From Photorhabdus asymbiotica (GTDB lineage Bacteria; Pseudomonadota; Gammaproteobacteria; Enterobacterales; Enterobacteriaceae), in the NCBI RefSeq assembly GCF_003634575.1, contig NZ_RBLJ01000003.1, forward strand, positions 434,001 through 498,000: a DNA stretch of 64,000 bases, written 5' to 3'. The notes under the pieces were generated by a model. It saw only the letters and a program-made list of their open reading frames with translations. It ran no database searches and was not told the origin of the DNA. This document shows positions 1-64,000 of this stretch, piece after piece; position 1 is the stretch's first letter; the number at the start of each line of letters is the position of its first letter. Position numbers and translations under genes: made by a program.

Positions 1-727
1 TAGTAAACATTAGGTGAATATCAATGTGCCGTCCCAATGCCTGTAAAGCCTGTAAATAAACAGGCGGTAAAGCCGAAATACCACAGATAAATACTCGTTT
101 GGGTAAACAACAAGCTGAAAAGTCAGCACTATTTTCCAGTGTAGAAATAAAACGCTGATATAAGTTAGCACGATGCCATTTAGGTTGTTGCAACTGGTGA
201 GTATATTCCGTCAGTTCCAGCCATAATCTTTTTTGCCACAACTGATTATCACTCAAACCATCAATAAGCTGCCCTTGCTGCCAACTTTCCAACCATTGTG
301 GGCGATAAACAAGATATTGGTCGAACAGGTCAGCAACTCGTCCAGCCAATTGATGAATCTTCCGTTTATCAAGATCTTGATCAAGGTAGTGCCTGAGTGC
401 GACAAATTCTGCTTCTGGCAATAATTGCGGCAATAATGCCATCAATTTCCATGTCATAGCATCCTTACTGAAAGCGCTTTCTTTAGGAATATCAGACAAT
501 ACTTTAGTAAACATATCCCAGATAAAAGTAGCCGGAAGTGGAAACGAAATATTAGCTGATATGCCTATCCTTTCAGCTAGTTGGATTTGCAGCCACTGTG
601 ACATTCCAGGGCTTTGTACCAAAATAACTTCCTGTTCAAACGGATCAGGCAGCGGATGATCCCCGATAAATATTGCTATCAATTCTTTAAGAAGATCTAA
701 CTGATTAGAATGATAAACCTTGAACAT
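1..727 (-). CDS. recC: Exodeoxyribonuclease V subunit gamma RecC, N-terminal part (truncated by window edge)
   Basis: This is the first roughly 242 codons of RecC, the Chi-recognition subunit of the RecBCD helicase-nuclease that processes double-strand breaks. Translating the minus strand from the ATG at 725-727 gives MFKVYHSNQLDLLKEL followed by QSPGMSQWLQLQLAERIGI, the typical start of enterobacterial RecC (about 1120 residues). The frame stays open to base 1, so the gene continues outside the window. Its start overlaps the end of ppdC by 23 bases, as in the E. coli ppd-recC order, which implies translational coupling or shared transcription. Identification is by recalled similarity. Confidence 0.93.
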   Translation of the reverse strand, partial: MFKVYHSNQLDLLKELIAIFIGDHPLPDPFEQEVILVQSPGMSQWLQIQLAERIGISANISFPLPATFIWDMFTKVLSDIPKESAFSKDAMTWKLMALLPQLLPEAEFVALRHYLDQDLDKRKIHQLAGRVADLFDQYLVYRPQWLESWQQGQLIDGLSDNQLWQKRLWLELTEYTHQLQQPKWHRANLYQRFISTLENSADFSACCLPKRVFICGISALPPVYLQALQALGRHIDIHLMFT

Positions 728-1097
728 CAGAACTCCCGTTTGAACAAATCCATCGGCTTGATTTGCTTTGCTGATTATAAGGTGTTGTTACTATAACTGT
801 AAGCTGATAGCAATCGGACGACTGATAAGTTGTCTGAAATTCAGCATGCCATCCCGATGGCAATGTTATTTCTGGTAAAGGACTTTGACCTGCAATTAAT
901 TCATATTGTTCCAGATACTCATGAGATAATTTGTCTGCCCTTGATTGTTGCCAATGTTGCTGAAACCCCAATAATAACGCTTGATGATAACGTATTAATC
1001 CTAACAAAGAGATAGAAAAGACCATAACGGCAACCATCACTTCGGGTAAACTCATTCCTGACTGATATTCATGAAAAGGCTCCGATTTCATGAACAA
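705..1097 (-). CDS. ppdC: Prepilin peptidase-dependent protein C (type II pseudopilin-like)
   Basis: A 130-residue small envelope protein with a type IV prepilin N-terminus. A short charged leader ends in glycine, followed by MSLPEVMVAVMVFS: the cleavage/methylation motif G|MSLPE with the conserved Glu at +5 and then a hydrophobic helix (about residues 14-38). Two cysteines near residues 95 and 118 could form a disulfide. It is the last gene of the ppdA-ppdB-ygdB-ppdC run, overlapping ygdB by 10 bases and recC by 23. The physiological role of these pseudopilins is poorly known; assembly by a type II secretion or type IV pilus-like machine is inferred. Confidence 0.85.
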   Translation of the reverse strand: MFMKSEPFHEYQSGMSLPEVMVAVMVFSISLLGLIRYHQALLLGFQQHWQQSRADKLSHEYLEQYELIAGQSPLPEITLPSGWHAEFQTTYQSSDCYQLTVIVTTPYNQQSKSSRWICSNGSSDVQGLSF

Positions 1098-1555
1098 AAC
1101 CCCATATCTACTTCAGGACAAAAATCCAACCACCCACTTTCTACCGGAATAAGAGAATCACTTCCACCATAAGAGACTAATTTCATCCATTGATATAATC
1201 CAACAGATTGCCCAGATGCCACATCTGCCACACCTTTCAGCAGAAAAAAATTACTCGATTGCCTTTTTAAACAGCTTGTTAGATAGAACTCATTCTGTTG
1301 CTGGCAATGCCATTCTTCTGTTTTATCACTATGAAATGGCCATGACTGAGTCATTCCCCATGCCAATGAAGATTCTGCTTGCTGAAAAGCATTTAAATAT
1401 CTGCGTTCATCAACCATCATGATTAATGCATTATCCAGATGATGGTGCAAAGCTTTCAACATCATCAGGCTCACAGCCAACAACATTAGTACTGAAATCA
1501 GCAATACATTACCTTGCTGAAATTGAAGACAGATATTCGGAGAATGCTCAGCCAT
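1088..1555 (-). CDS. ygdB: YgdB family pilin-like protein
   Basis: A 155-residue protein (E. coli YgdB is about 135). The N-terminus has QQGNVLLISVLMLLAVSLMM, a PilX-like start in which a glycine precedes one transmembrane helix, without the canonical Glu+5. The C-terminal GWLDFCPEVDMGFC resembles the Cys-containing end of YgdB. It is separated from ppdB by 5 bases and overlaps ppdC, so the four genes look co-transcribed. By analogy with PilX-type proteins it would be a minor pilin that helps initiate the pseudopilus; this is inference. Confidence 0.8.
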   Translation of the reverse strand: MAEHSPNICLQFQQGNVLLISVLMLLAVSLMMLKALHHHLDNALIMMVDERRYLNAFQQAESSLAWGMTQSWPFHSDKTEEWHCQQQNEFYLTSCLKRQSSNFFLLKGVADVASGQSVGLYQWMKLVSYGGSDSLIPVESGWLDFCPEVDMGFCS

Positions 1556-1560
1556 GGTAC

Positions 1561-2148
1561 CTATTCCCTGATATTGCGCAAACGTATTACTGCCTGATAT
1601 TGGTAGTTTATCGATGGATGTTTAAACCAATGTGCAATAAGCACCAATTTAATAAAAACTAAGCCATCGTTTGTTCGTAATTTTTCAATTGTGAATGAAT
1701 CTACTCCTATTTCATTTGGATCAAATAATCTTTCCCAACCATTTTCCTGACAGTTACCAGCCCCTCTTTTCCACTCTACTGACTTATTACTAAGGCGATA
1801 GCCGAAGAATTCCGATTCACTGTGTTCTGGTGGCTCCCATCGGTTATTAATGTTAAGATCATAGGCAATAATTAGGCATGAATTCTCACTTTCATCACTT
1901 TTATTATTGATTAATATTGGATTCCCATCGCAATAATGTTGACAATATCCAGCACGACGAATGTCTTTCTCTATAATATGTAATGCTTGTTTAACGAAGT
2001 AAGCCAAACGATATCGCTGATATAATTCCATTATTTGTCTGGTGAAAACCGGATAACTTTTGGCAATCGCCATTAAGATAATACTACCAATAGCCATTGC
2101 TACAATCACTTCTAATAACGTCATTCCAGTTTGGCTTTTATTTTTCAT
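1561..2148 (-). CDS. ppdB: Prepilin peptidase-dependent protein B
   Basis: A 195-residue pseudopilin, close to the 187 residues of E. coli PpdB. The N-terminus MKNKSQTGMTLLEVIVAMA contains a short basic leader, the processing site G|MTLLE with Glu+5, and a membrane helix to about residue 28. The rest is a soluble domain with several cysteines (around residues 68-72, 91 and 135). It lies second in the ppd cluster. An ERIC element fills most of the space between it and the upstream ppdA. Confidence 0.87.
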   Translation of the reverse strand: MKNKSQTGMTLLEVIVAMAIGSIILMAIAKSYPVFTRQIMELYQRYRLAYFVKQALHIIEKDIRRAGYCQHYCDGNPILINNKSDESENSCLIIAYDLNINNRWEPPEHSESEFFGYRLSNKSVEWKRGAGNCQENGWERLFDPNEIGVDSFTIEKLRTNDGLVFIKLVLIAHWFKHPSINYQYQAVIRLRNIRE

Positions 2149-2187
2149 TATTCCAATATAACACCAATTATTGTATAGGAAAAAGCA

Positions 2188-2314
2188 TATACCCGTTATC
2201 TTTCAAGTTGCCTCTTTGTTGGCTGCACTCACTCACCCCGGTCACAGAGTTATCTATGCTCCCAAGGATTCGCTCCTTTGCCGTCGCGATGCATCTTGAA
2301 ATCCATAGGGTATA
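2188..2314 (-). repeat. ERIC element (127 bp) between ppdA and ppdB
   Basis: The element starts TATACCC and ends GGGTATA, with the imperfect inverted repeat and internal blocks of the enterobacterial repetitive intergenic consensus. The GATTCGCTCC and CACCCCGGTCACAG segments correspond to the classic ERIC core. Orientation is opposite to the copies at 3117 and 4265. It belongs to the sub-family containing ATGCATCGCGACGG (read on the minus strand). Its end lies one base from the ppdA stop codon, so it would be transcribed in the ppdA-ppdB mRNA and would fold into a long hairpin. Confidence 0.95.
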
Positions 2315-2315
2315 A

Positions 2316-2831
2316 TTAACTACAAGCTGGAATACTATTAAACTTATTATTACTACATGCTCTTACCCTGCCTCGTGAAGAAAAAATAACAGATATTTCA
2401 CCAGCGGAATTAGCCAGAGTAAAACTCGCAGGTATCATCGTGTTTCTTATCCCATGAAACGCTATCTGCTCCTTAGTTGCTGAACTTATAACAACATCCT
2501 GATAAGGTGATTTTATTCCCTCAATATTCTCCAAATCACAATCAACAGATACAGTATTAGAAAGCGCTATGCACCAATCTTTACCCGTTCTTAACCACAG
2601 TACTACTTCTTTATTCAGATAATTTGCTAAAGATTGCTGCCTGGCTATAAATGTCAATATTTTTTGTACTGAATCCTGTAATCTGGTTCTTTCTTGATGA
2701 TTACCCCATTTTTGTATTCCCCATAAAGAAAACATTGACACTAAGACAATAACAATCATCAATTCCAATAAAGAAAACCCCAATTGATTATCAATACTAT
2801 AACTACCAATTATATTAATATTATTTCCCAT
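2316..2831 (-). CDS. ppdA: Prepilin peptidase-dependent protein A
   Basis: A 171-residue GspH/FimT-like pseudopilin (E. coli PpdA is about 156). After a longer leader of about 17 residues comes the processing motif G|FSLLELMIVIVLVSM with Glu+5, then a membrane helix. The C-terminal half (SSRGRVRACSN and a terminal Cys) resembles a GspH domain. It is the first gene of the ppd cluster. The leader is longer than usual, and an internal start is possible, but the initiating ATG at 2829-2831 fits the reading frame. Confidence 0.85.
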   Translation of the reverse strand: MGNNINIIGSYSIDNQLGFSLLELMIVIVLVSMFSLWGIQKWGNHQERTRLQDSVQKILTFIARQQSLANYLNKEVVLWLRTGKDWCIALSNTVSVDCDLENIEGIKSPYQDVVISSATKEQIAFHGIRNTMIPASFTLANSAGEISVIFSSRGRVRACSNNKFNSIPACS

Positions 2832-3116
2832 TAGTAATTCCTTATATCCTTTTGTAAGACATTCTATTCATTTTAAAAACAGAATAAACATACAGTTCAA
2901 TTTTATGCGAGAATGAATCAATAAAAAAACCAAAATACGTTATTGTTACATTTAATTTGCGTAGAGCTTCGCAAAAACCAATAAGAGTGAATATTTTTGT
3001 TTTTTATTATTTTAATACGCAGTAAACTCATATGGCTATGAAAGGGAAGTGTCAGGAATACAATTAAAGGGAAATATCGCATTTCAAATAACAAACCTAT
3101 TTTTATTAAAACGATC

Positions 3117-3243
3117 TATACCCAATAGATTTCAAGTTGCAACGCGGCGGCAAGTGAACGAATCCCCAGGAGCATAGATAACTATGTGACTGGGGTAAGT
3201 GAACGCAGCCAACAAAGCAGCAACTTGAAGGATGAAGGGTATA
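3117..3243 (+). repeat. ERIC element (127 bp) upstream of higBA
   Basis: A full-length ERIC bounded by TATACCC and GGGTATA. It is the sub-family with TTGCAACGCGGCGG and TGTGACTGGGGTAAGTGA, in which the outer arms TTTCAAGTTGC and GCAACTTGAA pair well. It has the same orientation as the copy at 4265, so two ERICs bracket the higBA operon. Confidence 0.95.
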
Positions 3244-3382
3244 GATATCAACAATGACTCTTTCTATAGGCCGAACCCATCAGGACATGTTTGACCAATG
3301 TGCCATTCTGGTTGGTGCCTTGAACAGTTTCGGTACCGATCCCTGTAGAGTCTATTTTATTAATATCAACATCTATTTAATA
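3244..3382. other. Unassigned stretch, possible gene remnant
   Basis: Between the ERIC and the higBA promoter lies about 110 bases whose composition is less AT-rich than the surroundings. Both a plus-strand frame (from the ATG near 3254) and a minus-strand frame reading about 42 codons with GIGTETVQGTNQNGTL are open. I recognise neither. It may be debris of a former gene; no function is assigned. Confidence 0.25.
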
Positions 3383-3440
3383 TTCACATTTTGCAAAGTA
3401 AAAATTCACATATTGTAAAATTTTATTTTTGGAGTATACT
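3383..3440 (+). promoter_or_regulatory. higBA promoter with direct-repeat operator
   Basis: A good -10 TATACT lies at 3435-3440, with TTGTAA (3413-3418) 16 bases upstream as a weak -35. Two near-identical 15-mers, TTCACATTTTGCAAA (3383-3397) and TTCACATATTGTAAA (3405-3419), lie 22 bases apart, about two helical turns. The second overlaps the -35. This is the layout expected for an autorepressor site of the HigA antitoxin; the binding itself is inferred. Confidence 0.6.
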
Positions 3441-3467
3441 ATCCGAACAACTTAAGGAAGGGGAACA

Positions 3468-3779
3468 ATGCGGGTTATATCCAGAACACCATTTATTGAG
3501 GCGCAAAAGCGTTTCCCCAATGAACGTGACGCTATACAGGGTGTATATCTCCTACTTAAGTCACTAAATGTCAAAACCCCGCTTGAATTAAAGCAGTATT
3601 TCCCCAGTCTTGATCGTTTTAAGTATCGCGCTCGATGGTGGTGTATTGATATTGGTGGTAACAATGTCCGGTTACTGGCCTTTATCGAGTTTTCAATGGG
3701 GCACTGTTACATTAAACACATCTTATCCCACACAGAATACGACAAGTTAACCGACTACTACCGGAGAAACAGAGCATGA
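3468..3779 (+). CDS. higB: HigB-type toxin (mRNA interferase, RelE superfamily)
   Basis: A 103-residue protein matching the E. coli HigB (YgjN) family in length and layout. It has FIEAQKRFPNERDAIQG near the N-terminus, YFPSLDRFKYR in the middle, then IGGNNVRLLAFIEF and CYIKHILSHTEYDKL towards the C-terminus. Family members are ribosome-dependent ribonucleases that cut mRNA during translation. The ATG at 3468 is preceded by a strong AAGGAAGGGG ribosome site. The toxin gene comes first, as usual for higBA, and overlaps higA by four bases (ATGA), implying coupled translation. It is absent from the E. coli ppdA-thyA interval, so it is an accessory insertion. Confidence 0.9.
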   Translation: MRVISRTPFIEAQKRFPNERDAIQGVYLLLKSLNVKTPLELKQYFPSLDRFKYRARWWCIDIGGNNVRLLAFIEFSMGHCYIKHILSHTEYDKLTDYYRRNRA

Positions 3780-4198
3780 TCAATTTTGTAGTCGTTCAGG
3801 AACGAGCTAACGCTCTGTTTTCAGAGATCCCTTGGCTGACTTACATCAATACCTCAGAACAGCACAAAGAAGCACTGGATTTGATTGATGAGCTTTTTAA
3901 AAACTATGAAAATAACAAAGGGTTAATTGAAATTCTAGCTACTGCAATTGAACGCTATGAAGATACTGCCCCTGAATTTGCAGAATTTAATCAGGCTATT
4001 GAAAATATTCCTACCGGGGTTGCAGCCCTGAGGGTTCTGATGGATCAACACGGCCTTAAACAAGCCGACCTTAAAAACGAAATCGGGGGAGCTTCCCTCG
4101 TATCACAAATTCTGAGTGGAACGAGATCGCTGACAGTAACACACATAAAAGCCTTGAGTACACGCTTTAAGGTTTCTAGTGCAATTTTTATCGATTAG
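3776..4198 (+). CDS. higA: HigA-type antitoxin with C-terminal helix-turn-helix
   Basis: A 140-residue antitoxin of the E. coli HigA (YgjM) family. The N-terminal two thirds are acidic and helical (EDTAPEFAEFNQAIENIP). The C-terminal part (about residues 88-140) is an Xre-like helix-turn-helix with MDQHGLKQADL, GGASLVSQILSGTRSLT and ALSTRFKVS, ending in FID as in E. coli HigA. It should neutralise HigB and repress its own promoter through the direct repeats at 3383-3419. Translation starts within the toxin stop codon region. The locus is cis-complete with both partners intact. Confidence 0.9.
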   Translation: MINFVVVQERANALFSEIPWLTYINTSEQHKEALDLIDELFKNYENNKGLIEILATAIERYEDTAPEFAEFNQAIENIPTGVAALRVLMDQHGLKQADLKNEIGGASLVSQILSGTRSLTVTHIKALSTRFKVSSAIFID

Positions 4199-4214
4199 CT
4201 TTATCTGTTCCCTT

Positions 4215-4245
4215 AAGGAGACAATTTATAATAAATTGTCTCCTT
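4215..4245 (+). terminator. Perfect 31-bp palindrome downstream of higA
   Basis: Two 15-base arms, AAGGAGACAATTTAT and its exact complement, surround a single central base at 4230. It lies 16 bases after the higA stop. It would form a very stable hairpin in RNA from either strand, but no T-run follows, so it may block transcription between higA and the convergent thyA or be a protein site. The terminator role is inferred. Confidence 0.55.
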
Positions 4246-4264
4246 CCAGATTGCGGCTAACAAC

Positions 4265-4391
4265 TATACCCAATGGATTTCAAGATGCATCGCGACGGCC
4301 AGGGAGCGAATCCCCGGGAGCATAGCTAACTATGTGACTGGGGTGAGTGAAAGCAGCCAACAAAGCAGCAACTTGAAAGATGACGGGTATA
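4265..4391 (+). repeat. ERIC element (127 bp) between higA and thyA
   Basis: A full-length ERIC from TATACCC to GGGTATA, ending five bases before the thyA stop codon. The left part is the ATGCATCGCGACGG sub-family, while the right part (AAAGCAGCAACTTG) resembles the other sub-family, so it looks mosaic. It has the same orientation as the copy at 3117. Confidence 0.95.
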
Positions 4392-4396
4392 AACAA

Positions 4397-5191
4397 CTAA
4401 ATAGCAACCGGCGCCTTTATACCTGGATGCGGGTCATAATCCACGATTTCAAAGTCATCAAATTTATAATCAAAAAGTGACTCTGGTTTACGCTTAATCA
4501 TCAGCTTTGGCAATGAACGCGGCTCACGGCTGAGTTGTAATTGCGTCTGCTCCATATGGTTACTATACAGATGAGTGTCACCACCGGTCCAAACAAAATC
4601 GCCCACTTCCAAATCGCACTGCTGCGCTATCATATGCACCAACAATGCATAGCTGGCGATATTGAACGGCAAACCAAGGAATACGTCACAAGAACGCTGG
4701 TAAAGCTGACAGGAAAGTTTGCCATCAGCAACATAAAACTGGAAGAAAGCGTGGCATGGCGCTAATGCCATTTTATCCAGTTCCCCCACATTCCAAGCCG
4801 AAACGATAATTCTACGTGAGTCTGGGTCACTTTTAAGTTGTTCCAGTACGGTTTTTAATTGGTCGATTTGGCGGCCATCAGCAGCCCCCCAGGCACGCCA
4901 TTGCTTACCGTACACAGGACCCAAATCGCCGTTTTCATCCGCCCATTCATCCCAAATAGTGACACTATTATCATGCAGATATTGAATATTCGTATCACCA
5001 TTAAGGAACCAAAGTAGCTCATGAATAATCGAGCGAATATGACAACGTTTGGTTGTAACAAGTGGGAAACCATCCTGCAAATTGAAACGCATCTGATGCC
5101 CGAAAATGGAGATAGTGCCAGTCCCAGTGCGGTCTGCTTTCGAAGTGCCCTCTTCAAGCACTCTTTTCATTAAGTCCAGATACTGTTTCAT
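4397..5191 (-). CDS. thyA: Thymidylate synthase
   Basis: Makes dTMP from dUMP using methylenetetrahydrofolate, producing dihydrofolate that FolA (27493-27978) recycles. It has 264 residues, the same as E. coli ThyA. Visible motifs are the start [15 protein letters not shown], the catalytic Cys in [12 protein letters not shown] (about residue 146), the substrate loop [18 protein letters not shown], and the C-terminal APVAI. Its start overlaps the stop of lgt by four bases (ATGA), the conserved lgt-thyA arrangement. An ERIC sits just beyond its stop. Confidence 0.98.
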
Positions 5192-6063
5192 TTTACCTCT
5201 TGTACCTTATTACTTTGGCATTTGTATGCCCATACCATCATTAAAATTCCCGCCAGAATCATTGGAATGGACAGAATCTGTCCCATGCTGATCCCATCAA
5301 ATAATCCTAGCTGTGCATCCGGTTGACGGAAGAATTCCACTATTATCCTGAACGCACCGTAACCAATTAAGAATAAGCCAGAAACACTGCCCATTGGACG
5401 AGGTTTACGGATAAATAAATTCAAAATAATAAACAGGACGATCCCCTCCAACACCATTTCATAGAGCTGTGAAGGATGGCGGGGAAGAACACCATATTGT
5501 TCAAGTATTGATAGCAATGAAGGATCAGTTGCTGCCAAAGCAATATCTTCACCACGGGAACTTGGGAACAACATAGCCCACGGCGTATCCAATGTGACAC
5601 GTCCCCATAATTCGCCATTGATGAAATTACCGATTCTCCCCATGCCTAAACCAAAAGGTACTAGCGGTGCAACGAAGTCAGAAACTTGTAAGAAATGGCG
5701 TTTAGTTCTACGGCCAAACCACCACATGGCGCAGATAACCCCAATCAAACCACCGTGGAAAGACATTCCTCCATCCCAGACTTTAAACAGATAAAGAGGA
5801 TTATCGAGAAATACCGGGAGATTATAAAACAGCACGTAACCAAGACGACCACCAACAAAAACACCAACAAAACCCGCATAGAGTAAGTTCTCTACTTCGT
5901 TTTTTGTCCAACCACTATTTGGTTTTGCTGCCCTGCGTGTTGCCAGCCACATAGCGAATACAAACCCTACCAAGTACATAAAACCATACCAATGGAGGGA
6001 TACGGGACCTATTGAAAAAATCACCGGGTCAATATTAGGAAATGCCAGGTAGCTGTTACTCAT
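5188..6063 (-). CDS. lgt: Phosphatidylglycerol-prolipoprotein diacylglyceryl transferase
   Basis: An inner-membrane enzyme that adds diacylglycerol to the lipobox cysteine of prolipoproteins, the first step before LspA (36213-36716). It has 291 residues, the E. coli length, with about seven transmembrane segments. The Lgt motif [17 protein letters not shown] and the signature [14 protein letters not shown] are present. The C-terminal basic tail is cytoplasmic in the family. It overlaps thyA by four bases. Confidence 0.98.
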
Positions 6064-6137
6064 CGTTCCCCACTTAATATTTAAATTAATGCCCTAAGGC
6101 AAATGATTACAAATCACAGCACAGGCCATTAAACGGA

Positions 6138-8384
6138 TTAAATGCCACCTCTGACCAAACCGCCAACCCCATGCTGCTCCATAAACGTTGCAGATAACTC
6201 CTTGACTCTTACACTAGTTTCAGCCTGTAGCACTTCAGCCATTAACTTTTCAACCTGAGCGATTTCCAGATGGCGTAATAAATATTTAATTCTTGGCACA
6301 CTACAACCACTCATACTCAAGCTGCGATAACCAAGGCCAATCAATATCAAAGCTCCCATAGGAGAACCCGCCATTTCACCACAAATACTAATCGCAAGAC
6401 CTGCTCGCTGGCTATTTTCAAATACCAATTTTAATGCCCGAATTACAGCCGGATGCAAACAATCATAAAGGGAAGCAACGTGTGTGTTATTTCTATCCAC
6501 TGCTAACAGATACTGTGTCAAATCATTAGTTCCAATCGAAACAAAATCGACCCTGTTTTTTAATTGTGGCAACAGAAAAATAACCGAAGGAACTTCAATC
6601 ATCACGCCAAGCTGCGGCATAGGTATTTGGCGCGCCAAAATTTGCTCAACTTCTTCTTTCGCTCTGTCTATCAACCGCTTAGCTTCATCAACTTCCTCTA
6701 TACTGGTCACCATTGGCAACAGTATTTTCAAATTACCCATCTTGACATTAGCTCTGAGCATAGCTCTAAGCTGAATAAGAAAAATTTCCGGCTGATCCAA
6801 CGTTACTCGTATACCACGCCAGCCCAAACAAGGATTTTCTTCTCTAATCGGCATGTAGGGTAGTTGCTTATCTGCACCAATATCCAGTGTACGTAACACC
6901 ACAGGTTTATCGGGAAATAATTGTAGCATCTCCTGATAACGGGCTTTTTGCTCATCTTCTGAAGGGAAACCACAGTGCAACATAAAAGGTATTTCGGTTC
7001 GATAGAGACCAACACCATCAATACTATCAACTATCTGTAATTCATATTTCAGGCTTAAACCAGCATTAAGCTGAACAAGAACACGCTCGCCACTTTTAAG
7101 TCGGGCTTCCTGATCAACATTTCCCTCAGCCAGCTTACTCAGTGCTTTTTCCTCTTCAATTATCTGCTTATATTCCTGAGAAATGAGCGGTTCAGGTTCA
7201 ATAAAGATTTCTCCGCGGAAACCATCAAGAATAAGCATACGATTGTGAAGAAGTTCTGGTTGAATATCAGCGCCCATAATCGCAGGGATACCCATTGCAC
7301 GGACCAATATGGCAGAGTGTGAGTGAGTTGCGCCATCACGAACAATAACCCCAGCCAATCTCTCCTGCGGCATTTCTGCCAACAAATTAGCACTCAATTC
7401 ATCAGCAACCAGAATAAACCATTCAGGCCACTGATGGCTGATAGTCAATGAATCATCCAGATGAAATAGTAATCGCTGCCCAAGTGCCCGTAGATCTGAT
7501 GCTCTCTCCCGCATATAAGCATCCTGTAAACCAGCAAATTGCTCTGCGTATTTTTCAATAACTTGTTTAACAGCCCATTGCGCAACATATCCCTGTTCAA
7601 CACAGGAAAACAGATCTTGTTTTAATTGGGGATCATTCAAAATGTAGGAATAGAGATCAAAAATAGCGGCAGTTTCTTTCTGAGAACCAGCGGTAAAACG
7701 CTTACTCAGCCGTCGACATTCTGCTGTCGCATCTTCAAGCGCCCTAATCAGCCGAGAACGTTCTGCCGCATGATCAAGAGTCGATGCTTTAAAAACTTGT
7801 TCAAGTGACGGTTGGGAGCAATCCTGCCAGCCTTGAGCCATGACGATTCCATTGGAAATTGCCAGCGCTTTAATTCTGGTTTGTCGATAATGACCAAACA
7901 AGCCCTTTGTTTGAGCCTGAGCAAGAATCACAGCCAGTTGCGTCGCCAATGTCACCATAAAAGACTCTTCGCTTTCATTGAACAAACGTTGTTCCTGCTG
8001 CTGAACAACTAAGACACCTTGCAGCTGGCGACGATAAATAACCGGAACCCCAAGAAAAGCACGAAAATTATCTTCTTTAACCTGAGGTAAATATTTGAAA
8101 CTTGGATGACTACGCACATCAGCCAGATTGATCAGTTCAGATAATTGGCCAACTTGTCCAACTACCCCTTCATCAAAAGCCAGACTGATAGCCCTTCCCC
8201 GGGGTTTCTGCAATCCCCGCGTTGCCATCAGGTAATAACACCGCCGTTGATGATCAGCAAGGTAGATAGAGCACACATCCGTGTTCATCGCCAGACAAGT
8301 TTCATTTACCAATAGCTCAAGCGCTTCGGCTAGATTAGTCGCCATAGCAACCTTTTCAACAATTTCCCGTAAACGCATCAACAT
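6138..8384 (-). CDS. ptsP: Phosphoenolpyruvate-protein phosphotransferase PtsP (nitrogen PTS enzyme I)
   Basis: Enzyme I of the nitrogen-related PTS, which passes phosphate from PEP to NPr and then EIIANtr. It has 748 residues, the same as E. coli. An N-terminal GAF domain (about residues 1-165) precedes the enzyme I domains. The swivelling phosphohistidine motif is DGATHSHSAILVRAMG (about residue 350), and the PEP-binding barrel has VLRTLDIGADKQLPYMP, VSIGTNDLTQYLLAVDRN and ICGEMAGSP. The start ATG at 8382-8384 is nine bases beyond rppH, so the two form an operon as in E. coli. Confidence 0.97.
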   Translation of the reverse strand: MLMRLREIVEKVAMATNLAEALELLVNETCLAMNTDVCSIYLADHQRRCYYLMATRGLQKPRGRAISLAFDEGVVGQVGQLSELINLADVRSHPSFKYLPQVKEDNFRAFLGVPVIYRRQLQGVLVVQQQEQRLFNESEESFMVTLATQLAVILAQAQTKGLFGHYRQTRIKALAISNGIVMAQGWQDCSQPSLEQVFKASTLDHAAERSRLIRALEDATAECRRLSKRFTAGSQKETAAIFDLYSYILNDPQLKQDLFSCVEQGYVAQWAVKQVIEKYAEQFAGLQDAYMRERASDLRALGQRLLFHLDDSLTISHQWPEWFILVADELSANLLAEMPQERLAGVIVRDGATHSHSAILVRAMGIPAIMGADIQPELLHNRMLILDGFRGEIFIEPEPLISQEYKQIIEEEKALSKLAEGNVDQEARLKSGERVLVQLNAGLSLKYELQIVDSIDGVGLYRTEIPFMLHCGFPSEDEQKARYQEMLQLFPDKPVVLRTLDIGADKQLPYMPIREENPCLGWRGIRVTLDQPEIFLIQLRAMLRANVKMGNLKILLPMVTSIEEVDEAKRLIDRAKEEVEQILARQIPMPQLGVMIEVPSVIFLLPQLKNRVDFVSIGTNDLTQYLLAVDRNNTHVASLYDCLHPAVIRALKLVFENSQRAGLAISICGEMAGSPMGALILIGLGYRSLSMSGCSVPRIKYLLRHLEIAQVEKLMAEVLQAETSVRVKELSATFMEQHGVGGLVRGGI

Positions 8385-8393
8385 GGGACTAAC

Positions 8394-8924
8394 CTAACTT
8401 CTTTTACGACGATAAGAATATGAAGGACGCGGCAACAATAGGTTTTCCTGTATTGGCATCACAGCTGAAGCAAATTCTTTCATCACACGCCGGTAAACAT
8501 CACGTTTAAAAGAGACCACCTGCCGGACAGGATACCAGTAGCTGACCCAGCGCCAACCATCGAACTCCGGCGTATTACTGTGCTGCACATTGATATCTTC
8601 TTCATTACAAAGCAGTTGTAATAAAAACCACCGCTGTTTTTGGCCAATACAGACAGGTCTTGTATCCCAACGCACCAAACGCTTGGGTAATTTGTAACGT
8701 AACCAATTACGAGTGGAAGCCAGAATACGTACATCTTTCCGACCTAAACCAACTTCTTCATACAGTTCCCGGTACATAGCCTGTTCTGGTGATTCCCCCG
8801 GATTAATGCCTCCCTGAGGAAATTGCCAAGAATGCTGCCCATAGCGCCGGGCCCACAAAACTTGGCCTTGCCGATTACAAATTACAATTCCTACATTCGG
8901 GCGGTAGCCATCATCATCGATCAC
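8394..8924 (-). CDS. rppH: RNA pyrophosphohydrolase RppH (Nudix)
   Basis: Removes pyrophosphate from 5'-triphosphorylated RNA, allowing RNase E-dependent decay. It has 176 residues, as in E. coli. The Nudix box is complete, with [17 protein letters not shown] followed by YEEVGL, and the C-terminal half carries [20 protein letters not shown]. The start is a GTG (8922-8924) giving [10 protein letters not shown], matching the family. In E. coli the next gene upstream is mutH; here it is the divergent thiBPQ operon, marking a rearrangement. Confidence 0.97.
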
Positions 8925-9004
8925 AGACTACCTCGATAAACTAAATTTGAAAGATAGCTAATTGTTTCATACTACCCTCAAGTGGTAAACCTCTATCATT
9001 GGAC

Positions 9005-9033
9005 TTTGCAGTAGCCAGCTAAATCTCTACAAT
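9005..9033 (+). promoter_or_regulatory. Probable thiBPQ promoter
   Basis: TTTGCA at 9005-9010 and TACAAT at 9028-9033 are separated by 17 bases and lie just upstream of the TPP riboswitch aptamer. The start would be a few bases before the aptamer begins. Read from sequence only. Confidence 0.5.
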
Positions 9034-9037
9034 AGCG

Positions 9038-9133
9038 TCATCTCAACGGGGTGCTGGCTGTTTAAAACAGCCTTGCTGAGAGTAAACCCGCCGAACCTGA
9101 TCCGGCTAATACCGGCGTAGGGATTTGAGCTGC
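9038..9133 (+). ncRNA. TPP riboswitch (THI element)
   Basis: The leader of thiB carries the conserved thiamine pyrophosphate aptamer. The first conserved block is ACGGGGTGC, then a variable hairpin (GGCTGTTTAAAACAGCC), then TGCTGAGA, then ACCCGCCGAACCTGATCCGG, and finally ACCGGCGTAGGGA. About 80 bases separate it from the GTG start of thiB, room for an expression platform. When thiamine is ample, TPP binding should reduce thiBPQ expression. Confidence 0.97.
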
Positions 9134-9214
9134 TAATCATTTCACAACGGAAACTATCTTTCCGTTTAGCACTTCCTCAGATCCTTTGCCAATCCTCTTA
9201 TTAAGGAGAGCAAA

Positions 9215-10228
9215 GTGTTTAAGACGTTATTTTCTAAATTAATCGTACTAACAATATTGCCAATCTCTGCTTTGTTACTTAGCCAAGTCGCACAGGCAAA
9301 ACCGGTATTAACTGTTTATACCTATGATTCTTTTGCCACCGAATGGGGTCCTGGGCCTGCAATTAAAAAAGCGTTTGAGACTGAATGTGACTGTGAACTG
9401 AAACTGGTTGCTCTGGAAGATGGTGTATCTCTACTTAATCGCCTAAGAATGGAAGGAAAACGGACCCCTGCCGATGTCATTCTCGGGTTGGATAACAACT
9501 TAATTGAAGCCGCTCAACAAACAGGTCTGTTTACTGAAAGTAAAGTGGATATCAGCAAACTGAAACTCCCTGTGCCATGGCATAACAATGTATTTATTCC
9601 TTATGACTATGGCTATTTTGCCTTTATTTACAACAAAAATACTTTGCCACATCCGCCTAAAAGCATGGATGAACTCATTAACAGCCACAATAATTGGAAA
9701 GTTATCTATCAAGATCCCCGAACCAGTACCCCAGGACAGGGCTTACTGTTGTGGATGCAAAAAATTTATGGTGATGACGCCCAACAAGCCTGGCAAAAGC
9801 TTGCTAAAAAAACCCTCACTGTCACTAAAGGTTGGAGTGAAGCTTATGGTCTGTTCCTGAAAGGGGAAGGTGATCTGGTCTTGAGTTATACATCTTCACC
9901 GGGTTACCACCTCTTATCTGAGAAGAAAGACAATTATGCGGCGGCAACTTTCAGCGAAGGTCATTATTTGCAAGTCGAAGTTGCCGCACAACTGGCTTCC
10001 AGCAAGCAGCCAGAACTTGCCCAAAAATTTATGCAGTTCATGCTAACTCCAGCTTTCCAACAAGAAATCCCAACCACTAACTGGATGTATCCAGTCATTG
10101 ATATCAAACTCCCTGAAGTGTATTCGCAGCTTTCAGTACCAGAAAAATCTCTGCAATACAGTGCTGAAGAAGTTGCCAAACACCGTAACAAATGGATTCG
10201 TACATGGCAAAGCGCTGTCAGCCACTGA
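9215..10228 (+). CDS. thiB: Thiamine/TPP ABC transporter periplasmic binding protein
   Basis: Captures thiamine, thiamine phosphate and TPP in the periplasm for ThiPQ. It has 337 residues, with a signal peptide of about 28 residues ending AQA before KPVLTVYTYDSF. Other family features are VALEDGVSLLNRLRMEG, LGLDNNLIEAA and the PWHNNVFIPYDYGYFAF region. Translation begins at a GTG (9215) with AAGGAG six bases upstream. It is the first gene of the riboswitch-controlled thiBPQ operon and overlaps thiP. Confidence 0.96.
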   Translation: MFKTLFSKLIVLTILPISALLLSQVAQAKPVLTVYTYDSFATEWGPGPAIKKAFETECDCELKLVALEDGVSLLNRLRMEGKRTPADVILGLDNNLIEAAQQTGLFTESKVDISKLKLPVPWHNNVFIPYDYGYFAFIYNKNTLPHPPKSMDELINSHNNWKVIYQDPRTSTPGQGLLLWMQKIYGDDAQQAWQKLAKKTLTVTKGWSEAYGLFLKGEGDLVLSYTSSPGYHLLSEKKDNYAAATFSEGHYLQVEVAAQLASSKQPELAQKFMQFMLTPAFQQEIPTTNWMYPVIDIKLPEVYSQLSVPEKSLQYSAEEVAKHRNKWIRTWQSAVSH

Positions 10229-11808
10229 TTGCCGGATGGCTGTTGCCGGGGGCTATTACCTCCGGTTTTTTACTGTTGGTCGCTTTACTGGCGTTTGGCA
10301 CACTTTGGTTTAACGCCTCCGAAGGTAGCTGGCACCTACTAATAGAAGATAGCTATCTGTGGCATGTGGTTCGTTTTACCTTCTGGCAAGCTTTTTTGTC
10401 AGCTCTATTCTCTGTTATTCCAGCTATTTTTCTTTCCAGAGCACTTTACCGACGCAATTTTCCAGGTCGAATCTTGTTTTTGCGCCTGTGTGCAATGACA
10501 CTGGTTTTACCCGTATTAGTCGCTTTGTTTGGCATTCTGACTGTCTATGGCAGAGTCGGCTGGTTGGCACAGTTTTGCGAATGGATCGGCATCAATTACC
10601 ACTTCACACCTTATGGTTTACCAGGGATTTTGCTGGCACATATCTTCTTTAATATGCCATTGGCAACACGACTTTTACTGCAATCACTGGAGAATATTGC
10701 GGTGGAACAACGACAGTTAGCGGCTCAGTTAGGTATGAATGAATGGCAACATTTCCGTTTTGTTGAATGGCCTTATCTGCGCCGCCAGCTCCTACCAACA
10801 GGTGCACTGATTTTTATGCTCTGTTTCGCCAGTTTTGCCACTGTACTTGCTTTAGGTGGCGGCCCTGCTGCAACGACTGTCGAACTGGCAATCTATCAAG
10901 CGCTAAGCTATGACTACGATCTTAACCGTGCTGCCTTGCTAGCTTTGATTCAGCTTACTTGTTGCCTTAGCTTTGTTCTCTTTAGCCAGAAACTTAACAG
11001 TGCTCTATCTGTTGGCTACAGTACCCAACAACAATGGCATAATCCACAAGATACGTTGCCGAAAAAAATCTGTGATAGTCTGCTAATTGCCGCAGCCTTA
11101 TTACTGCTGGTGCCACCATTACTGGCTGTCGTCGTGGATGGCTTGAATAGTGGAATACTGAATGTATTACGCCAACCTGCATTGTGGCAGGCGTTTATTA
11201 CCTCAGTTGCCATTGCCTTAGGTGCGGGATTCTTGTGTGTTTTGTTCACTATGATGCTGCTGTGGAGCAGCCGCGAGCTATACCTGCGTCATTCCCCCCG
11301 CTGGGGACAAACGATGGAAATCAGTGGCTTATTGATCCTGGCTATGCCCGGCATTGTATTGGCAACAGGGTTCTTTCTGTTGCTTAACGATACCATCGGC
11401 TTACCCCGTTCACCTTATGGCCTGGTGATTTTAACCAACTCGTTGATGGCAATCCCTTATGCACTGAAAGTTCTGGATAATCCGATGAAAGATTTGGCCG
11501 CCCGCTATAATCCACTATGCCGATCCCTGAATATTCAAGGTATTAGCCGGCTGCGCTGGATTGAACTGAAAGCACTGAAAATTCCGCTGGCACAAGCTCT
11601 GGCTTTTGCCTGTGTCCTCTCCATTGGTGATTTTGGCATTGTGGCGCTGTTTGGTAATGAAGATTTTCGTACACTTCCTTTCTACCTATACCAGCAAATA
11701 GGGGCTTACCGTAGTCAAGATGGCTCTATCACCGCCTTATTGCTGTTATTATTATGTTTTATGCTGTTTAGTTTACTTGAACGCTTACCAGGACGACGTA
11801 ATGCTTAA
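10204..11808 (+). CDS. thiP: Thiamine/TPP ABC transporter permease
   Basis: The inner-membrane permease of the thiamine importer, with two fused permease halves and about 12 transmembrane segments. It has 534 residues, near the family length. EAA-loop signatures occur in both halves ([20 protein letters not shown] and a second region around [20 protein letters not shown]). I chose the start at 10204 ([13 protein letters not shown]) because it aligns with E. coli MATRRQPLIPGWL; an in-frame ATG at 10192 adds four residues. It overlaps thiB by 25 bases and thiQ by 8, indicating tight coupling. Confidence 0.95.
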
Positions 11809-12517
11809 ACTTGAGAATCTGACTTACACCTATGAACATCTGGCGATGCTCTTTGACTTGCAGATTCAGGCTGGAGAACGTATTGCCATTCTTGGACCCA
11901 GTGGAGCAGGTAAAAGTACGCTACTGAATTTGATTGCCGGTTTTCAAACAGCAGAAAAAGGTTCCCTATGGCTGAATGGAAAAAATCATACCAATACATC
12001 GCCTTCTCAACGCCCTGTATCCATGTTGTTTCAGGAAAATAACCTCTTCTCTCATTTGACGATTGAGCAGAATATTGGGCTGGGGTTACACCCCGGATTG
12101 CGCCTTAATAGCAAACAGAAGCAGGCGTTACAGCAAATAGTCTCCCAAGTTTCGTTGGAAGATTGTCTTAGCCGTCTGCCAGCTCAGCTTTCTGGAGGGC
12201 AACGACAGAGGGCAGCATTAGCGCGTTGTCTGGTACGCCAGCAACCCATTTTATTACTTGATGAGCCTTTTTCCGCCCTTGACCCAGCATTGCGTAATGA
12301 AATGCTGGTATTACTGGAACAAGTTTGTAACGAACGCCAGCTTACATTACTGATGGTTTCGCATAATCTGGATGATGCCGCCCATATAGCTGACCGCGCT
12401 TTATTAATTGTTGATGGCAATATTCATTATGACGGATCAACAAACGCGTTGGTTACCGGTACTGTTTCTGAGGCGGCTATTTTGGGAAGACAGGTCGATG
12501 CGGTCGGACATTATTAA
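11801..12517 (+). CDS. thiQ: Thiamine/TPP ABC transporter ATP-binding protein
   Basis: The ATPase that drives thiamine uptake. It has 238 residues. Walker A is GPSGAGKST (about residues 32-40), the Q-loop is MLFQENNLF, the ABC signature is [14 protein letters not shown], Walker B is [13 protein letters not shown], and the H-loop is MVSHNLDDA. The start at 11801 ([17 protein letters not shown]) overlaps the thiP stop by eight bases; the longer upstream frame is the shadow of thiP. It is the last gene of the operon, and no clear terminator follows. Confidence 0.96.
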
Positions 12518-13323
12518 CTCTTTCGTTTTCCCCAGAATTACAGACTACTTTTTTGACCTCAATTCAGTTAATTGTGATATAAAGAAGGTGGCATTGATAT
12601 AATCACTTCAATATTTAATTTTAATCTCATTGAGTCATTTTTATATAACTTATTTTTACAAGTTATATAATTCATTTAAAAAAATAAAATTAGATTAATT
12701 ATCTATTTTATTTTCGTCACCGTCTTTATTCTTTATTAACTCTATATTTATTCCACTTGATTTATAGCTTATTGCTAAAACAAACAAATATACGGTGTAT
12801 ATTCTGTCAGTATTTTAAGCTTAATCCTATTTTTAATTTTATTAGAATCCCCCATAAATAACTTAAAATCACAATCATCAAAGTAGTATCTGTAATTTCA
12901 TTTAATTCCCATTACATATTTAACACTTATTTTTAATATCGTTAATATGCCGTATGTTTTACAAAGTAACTAAAATTTGGCGATTTGTATAAAACTGTGT
13001 TGATGTTTTTATAAAAGGAATACAGTATTTATGTTAAAAAAACAGTTAATCTATAATCGTAAATTAACCTACTATTTTATTAATAAACATCAATCTATTT
13101 AACTCAAATTTTAAACGTTCAAGTTACTAGAATTATTCTATATTATAAATATAATTCCTATAGCAATCATAATAGCTCCCAAAAAAATCAAATATAATCA
13201 TTTAATTTAAAGTGATTCACATCACACTCTCTATTAGTTTTGGTTTTAAAATCGAATAATAGATGTAACATATTCCTGATTTTGAGGTTATTTAACGTTA
13301 TTATTTTTCAAAGAGAATGATAA
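12518..13323. other. AT-rich non-coding stretch after thiQ
   Basis: About 800 bases without a credible gene, much more AT-rich than the neighbours. One clear structure is an inverted repeat with 11-base arms TTATATAACTT (12641-12651) and AAGTTATATAA (12660-12670), loop of eight. In E. coli the araC-araBAD-polB region follows thiQ; nothing resembling ara genes remains here. The only polB trace lies further on at 14939-15510. Confidence 0.6.
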
Positions 13324-13712
13324 ATGGATTATCAGAATTTATTTCAATTAACTACTTTGGGAAAATTCTACGGTTTAATTAAAGAAAATTTGGTAGGAAT
13401 ACGTATTGAACCAGACGATTTAATTTATACCCGTCATCTTTCAAGTTGCCTCTTTGTTGGCTGCACTCACTCACCCCGGTCACATAGTTATCTATGCTCC
13501 CGGGGATTCGCTCCCTGGCCGTCGCGATGCATCTTGAAATCCATAGGGTATATATAGACAATAGATTTACTTTGCATTCAAGGGATAAATTCACTCCAAC
13601 ATTCGATAATATAGGAACACCATTACGCTGGTTACAACGTGTATTTATCTCATCCAATCTTTGGAATCACAGATATCTAAATCAAATCGAACATAGAATT
13701 TTCTCTATTTAG
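13324..13712 (+). pseudogene. Small unknown gene interrupted by an ERIC element
   Basis: An ATG at 13324, preceded by AAGAGA, opens a frame reading MDYQNLFQLTTLGKFYG and continuing to EPDDLIY, where an ERIC begins. The frame then ends in stops within and just after the repeat. After the ERIC a different frame continues with IDNRFTLHSRDKFTPTF, GTPLRWLQR and a natural stop at 13712. Removing exactly 125 bases (one ERIC plus one TA duplicate, 13428-13552) joins the two parts in one frame of 87 codons. The protein family is not recognised. The start lies 401 bases ahead of the AEC transporter, and the stop is only 12 bases before it, so the two may have formed an operon. Confidence 0.55.
13426..13552 (-). 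repeat. ERIC element (127 bp) inside a small ORF
   Basis: Full-length ERIC from TATACCC to GGGTATA, ATGCATCGCGACGG sub-family read on the minus strand. It interrupts the reading frame at 13324-13712. The TA at both ends is consistent with a TA target duplication, giving a net gain of 125 bases. Confidence 0.95.
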
Positions 13713-13724
13713 AAGGATCTCCAA

Positions 13725-14642
13725 ATGTTAAATGTTTTCTTTTCAATCCTGCCTATATTCTTACTAATTATCCTTGGCTTCTTATCCAAGAAATATATAA
13801 AAGATATTTTTATTTTTTGGAACTTTTCAGATAAATTTGTTTATTATCTCTTTTTCCCAGCTCTATTAATTTTAGATATTAGTGAAGCTAATTTTTCTGG
13901 TGCTAACAATTTCTACCCAATAATATCAACGATAAGTTCAACAATCATCATTGCTATTATTATTTTTACCAGCAAATTTTTCTTTAATACTACACCCGCT
14001 CTATTTACCTCTATCTTTCAAGGTGGAGTTAGATATAACTCATATGTTTTTATAGCACTTTCACAATCACTATTTGGCAGTGAAGGTGTTGCATTATCTG
14101 GATTTTTTGTAGCCTATATGATAATTATCACTAATATTATGAGTGTACTGGTAATGAATCATTATGGTAGTGGAAGTAAAAAAAGCCTCAGTAGCGCTAT
14201 TTTCGCTTTAGCCAAAAATCCGCTAATTATTGGTGCAATCCTTGGCGTGTTACTAAACTTTTTTAACATTCATATTACTGGCCCAATTAAGCAACTTTTT
14301 GTCTACTTATCGAATGCAGCGACACCATTAAGCTTAATGTCTGTAGGCGCAGGATTGATTATTAACATGCACATAAAAAAGATACTTTCAATATCCTACG
14401 CAACAATACTTAAATTGCTTGTAATGCCATTGATAACCATATTAATAATTAAATATTTTGGTGCATCAGGCGTTCCTGCGAATATTGCTATTCTATATTC
14501 CGCAGTACCTTGTGCTGGTAATGCTTATATATTAGCTAGACAAATGGGAGGTGACCATGAAGCAATGGCATCCATTATCACATGGACTACGTTATTATCC
14601 ATCATTACTGTCACATTAATTCTCGGTAGTACAAGCTTATAG
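13725..14642 (+). CDS. AEC-family (auxin efflux carrier-like) permease
   Basis: A 305-residue membrane protein with about ten hydrophobic segments in two repeats. The start MLNVFFSILPIFLLIILGFL, the FPALLILDISEANFSG segment after the second helix, and the C-terminal half with NPLIIGAILGVLLNFF, SVGAGLI and PCAGNAYILARQMGG are typical of AEC transporters such as MdcF and YfdV. Substrates in this family are often malonate, oxalate or other small acids; none can be assigned here. Base composition is strongly AT-rich compared with rapA next door, suggesting acquisition. A clear terminator follows. Confidence 0.85.
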   Translation: MLNVFFSILPIFLLIILGFLSKKYIKDIFIFWNFSDKFVYYLFFPALLILDISEANFSGANNFYPIISTISSTIIIAIIIFTSKFFFNTTPALFTSIFQGGVRYNSYVFIALSQSLFGSEGVALSGFFVAYMIIITNIMSVLVMNHYGSGSKKSLSSAIFALAKNPLIIGAILGVLLNFFNIHITGPIKQLFVYLSNAATPLSLMSVGAGLIINMHIKKILSISYATILKLLVMPLITILIIKYFGASGVPANIAILYSAVPCAGNAYILARQMGGDHEAMASIITWTTLLSIITVTLILGSTSL

Positions 14643-14674
14643 AAATACATATAAGTACCAAAACACAAAAATAT

Positions 14675-14716
14675 AAAAAACGTATTACTAAAAAAATGTA
14701 ATACGTTTTTTATTAT
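14675..14716 (+). terminator. Rho-independent terminator after the AEC transporter
   Basis: A 14-base stem, AAAAAACGTATTAC paired with GTAATACGTTTTTT, with a nine-base loop and a following T-rich tract. The A-run on the other side makes it potentially bidirectional. Confidence 0.85.
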
Positions 14717-14938
14717 TAAATTTCCATAGGAACATTAAACAACTCAAAATTATATAAATATTTTCACGAATCAAAAATCTATTTATTCTGATGTCATTAA
14801 TACTTCAATAATAAAATAATTAAGTTATTCACATGCAATTGGCATTCATGATTTAGTATTATTATCTTCTTATAAAACCAATATTTTAATTCCCCAAATT
14901 ATTTACATATGAAAATCTTAATAAGATAAATATTTGGA

Positions 14939-15510
14939 CTCAAAAGCACCCTTGAGTTGGAATTTGAAATTCACTCTTGCCATTTTCTGATGTCAACCAT
15001 CCGTGGTGCTGAACAAAGGCAGTACAAAACGTTGCCCGGTCTGAGTGGTTATAAATAAAACAGTACGCATTGACTGAACACCTCTGGCACAGGATTTCCA
15101 GAAGCAACTATATTCACTGGTTTTTCATGAGCAGCCCTATCAGGAATTTATCCGTAGCTATGTATTACCAGTATCCTGCAAGGTAAATTTGGTGATAAAC
15201 TAACCTGCCGTAATAAGGTTGGGCCATAAGCTGTCTGACTATCAGCGTAATGTGCCGCCACATGTAAGAACAGCAAGACTGGCAGATGAATACAATCTGC
15301 AACATAACCGACCGGCGCAGTATAAAATGGTGGTTGAATAAGTTATGTCATGACACAATCCGAGCCAGAACCGCAGAAAAACCAGCATGCGTCACTGGAT
15401 TATGATCACGATATCAATAAGCAACTTCAGCCTATCTCCGATGCTATCTTGCTATTTTTACAGGATAATTTTATAACTTTGCTCATCGGGCAGAGGGTAA
15501 TGCCTTTTAG
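14939..15510 (+). pseudogene. polB: DNA polymerase II remnant (polB C-terminal fragment)
   Basis: Translating in shifting plus-strand frames gives successive blocks that match the C-terminal quarter of E. coli Pol II in order. These are LELEFEIHSCHFLMSTIRGAE, then FQKQLYSLVFHEQPYQEFI, then LSDYQRNVPPHVRTARLADE, and last NKQLQPISDAILLFLQDNF with a stop at 15508-15510. Stop codons and frameshifts separate the blocks, and the first roughly 570 residues (polymerase and exonuclease motifs) are absent. Its place directly upstream of rapA is the E. coli position of polB, so this is a decayed native gene, not an import. The lost enzyme is the SOS-induced translesion and restart polymerase. Confidence 0.85.
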
Positions 15511-15709
15511 CTAACCACTATTTGGCTAATTACTATTTTTTGCAGGTGACGACTAGCTTTGCTTCCATTAACATATCGCCCCTTTAACGAGTGATAAGGG
15601 GATTTATGGGGCATCTTTGCATCTGCCCATTATCTCCGTTAGATCAAATAAAAGCTGTCGTCCTTCACCTATCAATAACATTTATCTAACAGAAACTGAG
15701 TCAAAATTT

Positions 15710-18616
15710 ATGCCATTTACCCTCGGTCAACGCTGGATCAGCGATACAGAAAGCGAACTTGGATTAGGAACCGTTGTTGCATTGGACGCACGAATGGTCA
15801 CTTTGCTTTTTCCTGCCAGCGGAGAAAACCGCCTTTATGCACGCAATGATTCCCCTATTACCCGTGTGATGTTCAACTCAGGGGATGTTGTCACCAGCCA
15901 CGAAGGCTGGCAACTCAAAGTAGATGAAGTCCAACAAGAAAATGGCCTGCTCATTTATGCAGGTACACGCCTTGATACCCTGGAAGAAAATGTCAGTCTG
16001 CGCGAAGTATTCCTCGACAGTAAACTCACCTTCAATAAACCACAGGATCGCCTGTTTGCTGGTCAGATTGATCGGATGGATCGCTTTGCTCTGCGCTTTC
16101 GTGCCCGTAAATATCAAAGCGAGCAATTTAAACTTGCTGAAAGCGGTCTGCGCGGTATTCGTGCAAGCCTGATCCCCCATCAGCTTCATATCGCTAACGA
16201 AGTAGGCAAACGCTATGCCCCAAGGGTGCTGCTGGCTGATGAAGTTGGCTTAGGTAAAACTATCGAAGCCGGGATGATCATCCACCAGCAACTGATGGCT
16301 GGTCGTGCTGAACGTATTCTGATTATTGTGCCAGACAGCCTGCAACATCAATGGCTGGTAGAAATGTTGCGCCGTTTCAATTTACGCTTTGCCCTATTTG
16401 ATGATAGCCGCTATACCGAAGCACGGCATGACAGTGATAATCCATTTGAAACAGAACAATTGGTGTTGTGCTCACTGGATTTTGTCCGCCGTAATAAACA
16501 ACGTTTTGAGCATATGCTTGAAGCCAATTGGGATTTGATGGTGGTGGATGAAGCTCACCATCTGGCCTGGAGTGAAGATGCACCAAGTCGTGAATACCAA
16601 GTTGTTGAAGAATTGGCTGAACAGATCCCAGGTGTTTTGCTGCTAACTGCAACCCCGGAACAATTAGGGCAGGAAAGCCACTTTGCCCGCCTGCGCCTGC
16701 TTGATCCAAGCCGTTTTCATGATTATCAAGCTTTTATTGACGAACAACAAAACTACCGCCCGGTTGCTGATGCTGTCACTCTACTGCTCTCAGGTGAACA
16801 GCTCAATAATGGCCAATTAAATCTGATGAGTGAGCTGATTAGCGAACAAGATATTGAGCCGCTGTTGAAAGCCGCTAACAGTAGCGGTGATGATAGTGAA
16901 ACCGCACGCCGTGAACTGATTTCCATGCTGATGGATCGCCACGGTACCAGCCGTATTCTGTTCCGTAATACCCGTAATGGCGTAAAAGGTTTCCCTCATC
17001 GGGAACTACATCAGATTAAATTGCCTCTGCCTGCTCAATATCAAACAGCCATTAAGGTCTCCGATATTATGGGCGCTAAAAAATCGCTGGAATCCCGCGC
17101 CAGAGATATGCTTTACCCAGAGCAGATTTATCAGGAATTTGAAGGCGAAAACGCCACCTGGTGGAACTTTGACCCTCGGGTAGAATGGTTACTTGGTTTC
17201 TTAATGGCAAATCGTGATGAAAAAGTCCTGGTAATTTGTGCTAAAGCCACCACAGCCCTACAACTTGAGCAAGTCCTGCGTGAACGCGAAGGTATCCGCG
17301 GTGCTGTTTTCCATGAAGGGTTATCATTGGTTGAACGTGACCGCGCCGCCGCTTATTTTGCTTCTGAAGAAGATGGTGCTCAGGTATTACTGTGTTCTGA
17401 AATTGGTTCAGAAGGCCGTAACTTCCAGTTCGCTAACCAGTTAGTCATGTTCGATTTGCCATTCAATCCGGATTTGCTGGAACAGCGCATTGGACGTCTG
17501 GATCGTATCGGCCAAAGCCGTGATATCCAGATCAATGTGCCATATCTGGAGAATACCGCCCAAGCTGTCTTGATCCGCTGGTACCACGAAGGTCTGGATG
17601 CGTTCGAACATACCTGTCCAACAGGCCGTACTATTTACGATCACTATTACGAAACGCTGCTAAATTATCTTGCCAAGCCGAATGAGCAGGAAAAATTTAG
17701 TGAATTTATTGATCAATGCCGCCAACAACATGAACACCTCAAACAACAATTAGAGCAAGGGCGTGACCGACTGCTGGAAATGAATTCCAATGGCGGAGAG
17801 CACGGTTTGCAATTGGCGGAAAAGATTGCAAAATATGACAATGATATTGAATTAGTGAATTTCTCTCTCAACTTGTTTGACATCGTTGGTATCAATCAGG
17901 AAGATCGCAGCGACAACATGATAGTGCTCACCCCCTCTGACCATATGCTAGTCCCAGATTTCCCAGGGTTACCACAAGATGGCTGTACTATTACATTTGA
18001 TCGGGAACAAGCACTGTCTCGAGAAGATGCTCAGTTTATTAGTTGGGAACATCCGATTATCCGTAACGGGTTAGACTTGATCCTGTCTGGCGATACTGGC
18101 AGCTGTGCTGTTTCTCTTTTGAAAAACAAAGCATTACCTGTTGGAACGCTGTTGGTAGAGCTGATTTATGTGGTTGAAGCACAAGCACCAAAACATCTGC
18201 AATTGACTCGTTTCCTTCCACCAACCCCACTGCGGATACTGATGGACTTGAAAGGTAATAATCTGGCTGGTCAGGTAGAATTTGAAAGTTTTAACCGTCA
18301 GCTTAATGCTGTAAACCGCCATACCGCAAGTAAGTTGGTTAATGCAGTACAAAAAGAAGTTCACGCTATTTTGCAACAAGCAGAAGGTTTGATTGAAACA
18401 CAAGCTCAATCATTAATTGAACAGGCAAAGCAAGAAGCTGATGAAAATCTCACTGCTGAACTTTCCCGCCTGGAAGCCCTGAAGGCCGTCAATCCAAATA
18501 TCCGTGATGACGAGTTGGAAGCAATTGAATCTAACCGTCAACAGTTATTACTTAACCTGAATCAGGCAAGCTGGCGTCTGGATGCTATTCGTCTTGTTGT
18601 TGTTACACATCAGTAA
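15710..18616 (+). CDS. rapA: RNA polymerase-associated ATPase RapA (SWI2/SNF2)
   Basis: A 968-residue Swi2/Snf2 ATPase that recycles RNA polymerase after transcription. The start at 15710 ([18 protein letters not shown]) gives exactly the E. coli length; the upstream in-frame ATG at 15617 adds 31 unconserved residues. Motifs are Walker [15 protein letters not shown] (about residues 171-184), the DEAH box [19 protein letters not shown], and helicase C-terminal motifs including [15 protein letters not shown] and [12 protein letters not shown]. It is followed by a hairpin terminator, and the polB remnant lies upstream. Confidence 0.97.
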
Positions 18617-18642
18617 GAAAGGTTAGAAATACTCGGATTTAG

Positions 18643-18676
18643 TGCGGGATGGACATAAACGCCATTCCCGCATTTT
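18643..18676 (+). terminator. rapA terminator
   Basis: TGCGGGATGG pairs with CCATTCCCGCA (one bulged base) around a nine-base loop and is followed by TTTT. It lies 26 bases after the rapA stop. Confidence 0.8.
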
Positions 18677-18714
18677 CCCCCCAATAATCTAACTTTTTTA
18701 ACGAACAATATTGA

Positions 18715-18795
18715 TATACCCAATAGATTTCAAGTTGCAGCGCGGCAGTAAGTGAAAGCAGCCAACAAAGCAACAGCTTGAAAGATGAAGGGTAT
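18715..18795 (+). repeat. Internally deleted ERIC element (81 bp) upstream of rluA
   Basis: The left arm TATACCCAATAGATTTCAAG and right arm CTTGAAAGATGAAGGGTAT are intact, but the central 46 bases present in full copies are missing. The break falls at the AAGTGAA sequence that occurs twice in the TTGCA sub-family (compare 3117-3243), consistent with recombination or slippage between these short direct repeats. It ends 15 bases before the rluA ribosome site. Confidence 0.92.
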
Positions 18796-18819
18796 TTACT
18801 GTCCTCTACCGGAGTCTCA

Positions 18820-19470
18820 ATGGAAGCTTATAACCCTCCTACCGATCCCTGGCTACATGTGCTCTATCAGGATCAGCATATTATTGTGGTCAATAAACCC
18901 AGTGGGCTGCTCTCTGTTCCTGGCCGCGCTGAAGAACACAAAGACAGCATTATGACGCGGATACAACAACAGTTTCCTGCTGCGGAATCTGTTCACCGGC
19001 TAGATATGGCAACCAGCGGCATAATGGTCGTTGCACTGACCAAAGATGCAGAGCGTGAACTGAAGCGTCAGTTCCGTGAACGGGAACCGAAAAAAACCTA
19101 TATTGCGCGAGTTTGGGGATATCTAAAACCAGAAACCGGCACAGTTGATCTTCCCCTGATTTGTGACTGGCCAAACCGACCAAAGCAGAAAGTGTGTTTT
19201 GATACTGGGAAATCAGCGCAGACTGAATATGAAGTACTCGTTTACGAAGATCAAGCAACCAGAGTTAAACTTTCACCGATCACAGGTCGTTCACATCAGC
19301 TTAGGGTACATATGCTAGCACTTGAGCACCCTATTCTGGGAGACCGGTTTTATGCTCATCAGCAGGCAAGAGCAATGGCACCTCGCCTGCAATTACATGC
19401 TCAAGAGCTATATATCACCCACCCGGCCTATGGAACTCCAATGCATTTTCAATGCACCGCTGATTTTTAA
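18820..19470 (+). CDS. rluA: Dual-specificity rRNA/tRNA pseudouridine synthase RluA
   Basis: Makes pseudouridine at 23S rRNA position 746 and tRNA position 32 in E. coli. It has 216 residues. The catalytic motif is HRLDMATSGIMVVAL, with the conserved Asp around residue 62. VNKPSGLLSVPGR precedes it, and the binding region GRSHQLRVHMLALEHPILGD follows. The start at 18820 (MEAYNPPTDPW) has GGAG eight bases upstream and matches E. coli MENYNPPQEPW. The in-frame ATG at 18778 lies within the ERIC and is rejected. Confidence 0.96.
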   Translation: MEAYNPPTDPWLHVLYQDQHIIVVNKPSGLLSVPGRAEEHKDSIMTRIQQQFPAAESVHRLDMATSGIMVVALTKDAERELKRQFREREPKKTYIARVWGYLKPETGTVDLPLICDWPNRPKQKVCFDTGKSAQTEYEVLVYEDQATRVKLSPITGRSHQLRVHMLALEHPILGDRFYAHQQARAMAPRLQLHAQELYITHPAYGTPMHFQCTADF

Positions 19471-19563
19471 TCAGTTCACAAATACAGTTATCGAATCTAA
19501 GGAAGCCAATATCAAACACAAAGCTACGCCAAAACCACCTAAGAGAGCACGGATATTTGCCAT
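19471..19563 (-). CDS. Possible small single-pass membrane protein (30 residues)
   Basis: A minus-strand frame begins at ATG 19561-19563 with MANIRALLGGFGVALCLIL and ends in a short SITVFVN tail. It has one hydrophobic helix (about residues 6-22) flanked by Arg and Asp. The sequence AAAGGGGG lies nine bases upstream, a good ribosome site; an alternative ATG at 19570-19572 has no spacing from it. The stop abuts the rluA stop, convergent. Gene finders often miss frames this short. I do not recognise a family, and chance cannot be excluded. Confidence 0.45.
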   Translation of the reverse strand: MANIRALLGGFGVALCLILASLDSITVFVN

Positions 19564-19708
19564 TTTTTGCATCCCCCTTTAGTTAAAGTAAAAACATAAA
19601 TCATAAAAACATCTAATATTTTAGAGCAATAAAAAATAAACTCAATAACAGTAGGGGAGATTATTCCCCTATGTATTTAATAAAATGTTTTTTAAAAAGA
19701 AAAATTGA

Positions 19709-20527
19709 TTACTTGAAACCTTTTTCTTTTTTAATGAGATCATACGCAGCCTGAATTGACTGGGCTTTTTGTTTAGCAATTTCCATCATTTCCGGTGGTA
19801 AACCTTTTGCCACTAGCTTATCTGGGTGGTGCTCACTCATCAATTTGCGATAGGCGCGTTTAATCACCGTCACATCATCATTTTCAGCTACACCCAGTAC
19901 CTTACAAGCATCTGTAAATGTTGGCCCCTGAGCTGCTCTCTGATAGCCACTATACTGTTGTTGCCACTCTTCACCACCACCGAAATTGCGGCCACCTTCC
20001 ATCATGGCAAGGAATTGTTCAAACTGGTTACGAGAGATCCCAAGTTCATCCGCTATGATAAACAGCACTTTCCTCTCATTCGGATGCAACTGACCATCAG
20101 AAAATGCAGCCTGCAACTGAATTTCCAAAAACATCCGAACCAAATCAGACCGCCCAAAACAGGCACGACGTAATTGTCTCAATGTCTCACGCAAAGGAAA
20201 ATTGGGCTCTTTACCCTCACGAAAAGCTTGCTGTGCCGCTATTCGAGCTTGTCCGTGAAGTTGCATCCGGTCCATTAACCGGCTGGCGAGCTGGATATCC
20301 GTTTCGGTTACCCGTCCTTTTGATTTAGTTATATGCCCCATCACTTGAAAAGTACTGCTAAAAAACAGTGTCTGACGGGACTGATTATTTGCAAAAAACC
20401 CCTGGCTTCTGCGTACACTGGCCCTATCAAACATATGACCGATAAATAAACCAATGACAATGCCCCAGAAGCCTGCTCCAGATATCACGCCAAAGATCAA
20501 CCCAACCAATTTTCCCCAATAATGCAT
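19709..20527 (-). CDS. djlA: DnaJ-like membrane chaperone DjlA
   Basis: A membrane-anchored co-chaperone of DnaK. It has 272 residues (E. coli 271). The N-terminal segment [21 protein letters not shown] is the GxxxG-rich transmembrane dimerisation helix. A TerB-like central domain follows (residues about 60-175). The C-terminal J domain (about residues 205-272) contains [17 protein letters not shown] with the HPD motif. A glycine-rich link ([17 protein letters not shown]) joins the last two. It is divergent from lptD, as in E. coli. Confidence 0.95.
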
Positions 20528-20710
20528 ATACTCCTCAATTCACCAATGCCCTGAGCGCAGTTTTGCATTATCATACTATTCATTCAGCTCCATGCCTAAC
20601 GGCAAGATAAGTAAAGGTGTGACTTTACGCTGGCGCATATTCATTGAGTGCGCTAGTCTCTTGAAGTTTGCCGGCATAATGCCACTGATGACGGAACCGC
20701 ATAAATATCT

Positions 20711-23065
20711 ATGAAGAAATGTTATCCAACTTTGCTGGCCACAACGGTATGGGCCGCACTTTATAGTCAGCATGCACATGCTGATCTCGCAGCACAATGT
20801 ATGCTGGGTATACCTATTTATGATCAGCCAATAATTAATGGCGATCCCAATCAATTACCTGTCAATATTCTGGCAGATGATTCACGCGCAGATTATCCAC
20901 GCTCTGCTGAATTCAGCGGTAATGTCAATATTAAGCAAGGTAATAAAACGCTGACCGCCGATAAGGCACAACTTGAGCAAACAGAAGATGAAGTTCCGCT
21001 AAGAACAGTTACTGCAACGGGTAATGTTCATTACAATGATCCGCAAATTATTCTAAAAGGTCCACGAGCCTGGTCTAATTTAAATAATAAAGATACAGAT
21101 GTTGATCAAGGTGATTATCAGATGGTCGGGCGTCAGGGACGCGGCACCGCAGATAAAATGAAGTTACGCGGTGCAAACCGTTATACCATTATGGATAACG
21201 GTACCTTTACTTCCTGCCTGCCGGGTAATGATAGCTGGAGCGTTGTTGGTTCTGAAGTCATTCTCGACCGTGAAGAAGAAGTGGCTGAAATATGGAATGC
21301 CCGTTTCAGGGTAGTTAATGTTCCGATATTTTACAGTCCATATCTTCAATTACCGATCGGTAGTAAACGCCGTTCCGGTTTCCTTATTCCTAACGCCAAC
21401 TATTCCAAAAATGACGGCATTACATTTATGTTGCCCTATTACTGGAATATCGCACCAAATTATGATGCTACGATTACGCCGCACTATATCAGTCAACGCG
21501 GTTTAAAACTGAATAATGAATTCCGTTACTTAACTAAAGCAGGTACAGGTACACTGGCACTGGACTGGCTAAATAATGACGAACAATATGTCAAAGACAA
21601 AAATGCCAGAACACGTACTGCCAGAGAAAGTGATAATCGCTGGTTATTTTATTGGAATCATAATGGTGTGATGGATCAAGTATGGCGTTTTAATATCGAC
21701 TATACCAAGGTCAGTGATCCTGAATATTTTTCTGATTTCTCTTCTCAATATGGTTCTACCACTGATGGCTATGCCACACAAAAATTCAGCTTGGGATATG
21801 CTCAACAAAATTGGAATGCCACACTATCAACTAAACAGTTCCAGGTATTCTCAACCGGCGGCAACAAAAATGCTTATCGCGCAGAGCCACAATTAGATCT
21901 GAATTATTATCAAAACGATTTGGGTCCATTTGATTTTCGTATCCACGGTCAAGTGGTAAAACTCACCAGCATTGAAAAAAATAACCCTGAAGCCACCCGC
22001 TGGCATCTGGAGCCATCTGTTAACCTGCCACTCTCCAATGGTTGGGCAAGTATCAATAACGAAGTTAAACTAATGGCAACCCACTATCAGCAGGATATTC
22101 CTGACATCAGAAAAAATTCTGAGTTAAAGGAATCTGTTAACCGGGTTCTGCCACAGTTTAAAAGTGAAGCCAAAATGGTGTTTGAACGTTCAATGTATCT
22201 GAACAACGATTACACCCAAACATTGGAGCCGCAGGTTCAGTATTTGTACGTGCCATACAAGAACCAGGATAACATCAATAACTACGATTCGGCCCTGTTA
22301 CAGGCTGACTATACAGGTCTGTTCCGTGACCGATTTTACGGTGGTTTAGATCGTATTTCATCCGCGAATCAGGTCACTACCGGTCTGACTACTCGTATTT
22401 ATGATGAAGATTTAGTTGAACGTTTTAATCTATCATTAGGTCAAACCTACTATTTTGAGCGTCCACGCACTGGTACCAATAAGGAAAATCTCATTAACAG
22501 TAAAGATGGGTCAGATATGATGGCCTGGGCTGGTGACACCTATTGGAGGATTAATGATTCCTGGGGCTTGAAAGGTGGTTTACAGTACGATAGCCGCCTG
22601 AGCAGCGTGACAATGGGGAATGCTATACTGGAATATCGCCGTGATGATGATAGGCTTGTGCAATTGAACTACCGTTTTGTTGACCGAGATTATATCCAAG
22701 CAACCCGTTTGCGCACTTGGGATCAAAAAGCAGAAACTGCCCCCGCATTTCAGCAAGGGATTTCTCAAATTGGTTTAGTTGCAAGCTGGCCGTTAAATGA
22801 TCGCTGGGGTTTAGTTGGTGCTTACTACTATGATACTAAGAAACAGCAACCTGCAAGTCAGTTAGTGGGCTTGCAATACAACACCTGTTGCTGGGCAGTT
22901 AACGTCGGCTATGAGCGTAAGATCGTTGGTTGGAAAGATGATAGTAGCGAATATGACGACAAATGGTCATTTAACTTTGAACTCAGAGGCTTAAGTAACA
23001 ATCATAGTCTGGGTAGCCAGAAAATGTTGCAATCTGGCATTATGCCATACCAACGCGCATTTTGA
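20711..23065 (+). CDS. lptD: LPS-assembly protein LptD
   Basis: The outer-membrane barrel that, with LptE, inserts lipopolysaccharide into the outer leaflet. It has 784 residues, identical in length to E. coli. A signal peptide of about 24 residues (ending HAHA) precedes [11 protein letters not shown]. The periplasmic LptA-like jellyroll domain spans to about residue 220, and the barrel follows. The four family cysteines are present: C30, one in FTSCLPGND, and the adjacent pair in [14 protein letters not shown], which form the interdomain disulfides. surA follows 69 bases on, and its product is needed for LptD folding. Confidence 0.97.
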
Positions 23066-23134
23066 TGCTAATAACACTTTGATATTAAACACTATAAATC
23101 TGCTAATGCGGAATTTACATATGATGGAAAAAGT

Positions 23135-24436
23135 ATGAAGAACTGGAGAACTCTCATTCTTGGATTGATGTTTTCAGTGAGTACTGCCTTCGCTGCGCCT
23201 CAACAAATGGATAAAATTGCTGCGGTTGTTAATAACGGGGTAGTTCTGGAAAGCGACATCAACAGCCTCTTACAGTCCGTTAAACGGGATGCACAACATG
23301 CAGGCCAGCAAATACCGGACGAACACACTCTACGTCATCAGATCCTTGAGCGACTGATTATGGATAATATCCTGCTGCAAATGGCAAAGCAGATGGGGAT
23401 CACTATTCCTGATCAAACACTGGACTCTACCATTGCCAATATTGCAGCCCAGAACCACATAACGCGGGATCAAATGAAACACCGTATCGTTGCTGACGGA
23501 ATGAGTTTCGATACTTACCGTAATCAGATTCGTAAAGAGATGCTGATAGCAGAAGTGCGCAACAATGAGGTTCGCCGTCGTGTCACAATTCTGCCGCAAG
23601 AAATCGATACTTTGGCTAAACAGATTAGCAACCAAAATGCTAATGATAGTGAGCTGAACATCAGCCACATTCTGATCCCATTGCCAGAAAATCCTGATCA
23701 GACACAAATGGAAAAAGCTACAGCTGTAGTACACAAGATTATGTCTGAGCTAAAGAATGGCGTTGATTTTGGTAAACTGGCTATCGCTTATTCCGCTGAT
23801 CCACAAGCCCTGAAAGGCGGTAATATGGGTTGGAGTAAGCTTCAGGAATTGCCAACCCTGTTTGCAGCACAACTGCAATCAGCCCAGAAAGGCGCTATCG
23901 TTGGCCCAATTCGTTCCGGTGTTGGTTTCCATATCCTCAAGGTAAATGATATCCGTGGTGGTAATGCAACAATCGCAGTTACTGAAGTTCATGCCCGCCA
24001 TATTCTGCTGAGAATTTCTCCTGTCATGACCGATGAGCAAGCGCGCGCTAAGTTGCAACAAATCGCCGGCGATATTCGCAGTGGAAAAACTGATTTTGCC
24101 GATGCAGCAAAAGAGTTTTCAGAAGATCCAGGTTCAGCCTTACGTGGCGGTGATCTCGGCTGGAGTACACCTGATATCTTCGATCCTGCTTTCCGTGACG
24201 CGTTAATGCGACTGAATAAAGGTGAAATCAGCCAACCTATTCATTCGTCTTTCGGCTGGCACCTGATCCAACTACTGGACACCCGCAAAGTTGATAAAAC
24301 AGATGTCGCCCAAAAAGATCGTGCTTACCGTATGTTATTCAACCGTAAATTCACTGAAGAAGCACAAAGCTGGATGCAGGAACAACGTGCCTCAGCTTAT
24401 GTGAAAATTTTAGATGGCAGCGATGCACAACAATAA
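23135..24436 (+). CDS. surA: Periplasmic chaperone and peptidyl-prolyl isomerase SurA
   Basis: A periplasmic chaperone for outer-membrane proteins, including the LptD encoded upstream. It has 433 residues. A 20-residue signal peptide ends AFA before [20 protein letters not shown]. The N-terminal SurA domain is followed by two parvulin (PpiC) domains (about residues 170-275 and 285-385), each with a SHILIPLPE or [10 protein letters not shown] strand and a GGNMGW or GGDLGW turn. Its end overlaps the pdxA start, making the conserved surA-pdxA-rsmA-apaG-apaH operon. Confidence 0.97.
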
Positions 24437-25415
24437 ACCTATTGTTATTACCCCCGGCGAGCCTGCCGGGGTTGGACCCGATTTAATTGTCGCTCTTGCT
24501 CAGCAAAGCTGGCCAATACAATTGGTCGCCTGTGCAGATCCTAATTTGCTTCTGGACAGAGCCAGACAGCTCAATTTTCCTTTGCAATTACAAGAATATT
24601 CTCCGGATAAAGCGCAGGAGCCACAAGCTGCCGGAACATTGACAATATTGCCAGTTCCTCTTCATGTGCCAGCAGTCGCTGGTGAACTGAATCGGAAAAA
24701 TGGCAGATATGTCACTGAAACTTTGGCAAGAGCCTGTGACGGTTGTTTGAACAGAGAATTTTCAGCGTTAGTCACAGGGCCAGTTCATAAAGGAAACATC
24801 AATGATGCCGGTGTGCCCTTTATCGGCCACACTGAATTCTTTGCCGATCGCAGTGGATGCCAGCGGGTTGTCATGATGCTTGCTACAGAGGAGCTCCGGG
24901 TTGCTCTGGCAACCACTCATCTACCCATTGTTGATGTGCCAAAATCCATTACTTTCGATAGCCTGCGGGAAGTCATCACGATCCTTAACCATGACTTAAA
25001 AACAAAGTTTGGTCTGCTAAGACCCTGTATTTATGTTTGTGGTTTAAATCCCCATGCAGGAGAAAGCGGTCATATGGGACATGAAGAGATTGATGTCATT
25101 ATTCCTGCATTAGAAAGTCTGAGAGCAGAAGGCATTGTGCTGGAAGGCCCTTTACCCGCTGATACCCTGTTTCAGCCAAAATATCTTCAACATGCAGATG
25201 CCGTTCTCTCGATGTATCACGATCAGGGGCTGCCTGTGCTAAAATATCAAGGTTTTGGCAGAGCTGTGAATATTACGTTGGGCCTGCCGTTTATCCGTAC
25301 TTCTGTCGATCATGGCACAGCATTGGAATTGGCTGGTAAAGGTCAAGCTGATGTGGGAAGCTTTATTACCGCATTGAATTTAGCAATTAAAATGATACAA
25401 AACAGTAATGAATAA
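24423..25415 (+). CDS. pdxA: 4-hydroxythreonine-4-phosphate dehydrogenase
   Basis: Oxidises 4-phosphohydroxy-L-threonine in the DXP-dependent pyridoxal phosphate pathway. It has 330 residues with [19 protein letters not shown] at the start, [30 protein letters not shown] carrying metal-binding histidine, and the C-terminal [19 protein letters not shown] and [14 protein letters not shown]. The start at 24423 ([12 protein letters not shown]) aligns without gaps to E. coli; an ATG at 24414 would add three residues. It overlaps surA by 14 bases and rsmA by 8. Confidence 0.95.
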
Positions 25416-26226
25416 CAGAGTCCACCAAGGGCACTTTGCCCGTAAACGCTTCGGGCAAAACTTTTTAACCGATCAATTTGTCATTGACAGTATTGTTGCA
25501 GCTATCAACCCACAACCAGGCCAAGCCGTGTTAGAAATTGGCCCTGGTCTTGGTGCATTGACTGAGCCGGTTGGAGAACGAATGGATAAAATGACCGTGG
25601 TTGAGCTTGACCGCGATCTAGCAGCACGCCTGCAAGTTCATCCACAATTAAAAGATAAACTTACTATTATCCAACAAGACGCAATGACCGTTAATTTCGG
25701 CGAACTGTCTCAGCAAAGAGGGCTGCCACTGCGGGTCTTTGGTAATTTACCTTATAATATTTCTACGCCATTAATGTTCCACCTTTTTAGCTATACTGAT
25801 GCTATTGCTGATATGCATTTTATGCTGCAAAAAGAGGTAGTGAACCGTCTGGTAGCCGGTCCCGGCAGTAAAGCCTTTGGACGTTTAAGTGTCATGGCCC
25901 AATACTACTGTCAGGTTATCCCGGTACTGGAAGTACCACCAACAGCATTTACTCCCGCACCTAAAGTCGATTCAGCCGTTGTACGTCTGATACCGCATAA
26001 AAGCATACCTTACCCGGTCAAAAATATTCGTATGCTGAGCCGGATCACCACTCAAGCTTTCAACCAAAGGCGTAAAACTATCCGTAACAGCCTGGGTGAT
26101 CTTTTCACTGTAGAACAACTCACCGAATTTGGTATCGATCCAAGCACACGTGCAGAGAATATTTCTGTTGAACAATACTGCAAAATGGCAAACTATCTAT
26201 CGGAACAACCTGAAATGCAGTTATAA
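25408..26226 (+). CDS. rsmA: 16S rRNA dimethyladenosine transferase RsmA (KsgA)
   Basis: Dimethylates the two adjacent adenines (1518 and 1519) near the 3' end of 16S rRNA, a late step in small-subunit assembly. It has 272 residues (E. coli 273). Motifs are [19 protein letters not shown] at the N-terminus, the SAM-binding loop [14 protein letters not shown], acidic VVELDRDL, and the catalytic [10 protein letters not shown]. The C-terminal helical domain has [14 protein letters not shown]. It is translated from an ATG overlapping the pdxA stop. Confidence 0.97.
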
Positions 26227-26238
26227 CAGGAGTCAATC

Positions 26239-26616
26239 ATGATTAATGCGCCTAGAGTTTCTATTCAGGTACAAAGTGTTTATGTAGAAAGCCAATCGTC
26301 TCCCGAACAACAACGTTTCGTTTTTGCCTATACAATCACTATCCGTAATCTTGGGCGCGAACCGGTTCAACTACTTAACCGTTACTGGCTAATTACCAAC
26401 GGTGATAACCACCAGACTGAAGTCCAGGGGGAAGGCGTTGTTGGTGAGCAACCAGTAATCCTGCCAGGTACAGAATACCGTTACACCAGTGGCGCTATAT
26501 TGCAAACGCCTCTGGGTACGATGGAAGGCCATTATGAAATGGTCGATCACAATGGTGATTTATTCCGCGTTGATATTCCGGTTTTTCGGCTGGCTATACC
26601 AACTTTGATTAATTAA
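26239..26616 (+). CDS. apaG: ApaG domain protein (divalent ion tolerance-associated)
   Basis: A 125-residue single-domain protein with a fibronectin III-like beta fold in solved family members. It has [46 protein letters not shown] and [11 protein letters not shown], the central ApaG signature. A GGAG-type ribosome site precedes the ATG, 12 bases after rsmA. The molecular role in bacteria is uncertain, though the gene is consistently linked to apaH. It is followed by apaH after only two bases. Confidence 0.95.
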
Positions 26617-26618
26617 TT

Positions 26619-27443
26619 ATGTCTACATATCTCATCGGTGATATTCATGGCTGCTATCGTGAATTACGTACTTTATTAACTAAGGTCAATTTTGATCCCA
26701 ATAGAGATACATTATGGCTGACAGGAGATCTCGTTGCCCGCGGCCCAGATTCCCTTGATGTTCTCCGATATGTTAAACAGTTGGGTTCAGCTGTAAAAAT
26801 AGTATTAGGCAATCACGACCTCCATTTATTGGGGGTTTATGCCGGGATTAGCCGTAATAAATCCAAAGATAAAATCGATGAGTTACTATCTGCCCCAGAT
26901 GCTGACGAATTAATTAATTGGTTACGTAAGCAGCCGTTATTACAAATCGACGATGATCTGAAATTGATTATGACTCACGCAGGTCTCACACCTCAATGGG
27001 ATCTGGAAACCGCTAAAATGTGCGCCCTTGAAGTTGAAACTATGCTTAGTAGCAGCAGCTATCCTCTGTTTATCGATTCAATGTATGGAGATATGCCAAA
27101 CAACTGGTCACCGGAGCTCTCTGGACTGGCACGTTTACGTTTCAGTACTAACTCATTGACACGTATGCGTTACTGCTTTCCTAATGGTCAATTAGATATG
27201 GTTTGCAAGGATAAACCTGAAAATGCTCCTGTGCCATTAAAGCCTTGGTTTAAGCTACCACAGCAAATCCCAGAAGAATATTCTATTGTTTTCGGTCACT
27301 GGGCATCACTAGAAGGTCAAGGGGCACCGGACAGATTTTATGCATTGGATACAGGTTGTTGCTGGGGAGGCAAACTGACAATGTTGCGTTGGGAAGATAA
27401 ACAATATTTTACTCAACCATCGTTGTCAGCAATAAAAAAGTAG
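26619..27443 (+). CDS. apaH: Bis(5'-nucleosyl)-tetraphosphatase, symmetrical (ApaH)
   Basis: Cleaves Ap4A and related dinucleotides to two ADP molecules and can remove NpnN caps from RNA, complementing RppH (8394-8924). It has 274 residues (E. coli about 280). The metallophosphoesterase motifs [31 protein letters not shown] and the later THAGLTP and [11 protein letters not shown] are all present. It is the last gene of the operon, followed by a terminator, convergent with folA. Confidence 0.97.
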
Positions 27444-27455
27444 TGTTAAAACCAG

Positions 27456-27488
27456 ACACGCCGTGAAAAAAACCATCGGCGTGTTTTG
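27456..27488 (+). terminator. Terminator between apaH and folA
   Basis: ACACGCCG pairs with CGGCGTGT around a 13-base A-rich loop and is followed by TTTG. It sits between convergent genes, and the preceding TAAAAC on the other strand is weak, so it mainly serves apaH. Confidence 0.75.
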
Positions 27489-27492
27489 TCAA

Positions 27493-27978
27493 TTAGGTAC
27501 GGCGTTGTAAAATCTCAAAACAGTAGCTATGAGAGTTCAATTCATCTGCATCATGGTATTCAGTAAATTCAGAATCCCATTCATCCGGTTCATAGTCAGG
27601 AAAATAGGTATCACCTATCACCTCTGCATCAATATGAGTTAGATACATACGGTTAGCCAATGAGATAAATTGGTCATAAATTTTACCGCCTCCTATAACC
27701 ATAATCTCTTCGGCATCACCTGCTACAACCAGTGCTTCATCAACTGAGCTTACCCAGGTTACACGCTCATCATCACCCGGTTGGTTACTCAATACAATAT
27801 TGAGTCTCCCGGGTAATGGTCGACCAATGGACTCATAAGTTACTCGCCCCATAATGACTGGTTTATTCAGTGTATTACGTTTAAACCAGGCCAGATCCCC
27901 CGGCAGATTCCACGGCATTGTCTTATCCATGCCGATGATCCGATCCATAGCTAAAGCAGCGATCAAGCTGATATTCAT
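27493..27978 (-). CDS. folA: Dihydrofolate reductase
   Basis: Reduces dihydrofolate to tetrahydrofolate with NADPH, closing the cycle with ThyA. It has 161 residues (E. coli 159). Conserved features are the start [16 protein letters not shown], the Met20-loop region [19 protein letters not shown] with its catalytic Asp (about residue 27), [18 protein letters not shown], and [12 protein letters not shown] for the cofactor. It is transcribed alone, divergent from the LysE-type exporter. Confidence 0.97.
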
Positions 27979-28156
27979 TAAGTCACCTTATAGGCAAATA
28001 GTATAAAAATTGATGACACTATACGGAAAGGGATGTACCCAGTCGATAGGATCAACGCTTTCTTAAGCATAAAAAATTAATTTATACTTAATTTGTTACT
28101 TAAGACATTCATTGATCTAAATAATAACAAATCTAATATTAACTATAGGGTACATT

Positions 28157-28771
28157 ATGCTGGAAACATCACTCGTCGTTATCACTATTTCAACTTTAGG
28201 AATGCTCTCTCCTGGCCCCGATTTCTTTCTGGTAGTCAAAAATGCCATACGTTACCAACGCTCTGCCGCAATGATGACAGTGATGGGCTTAATTGCCGCT
28301 ATCACCTGTCATATGTCTTACTGTGTCGCTGGGTTGGCTCTTCTTATCACCACAACTCCGTGGCTATTCAACCTGATGAAATATGCCGGAGCTGCCTACC
28401 TTATTTGGATTGGGATCAACAGTCTGCTTTCTCGCAGCGGAAATACCATCACTCTTGATGACCAGCAGCAACAAATTATCTCCTTTAAAAAAGCTTTTAT
28501 GCAGGGATTCTTATGTAATCTACTAAATCCTAAAGCAACTTTGTTCTTCCTAGCGATATTTACTCAAGTGCTAAATGTCAATTCTGGTGTTGATGAGAAA
28601 TTATGGTATGCCTTTATTATCTGGGGATTGTCGATAGTCTATTGGCCATTACTGGTAATATTAATCCAGAGTGCACCGGTACGTTGCGGATTAGCTAAGA
28701 CTCAGAAGATGATTGATAAACTGCTTGGTGTTGTTTTGATTAGCCTAGGTATCAAAGTAGCACTGGGATAA
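28157..28771 (+). CDS. LysE/RhtB family amino-acid exporter
   Basis: A 204-residue inner-membrane protein with about six hydrophobic segments. The N-terminus has the family signature LGMLSPGPDFFLVVKNAIRY. The middle has KYAGAAYLIWIGINSLLSR, and the second half has the conserved GFLCNLLNPKATLFFLAIF. This resembles RhtC/RhtB exporters of threonine, homoserine or their lactones, but the substrate cannot be fixed from sequence. The gene stands alone between folA and carB; in E. coli kefC lies near this position, so it is a local replacement or insertion. Confidence 0.88.
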   Translation: MLETSLVVITISTLGMLSPGPDFFLVVKNAIRYQRSAAMMTVMGLIAAITCHMSYCVAGLALLITTTPWLFNLMKYAGAAYLIWIGINSLLSRSGNTITLDDQQQQIISFKKAFMQGFLCNLLNPKATLFFLAIFTQVLNVNSGVDEKLWYAFIIWGLSIVYWPLLVILIQSAPVRCGLAKTQKMIDKLLGVVLISLGIKVALG

Positions 28772-28831
28772 CAGAAATTCGTCCCGTTGCTTTAAGAGCC
28801 CAAAAACATATTACCCACATTTTCAATGAGT

Positions 28832-28867
28832 AAAAAAGATGCGCTTAACAAAGCGCACCTTTTTATT
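28832..28867. terminator. Bidirectional terminator between the LysE-type gene and carB
   Basis: The stem TGCGCTT/AAGCGCA has a four-base loop and is flanked by an A-run on the left and CCTTTTTATT on the right. It can therefore end transcription of both convergent genes. Confidence 0.85.
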
Positions 28868-28890
28868 ACTTCAATTAATCAGAATACAAA

Positions 28891-31800
28891 TTAATCATCA
28901 ATCTTCGCATGCATTTCCTGTACAGAAATGACTTGTTCTGTTGGATCTGCACTTAGTGCCATTGCTGTCGCAAAACCACCGTTCAATGTGGTGTCATAAT
29001 GAACTTTATATTGCAATGCACTACGACGAATAAGTTTGGAATCCTCAATCGCCTGACGACCCGCAGTAGTATTCACAATATAGCTATACTCACCGTTTTT
29101 GATTCTATCCTGAATATGCGGACGTCCTTCGTGAACCTTATTCACCAGACGAGGATTGATTCCTGCTTCACCCAGTACAATCGCTGTACCATGAGTCGCA
29201 TCCAGTTCAAAACCCTGTTTCAACAACTTAGCGGCCAAATCCACCACCCGACTTTTATCACCTTCACGTACTGACAGAAGTGCTCTGCCACTTTGTGGAA
29301 TTCTGGAGTTACACCCCAACAATGCTTTTGAGAAAGCTTCAGCAAATGTACGCCCAACGCCCATTACTTCGCCAGTTGACCGCATTTCAGGGCCAAGAAT
29401 TGGATCTACACCAGGGAATTTGTTGAAAGGTAATACAACTTCTTTCACCGAATAGTACGGCGGAATAATCTCCTGAGTTGCGCCCTGTTCAGCCAGAGAT
29501 TGACCAACCATCACACGAGCAGCAACTTTCGCCAGTGGCAAACCAGTAGCTTTAGATACAAATGGTACAGTACGAGCTGCACGCGGGTTAACTTCAATCA
29601 GATAAACTTCATCATTCTTGACGGCAAACTGGACATTCATCAAGCCACGCACACCCAATTCAAATGCCAGTTTTTCTACCTGTTGGCGCATGACATCCTG
29701 AATTTCCTGACTCAGTGTATAGGCAGGTAATGAACAAGCTGAGTCACCAGAGTGAACCCCTGCCTGCTCAATATGTTCCATAATGCCACCAATCAGCACA
29801 CGCTCACCATCACAGATAGCGTCAACATCCACTTCTACTGCATCATCTAAGAAACGATCAAGCAATACCGGAGCATCATTAGATACACTTACCGCAGTCT
29901 GGAAATAACGACGCAGGTCAGCTTCATCATATACAATTTCCATCGCCCGACCACCCAAAACATAAGATGGACGAACCACCAACGGGTAACCCAGAACATT
30001 TCCCTTCTCAACTGCCCGGTCAATCGTTGTCACCGTAGCATTTGCAGGTTGTTTCAGGCCAAGGCGATTTACTGCTTGTTTGAAACGTTCACGATCTTCA
30101 GCACGGTCAATCGCGTCCGGGCTAGTACCAATAATTGGAACCCCCGCTATCTCCAATTCACGAGCCAGTTTCAGCGGGGTCTGTCCACCATATTGAACAA
30201 TCACACCTTTTGGTTTTTCAACGCGTACAATTTCCAACACATCTTCTAACGTCACTGGTTCAAAATAGAGACGATCTGAAGTATCGTAATCCGTTGAAAC
30301 TGTTTCTGGGTTACAGTTCACCATGATAGTCTGATAGCCATCTTCACGCAGTGCCAATGCTGCATGAACACAACAATAATCGAATTCAATCCCTTGTCCG
30401 ATACGGTTAGGACCACCGCCCAATACCATTATTTTTGGCTTGTCGCTATTCGGATTAGCTTCACACTCATCTTCATAAGTGGAATACATGTATGCAGTAT
30501 CGGTCTCAAATTCTGCCGCACAGGTATCAACCCGTTTGTAAACCGGATACAAATTATACTTATGGCGCAGTTTGCGGATCTCTTTTTCAGCCACACCAAC
30601 CAATTTCGCCAGACGCGCATCAGCAAAACCTTTACGTTTCAGATGACGTAGGAAGTCAGCAGTTAGGCTGTTAATTCCCTGCTCTGCCACTTGCTCTTCC
30701 AACCGCACCAGCTCTTCAATCTGCACCAAAAACCAGCGGTCAATATCCGTCAAATTAAAAACACCATCAACGGACATGCCTGCACGGAAAGCATCAGCGA
30801 TATACCAGATACGCTCACCACCCGCATCTTTCAATTCACGGCGAATTTTAGTCAATGCTTCGGGATCATCCAGATCAACTTTCGGGTCAAAACCAGTTGC
30901 ACCGACTTCCAAACCACGTAATGCTTTTTGCAGAGATTCCTGCTGAGTTCGGCCAATCGCCATCACTTCACCCACAGATTTCATTTGGGTTGTCAGGCGA
31001 TCATTAGAACCGGCAAATTTCTCGAAATTGAATCGAGGAATTTTAGTCACCACGTAATCGATAGAAGGTTCAAAGGAAGCCGGCGTGCGGCCACCCGTGA
31101 TATCATTCATCAGCTCATCAAGGGTATAACCCACCGCCAGTTTAGCGGCAATTTTCGCAATCGGGAAACCGGTCGCTTTTGACGCCAGCGCAGAAGAACG
31201 GGAAACGCGCGGGTTCATTTCGATAATAACCAAACGGCCATTTTTCGGGTTCACCGCAAACTGTACGTTAGATCCCCCAGTTTCCACACCAATTTCACGC
31301 AGTACCGCCATCGAAGCGTTACGCATGATTTGGTACTCTTTATCTGTCAGCGTTTGCGCCGGCGCTACAGTAATGGAATCACCTGTGTGAATCCCCATAG
31401 CATCAAGGTTTTCAATAGAACAGACAATGATGCAGTTATCATTTTTATCTCGCACCACTTCCATTTCATATTCTTTCCAACCAATCAGAGACTCATCAAT
31501 TAATAGCTCTTTGGTTGGCGAAAGATCCAGACCTCGCTCACAAATCTCTTCGAATTCTTCGCGGTTATAGGCAATACCGCCACCACTTCCCCCCATAGTA
31601 AAGGAAGGACGGATAATACAAGGAAAGCCAACTTTTTCGGCAACTGCCAACGCTTCTTCCATTGAGTGTGCGATACCAGAACGCGGTGTTTCTAAGCCAA
31701 TCTTTTTCATTGCTATATCGAAACGACGGCGATCTTCCGCTTTATCAATCGCATCTGCGGTAGCGCCAATCATGGTAACGCCAAATTCTTTCAAAACGCC

Positions 31801-32115
31801 TTGACATTCCAGTTCCAACGCACAGTTCAGCGCTGTTTGTCCTCCCATTGTTGGCAGGATTGCATCAGGACGCTCTTTTTCAATGATTTTACGTACCACT
31901 TCCCAGTGGATTGGCTCAATATAAGTAGCATCGGCCATTTCCGGATCAGTCATAATGGTCGCAGGGTTTGAATTCACCAGAACGACACGATAACCTTCTT
32001 CCCGTAACGCTTTACAAGCCTGTGCACCTGAATAATCAAACTCACAAGCTTGGCCGATAACAATTGGGCCAGCACCTAGGATCAGGATACTTTTAATATC
32101 AGTACGTTTTGCCAT
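28891..32115 (-). CDS. carB: Carbamoyl-phosphate synthase large subunit
   Basis: Makes carbamoyl phosphate from bicarbonate, two ATP and ammonia delivered by CarA, feeding arginine and pyrimidine synthesis. It has 1074 residues (E. coli 1073). Two homologous ATP-grasp halves are visible, each with a PreATP-like start ([20 protein letters not shown] and [19 protein letters not shown]) and a glycine-rich loop ([26 protein letters not shown]). The C-terminal MGS-like allosteric domain (from about residue 936) has [19 protein letters not shown]. It is 15 bases after carA. Confidence 0.98.
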
Positions 32116-32130
32116 TTTATTTGCTCCTGA

Positions 32131-33294
32131 TTACTTGGTGTGATGACGATTATTTTGCTGACAATACTGTTCGATCAGTTCGATAAAATGATCGAACAAT
32201 GGAGCAGTTTCATGCGGCCCTGGGCTGGCTTCCGGATGCCCCTGAAAGCTGAATGCAGGTTTATCTGTACGATGAATCCCTTGCAAGGTACCGTCAAACA
32301 GGGATTTGTGGGTAACACGCAGATTTGCCGGCAATGATTTTTCATCCACAGCAAAACCGTGGTTCTGTGCAGTAATCATCACAACATTACGATCAAGATC
32401 TTTTACCGGATGGTTACCACCGTGATGGCCGAATTTCATTTTCATTGTTTCCGCGCCGCTAGCCAGTGCCAACAGTTGGTGCCCAAGGCAAATACCAAAG
32501 ATAGGAATATCTGTCTCAAGGAGAGTTTTGATTGCTTCAATTGCATAGCCACAAGGGGCTGGGTCACCCGGCCCATTCGACAAGAAAATACCATCTGGAT
32601 TAAGTTTCAGTACATCTTCAGCAGGTGTCTGAGCAGGAACAACAGTCAGACGGCAACCACGATCTACCAGCATCCGCAAAATATTGCGTTTTGCGCCAAA
32701 ATCATAAGCAACAACATGATAAAGCAGATCTTGTTCTTGCTTCTCTTCCGGTAATCCGTCTGCCAGAGTCCAGCTTCCCTGTAACCATGGATAAGTCTGT
32801 TCAGTTGTCACTTCTCTTGCCAAATCCATTCCTTGCAACCCTGGAAATGCTTTGGCTTTTTCCAGAGCAACCTCTGCATCAATCTGCCTACCTGCTATAA
32901 TACAACCATTCTGTGAACCTTTTTCTCTTAACCAACGAGTCAGTTTGCGCGTATCGATATCTGCTATTGCAACAATATTATGGCGTTTAAGGTAATCAGA
33001 AAGGGTTTCTTCACTGCGGAAGTTACTGGTCAACAGTGGTAGATCACGAATTACCAGCCCTTGAGCTTGTACTTTTAGTGATTCTTTATCAACTGAGTTA
33101 GTACCGACATTACCAATATGGGGATAAGTAAGAGTGACAATTTGGCGGGAATAGGAAGGGTCTGTGAGAATTTCTTGATATCCGGTCATCGAGGTATTGA
33201 AAACCACTTCCCCAACTGCCGCCCCTTCAGCACCTATGGCGCGACCATGGAATTGGGTTCCGTCTTCCAGAACCAATATAGCTGACTTAATCAA
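32131..33294 (-). CDS. carA: Carbamoyl-phosphate synthase small (glutaminase) subunit
   Basis: Hydrolyses glutamine and channels ammonia to CarB. I set the start at the TTG codon 33292-33294 (read as Met, then [18 protein letters not shown]), because E. coli carA also begins at a UUG and GGAGGG lies just upstream. An upstream in-frame TTG adds four residues. This gives 387 residues (E. coli 382). The class I amidotransferase domain has the nucleophile in [15 protein letters not shown] and the His-Glu pair in [13 protein letters not shown]. Confidence 0.96.
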
Positions 33295-33324
33295 AACGCC
33301 CTCCAAAGAATAATTACTCGCAAT

Positions 33325-33360
33325 TAGTGCATATTAATTCAGATTTATTCCTCAAAATCA
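33325..33360 (-). promoter_or_regulatory. carAB proximal promoter with ARG-box-like sequence
   Basis: On the minus strand TGAATTAATATGCA (33341-33328) matches the ARG-box pattern TGAAT-N4-ATnCA. It corresponds closely to the sequence at the E. coli carAB P2 promoter, where the ArgR boxes overlap the -10 region. A weaker half (TTGAGGAATAAATC) lies just upstream. Arginine repression is therefore inferred. Confidence 0.55.
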
Positions 33361-33669
33361 ATGCCAAACCTGCTTTTTAGGCAAAATTTTGGCAAATTGC
33401 GCGCATTCTAATGATGAGAGGGGGGGTTGTCTATAAAAAATGTTACTTTTCTTATTTTTTTGCTCACTTCACTAGAAAAACCAATAAAATAAGACTAAAA
33501 ATAGAAATAAAGTTAGTTTAGAAAACGGTTACTAGCATAGAAGATTTAGTTTTCAAATAAAGAATTGGAAATAACGATGAAAGTGAGGAAAAAGAAGATA
33601 ATAAAGGGTTAAAATAAGACAAAAACAAACAAAATAAACAAAAAATCAATTTAATCATATAAAACAATT
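33361..33669. other. carA-dapB intergenic region, AT-rich
   Basis: Beyond the proximal promoter lies about 300 bases without an ORF. The part near carA has a GCGCGCA patch and a CCCCCCT run on the minus strand, where the E. coli carAB P1 promoter and its pyrimidine and purine control sites would be. The rest is very A-rich with no other recognised site. Confidence 0.5.
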
Positions 33670-33703
33670 AAAAATCGCATAATTTAAAATTTAATCATGC
33701 GAT
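33670..33703 (-). terminator. dapB terminator
   Basis: On the minus strand ATCGCAT and ATGCGAT form the base of an imperfect stem with an AT-rich interior. TTTTT follows directly. It lies 27 bases after the dapB stop. Confidence 0.75.
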
Positions 33704-33729
33704 ATCAATTAGTTATAAAAATAGCATTT

Positions 33730-34557
<828 letters not shown>

Positions 34558-34665
34558 TCACTATGAATAGCCCTTTTCCTGATTTAACACAGGCAATCAG
34601 ATGAATATATTAAGTAAAATGTTTACACGCTGCCTTAACTCTTATCTGTCGTCCTTTTAGATTGC

Positions 34666-35619
34666 TTAACTAATCTCTTTAACTTCGACACGCAGCTCTT
34701 TTGGCACTTCGAAAACAATATTTTCTTCCCTGCCATGTAATTCCTTAACAGAATCTGCACCAAGATTTTTCAGGCGATCAATCACTTGCTGAACTAAGAT
34801 ATCCGGCGCCGAAGCACCTGCTGTCACGCCAACCGCAGAAATGCCTGTAATCCATTCCTCTTTTATATCATCAGCAGAATCTATCAAGTAAGCCGGCTTA
34901 CCCACCCGCTGAGCTAATTCAGCAAGACGATTAGAGTTAGAAGAATTCTTCGAGCCAACAACTAAGACAACATCAGCATCAGATGACAAATCCCGGACCG
35001 CTTCCTGTCGGTTAGTCGTCGCATAGCAGATATCATCTTTGCGAGGACCTACAATATTTGGGAATCGTGCATTAAGTGCATCAATCACTTCTGAAGTATC
35101 ATCAACAGATAATGTTGTTTGCGTCATAAAACACAGGTTATCTTCATCTTTGACTTTCAGATTCCATACATCCTCAGGAGACTCAACCAAATACATTCCA
35201 CCTTCAGCATTGTTGTACTGGCCCATTGTTCCTTCAACTTCTGGGTGCCCAGCATGACCAATCAGAATAGCTTCTTTACCTTTCCGGCTGGCTCTAGCGA
35301 CTTCCATATGGACTTTAGTCACCAGAGGACAAGTCGCATCGAACAACATTGTCAGATTGCGAGAACGAGCTTCAGCACGAATAGCCTGTGAAACTCCATG
35401 GGCAGAAAAAATTAGAATTGCATCATCGGGTACTTCTGAAATTTCTTCAATAAAGATAGCGCCCCGTTCACGCAAGTTATCTACAACATAACGGTTATGC
35501 ACAACCTCATGACGAACATAGATAGGCGCACCATATAATTCTAGAGCACGCTCTACAATACTGATAGCACGGTCAACACCGGCACAAAAGCCTCGGGGAT
35601 TAGCCAGCAATATCTGCAT
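34666..35619 (-). CDS. ispH: 4-hydroxy-3-methylbut-2-enyl diphosphate reductase
   Basis: The last step of the MEP isoprenoid pathway, an iron-sulfur enzyme giving IPP and DMAPP. The start at 35619 ([20 protein letters not shown]) gives 317 residues, matching E. coli (316). The upstream extension runs through fkpB in another frame and is rejected. Three cluster cysteines are visible: GFCAGV (about 12), [11 protein letters not shown] (about 96) and the later [21 protein letters not shown] and [12 protein letters not shown] are also family signatures. It overlaps fkpB by 20 bases. Confidence 0.97.
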
Positions 35620-36070
35620 GGTTTTCCTCCAATTGTGGGTCAATTTCCAGCACTTCAATTTCAAACGTGATGTTCTGATCTGCAAGCGGATGATTAAAGT
35701 CAACAGTAATAGATTCTTCTGCTACTACTTTCACTATACCTGGCATTTCACTGCCATTCATTGCCGTAAATAACATTATAGTTCCAATTTCAGGAATACC
35801 CATTTCGGCAAAATCACGCGGAGTAAAATATTGGATTAAGTCAGGATTTGGCTTACCAAATACCGCCTCTCCAGCCAGAGTGAATGTATGTTTATCACCC
35901 TCTTTCAGCCCAGTCAGTTGTTGTTCCAAAGGTGAGGAAAGCGTTCCATTGCCTAAACGGAATAATGCAGGTTTACCCTGATTGTGAGAGGAATCAGCAA
36001 CAGAGCCATCTTGCAGCTTTAAGGTGAAATGCAGTAAAACCGCACTGTGCTCTTGTACCTGCTTTGACAT
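35600..36070 (-). CDS. fkpB: FKBP-type peptidyl-prolyl cis-trans isomerase (SlpA)
   Basis: A 156-residue SlyD-like FKBP (E. coli 149). It has the beta-strand start [40 protein letters not shown] and [16 protein letters not shown]. The inserted-in-flap chaperone domain follows, and then the second FKBP half [20 protein letters not shown]. It lies in the conserved ileS-lspA-fkpB-ispH cluster and overlaps ispH. Confidence 0.95.
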
Positions 36071-36212
36071 ATTATTCAGAACCTATTTTATTTGTCATTC
36101 TTTGCCATAAGAGCAAATTTGGGCAGTGCTCAGACAAAAATACTCGCTTTTGCATTTTAACGCTGCCCAAATCCAAATTATCTACAACAATAACGCCGGC
36201 TAAACTAGGCTC

Positions 36213-36716
36213 TTATCCTGCATTAATCGTTTTTTCATCTTGACTGAAAAAACTCTCAATAATCACTAACGCAGCTCCAATGCATATCGCCATATCAGCA
36301 ATATTAAAGGTTGGCCAGTGCCAGTCGCCAACATAAAAATCGATAAAATCAATAACAAAGCCATGAACCAGCCGATCAAACAGATTACCCAATGCTCCAC
36401 CGACAATCAGAGCATAAGCAATATTGCTTAGCTTTTTCTTTGCACTGGAACGATACATCATTACCGTCAACACAATTGAAATACCAACAGCAACTAATGC
36501 AAAGAACCAGCGCTGCCAACCATCTTTATCTGCAAGAAAACTAAAAGCCGCTCCCAGATTCTGGGCATAGGCCAGATTGAAATAAGGTATCAGTGGAACG
36601 GATTCATACAGATGAAAATGCTTAAGCACTAACTGTTTACTACCCAGATCCAAAATCAATACCACAACAACTAACCAAAACCAGCGAAGGCCAGTGGAGC
36701 AAATGGGTCTATTCAT
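36213..36716 (-). CDS. lspA: Lipoprotein signal peptidase (signal peptidase II)
   Basis: Cleaves the signal peptide of diacylglyceryl-modified prolipoproteins after Lgt. It has 167 residues and four transmembrane segments. The two catalytic aspartates are in [19 protein letters not shown] and the following [32 protein letters not shown] is the other conserved block; E. coli has Asn-Thr where Gln-Asn occurs here, a mild variation. Its start overlaps the ileS stop by one base (TGATG). Confidence 0.96.
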
Positions 36717-39529
36717 CAGGCAAACTTACGCTCTTCGCCGTTACCGGCAACATTAATTACACAGCGGCCACAAAGTTCTGCGTGTTCCGCCACCAAGCCC
36801 ACATCTTTAGCGTAATGCCAGCAACGAGGACATTTTTCGCCATCCGCTTTATGGAAAGCAATTTTCAAGCTATCAATTTCGCTTTGCTGTGCATCTTCAC
36901 CAGCCAGCTCATAACTTGCGACAGAAACCTGAGAGGTCAACAGAACGAAACGTAATTCATCCCCCAGACTGTTCAGTTTGTCTGCTAGTTCATTATCTGC
37001 ATACAGAGTCACTGCGGCTTCTAATGAGCTACGGATATGTTTGTCTGCACGGGCCTGCTCTAGTACTTTGTTAACTTCACCGCGAACAGCCAGCAAATCG
37101 GCCCAGAAAGCATCGTTCATCTGCTCACCTGCCACCAGACCGAACAAACCGTCATACCACTCTTCTGTAAACACATACTGAGCGCGTTTGCCGGGCAATT
37201 CATTCCAAACTTCATCCGCAGTGAAGGAAAGGATAGGTGCCATCCAGCGAACTAGTGCTTCCGCAATATGATACAAAGCTGTTTGGCAACTGCGACGAGA
37301 TAAGCTATCACTCTTAGCTGTGTATTGACGGTCTTTAATAATATCAAGATAGAACGATCCCATTTCCACAGAACAGAATTGCATCAGACGCTGAACAACC
37401 GTGTGGAAATCATATTCCTCATAGCATTTAGCAATGCCTGCCTGAGCCGCCTGAGCACGACCTACAGCCCAGCGATCCAACACAGCCATCTCTTCTGGCT
37501 TCACCATATGCTGTTCAGGATCAAAACCATTCAAGTTTGCCAACAGGAAACGTGCCGTGTTACGAATTCGTCGATATGCATCAGCAGAACGTTTGAGGAT
37601 CTCATCAGATACCGCAATTTCGCCAGTGTAATCGGTAGAGGCAACCCATAGACGTAGAATATCTGCCCCTAATTTATCCATCACATCCTGCGGGCTGATG
37701 GTGTTACCAATAGACTTAGACATCTTACGGCCCTGGCCATCCACAGTGAAACCATGCGTTAATACTTGGCGATAAGGTGCTTTACCTTTCATTGAGGTTG
37801 AGATCATCAGAGAAGACATAAACCAGCCACGGTGCTGATCTGAACCTTCAAGATAAATATCCGCCGAGTTACCCTGGAATTCAGAACGGGCATCAACAAC
37901 AGATGAATGGGTTGATCCTGAATCGAACCATACATCCAGCGTATCAAAGATTTTGACATAATTAGCGGCATCATCACCCAACAGTTCGGCAGGGTCTAGA
38001 TCCCACCACGCCTGAATACCATCAACTTCAACACGTTTGGCAACTTCTTCCATCAGTTCAATGGTACGTGGGTGAAGTTCTTCCGTCTCTTTATGGACAA
38101 ACAGGGACATAGGCGTTCCCCAAGTACGCTGACGTGAAATACACCAGTCAGGACGGTTTTCAACCATTGCTTCAATGCGGGCCTGACCCCAGCCAGGAAT
38201 CCACTGAACATCGTTGATTTCTTTCAGAGATTGTTTGCGCAGACCATTTTGATCCATGCTGATAAACCACTGTGGCGTAGCCCGAAAAATAATAGGTGCC
38301 TTGTGACGCCAGCAGCAAGGATAACTGTGCTGTAATTTTTCCAAATGCAGCAATGCATTGTTTTCACGCAGGATATCTAAAACAACATCATTCGCCTTAA
38401 AGACAAACACGCCATCTAAAGAAGGATAAGTCCCAGGCAGATAGCAACCATTCGGCCCAACCGGGTTTGCTACTTCCAAACCATATTTCTGGCCAAGAAC
38501 GAAGTCGTCTGGACCATGACCTGGTGCAGTGTGAACAGCACCGGTGCCCGCATCCAGTGTAACGTGCTCGCCCAGTACAACAGGTGAATCGAAGCCCATA
38601 AACGGATGTTTGAAACGTAACAGTTCCAACGCAGAACCTGCACAATGGCCCAGCACTGTCCATGAAGTAATACCTGCTCGCTGCATCACACTTTCTACCA
38701 AATCAGCAGCCAAAATCAGACATTCACCTTCAATTTGTACTAACTGATAATCAAATTCAGCATGCAGAGCAATCGCTCGGTTAGCCGGTAACGTCCACGG
38801 CGTGGTTGTCCAGATAACCAGAGATACCGGCTGACCCGACGCCTGCACACCAAATTTCTCGCAGACAGCTGCCACATCGACGGCATTAAAGCGCACATCA
38901 ATGGATGGAGAAGTTTTATCATAATATTCAACTTCCGCTTCAGCCAATGATGAACCACAATCAGTACACCAATGTACAGGCTTAGCGCCTTTCAGCAAGT
39001 GACCATTAGCAATAACACGACTTAATGCACGGATGATGTTGGCTTCGGTCTTAAAATCCATCGTCAGATATGGACGTTCCCAGTCACCTAATACGCCCAG
39101 ACGGATAAAGTCTTTCTTCTGTCCTTCAACCTGTTCTTTGGCATATTTGCGACACTCAGCACGGAATTCAGCGGCGGAAAATTTTTCCCCCGGTTTACCA
39201 ATAATCTGCTCAACCTTGAGCTCAATAGGTAAACCGTGGCAATCCCAACCGGGAACATATGGCGAATCATATCCCGCCATCCCTTTGGATTTAATAATAA
39301 TATCTTTGAGAATTTTATTGACTGAGTGACCAATATGAATACTGCCATTTGCATATGGAGGACCATCATGCAAAATAAATGTTTTTTTACCGGCTTTTGC
39401 TTTACGAATTACCTGATACAACTCATCCTTGTACCAACGTTTTAGCATATCTGGTTCGCGCTTTGCTAAATCTCCGCGCATTGGAAACCCTGTTTCTGGT
39501 AGATTCAGGGTGTTTTTATAGTCACTCAT
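36716..39529 (-). CDS. ileS: Isoleucyl-tRNA synthetase
   Basis: Charges tRNA-Ile. It has 937 residues, close to E. coli (938). The HIGH motif is [17 protein letters not shown] (about residue 66), the editing domain has [19 protein letters not shown] and [15 protein letters not shown], and the KMSKS loop is [12 protein letters not shown] (about residue 605). The C-terminal zinc finger has CPRCWHYA and ELCGRCVIN. It is downstream of ribF by 24 bases and upstream of lspA. Confidence 0.98.
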
Positions 39530-39553
39530 TCGATTCTCAATTCCAATTTTCCG

Positions 39554-40498
39554 CTAGATACATGACACAGGTAGCTGCTTAAAAAATTCCCTTGCAGCGA
39601 CCAAATCATTAGCAATTTGCTGCTTGAGTGCATCAAGAGAAGCAAACCGCTGCTCATTACGCAGTTTCTTGCGTAACACCACATCAATGTAACGCCCATA
39701 CAGATCCAGTTGGGTATCAATTAGATGTACTTCAAGTTGTTGGCCATGACCTGAAACTGTTGGACGTGTACCAATATTGGCAACACCTGGTACAGGCTTA
39801 TCCCCCAAACCATAGACTTCAACAACATAAACGCCTTGTACGGGAGCTACTAAACGTTTTAATGGTAAATTAGCCGTGGGAAAACCAATAGTGCTCCCCA
39901 GCCGTTTACCATGAACGACCCGACCACAAATGCTATATGGATGTCCCAATAACGTTTCTGCTAATACCAAGTCATCATTTTGCAGTGCCTGACGGATAGC
40001 CGTGCTGCTGATCCGTAAGCCGCCATCACAAAAACTTTCGCTGTTGGTCACTTCAAAATCATATTTCTCACCAGCCTGCTGTAAAAAGGCGAAGTCACCA
40101 CAGCGAGCCTTACCAAAACGAAAGTCATCTCCGACAGCCAGAAACTTAACACCCAATTTTTGCACGAGCAACCGTGAAACAAAGGCTTCTGGCGTATTTG
40201 CCGCAAAACTTCTATCAAATTTCACGCATAATAAATAATCCACGCCACACTGGGCGAGATATTTGGCTTTATCCCTCAATCTCGTCAGACGCGCAGGAGC
40301 ATTACCCTTGGCAAAAAACTCCAAAGGTTGTGGCTCAAAAATCATGACCATTACCGGTAATCCCAGACGCTGCCCTTCGTGTTTTAAGTGCTTCAGTAAT
40401 GCCTGATGACCTCGGTGAACGCCATCAAAATTACCAATCGTCAGCACGCAACCGCGGTGACATGCCCGGATATTACGTATACCGCGAATTAGCTCCAT
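39554..40498 (-). CDS. ribF: Bifunctional riboflavin kinase/FAD synthetase
   Basis: Phosphorylates riboflavin to FMN and adenylates it to FAD. It has 314 residues (E. coli 313). The N-terminal nucleotidyltransferase domain has LTIGNFDGVHRGHQALL and VGDDFRFGKARCGDF. The C-terminal kinase has GRVVHGKRLGSTIGFPTANL and GVANIGTRPTV. It heads the ribF-ileS-lspA-fkpB-ispH cluster, divergent from rpsT. Confidence 0.97.
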   Translation of the reverse strand: MELIRGIRNIRACHRGCVLTIGNFDGVHRGHQALLKHLKHEGQRLGLPVMVMIFEPQPLEFFAKGNAPARLTRLRDKAKYLAQCGVDYLLCVKFDRSFAANTPEAFVSRLLVQKLGVKFLAVGDDFRFGKARCGDFAFLQQAGEKYDFEVTNSESFCDGGLRISSTAIRQALQNDDLVLAETLLGHPYSICGRVVHGKRLGSTIGFPTANLPLKRLVAPVQGVYVVEVYGLGDKPVPGVANIGTRPTVSGHGQQLEVHLIDTQLDLYGRYIDVVLRKKLRNEQRFASLDALKQQIANDLVAAREFFKQLPVSCI

Positions 40499-40772
40499 AG
40501 CTGGCTCAATACCCTGGAAATTGCCAAATTATACCTTGTACAAAGCTCAAGGTTAACCCGCCATCGTAAAGATGGTTTAAATTAATAGCCATGATTCATA
40601 CAACAAAAACGGGCAAGAATCCCGTAAAATATTCATTTTATTTCTTATCTGGACTATTCAATGAGATTTTTATTGTGAAAGACTGTATTCCAGCTAAGTA
40701 AGCTGATAAAATCCTGCGCCATCACAACGAAACAAGTGCCGCAGTACAACGGCGCTTATTTGCACAAATCCA
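40499..40772. other. ribF-rpsT divergent intergenic region
   Basis: About 270 bases with no ORF. It should hold the divergent ribF promoter and an upstream rpsT promoter; a TAAAAT at 40707-40712 could be a -10 for the latter. No repeat is seen. Confidence 0.4.
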
Positions 40773-40801
40773 TTGACAAAAGAAGGCTGAACAGGCATAT
40801 T
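40773..40801 (+). promoter_or_regulatory. rpsT proximal promoter
   Basis: A perfect -35 TTGACA (40773-40778) and the -10-like CATATT (40796-40801) with a 17-base spacer. The surrounding sequence resembles the known E. coli rpsT P2 region, including the CCTCGGCCTTT start-site block. The leader that follows is about 40 bases long. Confidence 0.65.
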
Positions 40802-40848
40802 CCTCGGCCTTTAATTGTCCTCGATAGAATATATTTGGGAGTTGGACC

Positions 40849-41112
40849 TTGGCTAATATCAAATCAGCTAAGAAACGCGCTATACAATCTGAGAAACGTC
40901 GTCAGCACAACGCTAGCCGTCGCTCTATGGTGCGTACCTTCATCAAGAAGGTAAATGCTGCTATCGCTACTGGCGATAAAGAAGCTGCGCAGAAAGCATT
41001 CAATGACATGCAACCTATTGTCGATCGCCACGCTTGTAAGGGTCTGATCCACAAAAACAAAGCAGCACGTCATAAATCTAATCTGACCGCTCGAATCAAC
41101 GCAATGCAATAA
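40849..41112 (+). CDS. rpsT: 30S ribosomal protein S20
   Basis: A small basic subunit protein of 87 residues, the E. coli length, starting [20 protein letters not shown] after the initiator. The start codon is TTG (40849-40851) with GGAG upstream. The same UUG start occurs in E. coli, where it is linked to autogenous translational control. The position between ribF and nhaR is conserved, and a strong terminator follows. Confidence 0.97.
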
Positions 41113-41129
41113 TTTGCTTTTGAGTTGCT

Positions 41130-41157
41130 AAAAAACCGGCCTGTGCCGGTTTTTTGT
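41130..41157 (+). terminator. rpsT terminator
   Basis: AAAAAACCGGC pairs with GCCGGTTTTTT around a four-base loop, a textbook intrinsic terminator 17 bases after the stop. It may also act on convergent nhaR. Confidence 0.93.
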
Positions 41158-41182
41158 GTTTGCAATTATTATCGATTATTTT

Positions 41183-42097
41183 TCAAGTGCGCTTCTTAGA
41201 CGGCACATTAAACAAAGCAGAAAAATCTTTATTGCATACCCTTTGAACAGCCGGATGTTGAATCATTCGTTCAGCAAAAATCACATAATACTCTTCCTGT
41301 ACTGCATCTAACCGGCCAATTTCAGCAATATCATTGTCAGCAAAAATATCATTGGTATACAAAGACGGCGCAACGAAAATCGCATTATGGTACATACCAA
41401 ACGCCTTCATTAATGCGGCATCGTCAAACTCACCCAAAACTTCAACCTGAAGATTTTTATTGCGAATCCACGTCAACAACTTACGCCCCAACATAGAGCG
41501 ACGCCCTGGAACCAATAAGCGACGTTCCTCCAAACATTCCGGGAATGGCTTTTCTGGGACAGGTTGCCGACAGAAGAAACTCACACTACATTCACCCAGT
41601 TTTACCGAGAACAGCCCTTCCTGTTGGGAAGAGTCCACTGGGCAATCAGACAATATCATGTCGAGTTTGTGCTGGCTGAGTTGTTCCAGCAACAATTCAT
41701 GGGTTGATTCAAAACAACGTAGATGGATCTGTTCATGCTCTACAACCGCCGTTTCCAATACCTGGCTAACCAAGCGTTTGGACAATGCATCCGCAACACC
41801 GACATCAAATAAAAGGTTAGATTCACGGCTATAATTAACGATATCTAACATCTCCTGACTCAGCATAAACATCTTATCGGCATAGCGGAAGATAAGCTGC
41901 CCCAGTTCTGATGGCACTAATCCCCTACCCTGACGTTTGAACAGTTTCCCTCCTAAGCGTTCTTCCAACGCTTTTATCTGTCCTGTAATCGTTTGAGGTG
42001 TTAAATAAAGGGCTTCTGCCGCACCAACCACAGAACCTTCTTTACAAACATGCCAGAAATAATAGAGATGATTAAAATTCAGATGTGAAACCCGCAT
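41183..42097 (-). CDS. nhaR: LysR-type transcriptional activator NhaR
   Basis: Activates nhaA and, in E. coli, other genes in response to sodium. The start at 42097 ([17 protein letters not shown]) with AAGGA upstream gives 304 residues (E. coli 301); an upstream ATG adds 16 unconserved residues. The N-terminal helix-turn-helix is [20 protein letters not shown], and the effector domain has [19 protein letters not shown] and [10 protein letters not shown]. It follows nhaA in the same direction, the conserved order. Confidence 0.96.
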
Positions 42098-42319
42098 ACG
42101 TTTTTCCTTATGTATCGCTTTCGTCTGGTCGACAACGCCAGCCATACATTACTAATTCACCGCCTCCCGGCGATTTGCTGTTTTTTCACTACATAAAATA
42201 TCTGCGATACAATTTTAGTTGTTGCACCACGAGTACAAAAATGATGAGTCAGTTCGGAAATTGTCTCTAAAATATAAACTTCATTCGATTAAATTAATGA
42301 ATTTATCGCCACTCTGCCA

Positions 42320-43486
42320 TCACTTTTTCTTTGGTAAGACCATTCTTAATAAGCCATAACCGGTCAGTGCTGCTACTGTTGAACCAATCAGAATCCCCAA
42401 GCGGGAATAAATACTGAAAGACTCACCAGCGCCTTCGAAAGCCAATCCTGAAATGAAGATAGACATCGTAAAACCGATGCCACAAAGAACGGAAACAGCA
42501 AATATCTGTTTAAGATTAATCTCTTGTGGCAGTTTAGCAAATCCCATTTTGACGGAAATATAGCTGAAAAGAAAAATTCCTAATGGCTTACCAAGAAACA
42601 AAGCCGCAGCAATACCTAACGGTAATATATTGATCAAACCATCCAAAGTCACTCCACTCAAGATGATTCCGGCATTAGCAAATGCAAATAATGGCAAAAT
42701 AAGATACGCCACCCAAGGATGCAATCCATGTTCAAGTGATTCAGATGGTGAATGACCATTTTGACCGCGTAAAGGAATAAGAAAACCAACAATGACTCCA
42801 GCCAAAGTTGCATGAACACCAGATTTCAGAATACAGACCCAAAGAATTAAACCAACAACCAAATAAGCTGATGTTTTTTCGACACCACGCCAATTCATCC
42901 AAATCAGCAAAGATATCATCACTACTGACAATCCAAGTGCCACTAAGGAAACTGTTTTGGTATAAAACAGAGCGATGATCACGATAACCCCCAGATCATC
43001 AATAATGGCTAATGCTAATAGGAAGACCTTGAGTTCAGTTGGTACTCGCTTAGCCAATAGCGCCATCACACCAAGAGCAAAAGCAATATCTGTTGCAGCA
43101 GGAATAGCCCATCCCTGACGGTTAAGCTCATCACTACCATTAAATAGCAGATATATCAGTGCTGGAGCAGCCATACCACCAATAGCGGCGACGACTGGAA
43201 ATACCGCTTTATCACGCCCTGTCAAAGAGCCTTCTAATAGTTCACGTTTAACTTCCAGTCCAACAATTAAAAAGAAGACAGCCATTAGGCCATCATTAAC
43301 CCACAACAATAAGGGTTTATTGATCTCCAGTGCCGAAAATTGTATGACCACTGGGATATTCAGAAATTGCTGATAAATACCCTGTAATGGCGAGTTTGCC
43401 ATTATCAATGCAATAATGGTCGCAATGATAAGAAGAAGCCCTCCAGCCGCTTCTAATTTCAGGAATTGACGAATAATTGCTGTCAA
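42320..43486 (-). CDS. nhaA: Na+/H+ antiporter NhaA
   Basis: Exchanges two protons for one sodium ion across the inner membrane. It has 388 residues, identical to E. coli, with about 12 transmembrane segments. The transport aspartates are the DD pair in [20 protein letters not shown] (about residues 163-164), preceded by the [18 protein letters not shown] helix. A long noncoding region and an ERIC lie upstream. Confidence 0.98.
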
Positions 43487-43744
43487 GATGATTAACCTCT
43501 GAAATTGATCGGATTATGCATAGTACTCCAAGTATGATTTCGAAAAAAATCGATTTTATAGCCGAAATAATTCGTCATAACCGATTTATTGGTGATCTGC
43601 ATCTCATAAAACGTAGATTATTAATTGGAGAGAAGTAGTCAAGTAACTTGCCTTTTTGAAGTTTCCACTTTAACTAAACGGGATGAATAGCAATAATGGA
43701 TGAAATGAAAAACAATAGAATAAGTCCAGAAAATCTGCACAAAA

Positions 43745-43768
43745 TATATTAAGAATATTCTTAATATA
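43745..43768. repeat. Perfect 24-bp palindrome abutting an ERIC
   Basis: The half-site TATATTAAGAAT is followed immediately by its exact complement. The last four bases are the TATA that begins the ERIC at 43765. On the minus strand TTTT follows, so it could act as an AT-rich terminator for the upstream PTS operon; otherwise it is a candidate protein site. Role unknown. Confidence 0.6.
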
Positions 43769-43891
43769 CCCTATGGATTTCAAGATGCATCGCGACGGCA
43801 AGGGAGCGAATCCCCGGGAGCATAGATAACTATGTGACCGGGGTGGGTGAGTGCAGCCAACAAAGAGGCAACTTGAAAGATAACAGGTATA
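43765..43891 (+). repeat. ERIC element (127 bp) between nhaA and the PTS gene
   Basis: Full-length ERIC from TATACCC to AGGTATA (one change in the right end), ATGCATCGCGACGG sub-family. It lies 23 bases beyond the end of the EIIBCA gene and would be transcribed by any read-through from it. Confidence 0.95.
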
Positions 43892-43914
43892 TACATAAAT
43901 TTTTAGGAAAACCC

Positions 43915-45762
43915 CTAATATTGATTAATGGTTAGTAAAGAACTTTTACCCCCTACAACCCATTTTTTATGAGCAGGAGTTATTGAACCATATTCTTCGC
44001 TATTAGTTACAATAACCGGAGATATCAATTGGATCTGATTCTCTTGAAGAAATTCAAGATCAAAATTAACTAATACGTCACCAGCAACCACTGTTTGTCC
44101 TTCTGCAACTTGCAAATCAAATCCCATTCCCTGCAAGCCTACGGTCTCGATACCAATATGAATTAATAACTCAACCCCTTGATCGGAAATTAAACCAACG
44201 GCATGTCCAGTCGGCGTAATCATTGAAACTTTACCACTAAAAGGCGCTTTAACCACACCTTCTGTCGGAATAATAGCAACACCATCACCAATAATTTTTT
44301 CAGAAAAAGTATCATCCGGTACACTTGAAAGAGGTTCAATTTTACCGGTCATAGGAGAAAGTAATTTAATCTTTTTAGCTTTCGAAAGATATGGATTTGC
44401 TGACATTATAGAATTAACATTGGATTCTAATTTCATTAATAAAGTCAGTATAAATGCAACTAAGAAACTACTGAAAATTCCAAACAAAATAAAAAGTAAG
44501 TTATGACTATCTTTTTGCACATAAAAAGGCAGTGACATCAATCCTGGTAGACTAAAAGCAAATATTTTCGCCGGAAAAATACCGACAATACATCCACCAA
44601 CAGCGCCGCCAATTAATGCAGCATAAAAAGGTTTTTTTAATTTAAGAGTAACACCATACATTGCGGGTTCAGTTATCCCTAAAAACGCAGAGAATGAAGA
44701 TGAATAAGCTAATGATTTCATCTGTCTATCTTTAATTTTAATTGCAACCGCCAATGTAGCACCGGCCTGGGCAATATTACTGATGAAACTGATTGGTAAT
44801 AACATAAAATCGTATCCGAGAGATTTAAAATTGGCAAAAACACTCGGTAAAAAAGCATAATGCATCCCTGTAATCACCAGAACAGGTATCATTCCTCCCA
44901 GCAATAATCCAGCAAGAGGACCAATGACAGAAAATAACATTACAAGCACATGTTCAAGATACAAGCCAATTTTATTTCCCAGTGGGCCAGCAATAATTAA
45001 TAAAATCGGCACAGAAATCAATAAAACCAATAATGGTGTCAGTACCATTTTTAATACCACTGGAATAAATCTATCTACCCATCTATGGATATAACCAAGT
45101 AACCAAACACCTAAGATAATTGGAATGACAGTATAGCCATAATTAATAACCGGAATAGAAATCCCAAATATATCAAAATATTCCCCACTAGAACTACCGA
45201 CAAGACCAGATAATGTTGAATAAATTAAAATACACGCCAACGTTGCAGCAATAAATTCATTCGTTTTAAATTTCCTTGCCGCCGAAAAAGCCAAAAGAAT
45301 AGGTAAGAAATACAGAGGTGCATCAAAAATAACATATAATAGTTTATACTCATTACTCTCTTCTGAAATCCAATTCATCGCGTTAAAAAAAATTAATCCG
45401 CCTTTCAGTAAACTAGCTCCTACAATTGCCGGTAATATGGGGAGAAATATACCTGCAATGATATCAAGCATGTTGCTAATAAAATTCTTTTTTGAATCAT
45501 CACGATTTTCTTCCACTTCTTTTAATTGCTTAATTATTTCATTAAATATTTCAATAACTCTATTACCAATAATGATTTGCAACTGTCCACAGTGAAAACG
45601 TGCCCCCATAACCCCTTGCATTCTCTTTATAGCGATAATATCTACTTTACTATCATCTATAATATCAAAACGCAATCTAGTAACACAATGCCAACTTTTA
45701 TTTACATTCCCTCCCCCTCCAATAAATCTAACAATATCTTTTGAAAAATCTTCATAATTCAT
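43915..45762 (-). CDS. PTS beta-glucoside-type permease EIIBCA
   Basis: Imports and phosphorylates a sugar, probably an aryl-beta-glucoside. It has 615 residues in BglF order. EIIB (1-85) carries the phospho-Cys at 26 in SWHCVTRLRFDI. EIIC (about 100-450) has some ten membrane segments and the GITEPAMYGVTLKLKKPFYA signature. EIIA (about 480-615) has the active histidine in ELLIHIGIETVGLQG. I chose the ATG at 45760-45762 because GGTGG precedes it and it aligns with the sister permease at 47173; an ATG at 45774 adds four residues. It lies 114 bases after the antiterminator gene. It is AT-richer than nearby core genes. Confidence 0.9.
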   Translation of the reverse strand: MNYEDFSKDIVRFIGGGGNVNKSWHCVTRLRFDIIDDSKVDIIAIKRMQGVMGARFHCGQLQIIIGNRVIEIFNEIIKQLKEVEENRDDSKKNFISNMLDIIAGIFLPILPAIVGASLLKGGLIFFNAMNWISEESNEYKLLYVIFDAPLYFLPILLAFSAARKFKTNEFIAATLACILIYSTLSGLVGSSSGEYFDIFGISIPVINYGYTVIPIILGVWLLGYIHRWVDRFIPVVLKMVLTPLLVLLISVPILLIIAGPLGNKIGLYLEHVLVMLFSVIGPLAGLLLGGMIPVLVITGMHYAFLPSVFANFKSLGYDFMLLPISFISNIAQAGATLAVAIKIKDRQMKSLAYSSSFSAFLGITEPAMYGVTLKLKKPFYAALIGGAVGGCIVGIFPAKIFAFSLPGLMSLPFYVQKDSHNLLFILFGIFSSFLVAFILTLLMKLESNVNSIMSANPYLSKAKKIKLLSPMTGKIEPLSSVPDDTFSEKIIGDGVAIIPTEGVVKAPFSGKVSMITPTGHAVGLISDQGVELLIHIGIETVGLQGMGFDLQVAEGQTVVAGDVLVNFDLEFLQENQIQLISPVIVTNSEEYGSITPAHKKWVVGGKSSLLTINQY

Positions 45763-45876
45763 TTTAACCACCATCTATAATTTATGAACATAAATATCAA
45801 CATAAATATAAATACATTACTCTCAGTTATTACTTAGGTTAATACCTGCCTACACATCCGCTTGATGATCCACGTG

Positions 45877-46731
45877 TTATGAATCTTTTGCCTTATAACT
45901 ATCATTGACCACCCGTTCTATATGAATAACCAAATAAATCAATTCATCATCGGGAACCTTCCACTGATATTTTTCTCTCAAATACTTAATTAGTTTTACT
46001 GCACAATTGTAACTTTTGAAGTATTTTTCTTCTATCAATTCTTGCAATGAAAAATCCATTTCAATAGTAGACGAATGATCATTATTATTTTGCCTGATTA
46101 AGAAATAGCGCAGATGAGTAATAAAACGAGAATAATTTACTGATGTTGGATCAAGGTTAACATGAAAATAATAGTGAATAAGTTTAACGGTTTTATTAAT
46201 TAAGTTCGTTAATTTTAAGGTATCCCCCATAGTTTGCCCTTCATATTGAGCATTAACAAAATGCAAAGCAATCAATGAAGCTTCTATCTGAGATAACGGT
46301 TGTTTAATCTGGTTATTAATATGGATAAGTGCCTGTTTACCAACTTCATACTCCAACGGGTAAAGATGCGGGATCTCCCATTGTAAGACATTACCAATCT
46401 GGTATCCTTTATTTACACGCTCAAATGCAAAACTTAAATGTTCTGATAACGTAATGAGTAATGAATCGTTAAGCGGTTTGGCAAGAAAATTTTTTCCTAT
46501 TGTGATAATTTGTTCTGTCAATTCTATAACTGAAACAGGGATGGTAGAAAGGATCTGACTTATCTTATAGTGCTTTTCAACAGTAAAAACTTTTGCAATA
46601 TCTTGAACATGCAACCTATCCCCTTTCTTCTTATTAAATCCTATCCCCTTATCCATGAGAATCATTTCGCTATTATTCTCATCAATAGCAAGAACCACAT
46701 TATTATTTATGAGTTTTATTATAGTTAACAA
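45877..46731 (-). CDS. BglG/LicT family transcriptional antiterminator
   Basis: An RNA-binding regulator of 284 residues. The N-terminal CAT domain (about 1-58) begins LTIIKLINNNVVLAIDENN and contains GIGFNKKKGDRLH. Two PRD domains follow (about 65-170 and 172-284), with paired regulatory histidines such as LSEHLSFAFERV and ALHFVNAQ in PRD1, and FITHLRYF and LVIHIERVV in PRD2. When its permease is busy transporting, it should dimerise, bind RAT RNA and prevent termination. The start appears to be a TTG (46729-46731) with AAGG upstream, an inefficient choice. A RAT-like site lies in its own leader. Confidence 0.93.
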   Translation of the reverse strand: MLTIIKLINNNVVLAIDENNSEMILMDKGIGFNKKKGDRLHVQDIAKVFTVEKHYKISQILSTIPVSVIELTEQIITIGKNFLAKPLNDSLLITLSEHLSFAFERVNKGYQIGNVLQWEIPHLYPLEYEVGKQALIHINNQIKQPLSQIEASLIALHFVNAQYEGQTMGDTLKLTNLINKTVKLIHYYFHVNLDPTSVNYSRFITHLRYFLIRQNNNDHSSTIEMDFSLQELIEEKYFKSYNCAVKLIKYLREKYQWKVPDDELIYLVIHIERVVNDSYKAKDS

Positions 46732-46800
46732 AAGATATACCTTACAGGATAAACCATTATCTGCACTAACCTATAGAATAGGCAAATACATCCGTGACTT

Positions 46801-46830
46801 GGTTGTGCCTGATCGAGTCAGTGACACTCC
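46801..46830 (-). promoter_or_regulatory. RAT-like antiterminator RNA site in the antiterminator gene's leader
   Basis: On the minus strand the 30-base block starts GGAGTGTCACTGA and ends TCAGGCACAACC, following the BglG/LicT target pattern GGnTTGTTACTGn...GCAGGCAAAACC. The stem is CTGA/TCAG with a five-base loop. A convincing terminator overlapping its 3' end is not visible. This suggests autoregulation of the gene at 45877-46731. Confidence 0.6.
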
Positions 46831-47017
46831 TGTACACTATATTCATATAGATATTTCATCCATCAGGCTAAGACATAATTTTTATAAAGTCAATGACACT
46901 GCAACGCCTCCAATTTATCTGCTGTATTTATGATAAGAATCACATTTTCGCCAAAATTAATACTAATAACTTGCAAGAACCATAAAGAGTAACTAGCTTC
47001 TAAATAACGATTAAATA

Positions 47018-47056
47018 GGCTTGTTACCGACTTAGCTGCTAATGTCGGGCAAAACC
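47018..47056 (+). promoter_or_regulatory. RAT antiterminator RNA site in the EIIBC operon leader
   Basis: It begins GGCTTGTTACCGAC and ends GTCGGGCAAAACC, a very good match to BglG/LicT target RNA. It is unusual in its apex: TTAG-CTG-CTAA adds a further short helix, making the element 39 bases instead of about 30. Its last six bases are also the first of the terminator stem at 47051, the mutually exclusive arrangement used in bgl, lic and sac systems. Confidence 0.85.
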
Positions 47057-47122
47057 TAATCCATCATCTACGATATATCCCTATTCCAGGGTTATTGAAG
47101 ATCATGGATTAGGTTTTTTTTT
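47051..47122 (+). terminator. Regulated leader terminator of the EIIBC operon
   Basis: AAAACCTAATCCAT (47051-47064) pairs exactly with ATGGATTAGGTTTT (47104-47117), followed by TTTTT. The loop is long and could hold its own small hairpin. Because its left arm is shared with the RAT site, antiterminator binding should prevent it from forming and allow transcription of the genes from 47173. Confidence 0.88.
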
Positions 47123-47157
47123 GACTTAAATTCGGCCTTTTGCTGTTTTCAACTTAA

Positions 47158-48621
<1,464 letters not shown>

Positions 48622-48683
48622 TTTAAACGTTGAGAGAAATAATCACATTAAGACGATATCTCTCAAGTTTAATAAATCATTAA

Positions 48684-51411
<2,728 letters not shown>

Positions 51412-51425
51412 TTTTCGGCCAGAGC

Positions 51426-51456
51426 AAAAAGTCCTCGTATAAAAACGAGGACTTTT
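51426..51456. terminator. Bidirectional terminator between the porin gene and dnaJ
   Basis: AAAAGTCCTCGT pairs with ACGAGGACTTTT around a six-base loop. A-runs and T-runs on both sides allow it to serve both convergent transcripts. Confidence 0.9.
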
Positions 51457-51510
51457 ATCAATAAGCTGAGCTACATTTAGCAATGCAACGCTACTATGGA
51501 GAGTCGAATA

Positions 51511-52641
51511 TTATTTGGTTAAATCATCAAAAAATTTCTTTACGCCATCGAAGAAGCTTTTAGAACGCGGACTATTGGTTTCTCCACCAGTACCACCTAA
51601 AGACTCACCCAATTCACGCAGTAATTCTTTCTGCCTTTCATTCAATTTAACCGGCGTTTCTACCACTACCCGGCACAACAAATCCCCTTGGGCTCCACCA
51701 CGAATAGATTTAACACCTTTACCTTTCATGCGGAACATTTTACCTGTCTGTGTTTCAGCAGGTACTTTCAGTTTCACACGACCATCAAGCGTTGGTACTT
51801 CAATTTCTCCACCCAGCGCTGCCATTGCAAAGTTAACTGGCACTTCGCAATAAAGATTATTTTCTTCACGCTCAAAGATATGGTGCCGTTTCACCTGTAC
51901 CTGAACGTACAAGTCACCAGCTGGTGCACCATTGCTACCCGCTTCACCCTCACCACTCAGACGAACACGGTCACCGGTGTCCACACCAGCCGGGATTTTA
52001 ACAGACAATGTCTTATATTTTTCAACACGCCCATGACCACGACACTTATTACAAGAATCTTTAATGATCTGACCACGGCCATGACAGTGTGGACAAGGCT
52101 GCTGAACAGTAAAGAAGCCCTGGCGCATATGAACTTGACCCGCACCTTGACAGGTTGAACAGGTTACAGGACTGGTTCCGGCTTTCGCACCACTACCATG
52201 ACATGCATCACAGGTTTCCAGCGTCGGGATACGGATCTCTTTGGTTACACCACGAACCGCTTCTTCCAGCGTCAGTTCCATGCTGTAACGTAAATCAGCA
52301 CCACGGCTTTGGCGCTGTTGACGGCGACCACCACCGAAAATATCACCGAACACATCACCAAAGATATCACTGAAATCAGCACCACCACCAAAACCGCCGC
52401 CACCCATGCCGCCTTGTTCAAAAGCAGCATGACCATACTGGTCATAAGCAGCGCGTTTCTGATCATCAGTCAGAATTTCGTAAGCTTCTTTAACTTCTTT
52501 GAATTTACTTTCTGCATCTTTATCACCCTGATTACGATCGGGGTGATATTTCATTGCCAGTCGCTTATAAGCTTTCTTAATCTCTTTTTCGTCCGCTGTT
52601 TTGGAAACGCCCAAAACCTCGTAACAGTCTCTCTTTGCCAT
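51511..52641 (-). CDS. dnaJ: Chaperone protein DnaJ
   Basis: The DnaK co-chaperone that delivers substrates and stimulates ATP hydrolysis. It has 376 residues, as in E. coli. The J domain (1-70) has [14 protein letters not shown] Gly/Phe-rich linker follows ([14 protein letters not shown]). The zinc domain (about 130-210) has four CxxCxGxG repeats: [24 protein letters not shown] and CNKCRGHG. The C-terminal substrate domain ends near FDDLTK. It is downstream of dnaK, and both are expected to rise in heat shock. Confidence 0.98.
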
Positions 52642-52666
52642 CTCTTATTTTACCCTTAACATGCGC

Positions 52667-52729
52667 GCACGGGCGCAGAGTTCCCTCAACGCCCGTGCCG
52701 GTTAATCAGCAACAGCTGTCATAGCTGTT
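52667..52729 (-). other. Two hairpins in the dnaK-dnaJ intergenic region
   Basis: GCACGGGCG (52667-52675) pairs with CGCCCGTGC (52690-52698), and AACAGCT (52711-52717) pairs with AGCTGTT (52723-52729). Neither is followed by a T-run on the minus strand, so they look like mRNA-stabilising or partial-attenuation structures that set the dnaK to dnaJ ratio. That role is inferred. Confidence 0.55.
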
Positions 52730-52749
52730 ACCGCGCCCGCTAAGGGCAA

Positions 52750-54660
52750 TTATTTTTTGTCTTTCACTTCTTCGAATTCAGCGTCTACAACGTCGTCATC
52801 TTTTTTCGCACTATCACCAGCATCTGCTGCACCACCAGCCTGAGCCTGCTGCTGAGCAATTTCTAACAGCTTAGCGGAAGCCTGCACCAGAGCCTGAATT
52901 TTCGCTTCGATATCAGCTTTATCTTCGCCTTTAGCCACTTTTTCCAACTCAGCCACAGCGCTTTCAATAGCTGTTTTATCTTCCGCTGGCAGTTTTTCAC
53001 CTGCTTCTTCTACTTGCTTACGCGTGCCGTGAACCAGTTGATCTGCCTGGTTACGGACCTGTACCAACTCTTCAAACTTACGATCAGATTCCGCGTTAGC
53101 TTCTGCATCACGAACCATCCGTTGAATTTCTTCCTCATTCAGACCAGAAGAAGCTTTGATAGTGATCTGCTGTTCGCGGCCACTATTTTTGTCTTTAGCA
53201 GACACATGCAGAATACCATCAGCATCAATGTCAAAAGTCACTTCAATCTGAGGCATACCACGAGGTGCTGGCTGAATACCATCCAAGTTAAACTGACCCA
53301 GAGATTTGTTATCACCGGCACGTTTACGTTCACCTTGCAACACATGGATAGTTACCGCTGCTTGGTTATCCTCTGCTGTAGAGAACACCTGGCTGTGTTT
53401 GGTTGGGATTGTGGTATTTTTCGCAATAAGGGAAGTCATCACGCCACCCATTGTTTCGATACCCAGAGACAGAGGCGTTACATCCAACAACAGCACGTCT
53501 TTTACATCACCAGCCAGAACACCGCCCTGTACTGCCGCGCCCATGGCTACCGCTTCGTCAGGGTTCACGTCTTTACGTGGCTCTTTACCGAAGAAATCAG
53601 CAACCACTTTCTGAACCATTGGCATACGGGTCTGACCACCCACCAAAATCACATCGTTCACATCAGAAACTGACAAACCAGCATCTTGCAATGCAACTCT
53701 CACCGGTTCCATAGAACGTTTAACCAGATCTTCTACCAGTGACTCCAGTTTCGCACGGGTCACTTTGATGTTCATGTGCTTAGGACCGGTTGCATCAGCC
53801 GTGATGTATGGCAGGTTAACGTCGGTCTGTTGAGCAGAAGAAAGTTCAATTTTCGCTTTTTCTGCTGCTTCTTTCAGACGCTGCATTGCCAGCGGGTCAT
53901 TACGTAGATCAATGCCTTGCTCTTTCTTAAATTCGTCAACCAGATAGTTGATCATACGGCTATCGAAGTCTTCACCACCCAAGTGAGTATCACCGTTGGT
54001 TGCAAGAACTTCATACGTTTTTTCGCCGTCAACTTCATCAATTTCAATAATAGAAATATCGAAAGTACCACCACCAAGGTCATAAACTGCGATAGTACGG
54101 TTACCAACTTCTCTGTCCAAGCCATAAGCCAGTGCAGCCGCAGTTGGCTCGTTGATAATACGTTTTACTTCCAGACCAGCGATACGGCCTGCATCTTTTG
54201 TTGCCTGACGCTGAGCATCGTTAAAATATGCAGGTACAGTGATTACCGCTTCAGTTACCGGCTCACCCAAATAATCTTCAGCTGTTTTCTTCATTTTTTT
54301 CAGAACTTCAGCAGAAACCTGAGGAGGAGCCATTTTCTGGTCTTTCACTTCCAGCCATGCGTCACCGTTATCTGCCGCAATGATTTTGTATGGCATGATA
54401 GCTACGTCGCGTTGTGCTTCTTCGTCCTGAAAACGACGACCAATCAAACGCTTAATAGCAAACAGCGTATTTTGCGGGTTAGTAACAGCCTGACGTTTAG
54501 CCGGTTGACCAACCAGAGTTTCACCATCCTGGGTATAGGCAATGATGGAAGGGGTTGTACGATCACCTTCGCTGTTTTCTAATACACGCGCTGTCGTGCC
54601 ATCCATAATAGCTACACAAGAGTTGGTAGTTCCCAGGTCGATACCAATAATTTTACCCAT
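52750..54660 (-). CDS. dnaK: Chaperone protein DnaK (Hsp70)
   Basis: The main ATP-dependent folding chaperone. It has 636 residues (E. coli 638). The ATPase domain starts [20 protein letters not shown] and includes the phosphate loop [16 protein letters not shown] and hinge [14 protein letters not shown]. The substrate domain from about residue 390 has [17 protein letters not shown]. The C-terminal lid ends with an acidic EEVKDKK tail. A sigma-32 promoter lies about 165 bases upstream. Confidence 0.98.
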
Positions 54661-54822
54661 CTAAACGCCTCCACAAGAAATTCGTAATCAGTCAAGTTGC
54701 TAATCAATATGAGGATAAGTGTCTGCTTTTCAATGGCACCTATTTTTATGCCTCTATGCGATCCCTCACTTTTGCTTATATACATCAGCTGTATAGAACA
54801 GCGACTAGCAACTGCGGTTGAT

Positions 54823-54859
54823 TATAAGATGGGGCCGTTAAAACCAGCATCAAGGGGGG
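54823..54859 (-). promoter_or_regulatory. Sigma-32 (heat-shock) promoter of dnaKJ
   Basis: On the minus strand CCCCCTTGATG serves as the -35 and GGCCCCATCTTAT as the -10, separated as in the sigma-32 consensus (CTTGAAA with CCCCATnT). The E. coli dnaK P1 promoter has the same CCCCTTGATG and CCCCATTTA elements, so heat-shock control of dnaK and dnaJ is well supported. Confidence 0.88.
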
Positions 54860-54967
54860 AAGCGAAAAAAAACCTTTTTATTATTTCACAGGTCATTGTT
54901 TCCTTGCTGACAGATCATTATGATTCGCCACCTTTGCTATTTATTACGATTTTCTTTCAGAGGACTT

Positions 54968-55537
54968 ATGAGCACTAATCAGTTGGCAAATCCCGGCCCT
55001 TTAGGTTTGATGGGATTCGGCATGACAACCATTCTGCTTAATCTGCATAACGCAGGTTTCTTTCCACTGGCATCAGTTATTCTGAGCATGGGCATTTTTT
55101 ATGGCGGCCTGGCTCAAGTCGTTGCGGGACTTTTTGAATACAAGAAAGGCAATACTTTTGCCGCAACCGCTTTCACCTCTTATGGACTGTTTTGGCTCAG
55201 TCTGGTCGGGTTGTTATTCCTGCCCAAAATGGGACTAGCAGAAGCCACCAGCAACCAGTATTTAGCGGTATATCTTGGTCTGTGGGGTATTTTTACTCTG
55301 TTTATGTTCTTTGGCACCTTTAAGACTAACCGAGTACTACAATTTATCTTCGGTGGCCTAACACTGCTATTTACTTTGTTAGCTATCGGAAACTTTACCG
55401 GAAACACAGCTCTTCTAACTATTGCCGGTTATGAAGGGATAATTTGTGGTGCCAGTGCATTTTATCTAGCAATGGCAGAAGTGCTGAATGAGCAATATGG
55501 CCGCACTATTCTGCCAATTGGCGAAATAAAACAGTAA
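54968..55537 (+). CDS. satP: Acetate/succinate-proton symporter SatP
   Basis: A 189-residue GPR1/FUN34/YaaH membrane transporter with six hydrophobic segments. The signature [20 protein letters not shown] opens the protein, and [20 protein letters not shown] and [16 protein letters not shown] are also conserved. I used the ATG at 54968 ([13 protein letters not shown]) with AGAGGA upstream; an upstream ATG at 54920 adds 16 unconserved residues. Its position divergent from dnaK matches E. coli. Confidence 0.95.
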
Positions 55538-55548
55538 TAAACTGGGTT

Positions 55549-55581
55549 GGAAGAGGGAAAGTTTTTTCGGACCCCTCTTCC
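55549..55581. terminator. Hairpin between satP and galK
   Basis: GGAAGAGGG pairs with CCCTCTTCC around a 15-base loop containing TTTTTT. It lies between convergent satP and galK; no T-run follows the stem, so efficiency is uncertain. Confidence 0.5.
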
Positions 55582-55616
55582 CGTCCAATAATATATTGCC
55601 GTTTAAGCATCTGCTA

Positions 55617-56774
55617 TTACATTGCCACCGAGCCTGAACCATCCGAAGCTTGGCACACATAAATAGTTTCTTTCAGACCTGACGATGCAAAATAGTGTTG
55701 TTCAACCGTAGCTTTAACAACATCAACCAATGTTTTTGGCACCAAAGCAACGACACAACCACCGAACCCACCTCCAGTCATTCTCACTCCACCCTGTTTA
55801 CCAATGGCTTGCTTCACAATATCAACCAAGACATCGATTTCAGGAACAGTAATTTCAAAGTCATCACGCATCGATTGATGTGATTGCGCCATAAGTTCTG
55901 CGATGAATGGCATATCACCCTCTGCTAACGCTTTTGCTGCCAGAAGCGTACGTTCATTTTCTTTAATGACATGGCGTGCACGTTTAGCCACTATATCATC
56001 AAGCTCAGCGCGACGTTTTTCAAATTCATCTAATGTCACATCCCGCAAAGCTTTAACACCAAATAATGCCGCTGCTTGTTCGCATTGAACCCGACGGATA
56101 TTATATTCACTACCAACCAATTCCCGTTTTTTATTTGAGTTAATAATCATAACCGCTATATCTTTGGGCATAGATACAGCCTGTATAATTAAATGCCGAC
56201 AATCAATTAATAACGCATGATGCTCTTTACCTTCTGCTGAAATTAATTGATCCATAATGCCACAATGACAGCCCACAAATTCATTTTCAGCCTGCTGCCC
56301 ATTTAACGCAATTTCCGTTTGGCTCATCTCTAAGTGGTAAAGGGTTTTAAATGTTTGACCAATCACCGTTTCCAGTGCAGCTGATGAACTCAACCCAGCC
56401 CCTTGCGGTACATTACCAGTCACCACAATATCTGCCCCTTTAAATAGATATCCTCGACTGAGCAGACATTTTACAACACCGCGAATATAATTAGCCCACA
56501 TATTACTTTCGTGCAATGTAATCGATTGACTAATATCAAATTCATCTAACTGATTATCATAATTAACTGAGACAACACGAACAATATAATCCTCACGTTT
56601 CGTCGCAGCAGCAACAATTTGGTAATTAATAGCACATGGCAATACGAAACCATCATTATAATCAGTATGTTCACCAATCAAATTGACCCGACCCGGCGCT
56701 TGAATAATATGTGTCGGTGTATAATGGAATATCGAATCAAAAACATCTTTAACACGATTAATTAAAGTTTTCAT
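55617..56774 (-). CDS. galK: Galactokinase
   Basis: Phosphorylates galactose to galactose-1-phosphate, the first Leloir step. It has 385 residues (E. coli 382). The GHMP kinase signature [20 protein letters not shown] is near residue 26, the phosphate-binding loop [16 protein letters not shown] near residue 125, and the third motif [19 protein letters not shown] is C-terminal. It follows galT in the same direction. galE and galM are not next to it. Confidence 0.97.
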
Positions 56775-56836
56775 GGTGTTATTCTCAAATATGCCATTAG
56801 CAACAAATACTGTTAATAAAAAATCGCGCCCGATTA

Positions 56837-57898
56837 TTACTGTTGCTCTTTATAATGTACGTCGCTCAATGCACGTAGAACCTGAGCCGCTTGCTCTGCC
56901 GTTAAATCACGTTGCATCTCAGCGAACATTTCATAGCCCACCATAAATTTCCGCACAGCAGCAGATCGCAATAATGGCGGATAGAAAAGTGCATGTAATT
57001 GCCAATGTTCAATATCGGTTCCTTGTTCAAAAAACGGTGCAAAATGCCAGCCCATGGAATAAGGAAAAGAGCAGTGAAATAAATTGTCATAACGGCTGGT
57101 GAGTTTCTTAAGTGCGACCGCCAGATCATCGCGTTGCTCATCGGTTAATTCATTCATGCGACGCACATGAGATTTAGGTAACAACATGGTTTCATAGGGC
57201 CATGCTGCCCAATAAGGAACAACCGCCAACCAATGCAAAGTATCGACCACAATCCGCTCACCATCAGCTAATTCAACCTGAATATAATCCACCAGTAAGT
57301 TAGAACCATGTTCTTGGTAATAGGCACGCAACTGTTTATCTTTACGTTCGATTTCGTTTGGTAAAAAACTATTTGCCCAGATTTGCCCATGCGGATGAGG
57401 CTGAGAACACCCCATTAACTCGCCTTTATTCTCAAAGAGTTGAACCCAAATATATTCTTTACCTAATATTTCAATTTGTTGATTCCAGGTATTAATTACC
57501 TGACGAATTTGTTCAATGGACAATTCAGGCAATGTCTTACTGTGATCAGGAGAAAAACAGATCACGCGACTTAATCCTCGTACTCCCTGCACCTTAAATA
57601 GCGGATGATGTAATTGCGGTACATCAGGCGAATCTGGTATTAAGGCTGAAAAATCATTATTAAAAACAAAGGTTCCTTGATAATCCGGATTTTGATCACC
57701 AGAAATACGCTGGTTCGACGGGCAAAGGAAACATTGCTCATCATAGTGCGGGATATCGTCTACCAATGGCTTCTCATCACTCCCATTCCACGGCCGTTTC
57801 ACCCGATGAGGAGATACCAAAACCCATTGTCCAGTCAAAGGGTTATAACGACGATGAGAATGTTCAACCGGATTAAATTGAATACTTTTTTTGACCAT
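56837..57898 (-). CDS. galT: Galactose-1-phosphate uridylyltransferase
   Basis: Exchanges UMP between UDP-glucose and galactose-1-phosphate. It has 353 residues (E. coli 348). The catalytic triplet is in [18 protein letters not shown] (His-Pro-His, about residue 165). [20 protein letters not shown] is the N-terminal zinc region, and the C-terminal part has [18 protein letters not shown]. It is first in a two-gene galT-galK operon located between mog and satP, where E. coli has other genes. Confidence 0.97.
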
Positions 57899-58037
57899 TT
57901 CATTTTTTCATCACGAAATCTATTCCAAACAACTAATCAACATACTAAATGAATTGCAGACTTAATGTTGAAGTTGTCTTTCGGTGGTGGCAAATAAAAG
58001 TTCGATTTTTTGATTCTTTCTACACTCCACTCATTGC

Positions 58038-58613
58038 TCAGCGACGAGCGATTTTTGGCCTGAAAGCTGCAACCACTTTATCATCAGTTTCCACATATGG
58101 CCCATCCAACAATTGGATACAATAGGGCACGCTGGCAAAAATGCCGGATACCAGAACCTTACCATTTTCGTCTTTCAAACCTTCCAGTGTTTCTGCTATT
58201 GCTTTTGGTTGCCCTGGCAAGTTCAGGATAAGAGCCTGTTTGCGGATCACACCAACCTGGCGGGACAAAATTGCTGTCGGAACAAATTTTAAACTAATTT
58301 GGCGCATCTGCTCGCCATAACCCGGCATTTCACGGTCTGCAACCGCCAATGTTGCATCGGGAGTCACATCACGGCGCGCCGGGCCAGTTCCACCAGTCGT
58401 TAGAACCAAATGACAATCGATTTCATCTACCAATTCACACAGAGTTTGTTCAATAATGATCTGCTCATCAGGGATTAAACGAGTTTCTACACGGAAAGGC
58501 GTCGTAATAGCACTTTTTAACCACTCCTCCAGCGCAGGAATCCCTTTGTCCTGATAAACCCCGCTTGATGCACGATCAGAGACAGATACCAGACCAATAC
58601 GCAACTCATTCAT
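58038..58613 (-). CDS. mog: Molybdopterin adenylyltransferase
   Basis: Adenylates molybdopterin before molybdate insertion by MoeA. The start at 58613 (MNELRIGLVSVSDRASSG), with GAGG five bases upstream, gives 191 residues (E. coli 195). The longer frame adds six residues. The signature VLTTGGTGPARRDVTPDAT (about residues 70-88) and GQPKAIAETLEG are present. It is 87 bases after talB, with a terminator between. Confidence 0.96.
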   Translation of the reverse strand: MNELRIGLVSVSDRASSGVYQDKGIPALEEWLKSAITTPFRVETRLIPDEQIIIEQTLCELVDEIDCHLVLTTGGTGPARRDVTPDATLAVADREMPGYGEQMRQISLKFVPTAILSRQVGVIRKQALILNLPGQPKAIAETLEGLKDENGKVLVSGIFASVPYCIQLLDGPYVETDDKVVAAFRPKIARR

Positions 58614-58642
58614 ATAAACCTCAAAACACAATTAACTAACAG

Positions 58643-58669
58643 CAAAAAGGCGGCTAATTATGCCGCCTT
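58643..58669 (-). terminator. talB terminator
   Basis: On the minus strand AAGGCGGC pairs with GCCGCCTT around a seven-base loop, followed by TTTTTGC. It lies about 30 bases after the talB stop. Confidence 0.88.
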
Positions 58670-58700
58670 CAACACTAAAAGAATAGTTTATGACCTATCA

Positions 58701-59654
58701 TTACAGCAAATCAGCGATCATCTTCTCAAGTTTGCCCTGATCTACAGCAAATTTACGGATACCATCCGCCAGTTTTTCTGTCGCCATTGCATCTTGGTGG
58801 TGTTCCCAATAGAACTTAGCTTCACTCAATGGCTCTGGGCGCGTTTTAATTTCACCGGTATAACTCAACTTACATTCAACCTCACCTTGAGCTTCGGATA
58901 ATTCTTTCAACAACGCAGGGGCAATTGTCAAACGGTCACAACCAGCCAATTCTAAAATCTCTCCGGAGTTACGGAAACTTGCTCCCATAACAACGGTGTC
59001 ATAGCCATGTTGCTTATAATATTGGTAGATCTCGGTCACAGAAATAACACCTGGATCTTCGTGCGGCGCGAATTCTTTTTTATCGCTGTTCTCTTTGTAC
59101 CAGTCAAGGATGCGGCCAACGAATGGCGAAATCAGATAAACCCCCGCTTCGGCACAAGCACGTGCCTGAGCAAAGGAGAACAGCAGAGTCAGGTTACAAT
59201 TGATACCTTCTTTTTCTAACTGCTCAGCCGCACGGATACCCTGCCAGGTTGAAGCCAGTTTGATCAGAATACGATCATTGCTGATACCCGCTTCGTTATA
59301 CAGCTTTATCAAACGCTTAGCTTTAGCTACGCTGGCTTCGGTGTCATAAGACAGACGAGCATCTACTTCCGTAGAGATACGGCCTGGGATCAATTTCAGA
59401 ATTTCCAAACCAATATTCACCGCCAGTTTATCGCTGGCATCCACAATCTGCTGCTCGCGGGAGCTACTCTGTTCACGCGCCCACGCAATTGCTTCATCGA
59501 TTAGCTTGCGGTATTCAGGGATCTGTGCAGCGTTAAGGATCAGAGATGGGTTAGTCGTAGCATCTTGTGGCTGATAAAGTTTCATCGCCGCAATATCCCC
59601 GGTATCTGCTACCACTGTTGTCAGTTTACGCAGGGAAGTTAGTTTATCGGTCAT
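58701..59654 (-). CDS. talB: Transaldolase B
   Basis: Interconverts sedoheptulose-7-phosphate and glyceraldehyde-3-phosphate in the pentose phosphate pathway. The start at 59654 ([19 protein letters not shown]) gives 317 residues, as in E. coli; the frame extends five codons further up. The Schiff-base lysine is in [13 protein letters not shown] (about residue 132), and [16 protein letters not shown] is the N-terminal signature. A strong terminator follows. Confidence 0.98.
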
Positions 59655-59854
59655 ATTGTCATATCTCATCGTTATGCGTGAAATTGTGGCATTGTTACTG
59701 CGCCATCCATGGATAATAACACGGTAACACCTTGCTGCAAGGCGGTAAAAACGATTACTCGATGCAAATACACAATTGTTCCAATAAATCTTCTTGAGGA
59801 TAATGTGAGAAGTCGTAAATTGAAATTATTATCAGAAATTTAATTTAAAATAAA

Positions 59855-61066
59855 TCACTTTAATATTAATTTATTCTCAACTTCAGCACTTATTTTCTTC
59901 GAAACAAAAACTGAGCTCAAAGAACACATTGCAAAAAATACAAATAAAACACTACTTCCTAACAAAGGGATTAACCATATTATTATAATACCAAAGGCTG
60001 ACTGATAACTTCTTGAAATTGCATCTGAAGACGATATTATTCTCGCAAAATATTTTTCTGGCGTCAGCTCTTGTCCTGATGTATAGAGAGATATCTTTAA
60101 GAAAGAAAGTCCGATAAAAATAAGCATAGTTCCCAATGTATAGAATAACAAGACAATTCTTGACAAAGGCATAGCCCAAAGCATACTCCCAACTGCAATC
60201 AAAAGGGAACCAAGAAAGAAAGATTTTTTTAACTTATTTATATCAAAATAAGCACCAGACAAATAGGAACCAAATAACATTGAAATAGAAGCCACAAAGG
60301 AAAAATAAGCGATTAAATCAGAAAAAGAAAATGAATACCATTTAATAAACAAAGAGACAATTGTTGTATAATTAGAGGTCATAATATAGGTTGAAATTAC
60401 TTGATATGACACCATTGCAGTTAATATACTTATCCTAAATAACAATATATTTCTCTGAGTATTATTCTTAATAATATATTCTAAACCACCATATTTCATA
60501 GCACTCTCTTTCTTCTCTGTTCTAGAACCCCAATCAACGATAAAAAAGAGAAATGTAATCGATAAAAGAAAACATATCGATTCAATAAGAAATACAAAAC
60601 GTATCGAAGTCATATTTATCAAAAATCCGGCTATCAATGGGGAAGATATAGAGAATAAACCATAATAGAATTGTTGCTTTGATATAAAAGCAACTCTTTC
60701 TTCTGAGCTGACAAATACCTGATATGCCACTGACCTTATTGATATATTCAAACCTGAAAGAAATGACAGAAGAAAAGATATGAAGAACAATACATATATA
60801 TTACTTACAAACACAGCAAGAAATATTATTACCGCTCGAAAGAAATCCGAAGAAATACAAATAGCCCGCATATTAAACCGAGAAATTAGTCCCCCAATCA
60901 ACGTAAAAACTAATATACTCGCCGTTAACCTTATAGATACCATTAAAGACGTATCTATTTCTGATCTCGTAATTGAATATACCAGTGCAAGCAGTGCTAT
61001 TTCACTTATTCCTGTGCCAAAGATAGATATTATATCAGATGATAATAGTTTGTTATTATTCTCCAT
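59855..61066 (-). CDS. MFS transporter, drug-efflux type
   Basis: A 403-residue membrane protein with about 12 hydrophobic segments. The N-half includes GGLISRFNMRAICISSDFFR, the loop 2-3 type motif, and the general plan resembles the macrolide-efflux (MefA-like) group of the major facilitator superfamily. No substrate can be assigned. It is markedly AT-rich in coding sequence compared with talB and yaaA, and there is nothing equivalent in the E. coli yaaA-talB interval (which has yaaJ), so recent acquisition is likely. Confidence 0.8.
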   Translation of the reverse strand: MENNNKLLSSDIISIFGTGISEIALLALVYSITRSEIDTSLMVSIRLTASILVFTLIGGLISRFNMRAICISSDFFRAVIIFLAVFVSNIYVLFFISFLLSFLSGLNISIRSVAYQVFVSSEERVAFISKQQFYYGLFSISSPLIAGFLINMTSIRFVFLIESICFLLSITFLFFIVDWGSRTEKKESAMKYGGLEYIIKNNTQRNILLFRISILTAMVSYQVISTYIMTSNYTTIVSLFIKWYSFSFSDLIAYFSFVASISMLFGSYLSGAYFDINKLKKSFFLGSLLIAVGSMLWAMPLSRIVLLFYTLGTMLIFIGLSFLKISLYTSGQELTPEKYFARIISSSDAISRSYQSAFGIIIIWLIPLLGSSVLFVFFAMCSLSSVFVSKKISAEVENKLILK

Positions 61067-61444
61067 GCCTTATCCCATTTATATTTTATTATTCAATCGA
61101 TTTCAATCAAATAAGAAATTTGAAATATAATATAGCTGCTTACTTTTAGAATAATTACTCTATTACAATCCAAAAAAAATCGATCTAACGCACAAAAACT
61201 GACATTCCAATAACCTTATAAACTTTATTTATTCTTATATATGAATTTAAATTAAAATATAACTATATAAATTATTTAAATATTATGAACATTAAAGATA
61301 ATATCGATCAGCAAAACGGAATGTAAGATTATCAGCTTGTTACCCACAGATATCACGCACTCAGTTTCTGCTATCGTTGCTATTAATTCTTTATTATCCT
61401 ATCTTTTGTTAAAGCCACTTAATCTAAACAATCGGGATGACATT
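61067..61444. other. AT-rich divergent intergenic region between MFS gene and yaaA
   Basis: About 380 bases with no supported gene. It should hold the promoters of both divergent genes, but no box stands out from the AT-rich background. The open frame that runs into yaaA from 61337 has no conserved start and is not counted. Confidence 0.4.
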
Positions 61445-62221
61445 ATGCTTATCACTATTTCACCGGCAAAAACTCTTGATTATGAAAGCCCGCTTACCAC
61501 GGAAAAATATAGTCAGCCAGCATTACTCGATCAGTCAGAACAGCTAATTAGCATCTGTCGTAAACTAACACCAGCCCAAATCGCCAGCCTGATGGGTATC
61601 AGCGATAAACTTGCCGGTCTAAATGCAGCCCGCTTTGGCGAATGGCATTCTAATTTCACGCCAGAAAATGCACGCCAGGCTATTCTGGCATTTAAAGGTG
61701 ATGTGTATACCGGCATGCAAGCTGAAGCTTTTTCCGATAAGGATTTTGATTTTGCTCAAGATCATCTGCGAATCCTATCTGGCCTTTATGGTGTGCTCCG
61801 TCCTTTGGATTTGATGCAACCCTACCGGCTGGAAATGGGGATCAAACTGGAAAATAAATGTGGTAGAGATCTTTATTCTTTCTGGGGAGATCTGATCACA
61901 GAAAAACTTAATGAAGCCCTAGAACAGCAAGGCGATAATATATTAGTTAATCTGGCTTCTGATGAATATTTCAAATCCGTTAATATGAAAAAATTAGCCG
62001 GTAAGATTATCAAACCCGTATTCCTTGATGAGAAAAACGGTAAATATAAGATTATCAGCTTTTATGCGAAAAAAGCCCGTGGGCTGATGAGCCGGTTTAT
62101 TATTCAGAATCAGTTAACACAAATTGACCGCCTGATGGAATTCAATTTGGATGGCTACGCTTTTGATGAGTCGCTATCTAAAGGAAATGAGCTGGTATTT
62201 AAACGTTCAGAACAACATTAA
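61445..62221 (+). CDS. yaaA: Peroxide stress protein YaaA (DUF328/UPF0246)
   Basis: In E. coli this protein limits intracellular free iron during hydrogen peroxide stress. The start at 61445 ([18 protein letters not shown]) gives 258 residues, the E. coli length. Conserved blocks are [67 protein letters not shown] and [14 protein letters not shown]. It is convergent with thrC across a tandem ERIC pair. Confidence 0.96.
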
Positions 62222-62244
62222 AATTTTTACCATCGATATATACC

Positions 62245-62371
62245 TATACCCTATAGATTTCAAGATGCATCGCGACGGCAAAGGAGCGAATCCCCGGGAG
62301 CATAGATAACTATGTGACCGGGGTGAGTGAGTGCAGACAACAAAGAGGCAACTTGAAAGATGACGGGTATA
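62245..62371 (+). repeat. ERIC element (127 bp), first of a tandem pair
   Basis: Full-length, TATACCC to GGGTATA, ATGCATCGCGACGG sub-family. Its last TATA is also the first TATA of the next copy. Confidence 0.95.
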
Positions 62372-62490
62372 ATAGATTTCGAGTTGCAGCGCGGCGGCAA
62401 GTGAGCCAATCCCCAGGAGCATAGATAACGATGTGACTGGGGTGAGTGAACGCAGCCAACCAAGCAGCAGCTTGAAAGATAAAGGGGATA
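62368..62490 (+). repeat. ERIC element (123 bp), second of a tandem pair
   Basis: It begins TATAATAGATTTC, four bases shorter at the left end than a standard copy, and ends GGGGATA. It is the TTGCAGCGCGGCGG sub-family, unlike its neighbour, so the pair arose by independent insertion and not by tandem duplication. It abuts the thrC terminator. Confidence 0.92.
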
Positions 62491-62493
62491 AAC

Positions 62494-62512
62494 GCCGCAT
62501 GATCTATGCGGC
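62494..62512 (-). terminator. thrC terminator hairpin
   Basis: On the minus strand GCCGCAT pairs with ATGCGGC around a five-base loop, 14 bases after the thrC stop. The usual T-run is short (GTTTAT) because the ERIC begins four bases on; the insertion may have trimmed it. Confidence 0.65.
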
Positions 62513-62526
62513 ACCTATTTTCTTGA

Positions 62527-63819
62527 TTACTTAGGGGCTCTTTCCATCAAGAAAGCACGTAATTTAACAAAATCTGCCGGCAAATCATGGGATAACAAGT
62601 CTAAATCAGCCCGTTCTGCCAAAGCTTTAGGCAATGGTAATTCCTCACCCAGAATCTGTTCCACACTCTCTTTAAATTTCGCCGGATGAGCCGTACCGAG
62701 AAATAATCCGTATTCATCTTCCTGTAATTGATCACGCAAGACGCGGTAAGCAACTGCTGCATGAGGTTCAGAGATATAACCCAGTTTAGCCAATTCCTTG
62801 ATGGTCTCTTTAGTGACCTCATCGCTGACTACGCCATATCCCAACTCACTTAATGACCAGGATTGACAACGAAAAAGTTCTTCAATACGCGGCCAGTTAT
62901 TTGGCTGGCTAACATCCATCGCGTTGGAAAGAGTAGCAACTGTCTGATTAGGCAGCCATTTTCCATCTGCCAGATAACGTGGAACCGTGTCGTTAACATT
63001 AGTCGCCGCAATAAAACGTTTTACCGGCAATCCCATTGATTTCGCTAATAAACCCGCGGTCAAATCACCAAAATTCCCACTGGGCACAGAAATAACCAAT
63101 TTTTCGCGCTTATCTTCTGGTACCTGAGCCACCGCCTCAAAGTAATAGCAAATTTGTGCCAATAAGCGGCTAATGTTAATTGAGTTAGCTGAATTGAGAT
63201 ACAGAGCTTGTTTCAATTCCTGATCATCAAACGCCTGTTTGACCAACGATTGGCAAGCATCGAAATCACCATCAATCGCAACCGTGTGAATATTACCGCC
63301 CAATGTACAGAACAGTTTTTCCTGTAACGGGCTAATTTTACCCTGCGGATAGAGAATAACCACCTGTACATTGTTCAACCCATAGAAGGCATGCGCTACT
63401 GCGGCACCAGTATCGCCGGAAGTCGCAGTCAAGATAGTCACAGGCTGCTCACCAGCAACCTGTGCCAGTATTTGTGCCATAAAACGACCACCAAAATCTT
63501 TGAATGCCAGAGTCGGGCCGTGGAATAATTCCAGCGTTGCAATATCCTCTGCCACTTTTGCAACAGGTGCTGGAAAAGTAAAAGCACTCTTAACCCTTGC
63601 CGCTAGTTGTTCTGGCGGAATTTCATCGCCAATAAATGCTGAAAGAATGCGGCCACTGCGGGTAACAAAATCCAGTTTCAACAGTTGGTCAATTTCTTCA
63701 CGACTGAATTCGGGTAAATCTTGCGGGAAGAAAAGTCCTTGTTGTTTACCTAACCCCTGTTTTACTGCCTGCGCAAAACTCACCTGCTCGCTGTTGTCTT
63801 TTAAGTTATACAGTTTCAT
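62527..63819 (-). CDS. thrC: Threonine synthase
   Basis: Converts O-phosphohomoserine to threonine with pyridoxal phosphate. It has 430 residues (E. coli 428). The PLP lysine is in GPTLAFKDFGGRFMAQIL (about residue 107), ILTATSGDTGAAVAHAFYG follows, and VISVPSGNFGDLTAGLLAKS is the phosphate-binding loop. Only three bases separate it from the thrB stop (TAACCGATG), so thrBC are co-transcribed. Confidence 0.98.
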   Translation of the reverse strand: MKLYNLKDNSEQVSFAQAVKQGLGKQQGLFFPQDLPEFSREEIDQLLKLDFVTRSGRILSAFIGDEIPPEQLAARVKSAFTFPAPVAKVAEDIATLELFHGPTLAFKDFGGRFMAQILAQVAGEQPVTILTATSGDTGAAVAHAFYGLNNVQVVILYPQGKISPLQEKLFCTLGGNIHTVAIDGDFDACQSLVKQAFDDQELKQALYLNSANSINISRLLAQICYYFEAVAQVPEDKREKLVISVPSGNFGDLTAGLLAKSMGLPVKRFIAATNVNDTVPRYLADGKWLPNQTVATLSNAMDVSQPNNWPRIEELFRCQSWSLSELGYGVVSDEVTKETIKELAKLGYISEPHAAVAYRVLRDQLQEDEYGLFLGTAHPAKFKESVEQILGEELPLPKALAERADLDLLSHDLPADFVKLRAFLMERAPK

Positions 63820-63822
63820 CGG

Positions 63823-64000
63823 TTACCCTATCTGTCGTGCGCCTGCGAGATCCAGACGGCAAATGTGTACAAAACCTTCATCATTCTGAACATAATGCTG
63901 TTGCAGCCACTCAGCCATTTTCTCGGCGGTAGCCATATCATTACAAATGGAAAACAACGTCGGACCGGAGCCAGAAATACCACAGGCTAATGCGCCTATC
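63823..64000 (-). CDS. thrB: Homoserine kinase, C-terminal part (truncated by window edge)
   Basis: The last 58 codons of ThrB, which phosphorylates homoserine for ThrC. The minus strand reads [19 protein letters not shown], the GHMP-kinase C-terminal glycine motif, and ends [18 protein letters not shown], corresponding to E. coli [18 protein letters not shown]. It continues beyond base 64000 and is followed directly by thrC. Confidence 0.95.

Follow-up and report, generated by a model that had tools for sequence, protein, structure and literature searches.

What did the ERIC element upstream of the AEC transporter gene of Photorhabdus asymbiotica interrupt? The window, by which we mean the whole stretch of 64,000 nucleotides that was analysed, carries this element at 13426-13552, between two pieces of open reading frame. 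A preliminary description had proposed that a small gene of 87 codons was intact before the ERIC entered. We compared the locus with its counterparts in related genomes. The results suggest that the locus is very probably a pseudogene of a 334-codon dioxygenase gene of the clavaminate synthase/AsnO type, which carries a 741-bp in-frame deletion as well as the ERIC.

Window and genomes compared

The window corresponds to G000:C3:434001-498000, the genome G000 being assembled in 8 contigs and the comparison including one genome of this species. The other genomes named are P. thracensis (G010), P. khanii (G008), P. tasmaniensis (G005), P. caribbeanensis (G006) and G001, which is probably P. bodei. 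In the tree, G011 is the sister genome of the window's genome, with 92.7% identity over rapA and thiQ. The names thiQ, thiP, rapA and polB were assigned via NCBIfam. Elsewhere in the window, a TPP riboswitch (9037-9141) and a tpke11 sRNA (52640-52717) were found.

When positions 13200-13760 were used as a query against 97 genomes, 40 had matches, many of these to the ERIC only. The 3′ flank was found in four Photorhabdus congeners (L002-L005), and local comparison with alignment located both flanks in all four. Among 110 plasmid records that matched the locus, none covered 80% of the query, and the 20 matches listed corresponded to the ERIC part only.

Reading frames on both sides of the ERIC

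The present-day features around the element are as follows.

13324..13557, + strand: 77-codon ORF, which reads through the ERIC and ends just past it
13426..13552, + strand: ERIC element of 127 bp, counting the TA at each end; relatives lack 125 bp here
13494..13712, + strand: 72-codon ORF, with its ATG within the ERIC, followed by the 3′ piece of the gene
13725..14642, + strand: intact AEC (auxin efflux carrier family, Pfam Mem_trans) transporter gene, which adjoins the dioxygenase gene in relatives

Left of the ERIC, 35 residues are open from 13324 without a stop, and right of it 52 residues are open from 13554 to a stop ending at 13712. Both pieces translate without a stop, and subtraction of 125 bases joins them into 87 codons from 13324 to 13712, the stop lying 12 bases 5′ of the AEC start at 13725, as had been described. 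The ERIC itself is stop-free in frame 0. The 77-codon ORF had no Pfam match. The 72-codon ORF, which includes the 3′ piece, scored 12.9 bits with TauD, below the cut-off of 27, and its NCBIfam matches were also sub-threshold. Since the short pieces gave no profile match above threshold, the family was identified through the relatives.

The orthologue in relatives is a predicted dioxygenase

In the four congeners, the corresponding ORF has 334 codons, and the AEC start lies 12 bases past its stop. The P. thracensis protein (L003), the one orthologue that was tested, matched Pfam TauD with 44.4 bits (cut-off 27). In the PDB search, asparagine oxygenase (2og5, E 3.8e-13) came closest, and hydroxylases of arginine and of lysine were matched as well. 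Against NCBIfam equivalogs all scores were far under the cut-off (best 74.5 vs 345), so no substrate was assigned.

The intact protein possesses an H-I-E motif at residues 147-149, a distal histidine (H290) and R311; thus the H-x-D/E...H triad and the arginine are present. By AsnO and VioC, we take these residues to be the ligands of iron and 2-oxoglutarate. The orthologue is accordingly predicted to be an Fe(II)/2-oxoglutarate dioxygenase of the clavaminate synthase/asparagine oxygenase type, with amino-acid hydroxylation as its putative activity. It matches the AsnO, VioC and clavaminate synthase-like hydroxylases over most of its length, whereas the window copy lacks residues ~11-257. Our literature search found no paper on a clavaminate synthase-like dioxygenase in Photorhabdus. 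Together with the AEC gene, the dioxygenase gene appears to form a two-gene unit in which it stands first. One guess is that AEC exports the hydroxylated amino acid made by the dioxygenase.

The window copy carries a 741-bp in-frame deletion

Aligned with the intact orthologue, the window copy shows the following parts.

13324..13425, + strand: 5′ remnant of the dioxygenase gene, covering codons ~1-10 and then ~258-281 of the orthologue's 334
13352..13355, + strand: deletion junction, placed to within a few bases, at which 741 bp (247 codons, in-frame) of the intact orthologue are missing
13553..13712, + strand: 3′ remnant, in which 52 codons of the dioxygenase gene and its stop survive; from the active-site region, the distal His and the Arg remain

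The deletion, which the preliminary description did not report, lies inside the same ORF. Lengths from 700 to 789 were tried against the four relatives, and matches were counted over 94 positions. With 741 bp, 85, 81, 83 and 72 positions matched, and the runner-up length gave 55, 58, 57 and 51. A separate comparison with P. thracensis and P. khanii gave the same excess (731, that is, 741-10). By these alignments the length of the deletion is unambiguous.

The HxE motif (residues 147-149 of the intact protein) is gone from the window copy, and the 87-codon remnant therefore could not work as a dioxygenase of this kind. A search for the rest of the intact protein elsewhere in the window's genome gave no match at E <= 0.001, the single match being residues 268-334. 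The proposal that the two halves belong to one protein holds in the relatives, in which they are separated by 247 further codons. That 741 bp is divisible by three and the frame stays open over 87 codons counts weakly against a pseudogene; the argument is weak because one deletion in three keeps the frame by chance.

The ERIC inserted at a site that is empty in relatives

The ERIC has inverted termini (TATACCC/GGGTATA) and, as had been described, TA at both ends. It is predicted to form one long, near-palindromic hairpin (-44 kcal/mol, z -5.1), and 0 of 200 shuffled sequences were equally stable. At the same point, the sequence of all four Photorhabdus relatives has no ERIC and falls 125 bases short of the window's. 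A difference of 125 bases from an element of 127 bp is exactly what a 2-bp TA duplication predicts. The ERIC was inserted at this point, and empty sites exist in relatives. As the target at 13426 is TATA, a duplication of TA and one of TATA cannot be separated at this one site.

The ERICs found across 788 kb of the window's contig were compared with P. thracensis or P. khanii. From 37 comparisons, 19 with under 12 of 15 bases matching in a flank were dropped, which left 18 comparisons representing 13 sites. The 13426 site accounts for two of the dropped rows: it reads TA in both relatives, with 10-11 of 15 bases matching in the left flank, under the cut. Three further dropped rows read TA, four TG and one CG, and the remainder show longer gaps or overlaps. 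At the clean sites the gap was 2 nt in 12 of 13 and 3 nt in one, and the dinucleotide was TA in nine, the rest being AA, CA, TG/CG and the one 3-nt gap. At three of the nine with TA, the ERIC seems to be nested in another ERIC, and the match in the relative is itself an ERIC copy. When the nested sites are excluded, the gap is 2 nt in 9 of 10 and the dinucleotide TA in 6 of 10. In the first 400-kb stretch, the sites 188188, 260637 and 317616 can be read readily by eye. Some empty sites of relatives thus show CA, TG, CG or AA where the ERIC copy has TA, and later substitution is possible.

Thus the proposed TA duplication is ambiguous at its own TATA target, and the empty sites and the 2-nt gaps elsewhere agree with it; they support TA duplication as the best general model for ERIC insertion. 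Passages of PMC2759123 and PMC2229807 already describe both TA duplication and ERICs within genes. In its length of 127 bp, its ends, hairpin, TA duplication, many copies and intragenic position, the window copy is like the known ERIC (IRU/RU-1) elements of enterobacteria, among them those of Photorhabdus. It does not differ from them in kind, and the gene in which it sits is a dioxygenase gene without its middle.

ERICs are abundant in the window's genome, and at least one is young

The 788 kb of the window's contig contain 99 full-length ERICs (39, 41 and 19 in three stretches), corresponding to 9.8, 16.5 and 13.6 per 100 kb. G007 has 39 in 400 kb (9.8 per 100 kb), P. thracensis 5 in 800 kb (0.2, 0.8 and 1.2 per 100 kb) and P. 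khanii 1 in 400 kb (0.2 per 100 kb). For P. luminescens, a passage in PMC10969869 gives 711 ERIC copies. Flanks of 34 of the 99 ERICs were matched in P. thracensis or P. khanii, and 32 of these sites were empty. In G007, 18 flanks were matched, of which 14 were empty and 4 had an ERIC nearby. Insertions common to the two genomes were considered for these four, and the two that were read (188188 and 260280) lie at different positions. Conversely, of the 39 ERICs of G007, 14 had matched flanks in the window's genome (12 empty) and 19 in P. thracensis or P. khanii (all 19 empty). From these counts we infer at least two lineages in which ERICs multiplied independently.

Within the window, a further ERIC lies at 2188-2314. 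The sister genome G011 (L221) has a single TA and no ERIC at that site, so this ERIC probably entered after the split from G011. A short ERIC form without the centre (~60-80 bp) recurs at G000:C3 249552, 311715, 380560, 452748 and 547039. In Yersinia, according to a passage in PMC2229807, co-transcribed ERIC RNA affects mRNA stability.

The dioxygenase-AEC unit across the genus and beyond

Among 12 genomes of the genus, four have a complete dioxygenase gene, two a remnant (the window's genome and P. caribbeanensis) and six give matches of 25-29% identity alone. A complete AEC gene is present in six of the 12, fragments alone in three, and the other three gave no match. The unit lies between thiQ and rapA in the window's genome, P. 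tasmaniensis, P. khanii and P. thracensis. At this place AEC fragments are left in G001, G004, P. caribbeanensis and G009, and the unit is absent, with no ERIC there, in G002 and G007. In G007 and P. caribbeanensis, the unit is found at another place, whole or broken. Among 13 loci examined, 8 have the full gene beside AEC, 2 have fragments and 3 have none; five of the eight full loci are from Serratia or a Pluralibacter MAG (L057, L058, L060, L061 and L063). The spacing between dioxygenase and AEC at these loci is nearly as in Photorhabdus. In a wider sample, 4 of 295 genomes of the family match the dioxygenase at E <= 1e-30, including P. khanii.

P. akhurstii (L065) and P. caribbeanensis (L062) carry a different internal deletion, apparently common to both, and P. 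caribbeanensis alone has a 57-bp half-ERIC within that dioxygenase remnant (L062 3895-3951). Since the deletion is apparently common and the ERIC is in P. caribbeanensis alone, the deletion would have come first in that case. At its thiQ-rapA place, P. caribbeanensis has a full ERIC inside the AEC remnant (L055). G011 has lost the whole unit, and where the break meets a polB remnant there are 46 bp from the start of an ERIC (L130 885-930). The comparison shows a unit that was broken or lost repeatedly in Photorhabdus, once more with an ERIC in the dioxygenase remnant.

Next to the AEC gene, the window contains a remnant of polB (DNA polymerase II) at 14933-15514. Its alignment with the P. thracensis gene covers the 3′ portion, and two short ORFs at 15219-15341 and 15350-15514 match the C-terminal end. 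P. thracensis has a 782-codon ORF between AEC and rapA.

Because half-ERICs lie at deletion junctions of the unit in P. caribbeanensis and G011, we considered whether ERIC copies may give rise to deletions beginning inside their hairpin and so help to dismantle the neighbourhoods they enter. This idea is unlikely. In 400 kb there were nine partial ERIC matches. Seven of them, shortened or diverged in the interior, keep both ends (one of them damaged); the other two are cut off (269674 and 327267 of that stretch). Half-ERICs were also sought along the window's contig (788 kb) and in G007 (400 kb), and 24 were unpaired (9, 8, 2 and 5), several of which proved full-length by another search. No deletion was demonstrated at a cut-off end, and the loss of the region in G002 and G007 without an ERIC there argues against the idea, which is speculative. 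A passage in PMC3091717 describes ERICs at a rearranged P. luminescens locus, with a part in its plasticity.

Selection and age of the damage

Over 83 comparable codons of the remnant, the uncorrected ratio was 0.12-0.19 against the four intact genes, which gave 0.06-0.17 among themselves. As the remnant codons still look constrained, the decay is recent. Six changes are private to the window, three nonsynonymous, all left of the ERIC, and three synonymous, all right of it; six are too few to reveal relaxed selection. The window AEC gene had dN/dS of 0.06-0.11 against six other Photorhabdus, like the values among those six. With damage this recent, the ratio cannot tell whether AEC has been under selection since.

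Discussion

Judged from the sequence comparisons, the 87 codons are the two ends of a broken gene, a case of ordinary gene decay. The dioxygenase may have become dispensable, and the deletion would first have taken its catalytic middle, an order taken from P. caribbeanensis and not from the window's own lineage. An ERIC, presumably moved in trans by a TA-targeting transposase, would then have entered DNA that was already unconstrained. The remnant may be left solely as a leader for the retained AEC gene, which would be expressed through it.

The order of events may have been the reverse, the ERIC first inactivating an intact 334-codon gene and the 741-bp deletion following. This is possible but rather unlikely. 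At the junction of the lost unit in G011, the half-ERIC may have preceded the loss; the deletion that P. caribbeanensis apparently has in common with P. akhurstii, however, is older than its ERIC. In the window, the deletion junction is ~72 bp away from the ERIC, and as the frame is dead after ERIC insertion, a later in-frame deletion would be chance.

That the ERIC broke a functional small gene of 87 codons is very improbable. The frame is open and in register on both sides, and both ends are well conserved. However, the four relatives with an intact locus have 334 codons, the short frame being owed to the missing 741 bp; among matches at E <= 0.001 in the 12 genus genomes no ERIC-free 87-codon form was found, and loss of the HxE motif would preclude a working dioxygenase of this kind. 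A collapse in the assembly is hardly credible: the gap is known from assembled sequence alone, but its breakpoint is ambiguous by a few bases only, and the missing part has no match at E <= 0.001 elsewhere in the genome, an assembly of 8 contigs.

The pseudogene reading carries a caution, since an open frame across a mobile element is no proof of a former intact gene. The comparison also yields a set of young Photorhabdus ERIC insertions with natural empty sites. For the genus, it shows that the dioxygenase-AEC unit is being lost repeatedly and that the AEC gene can survive.
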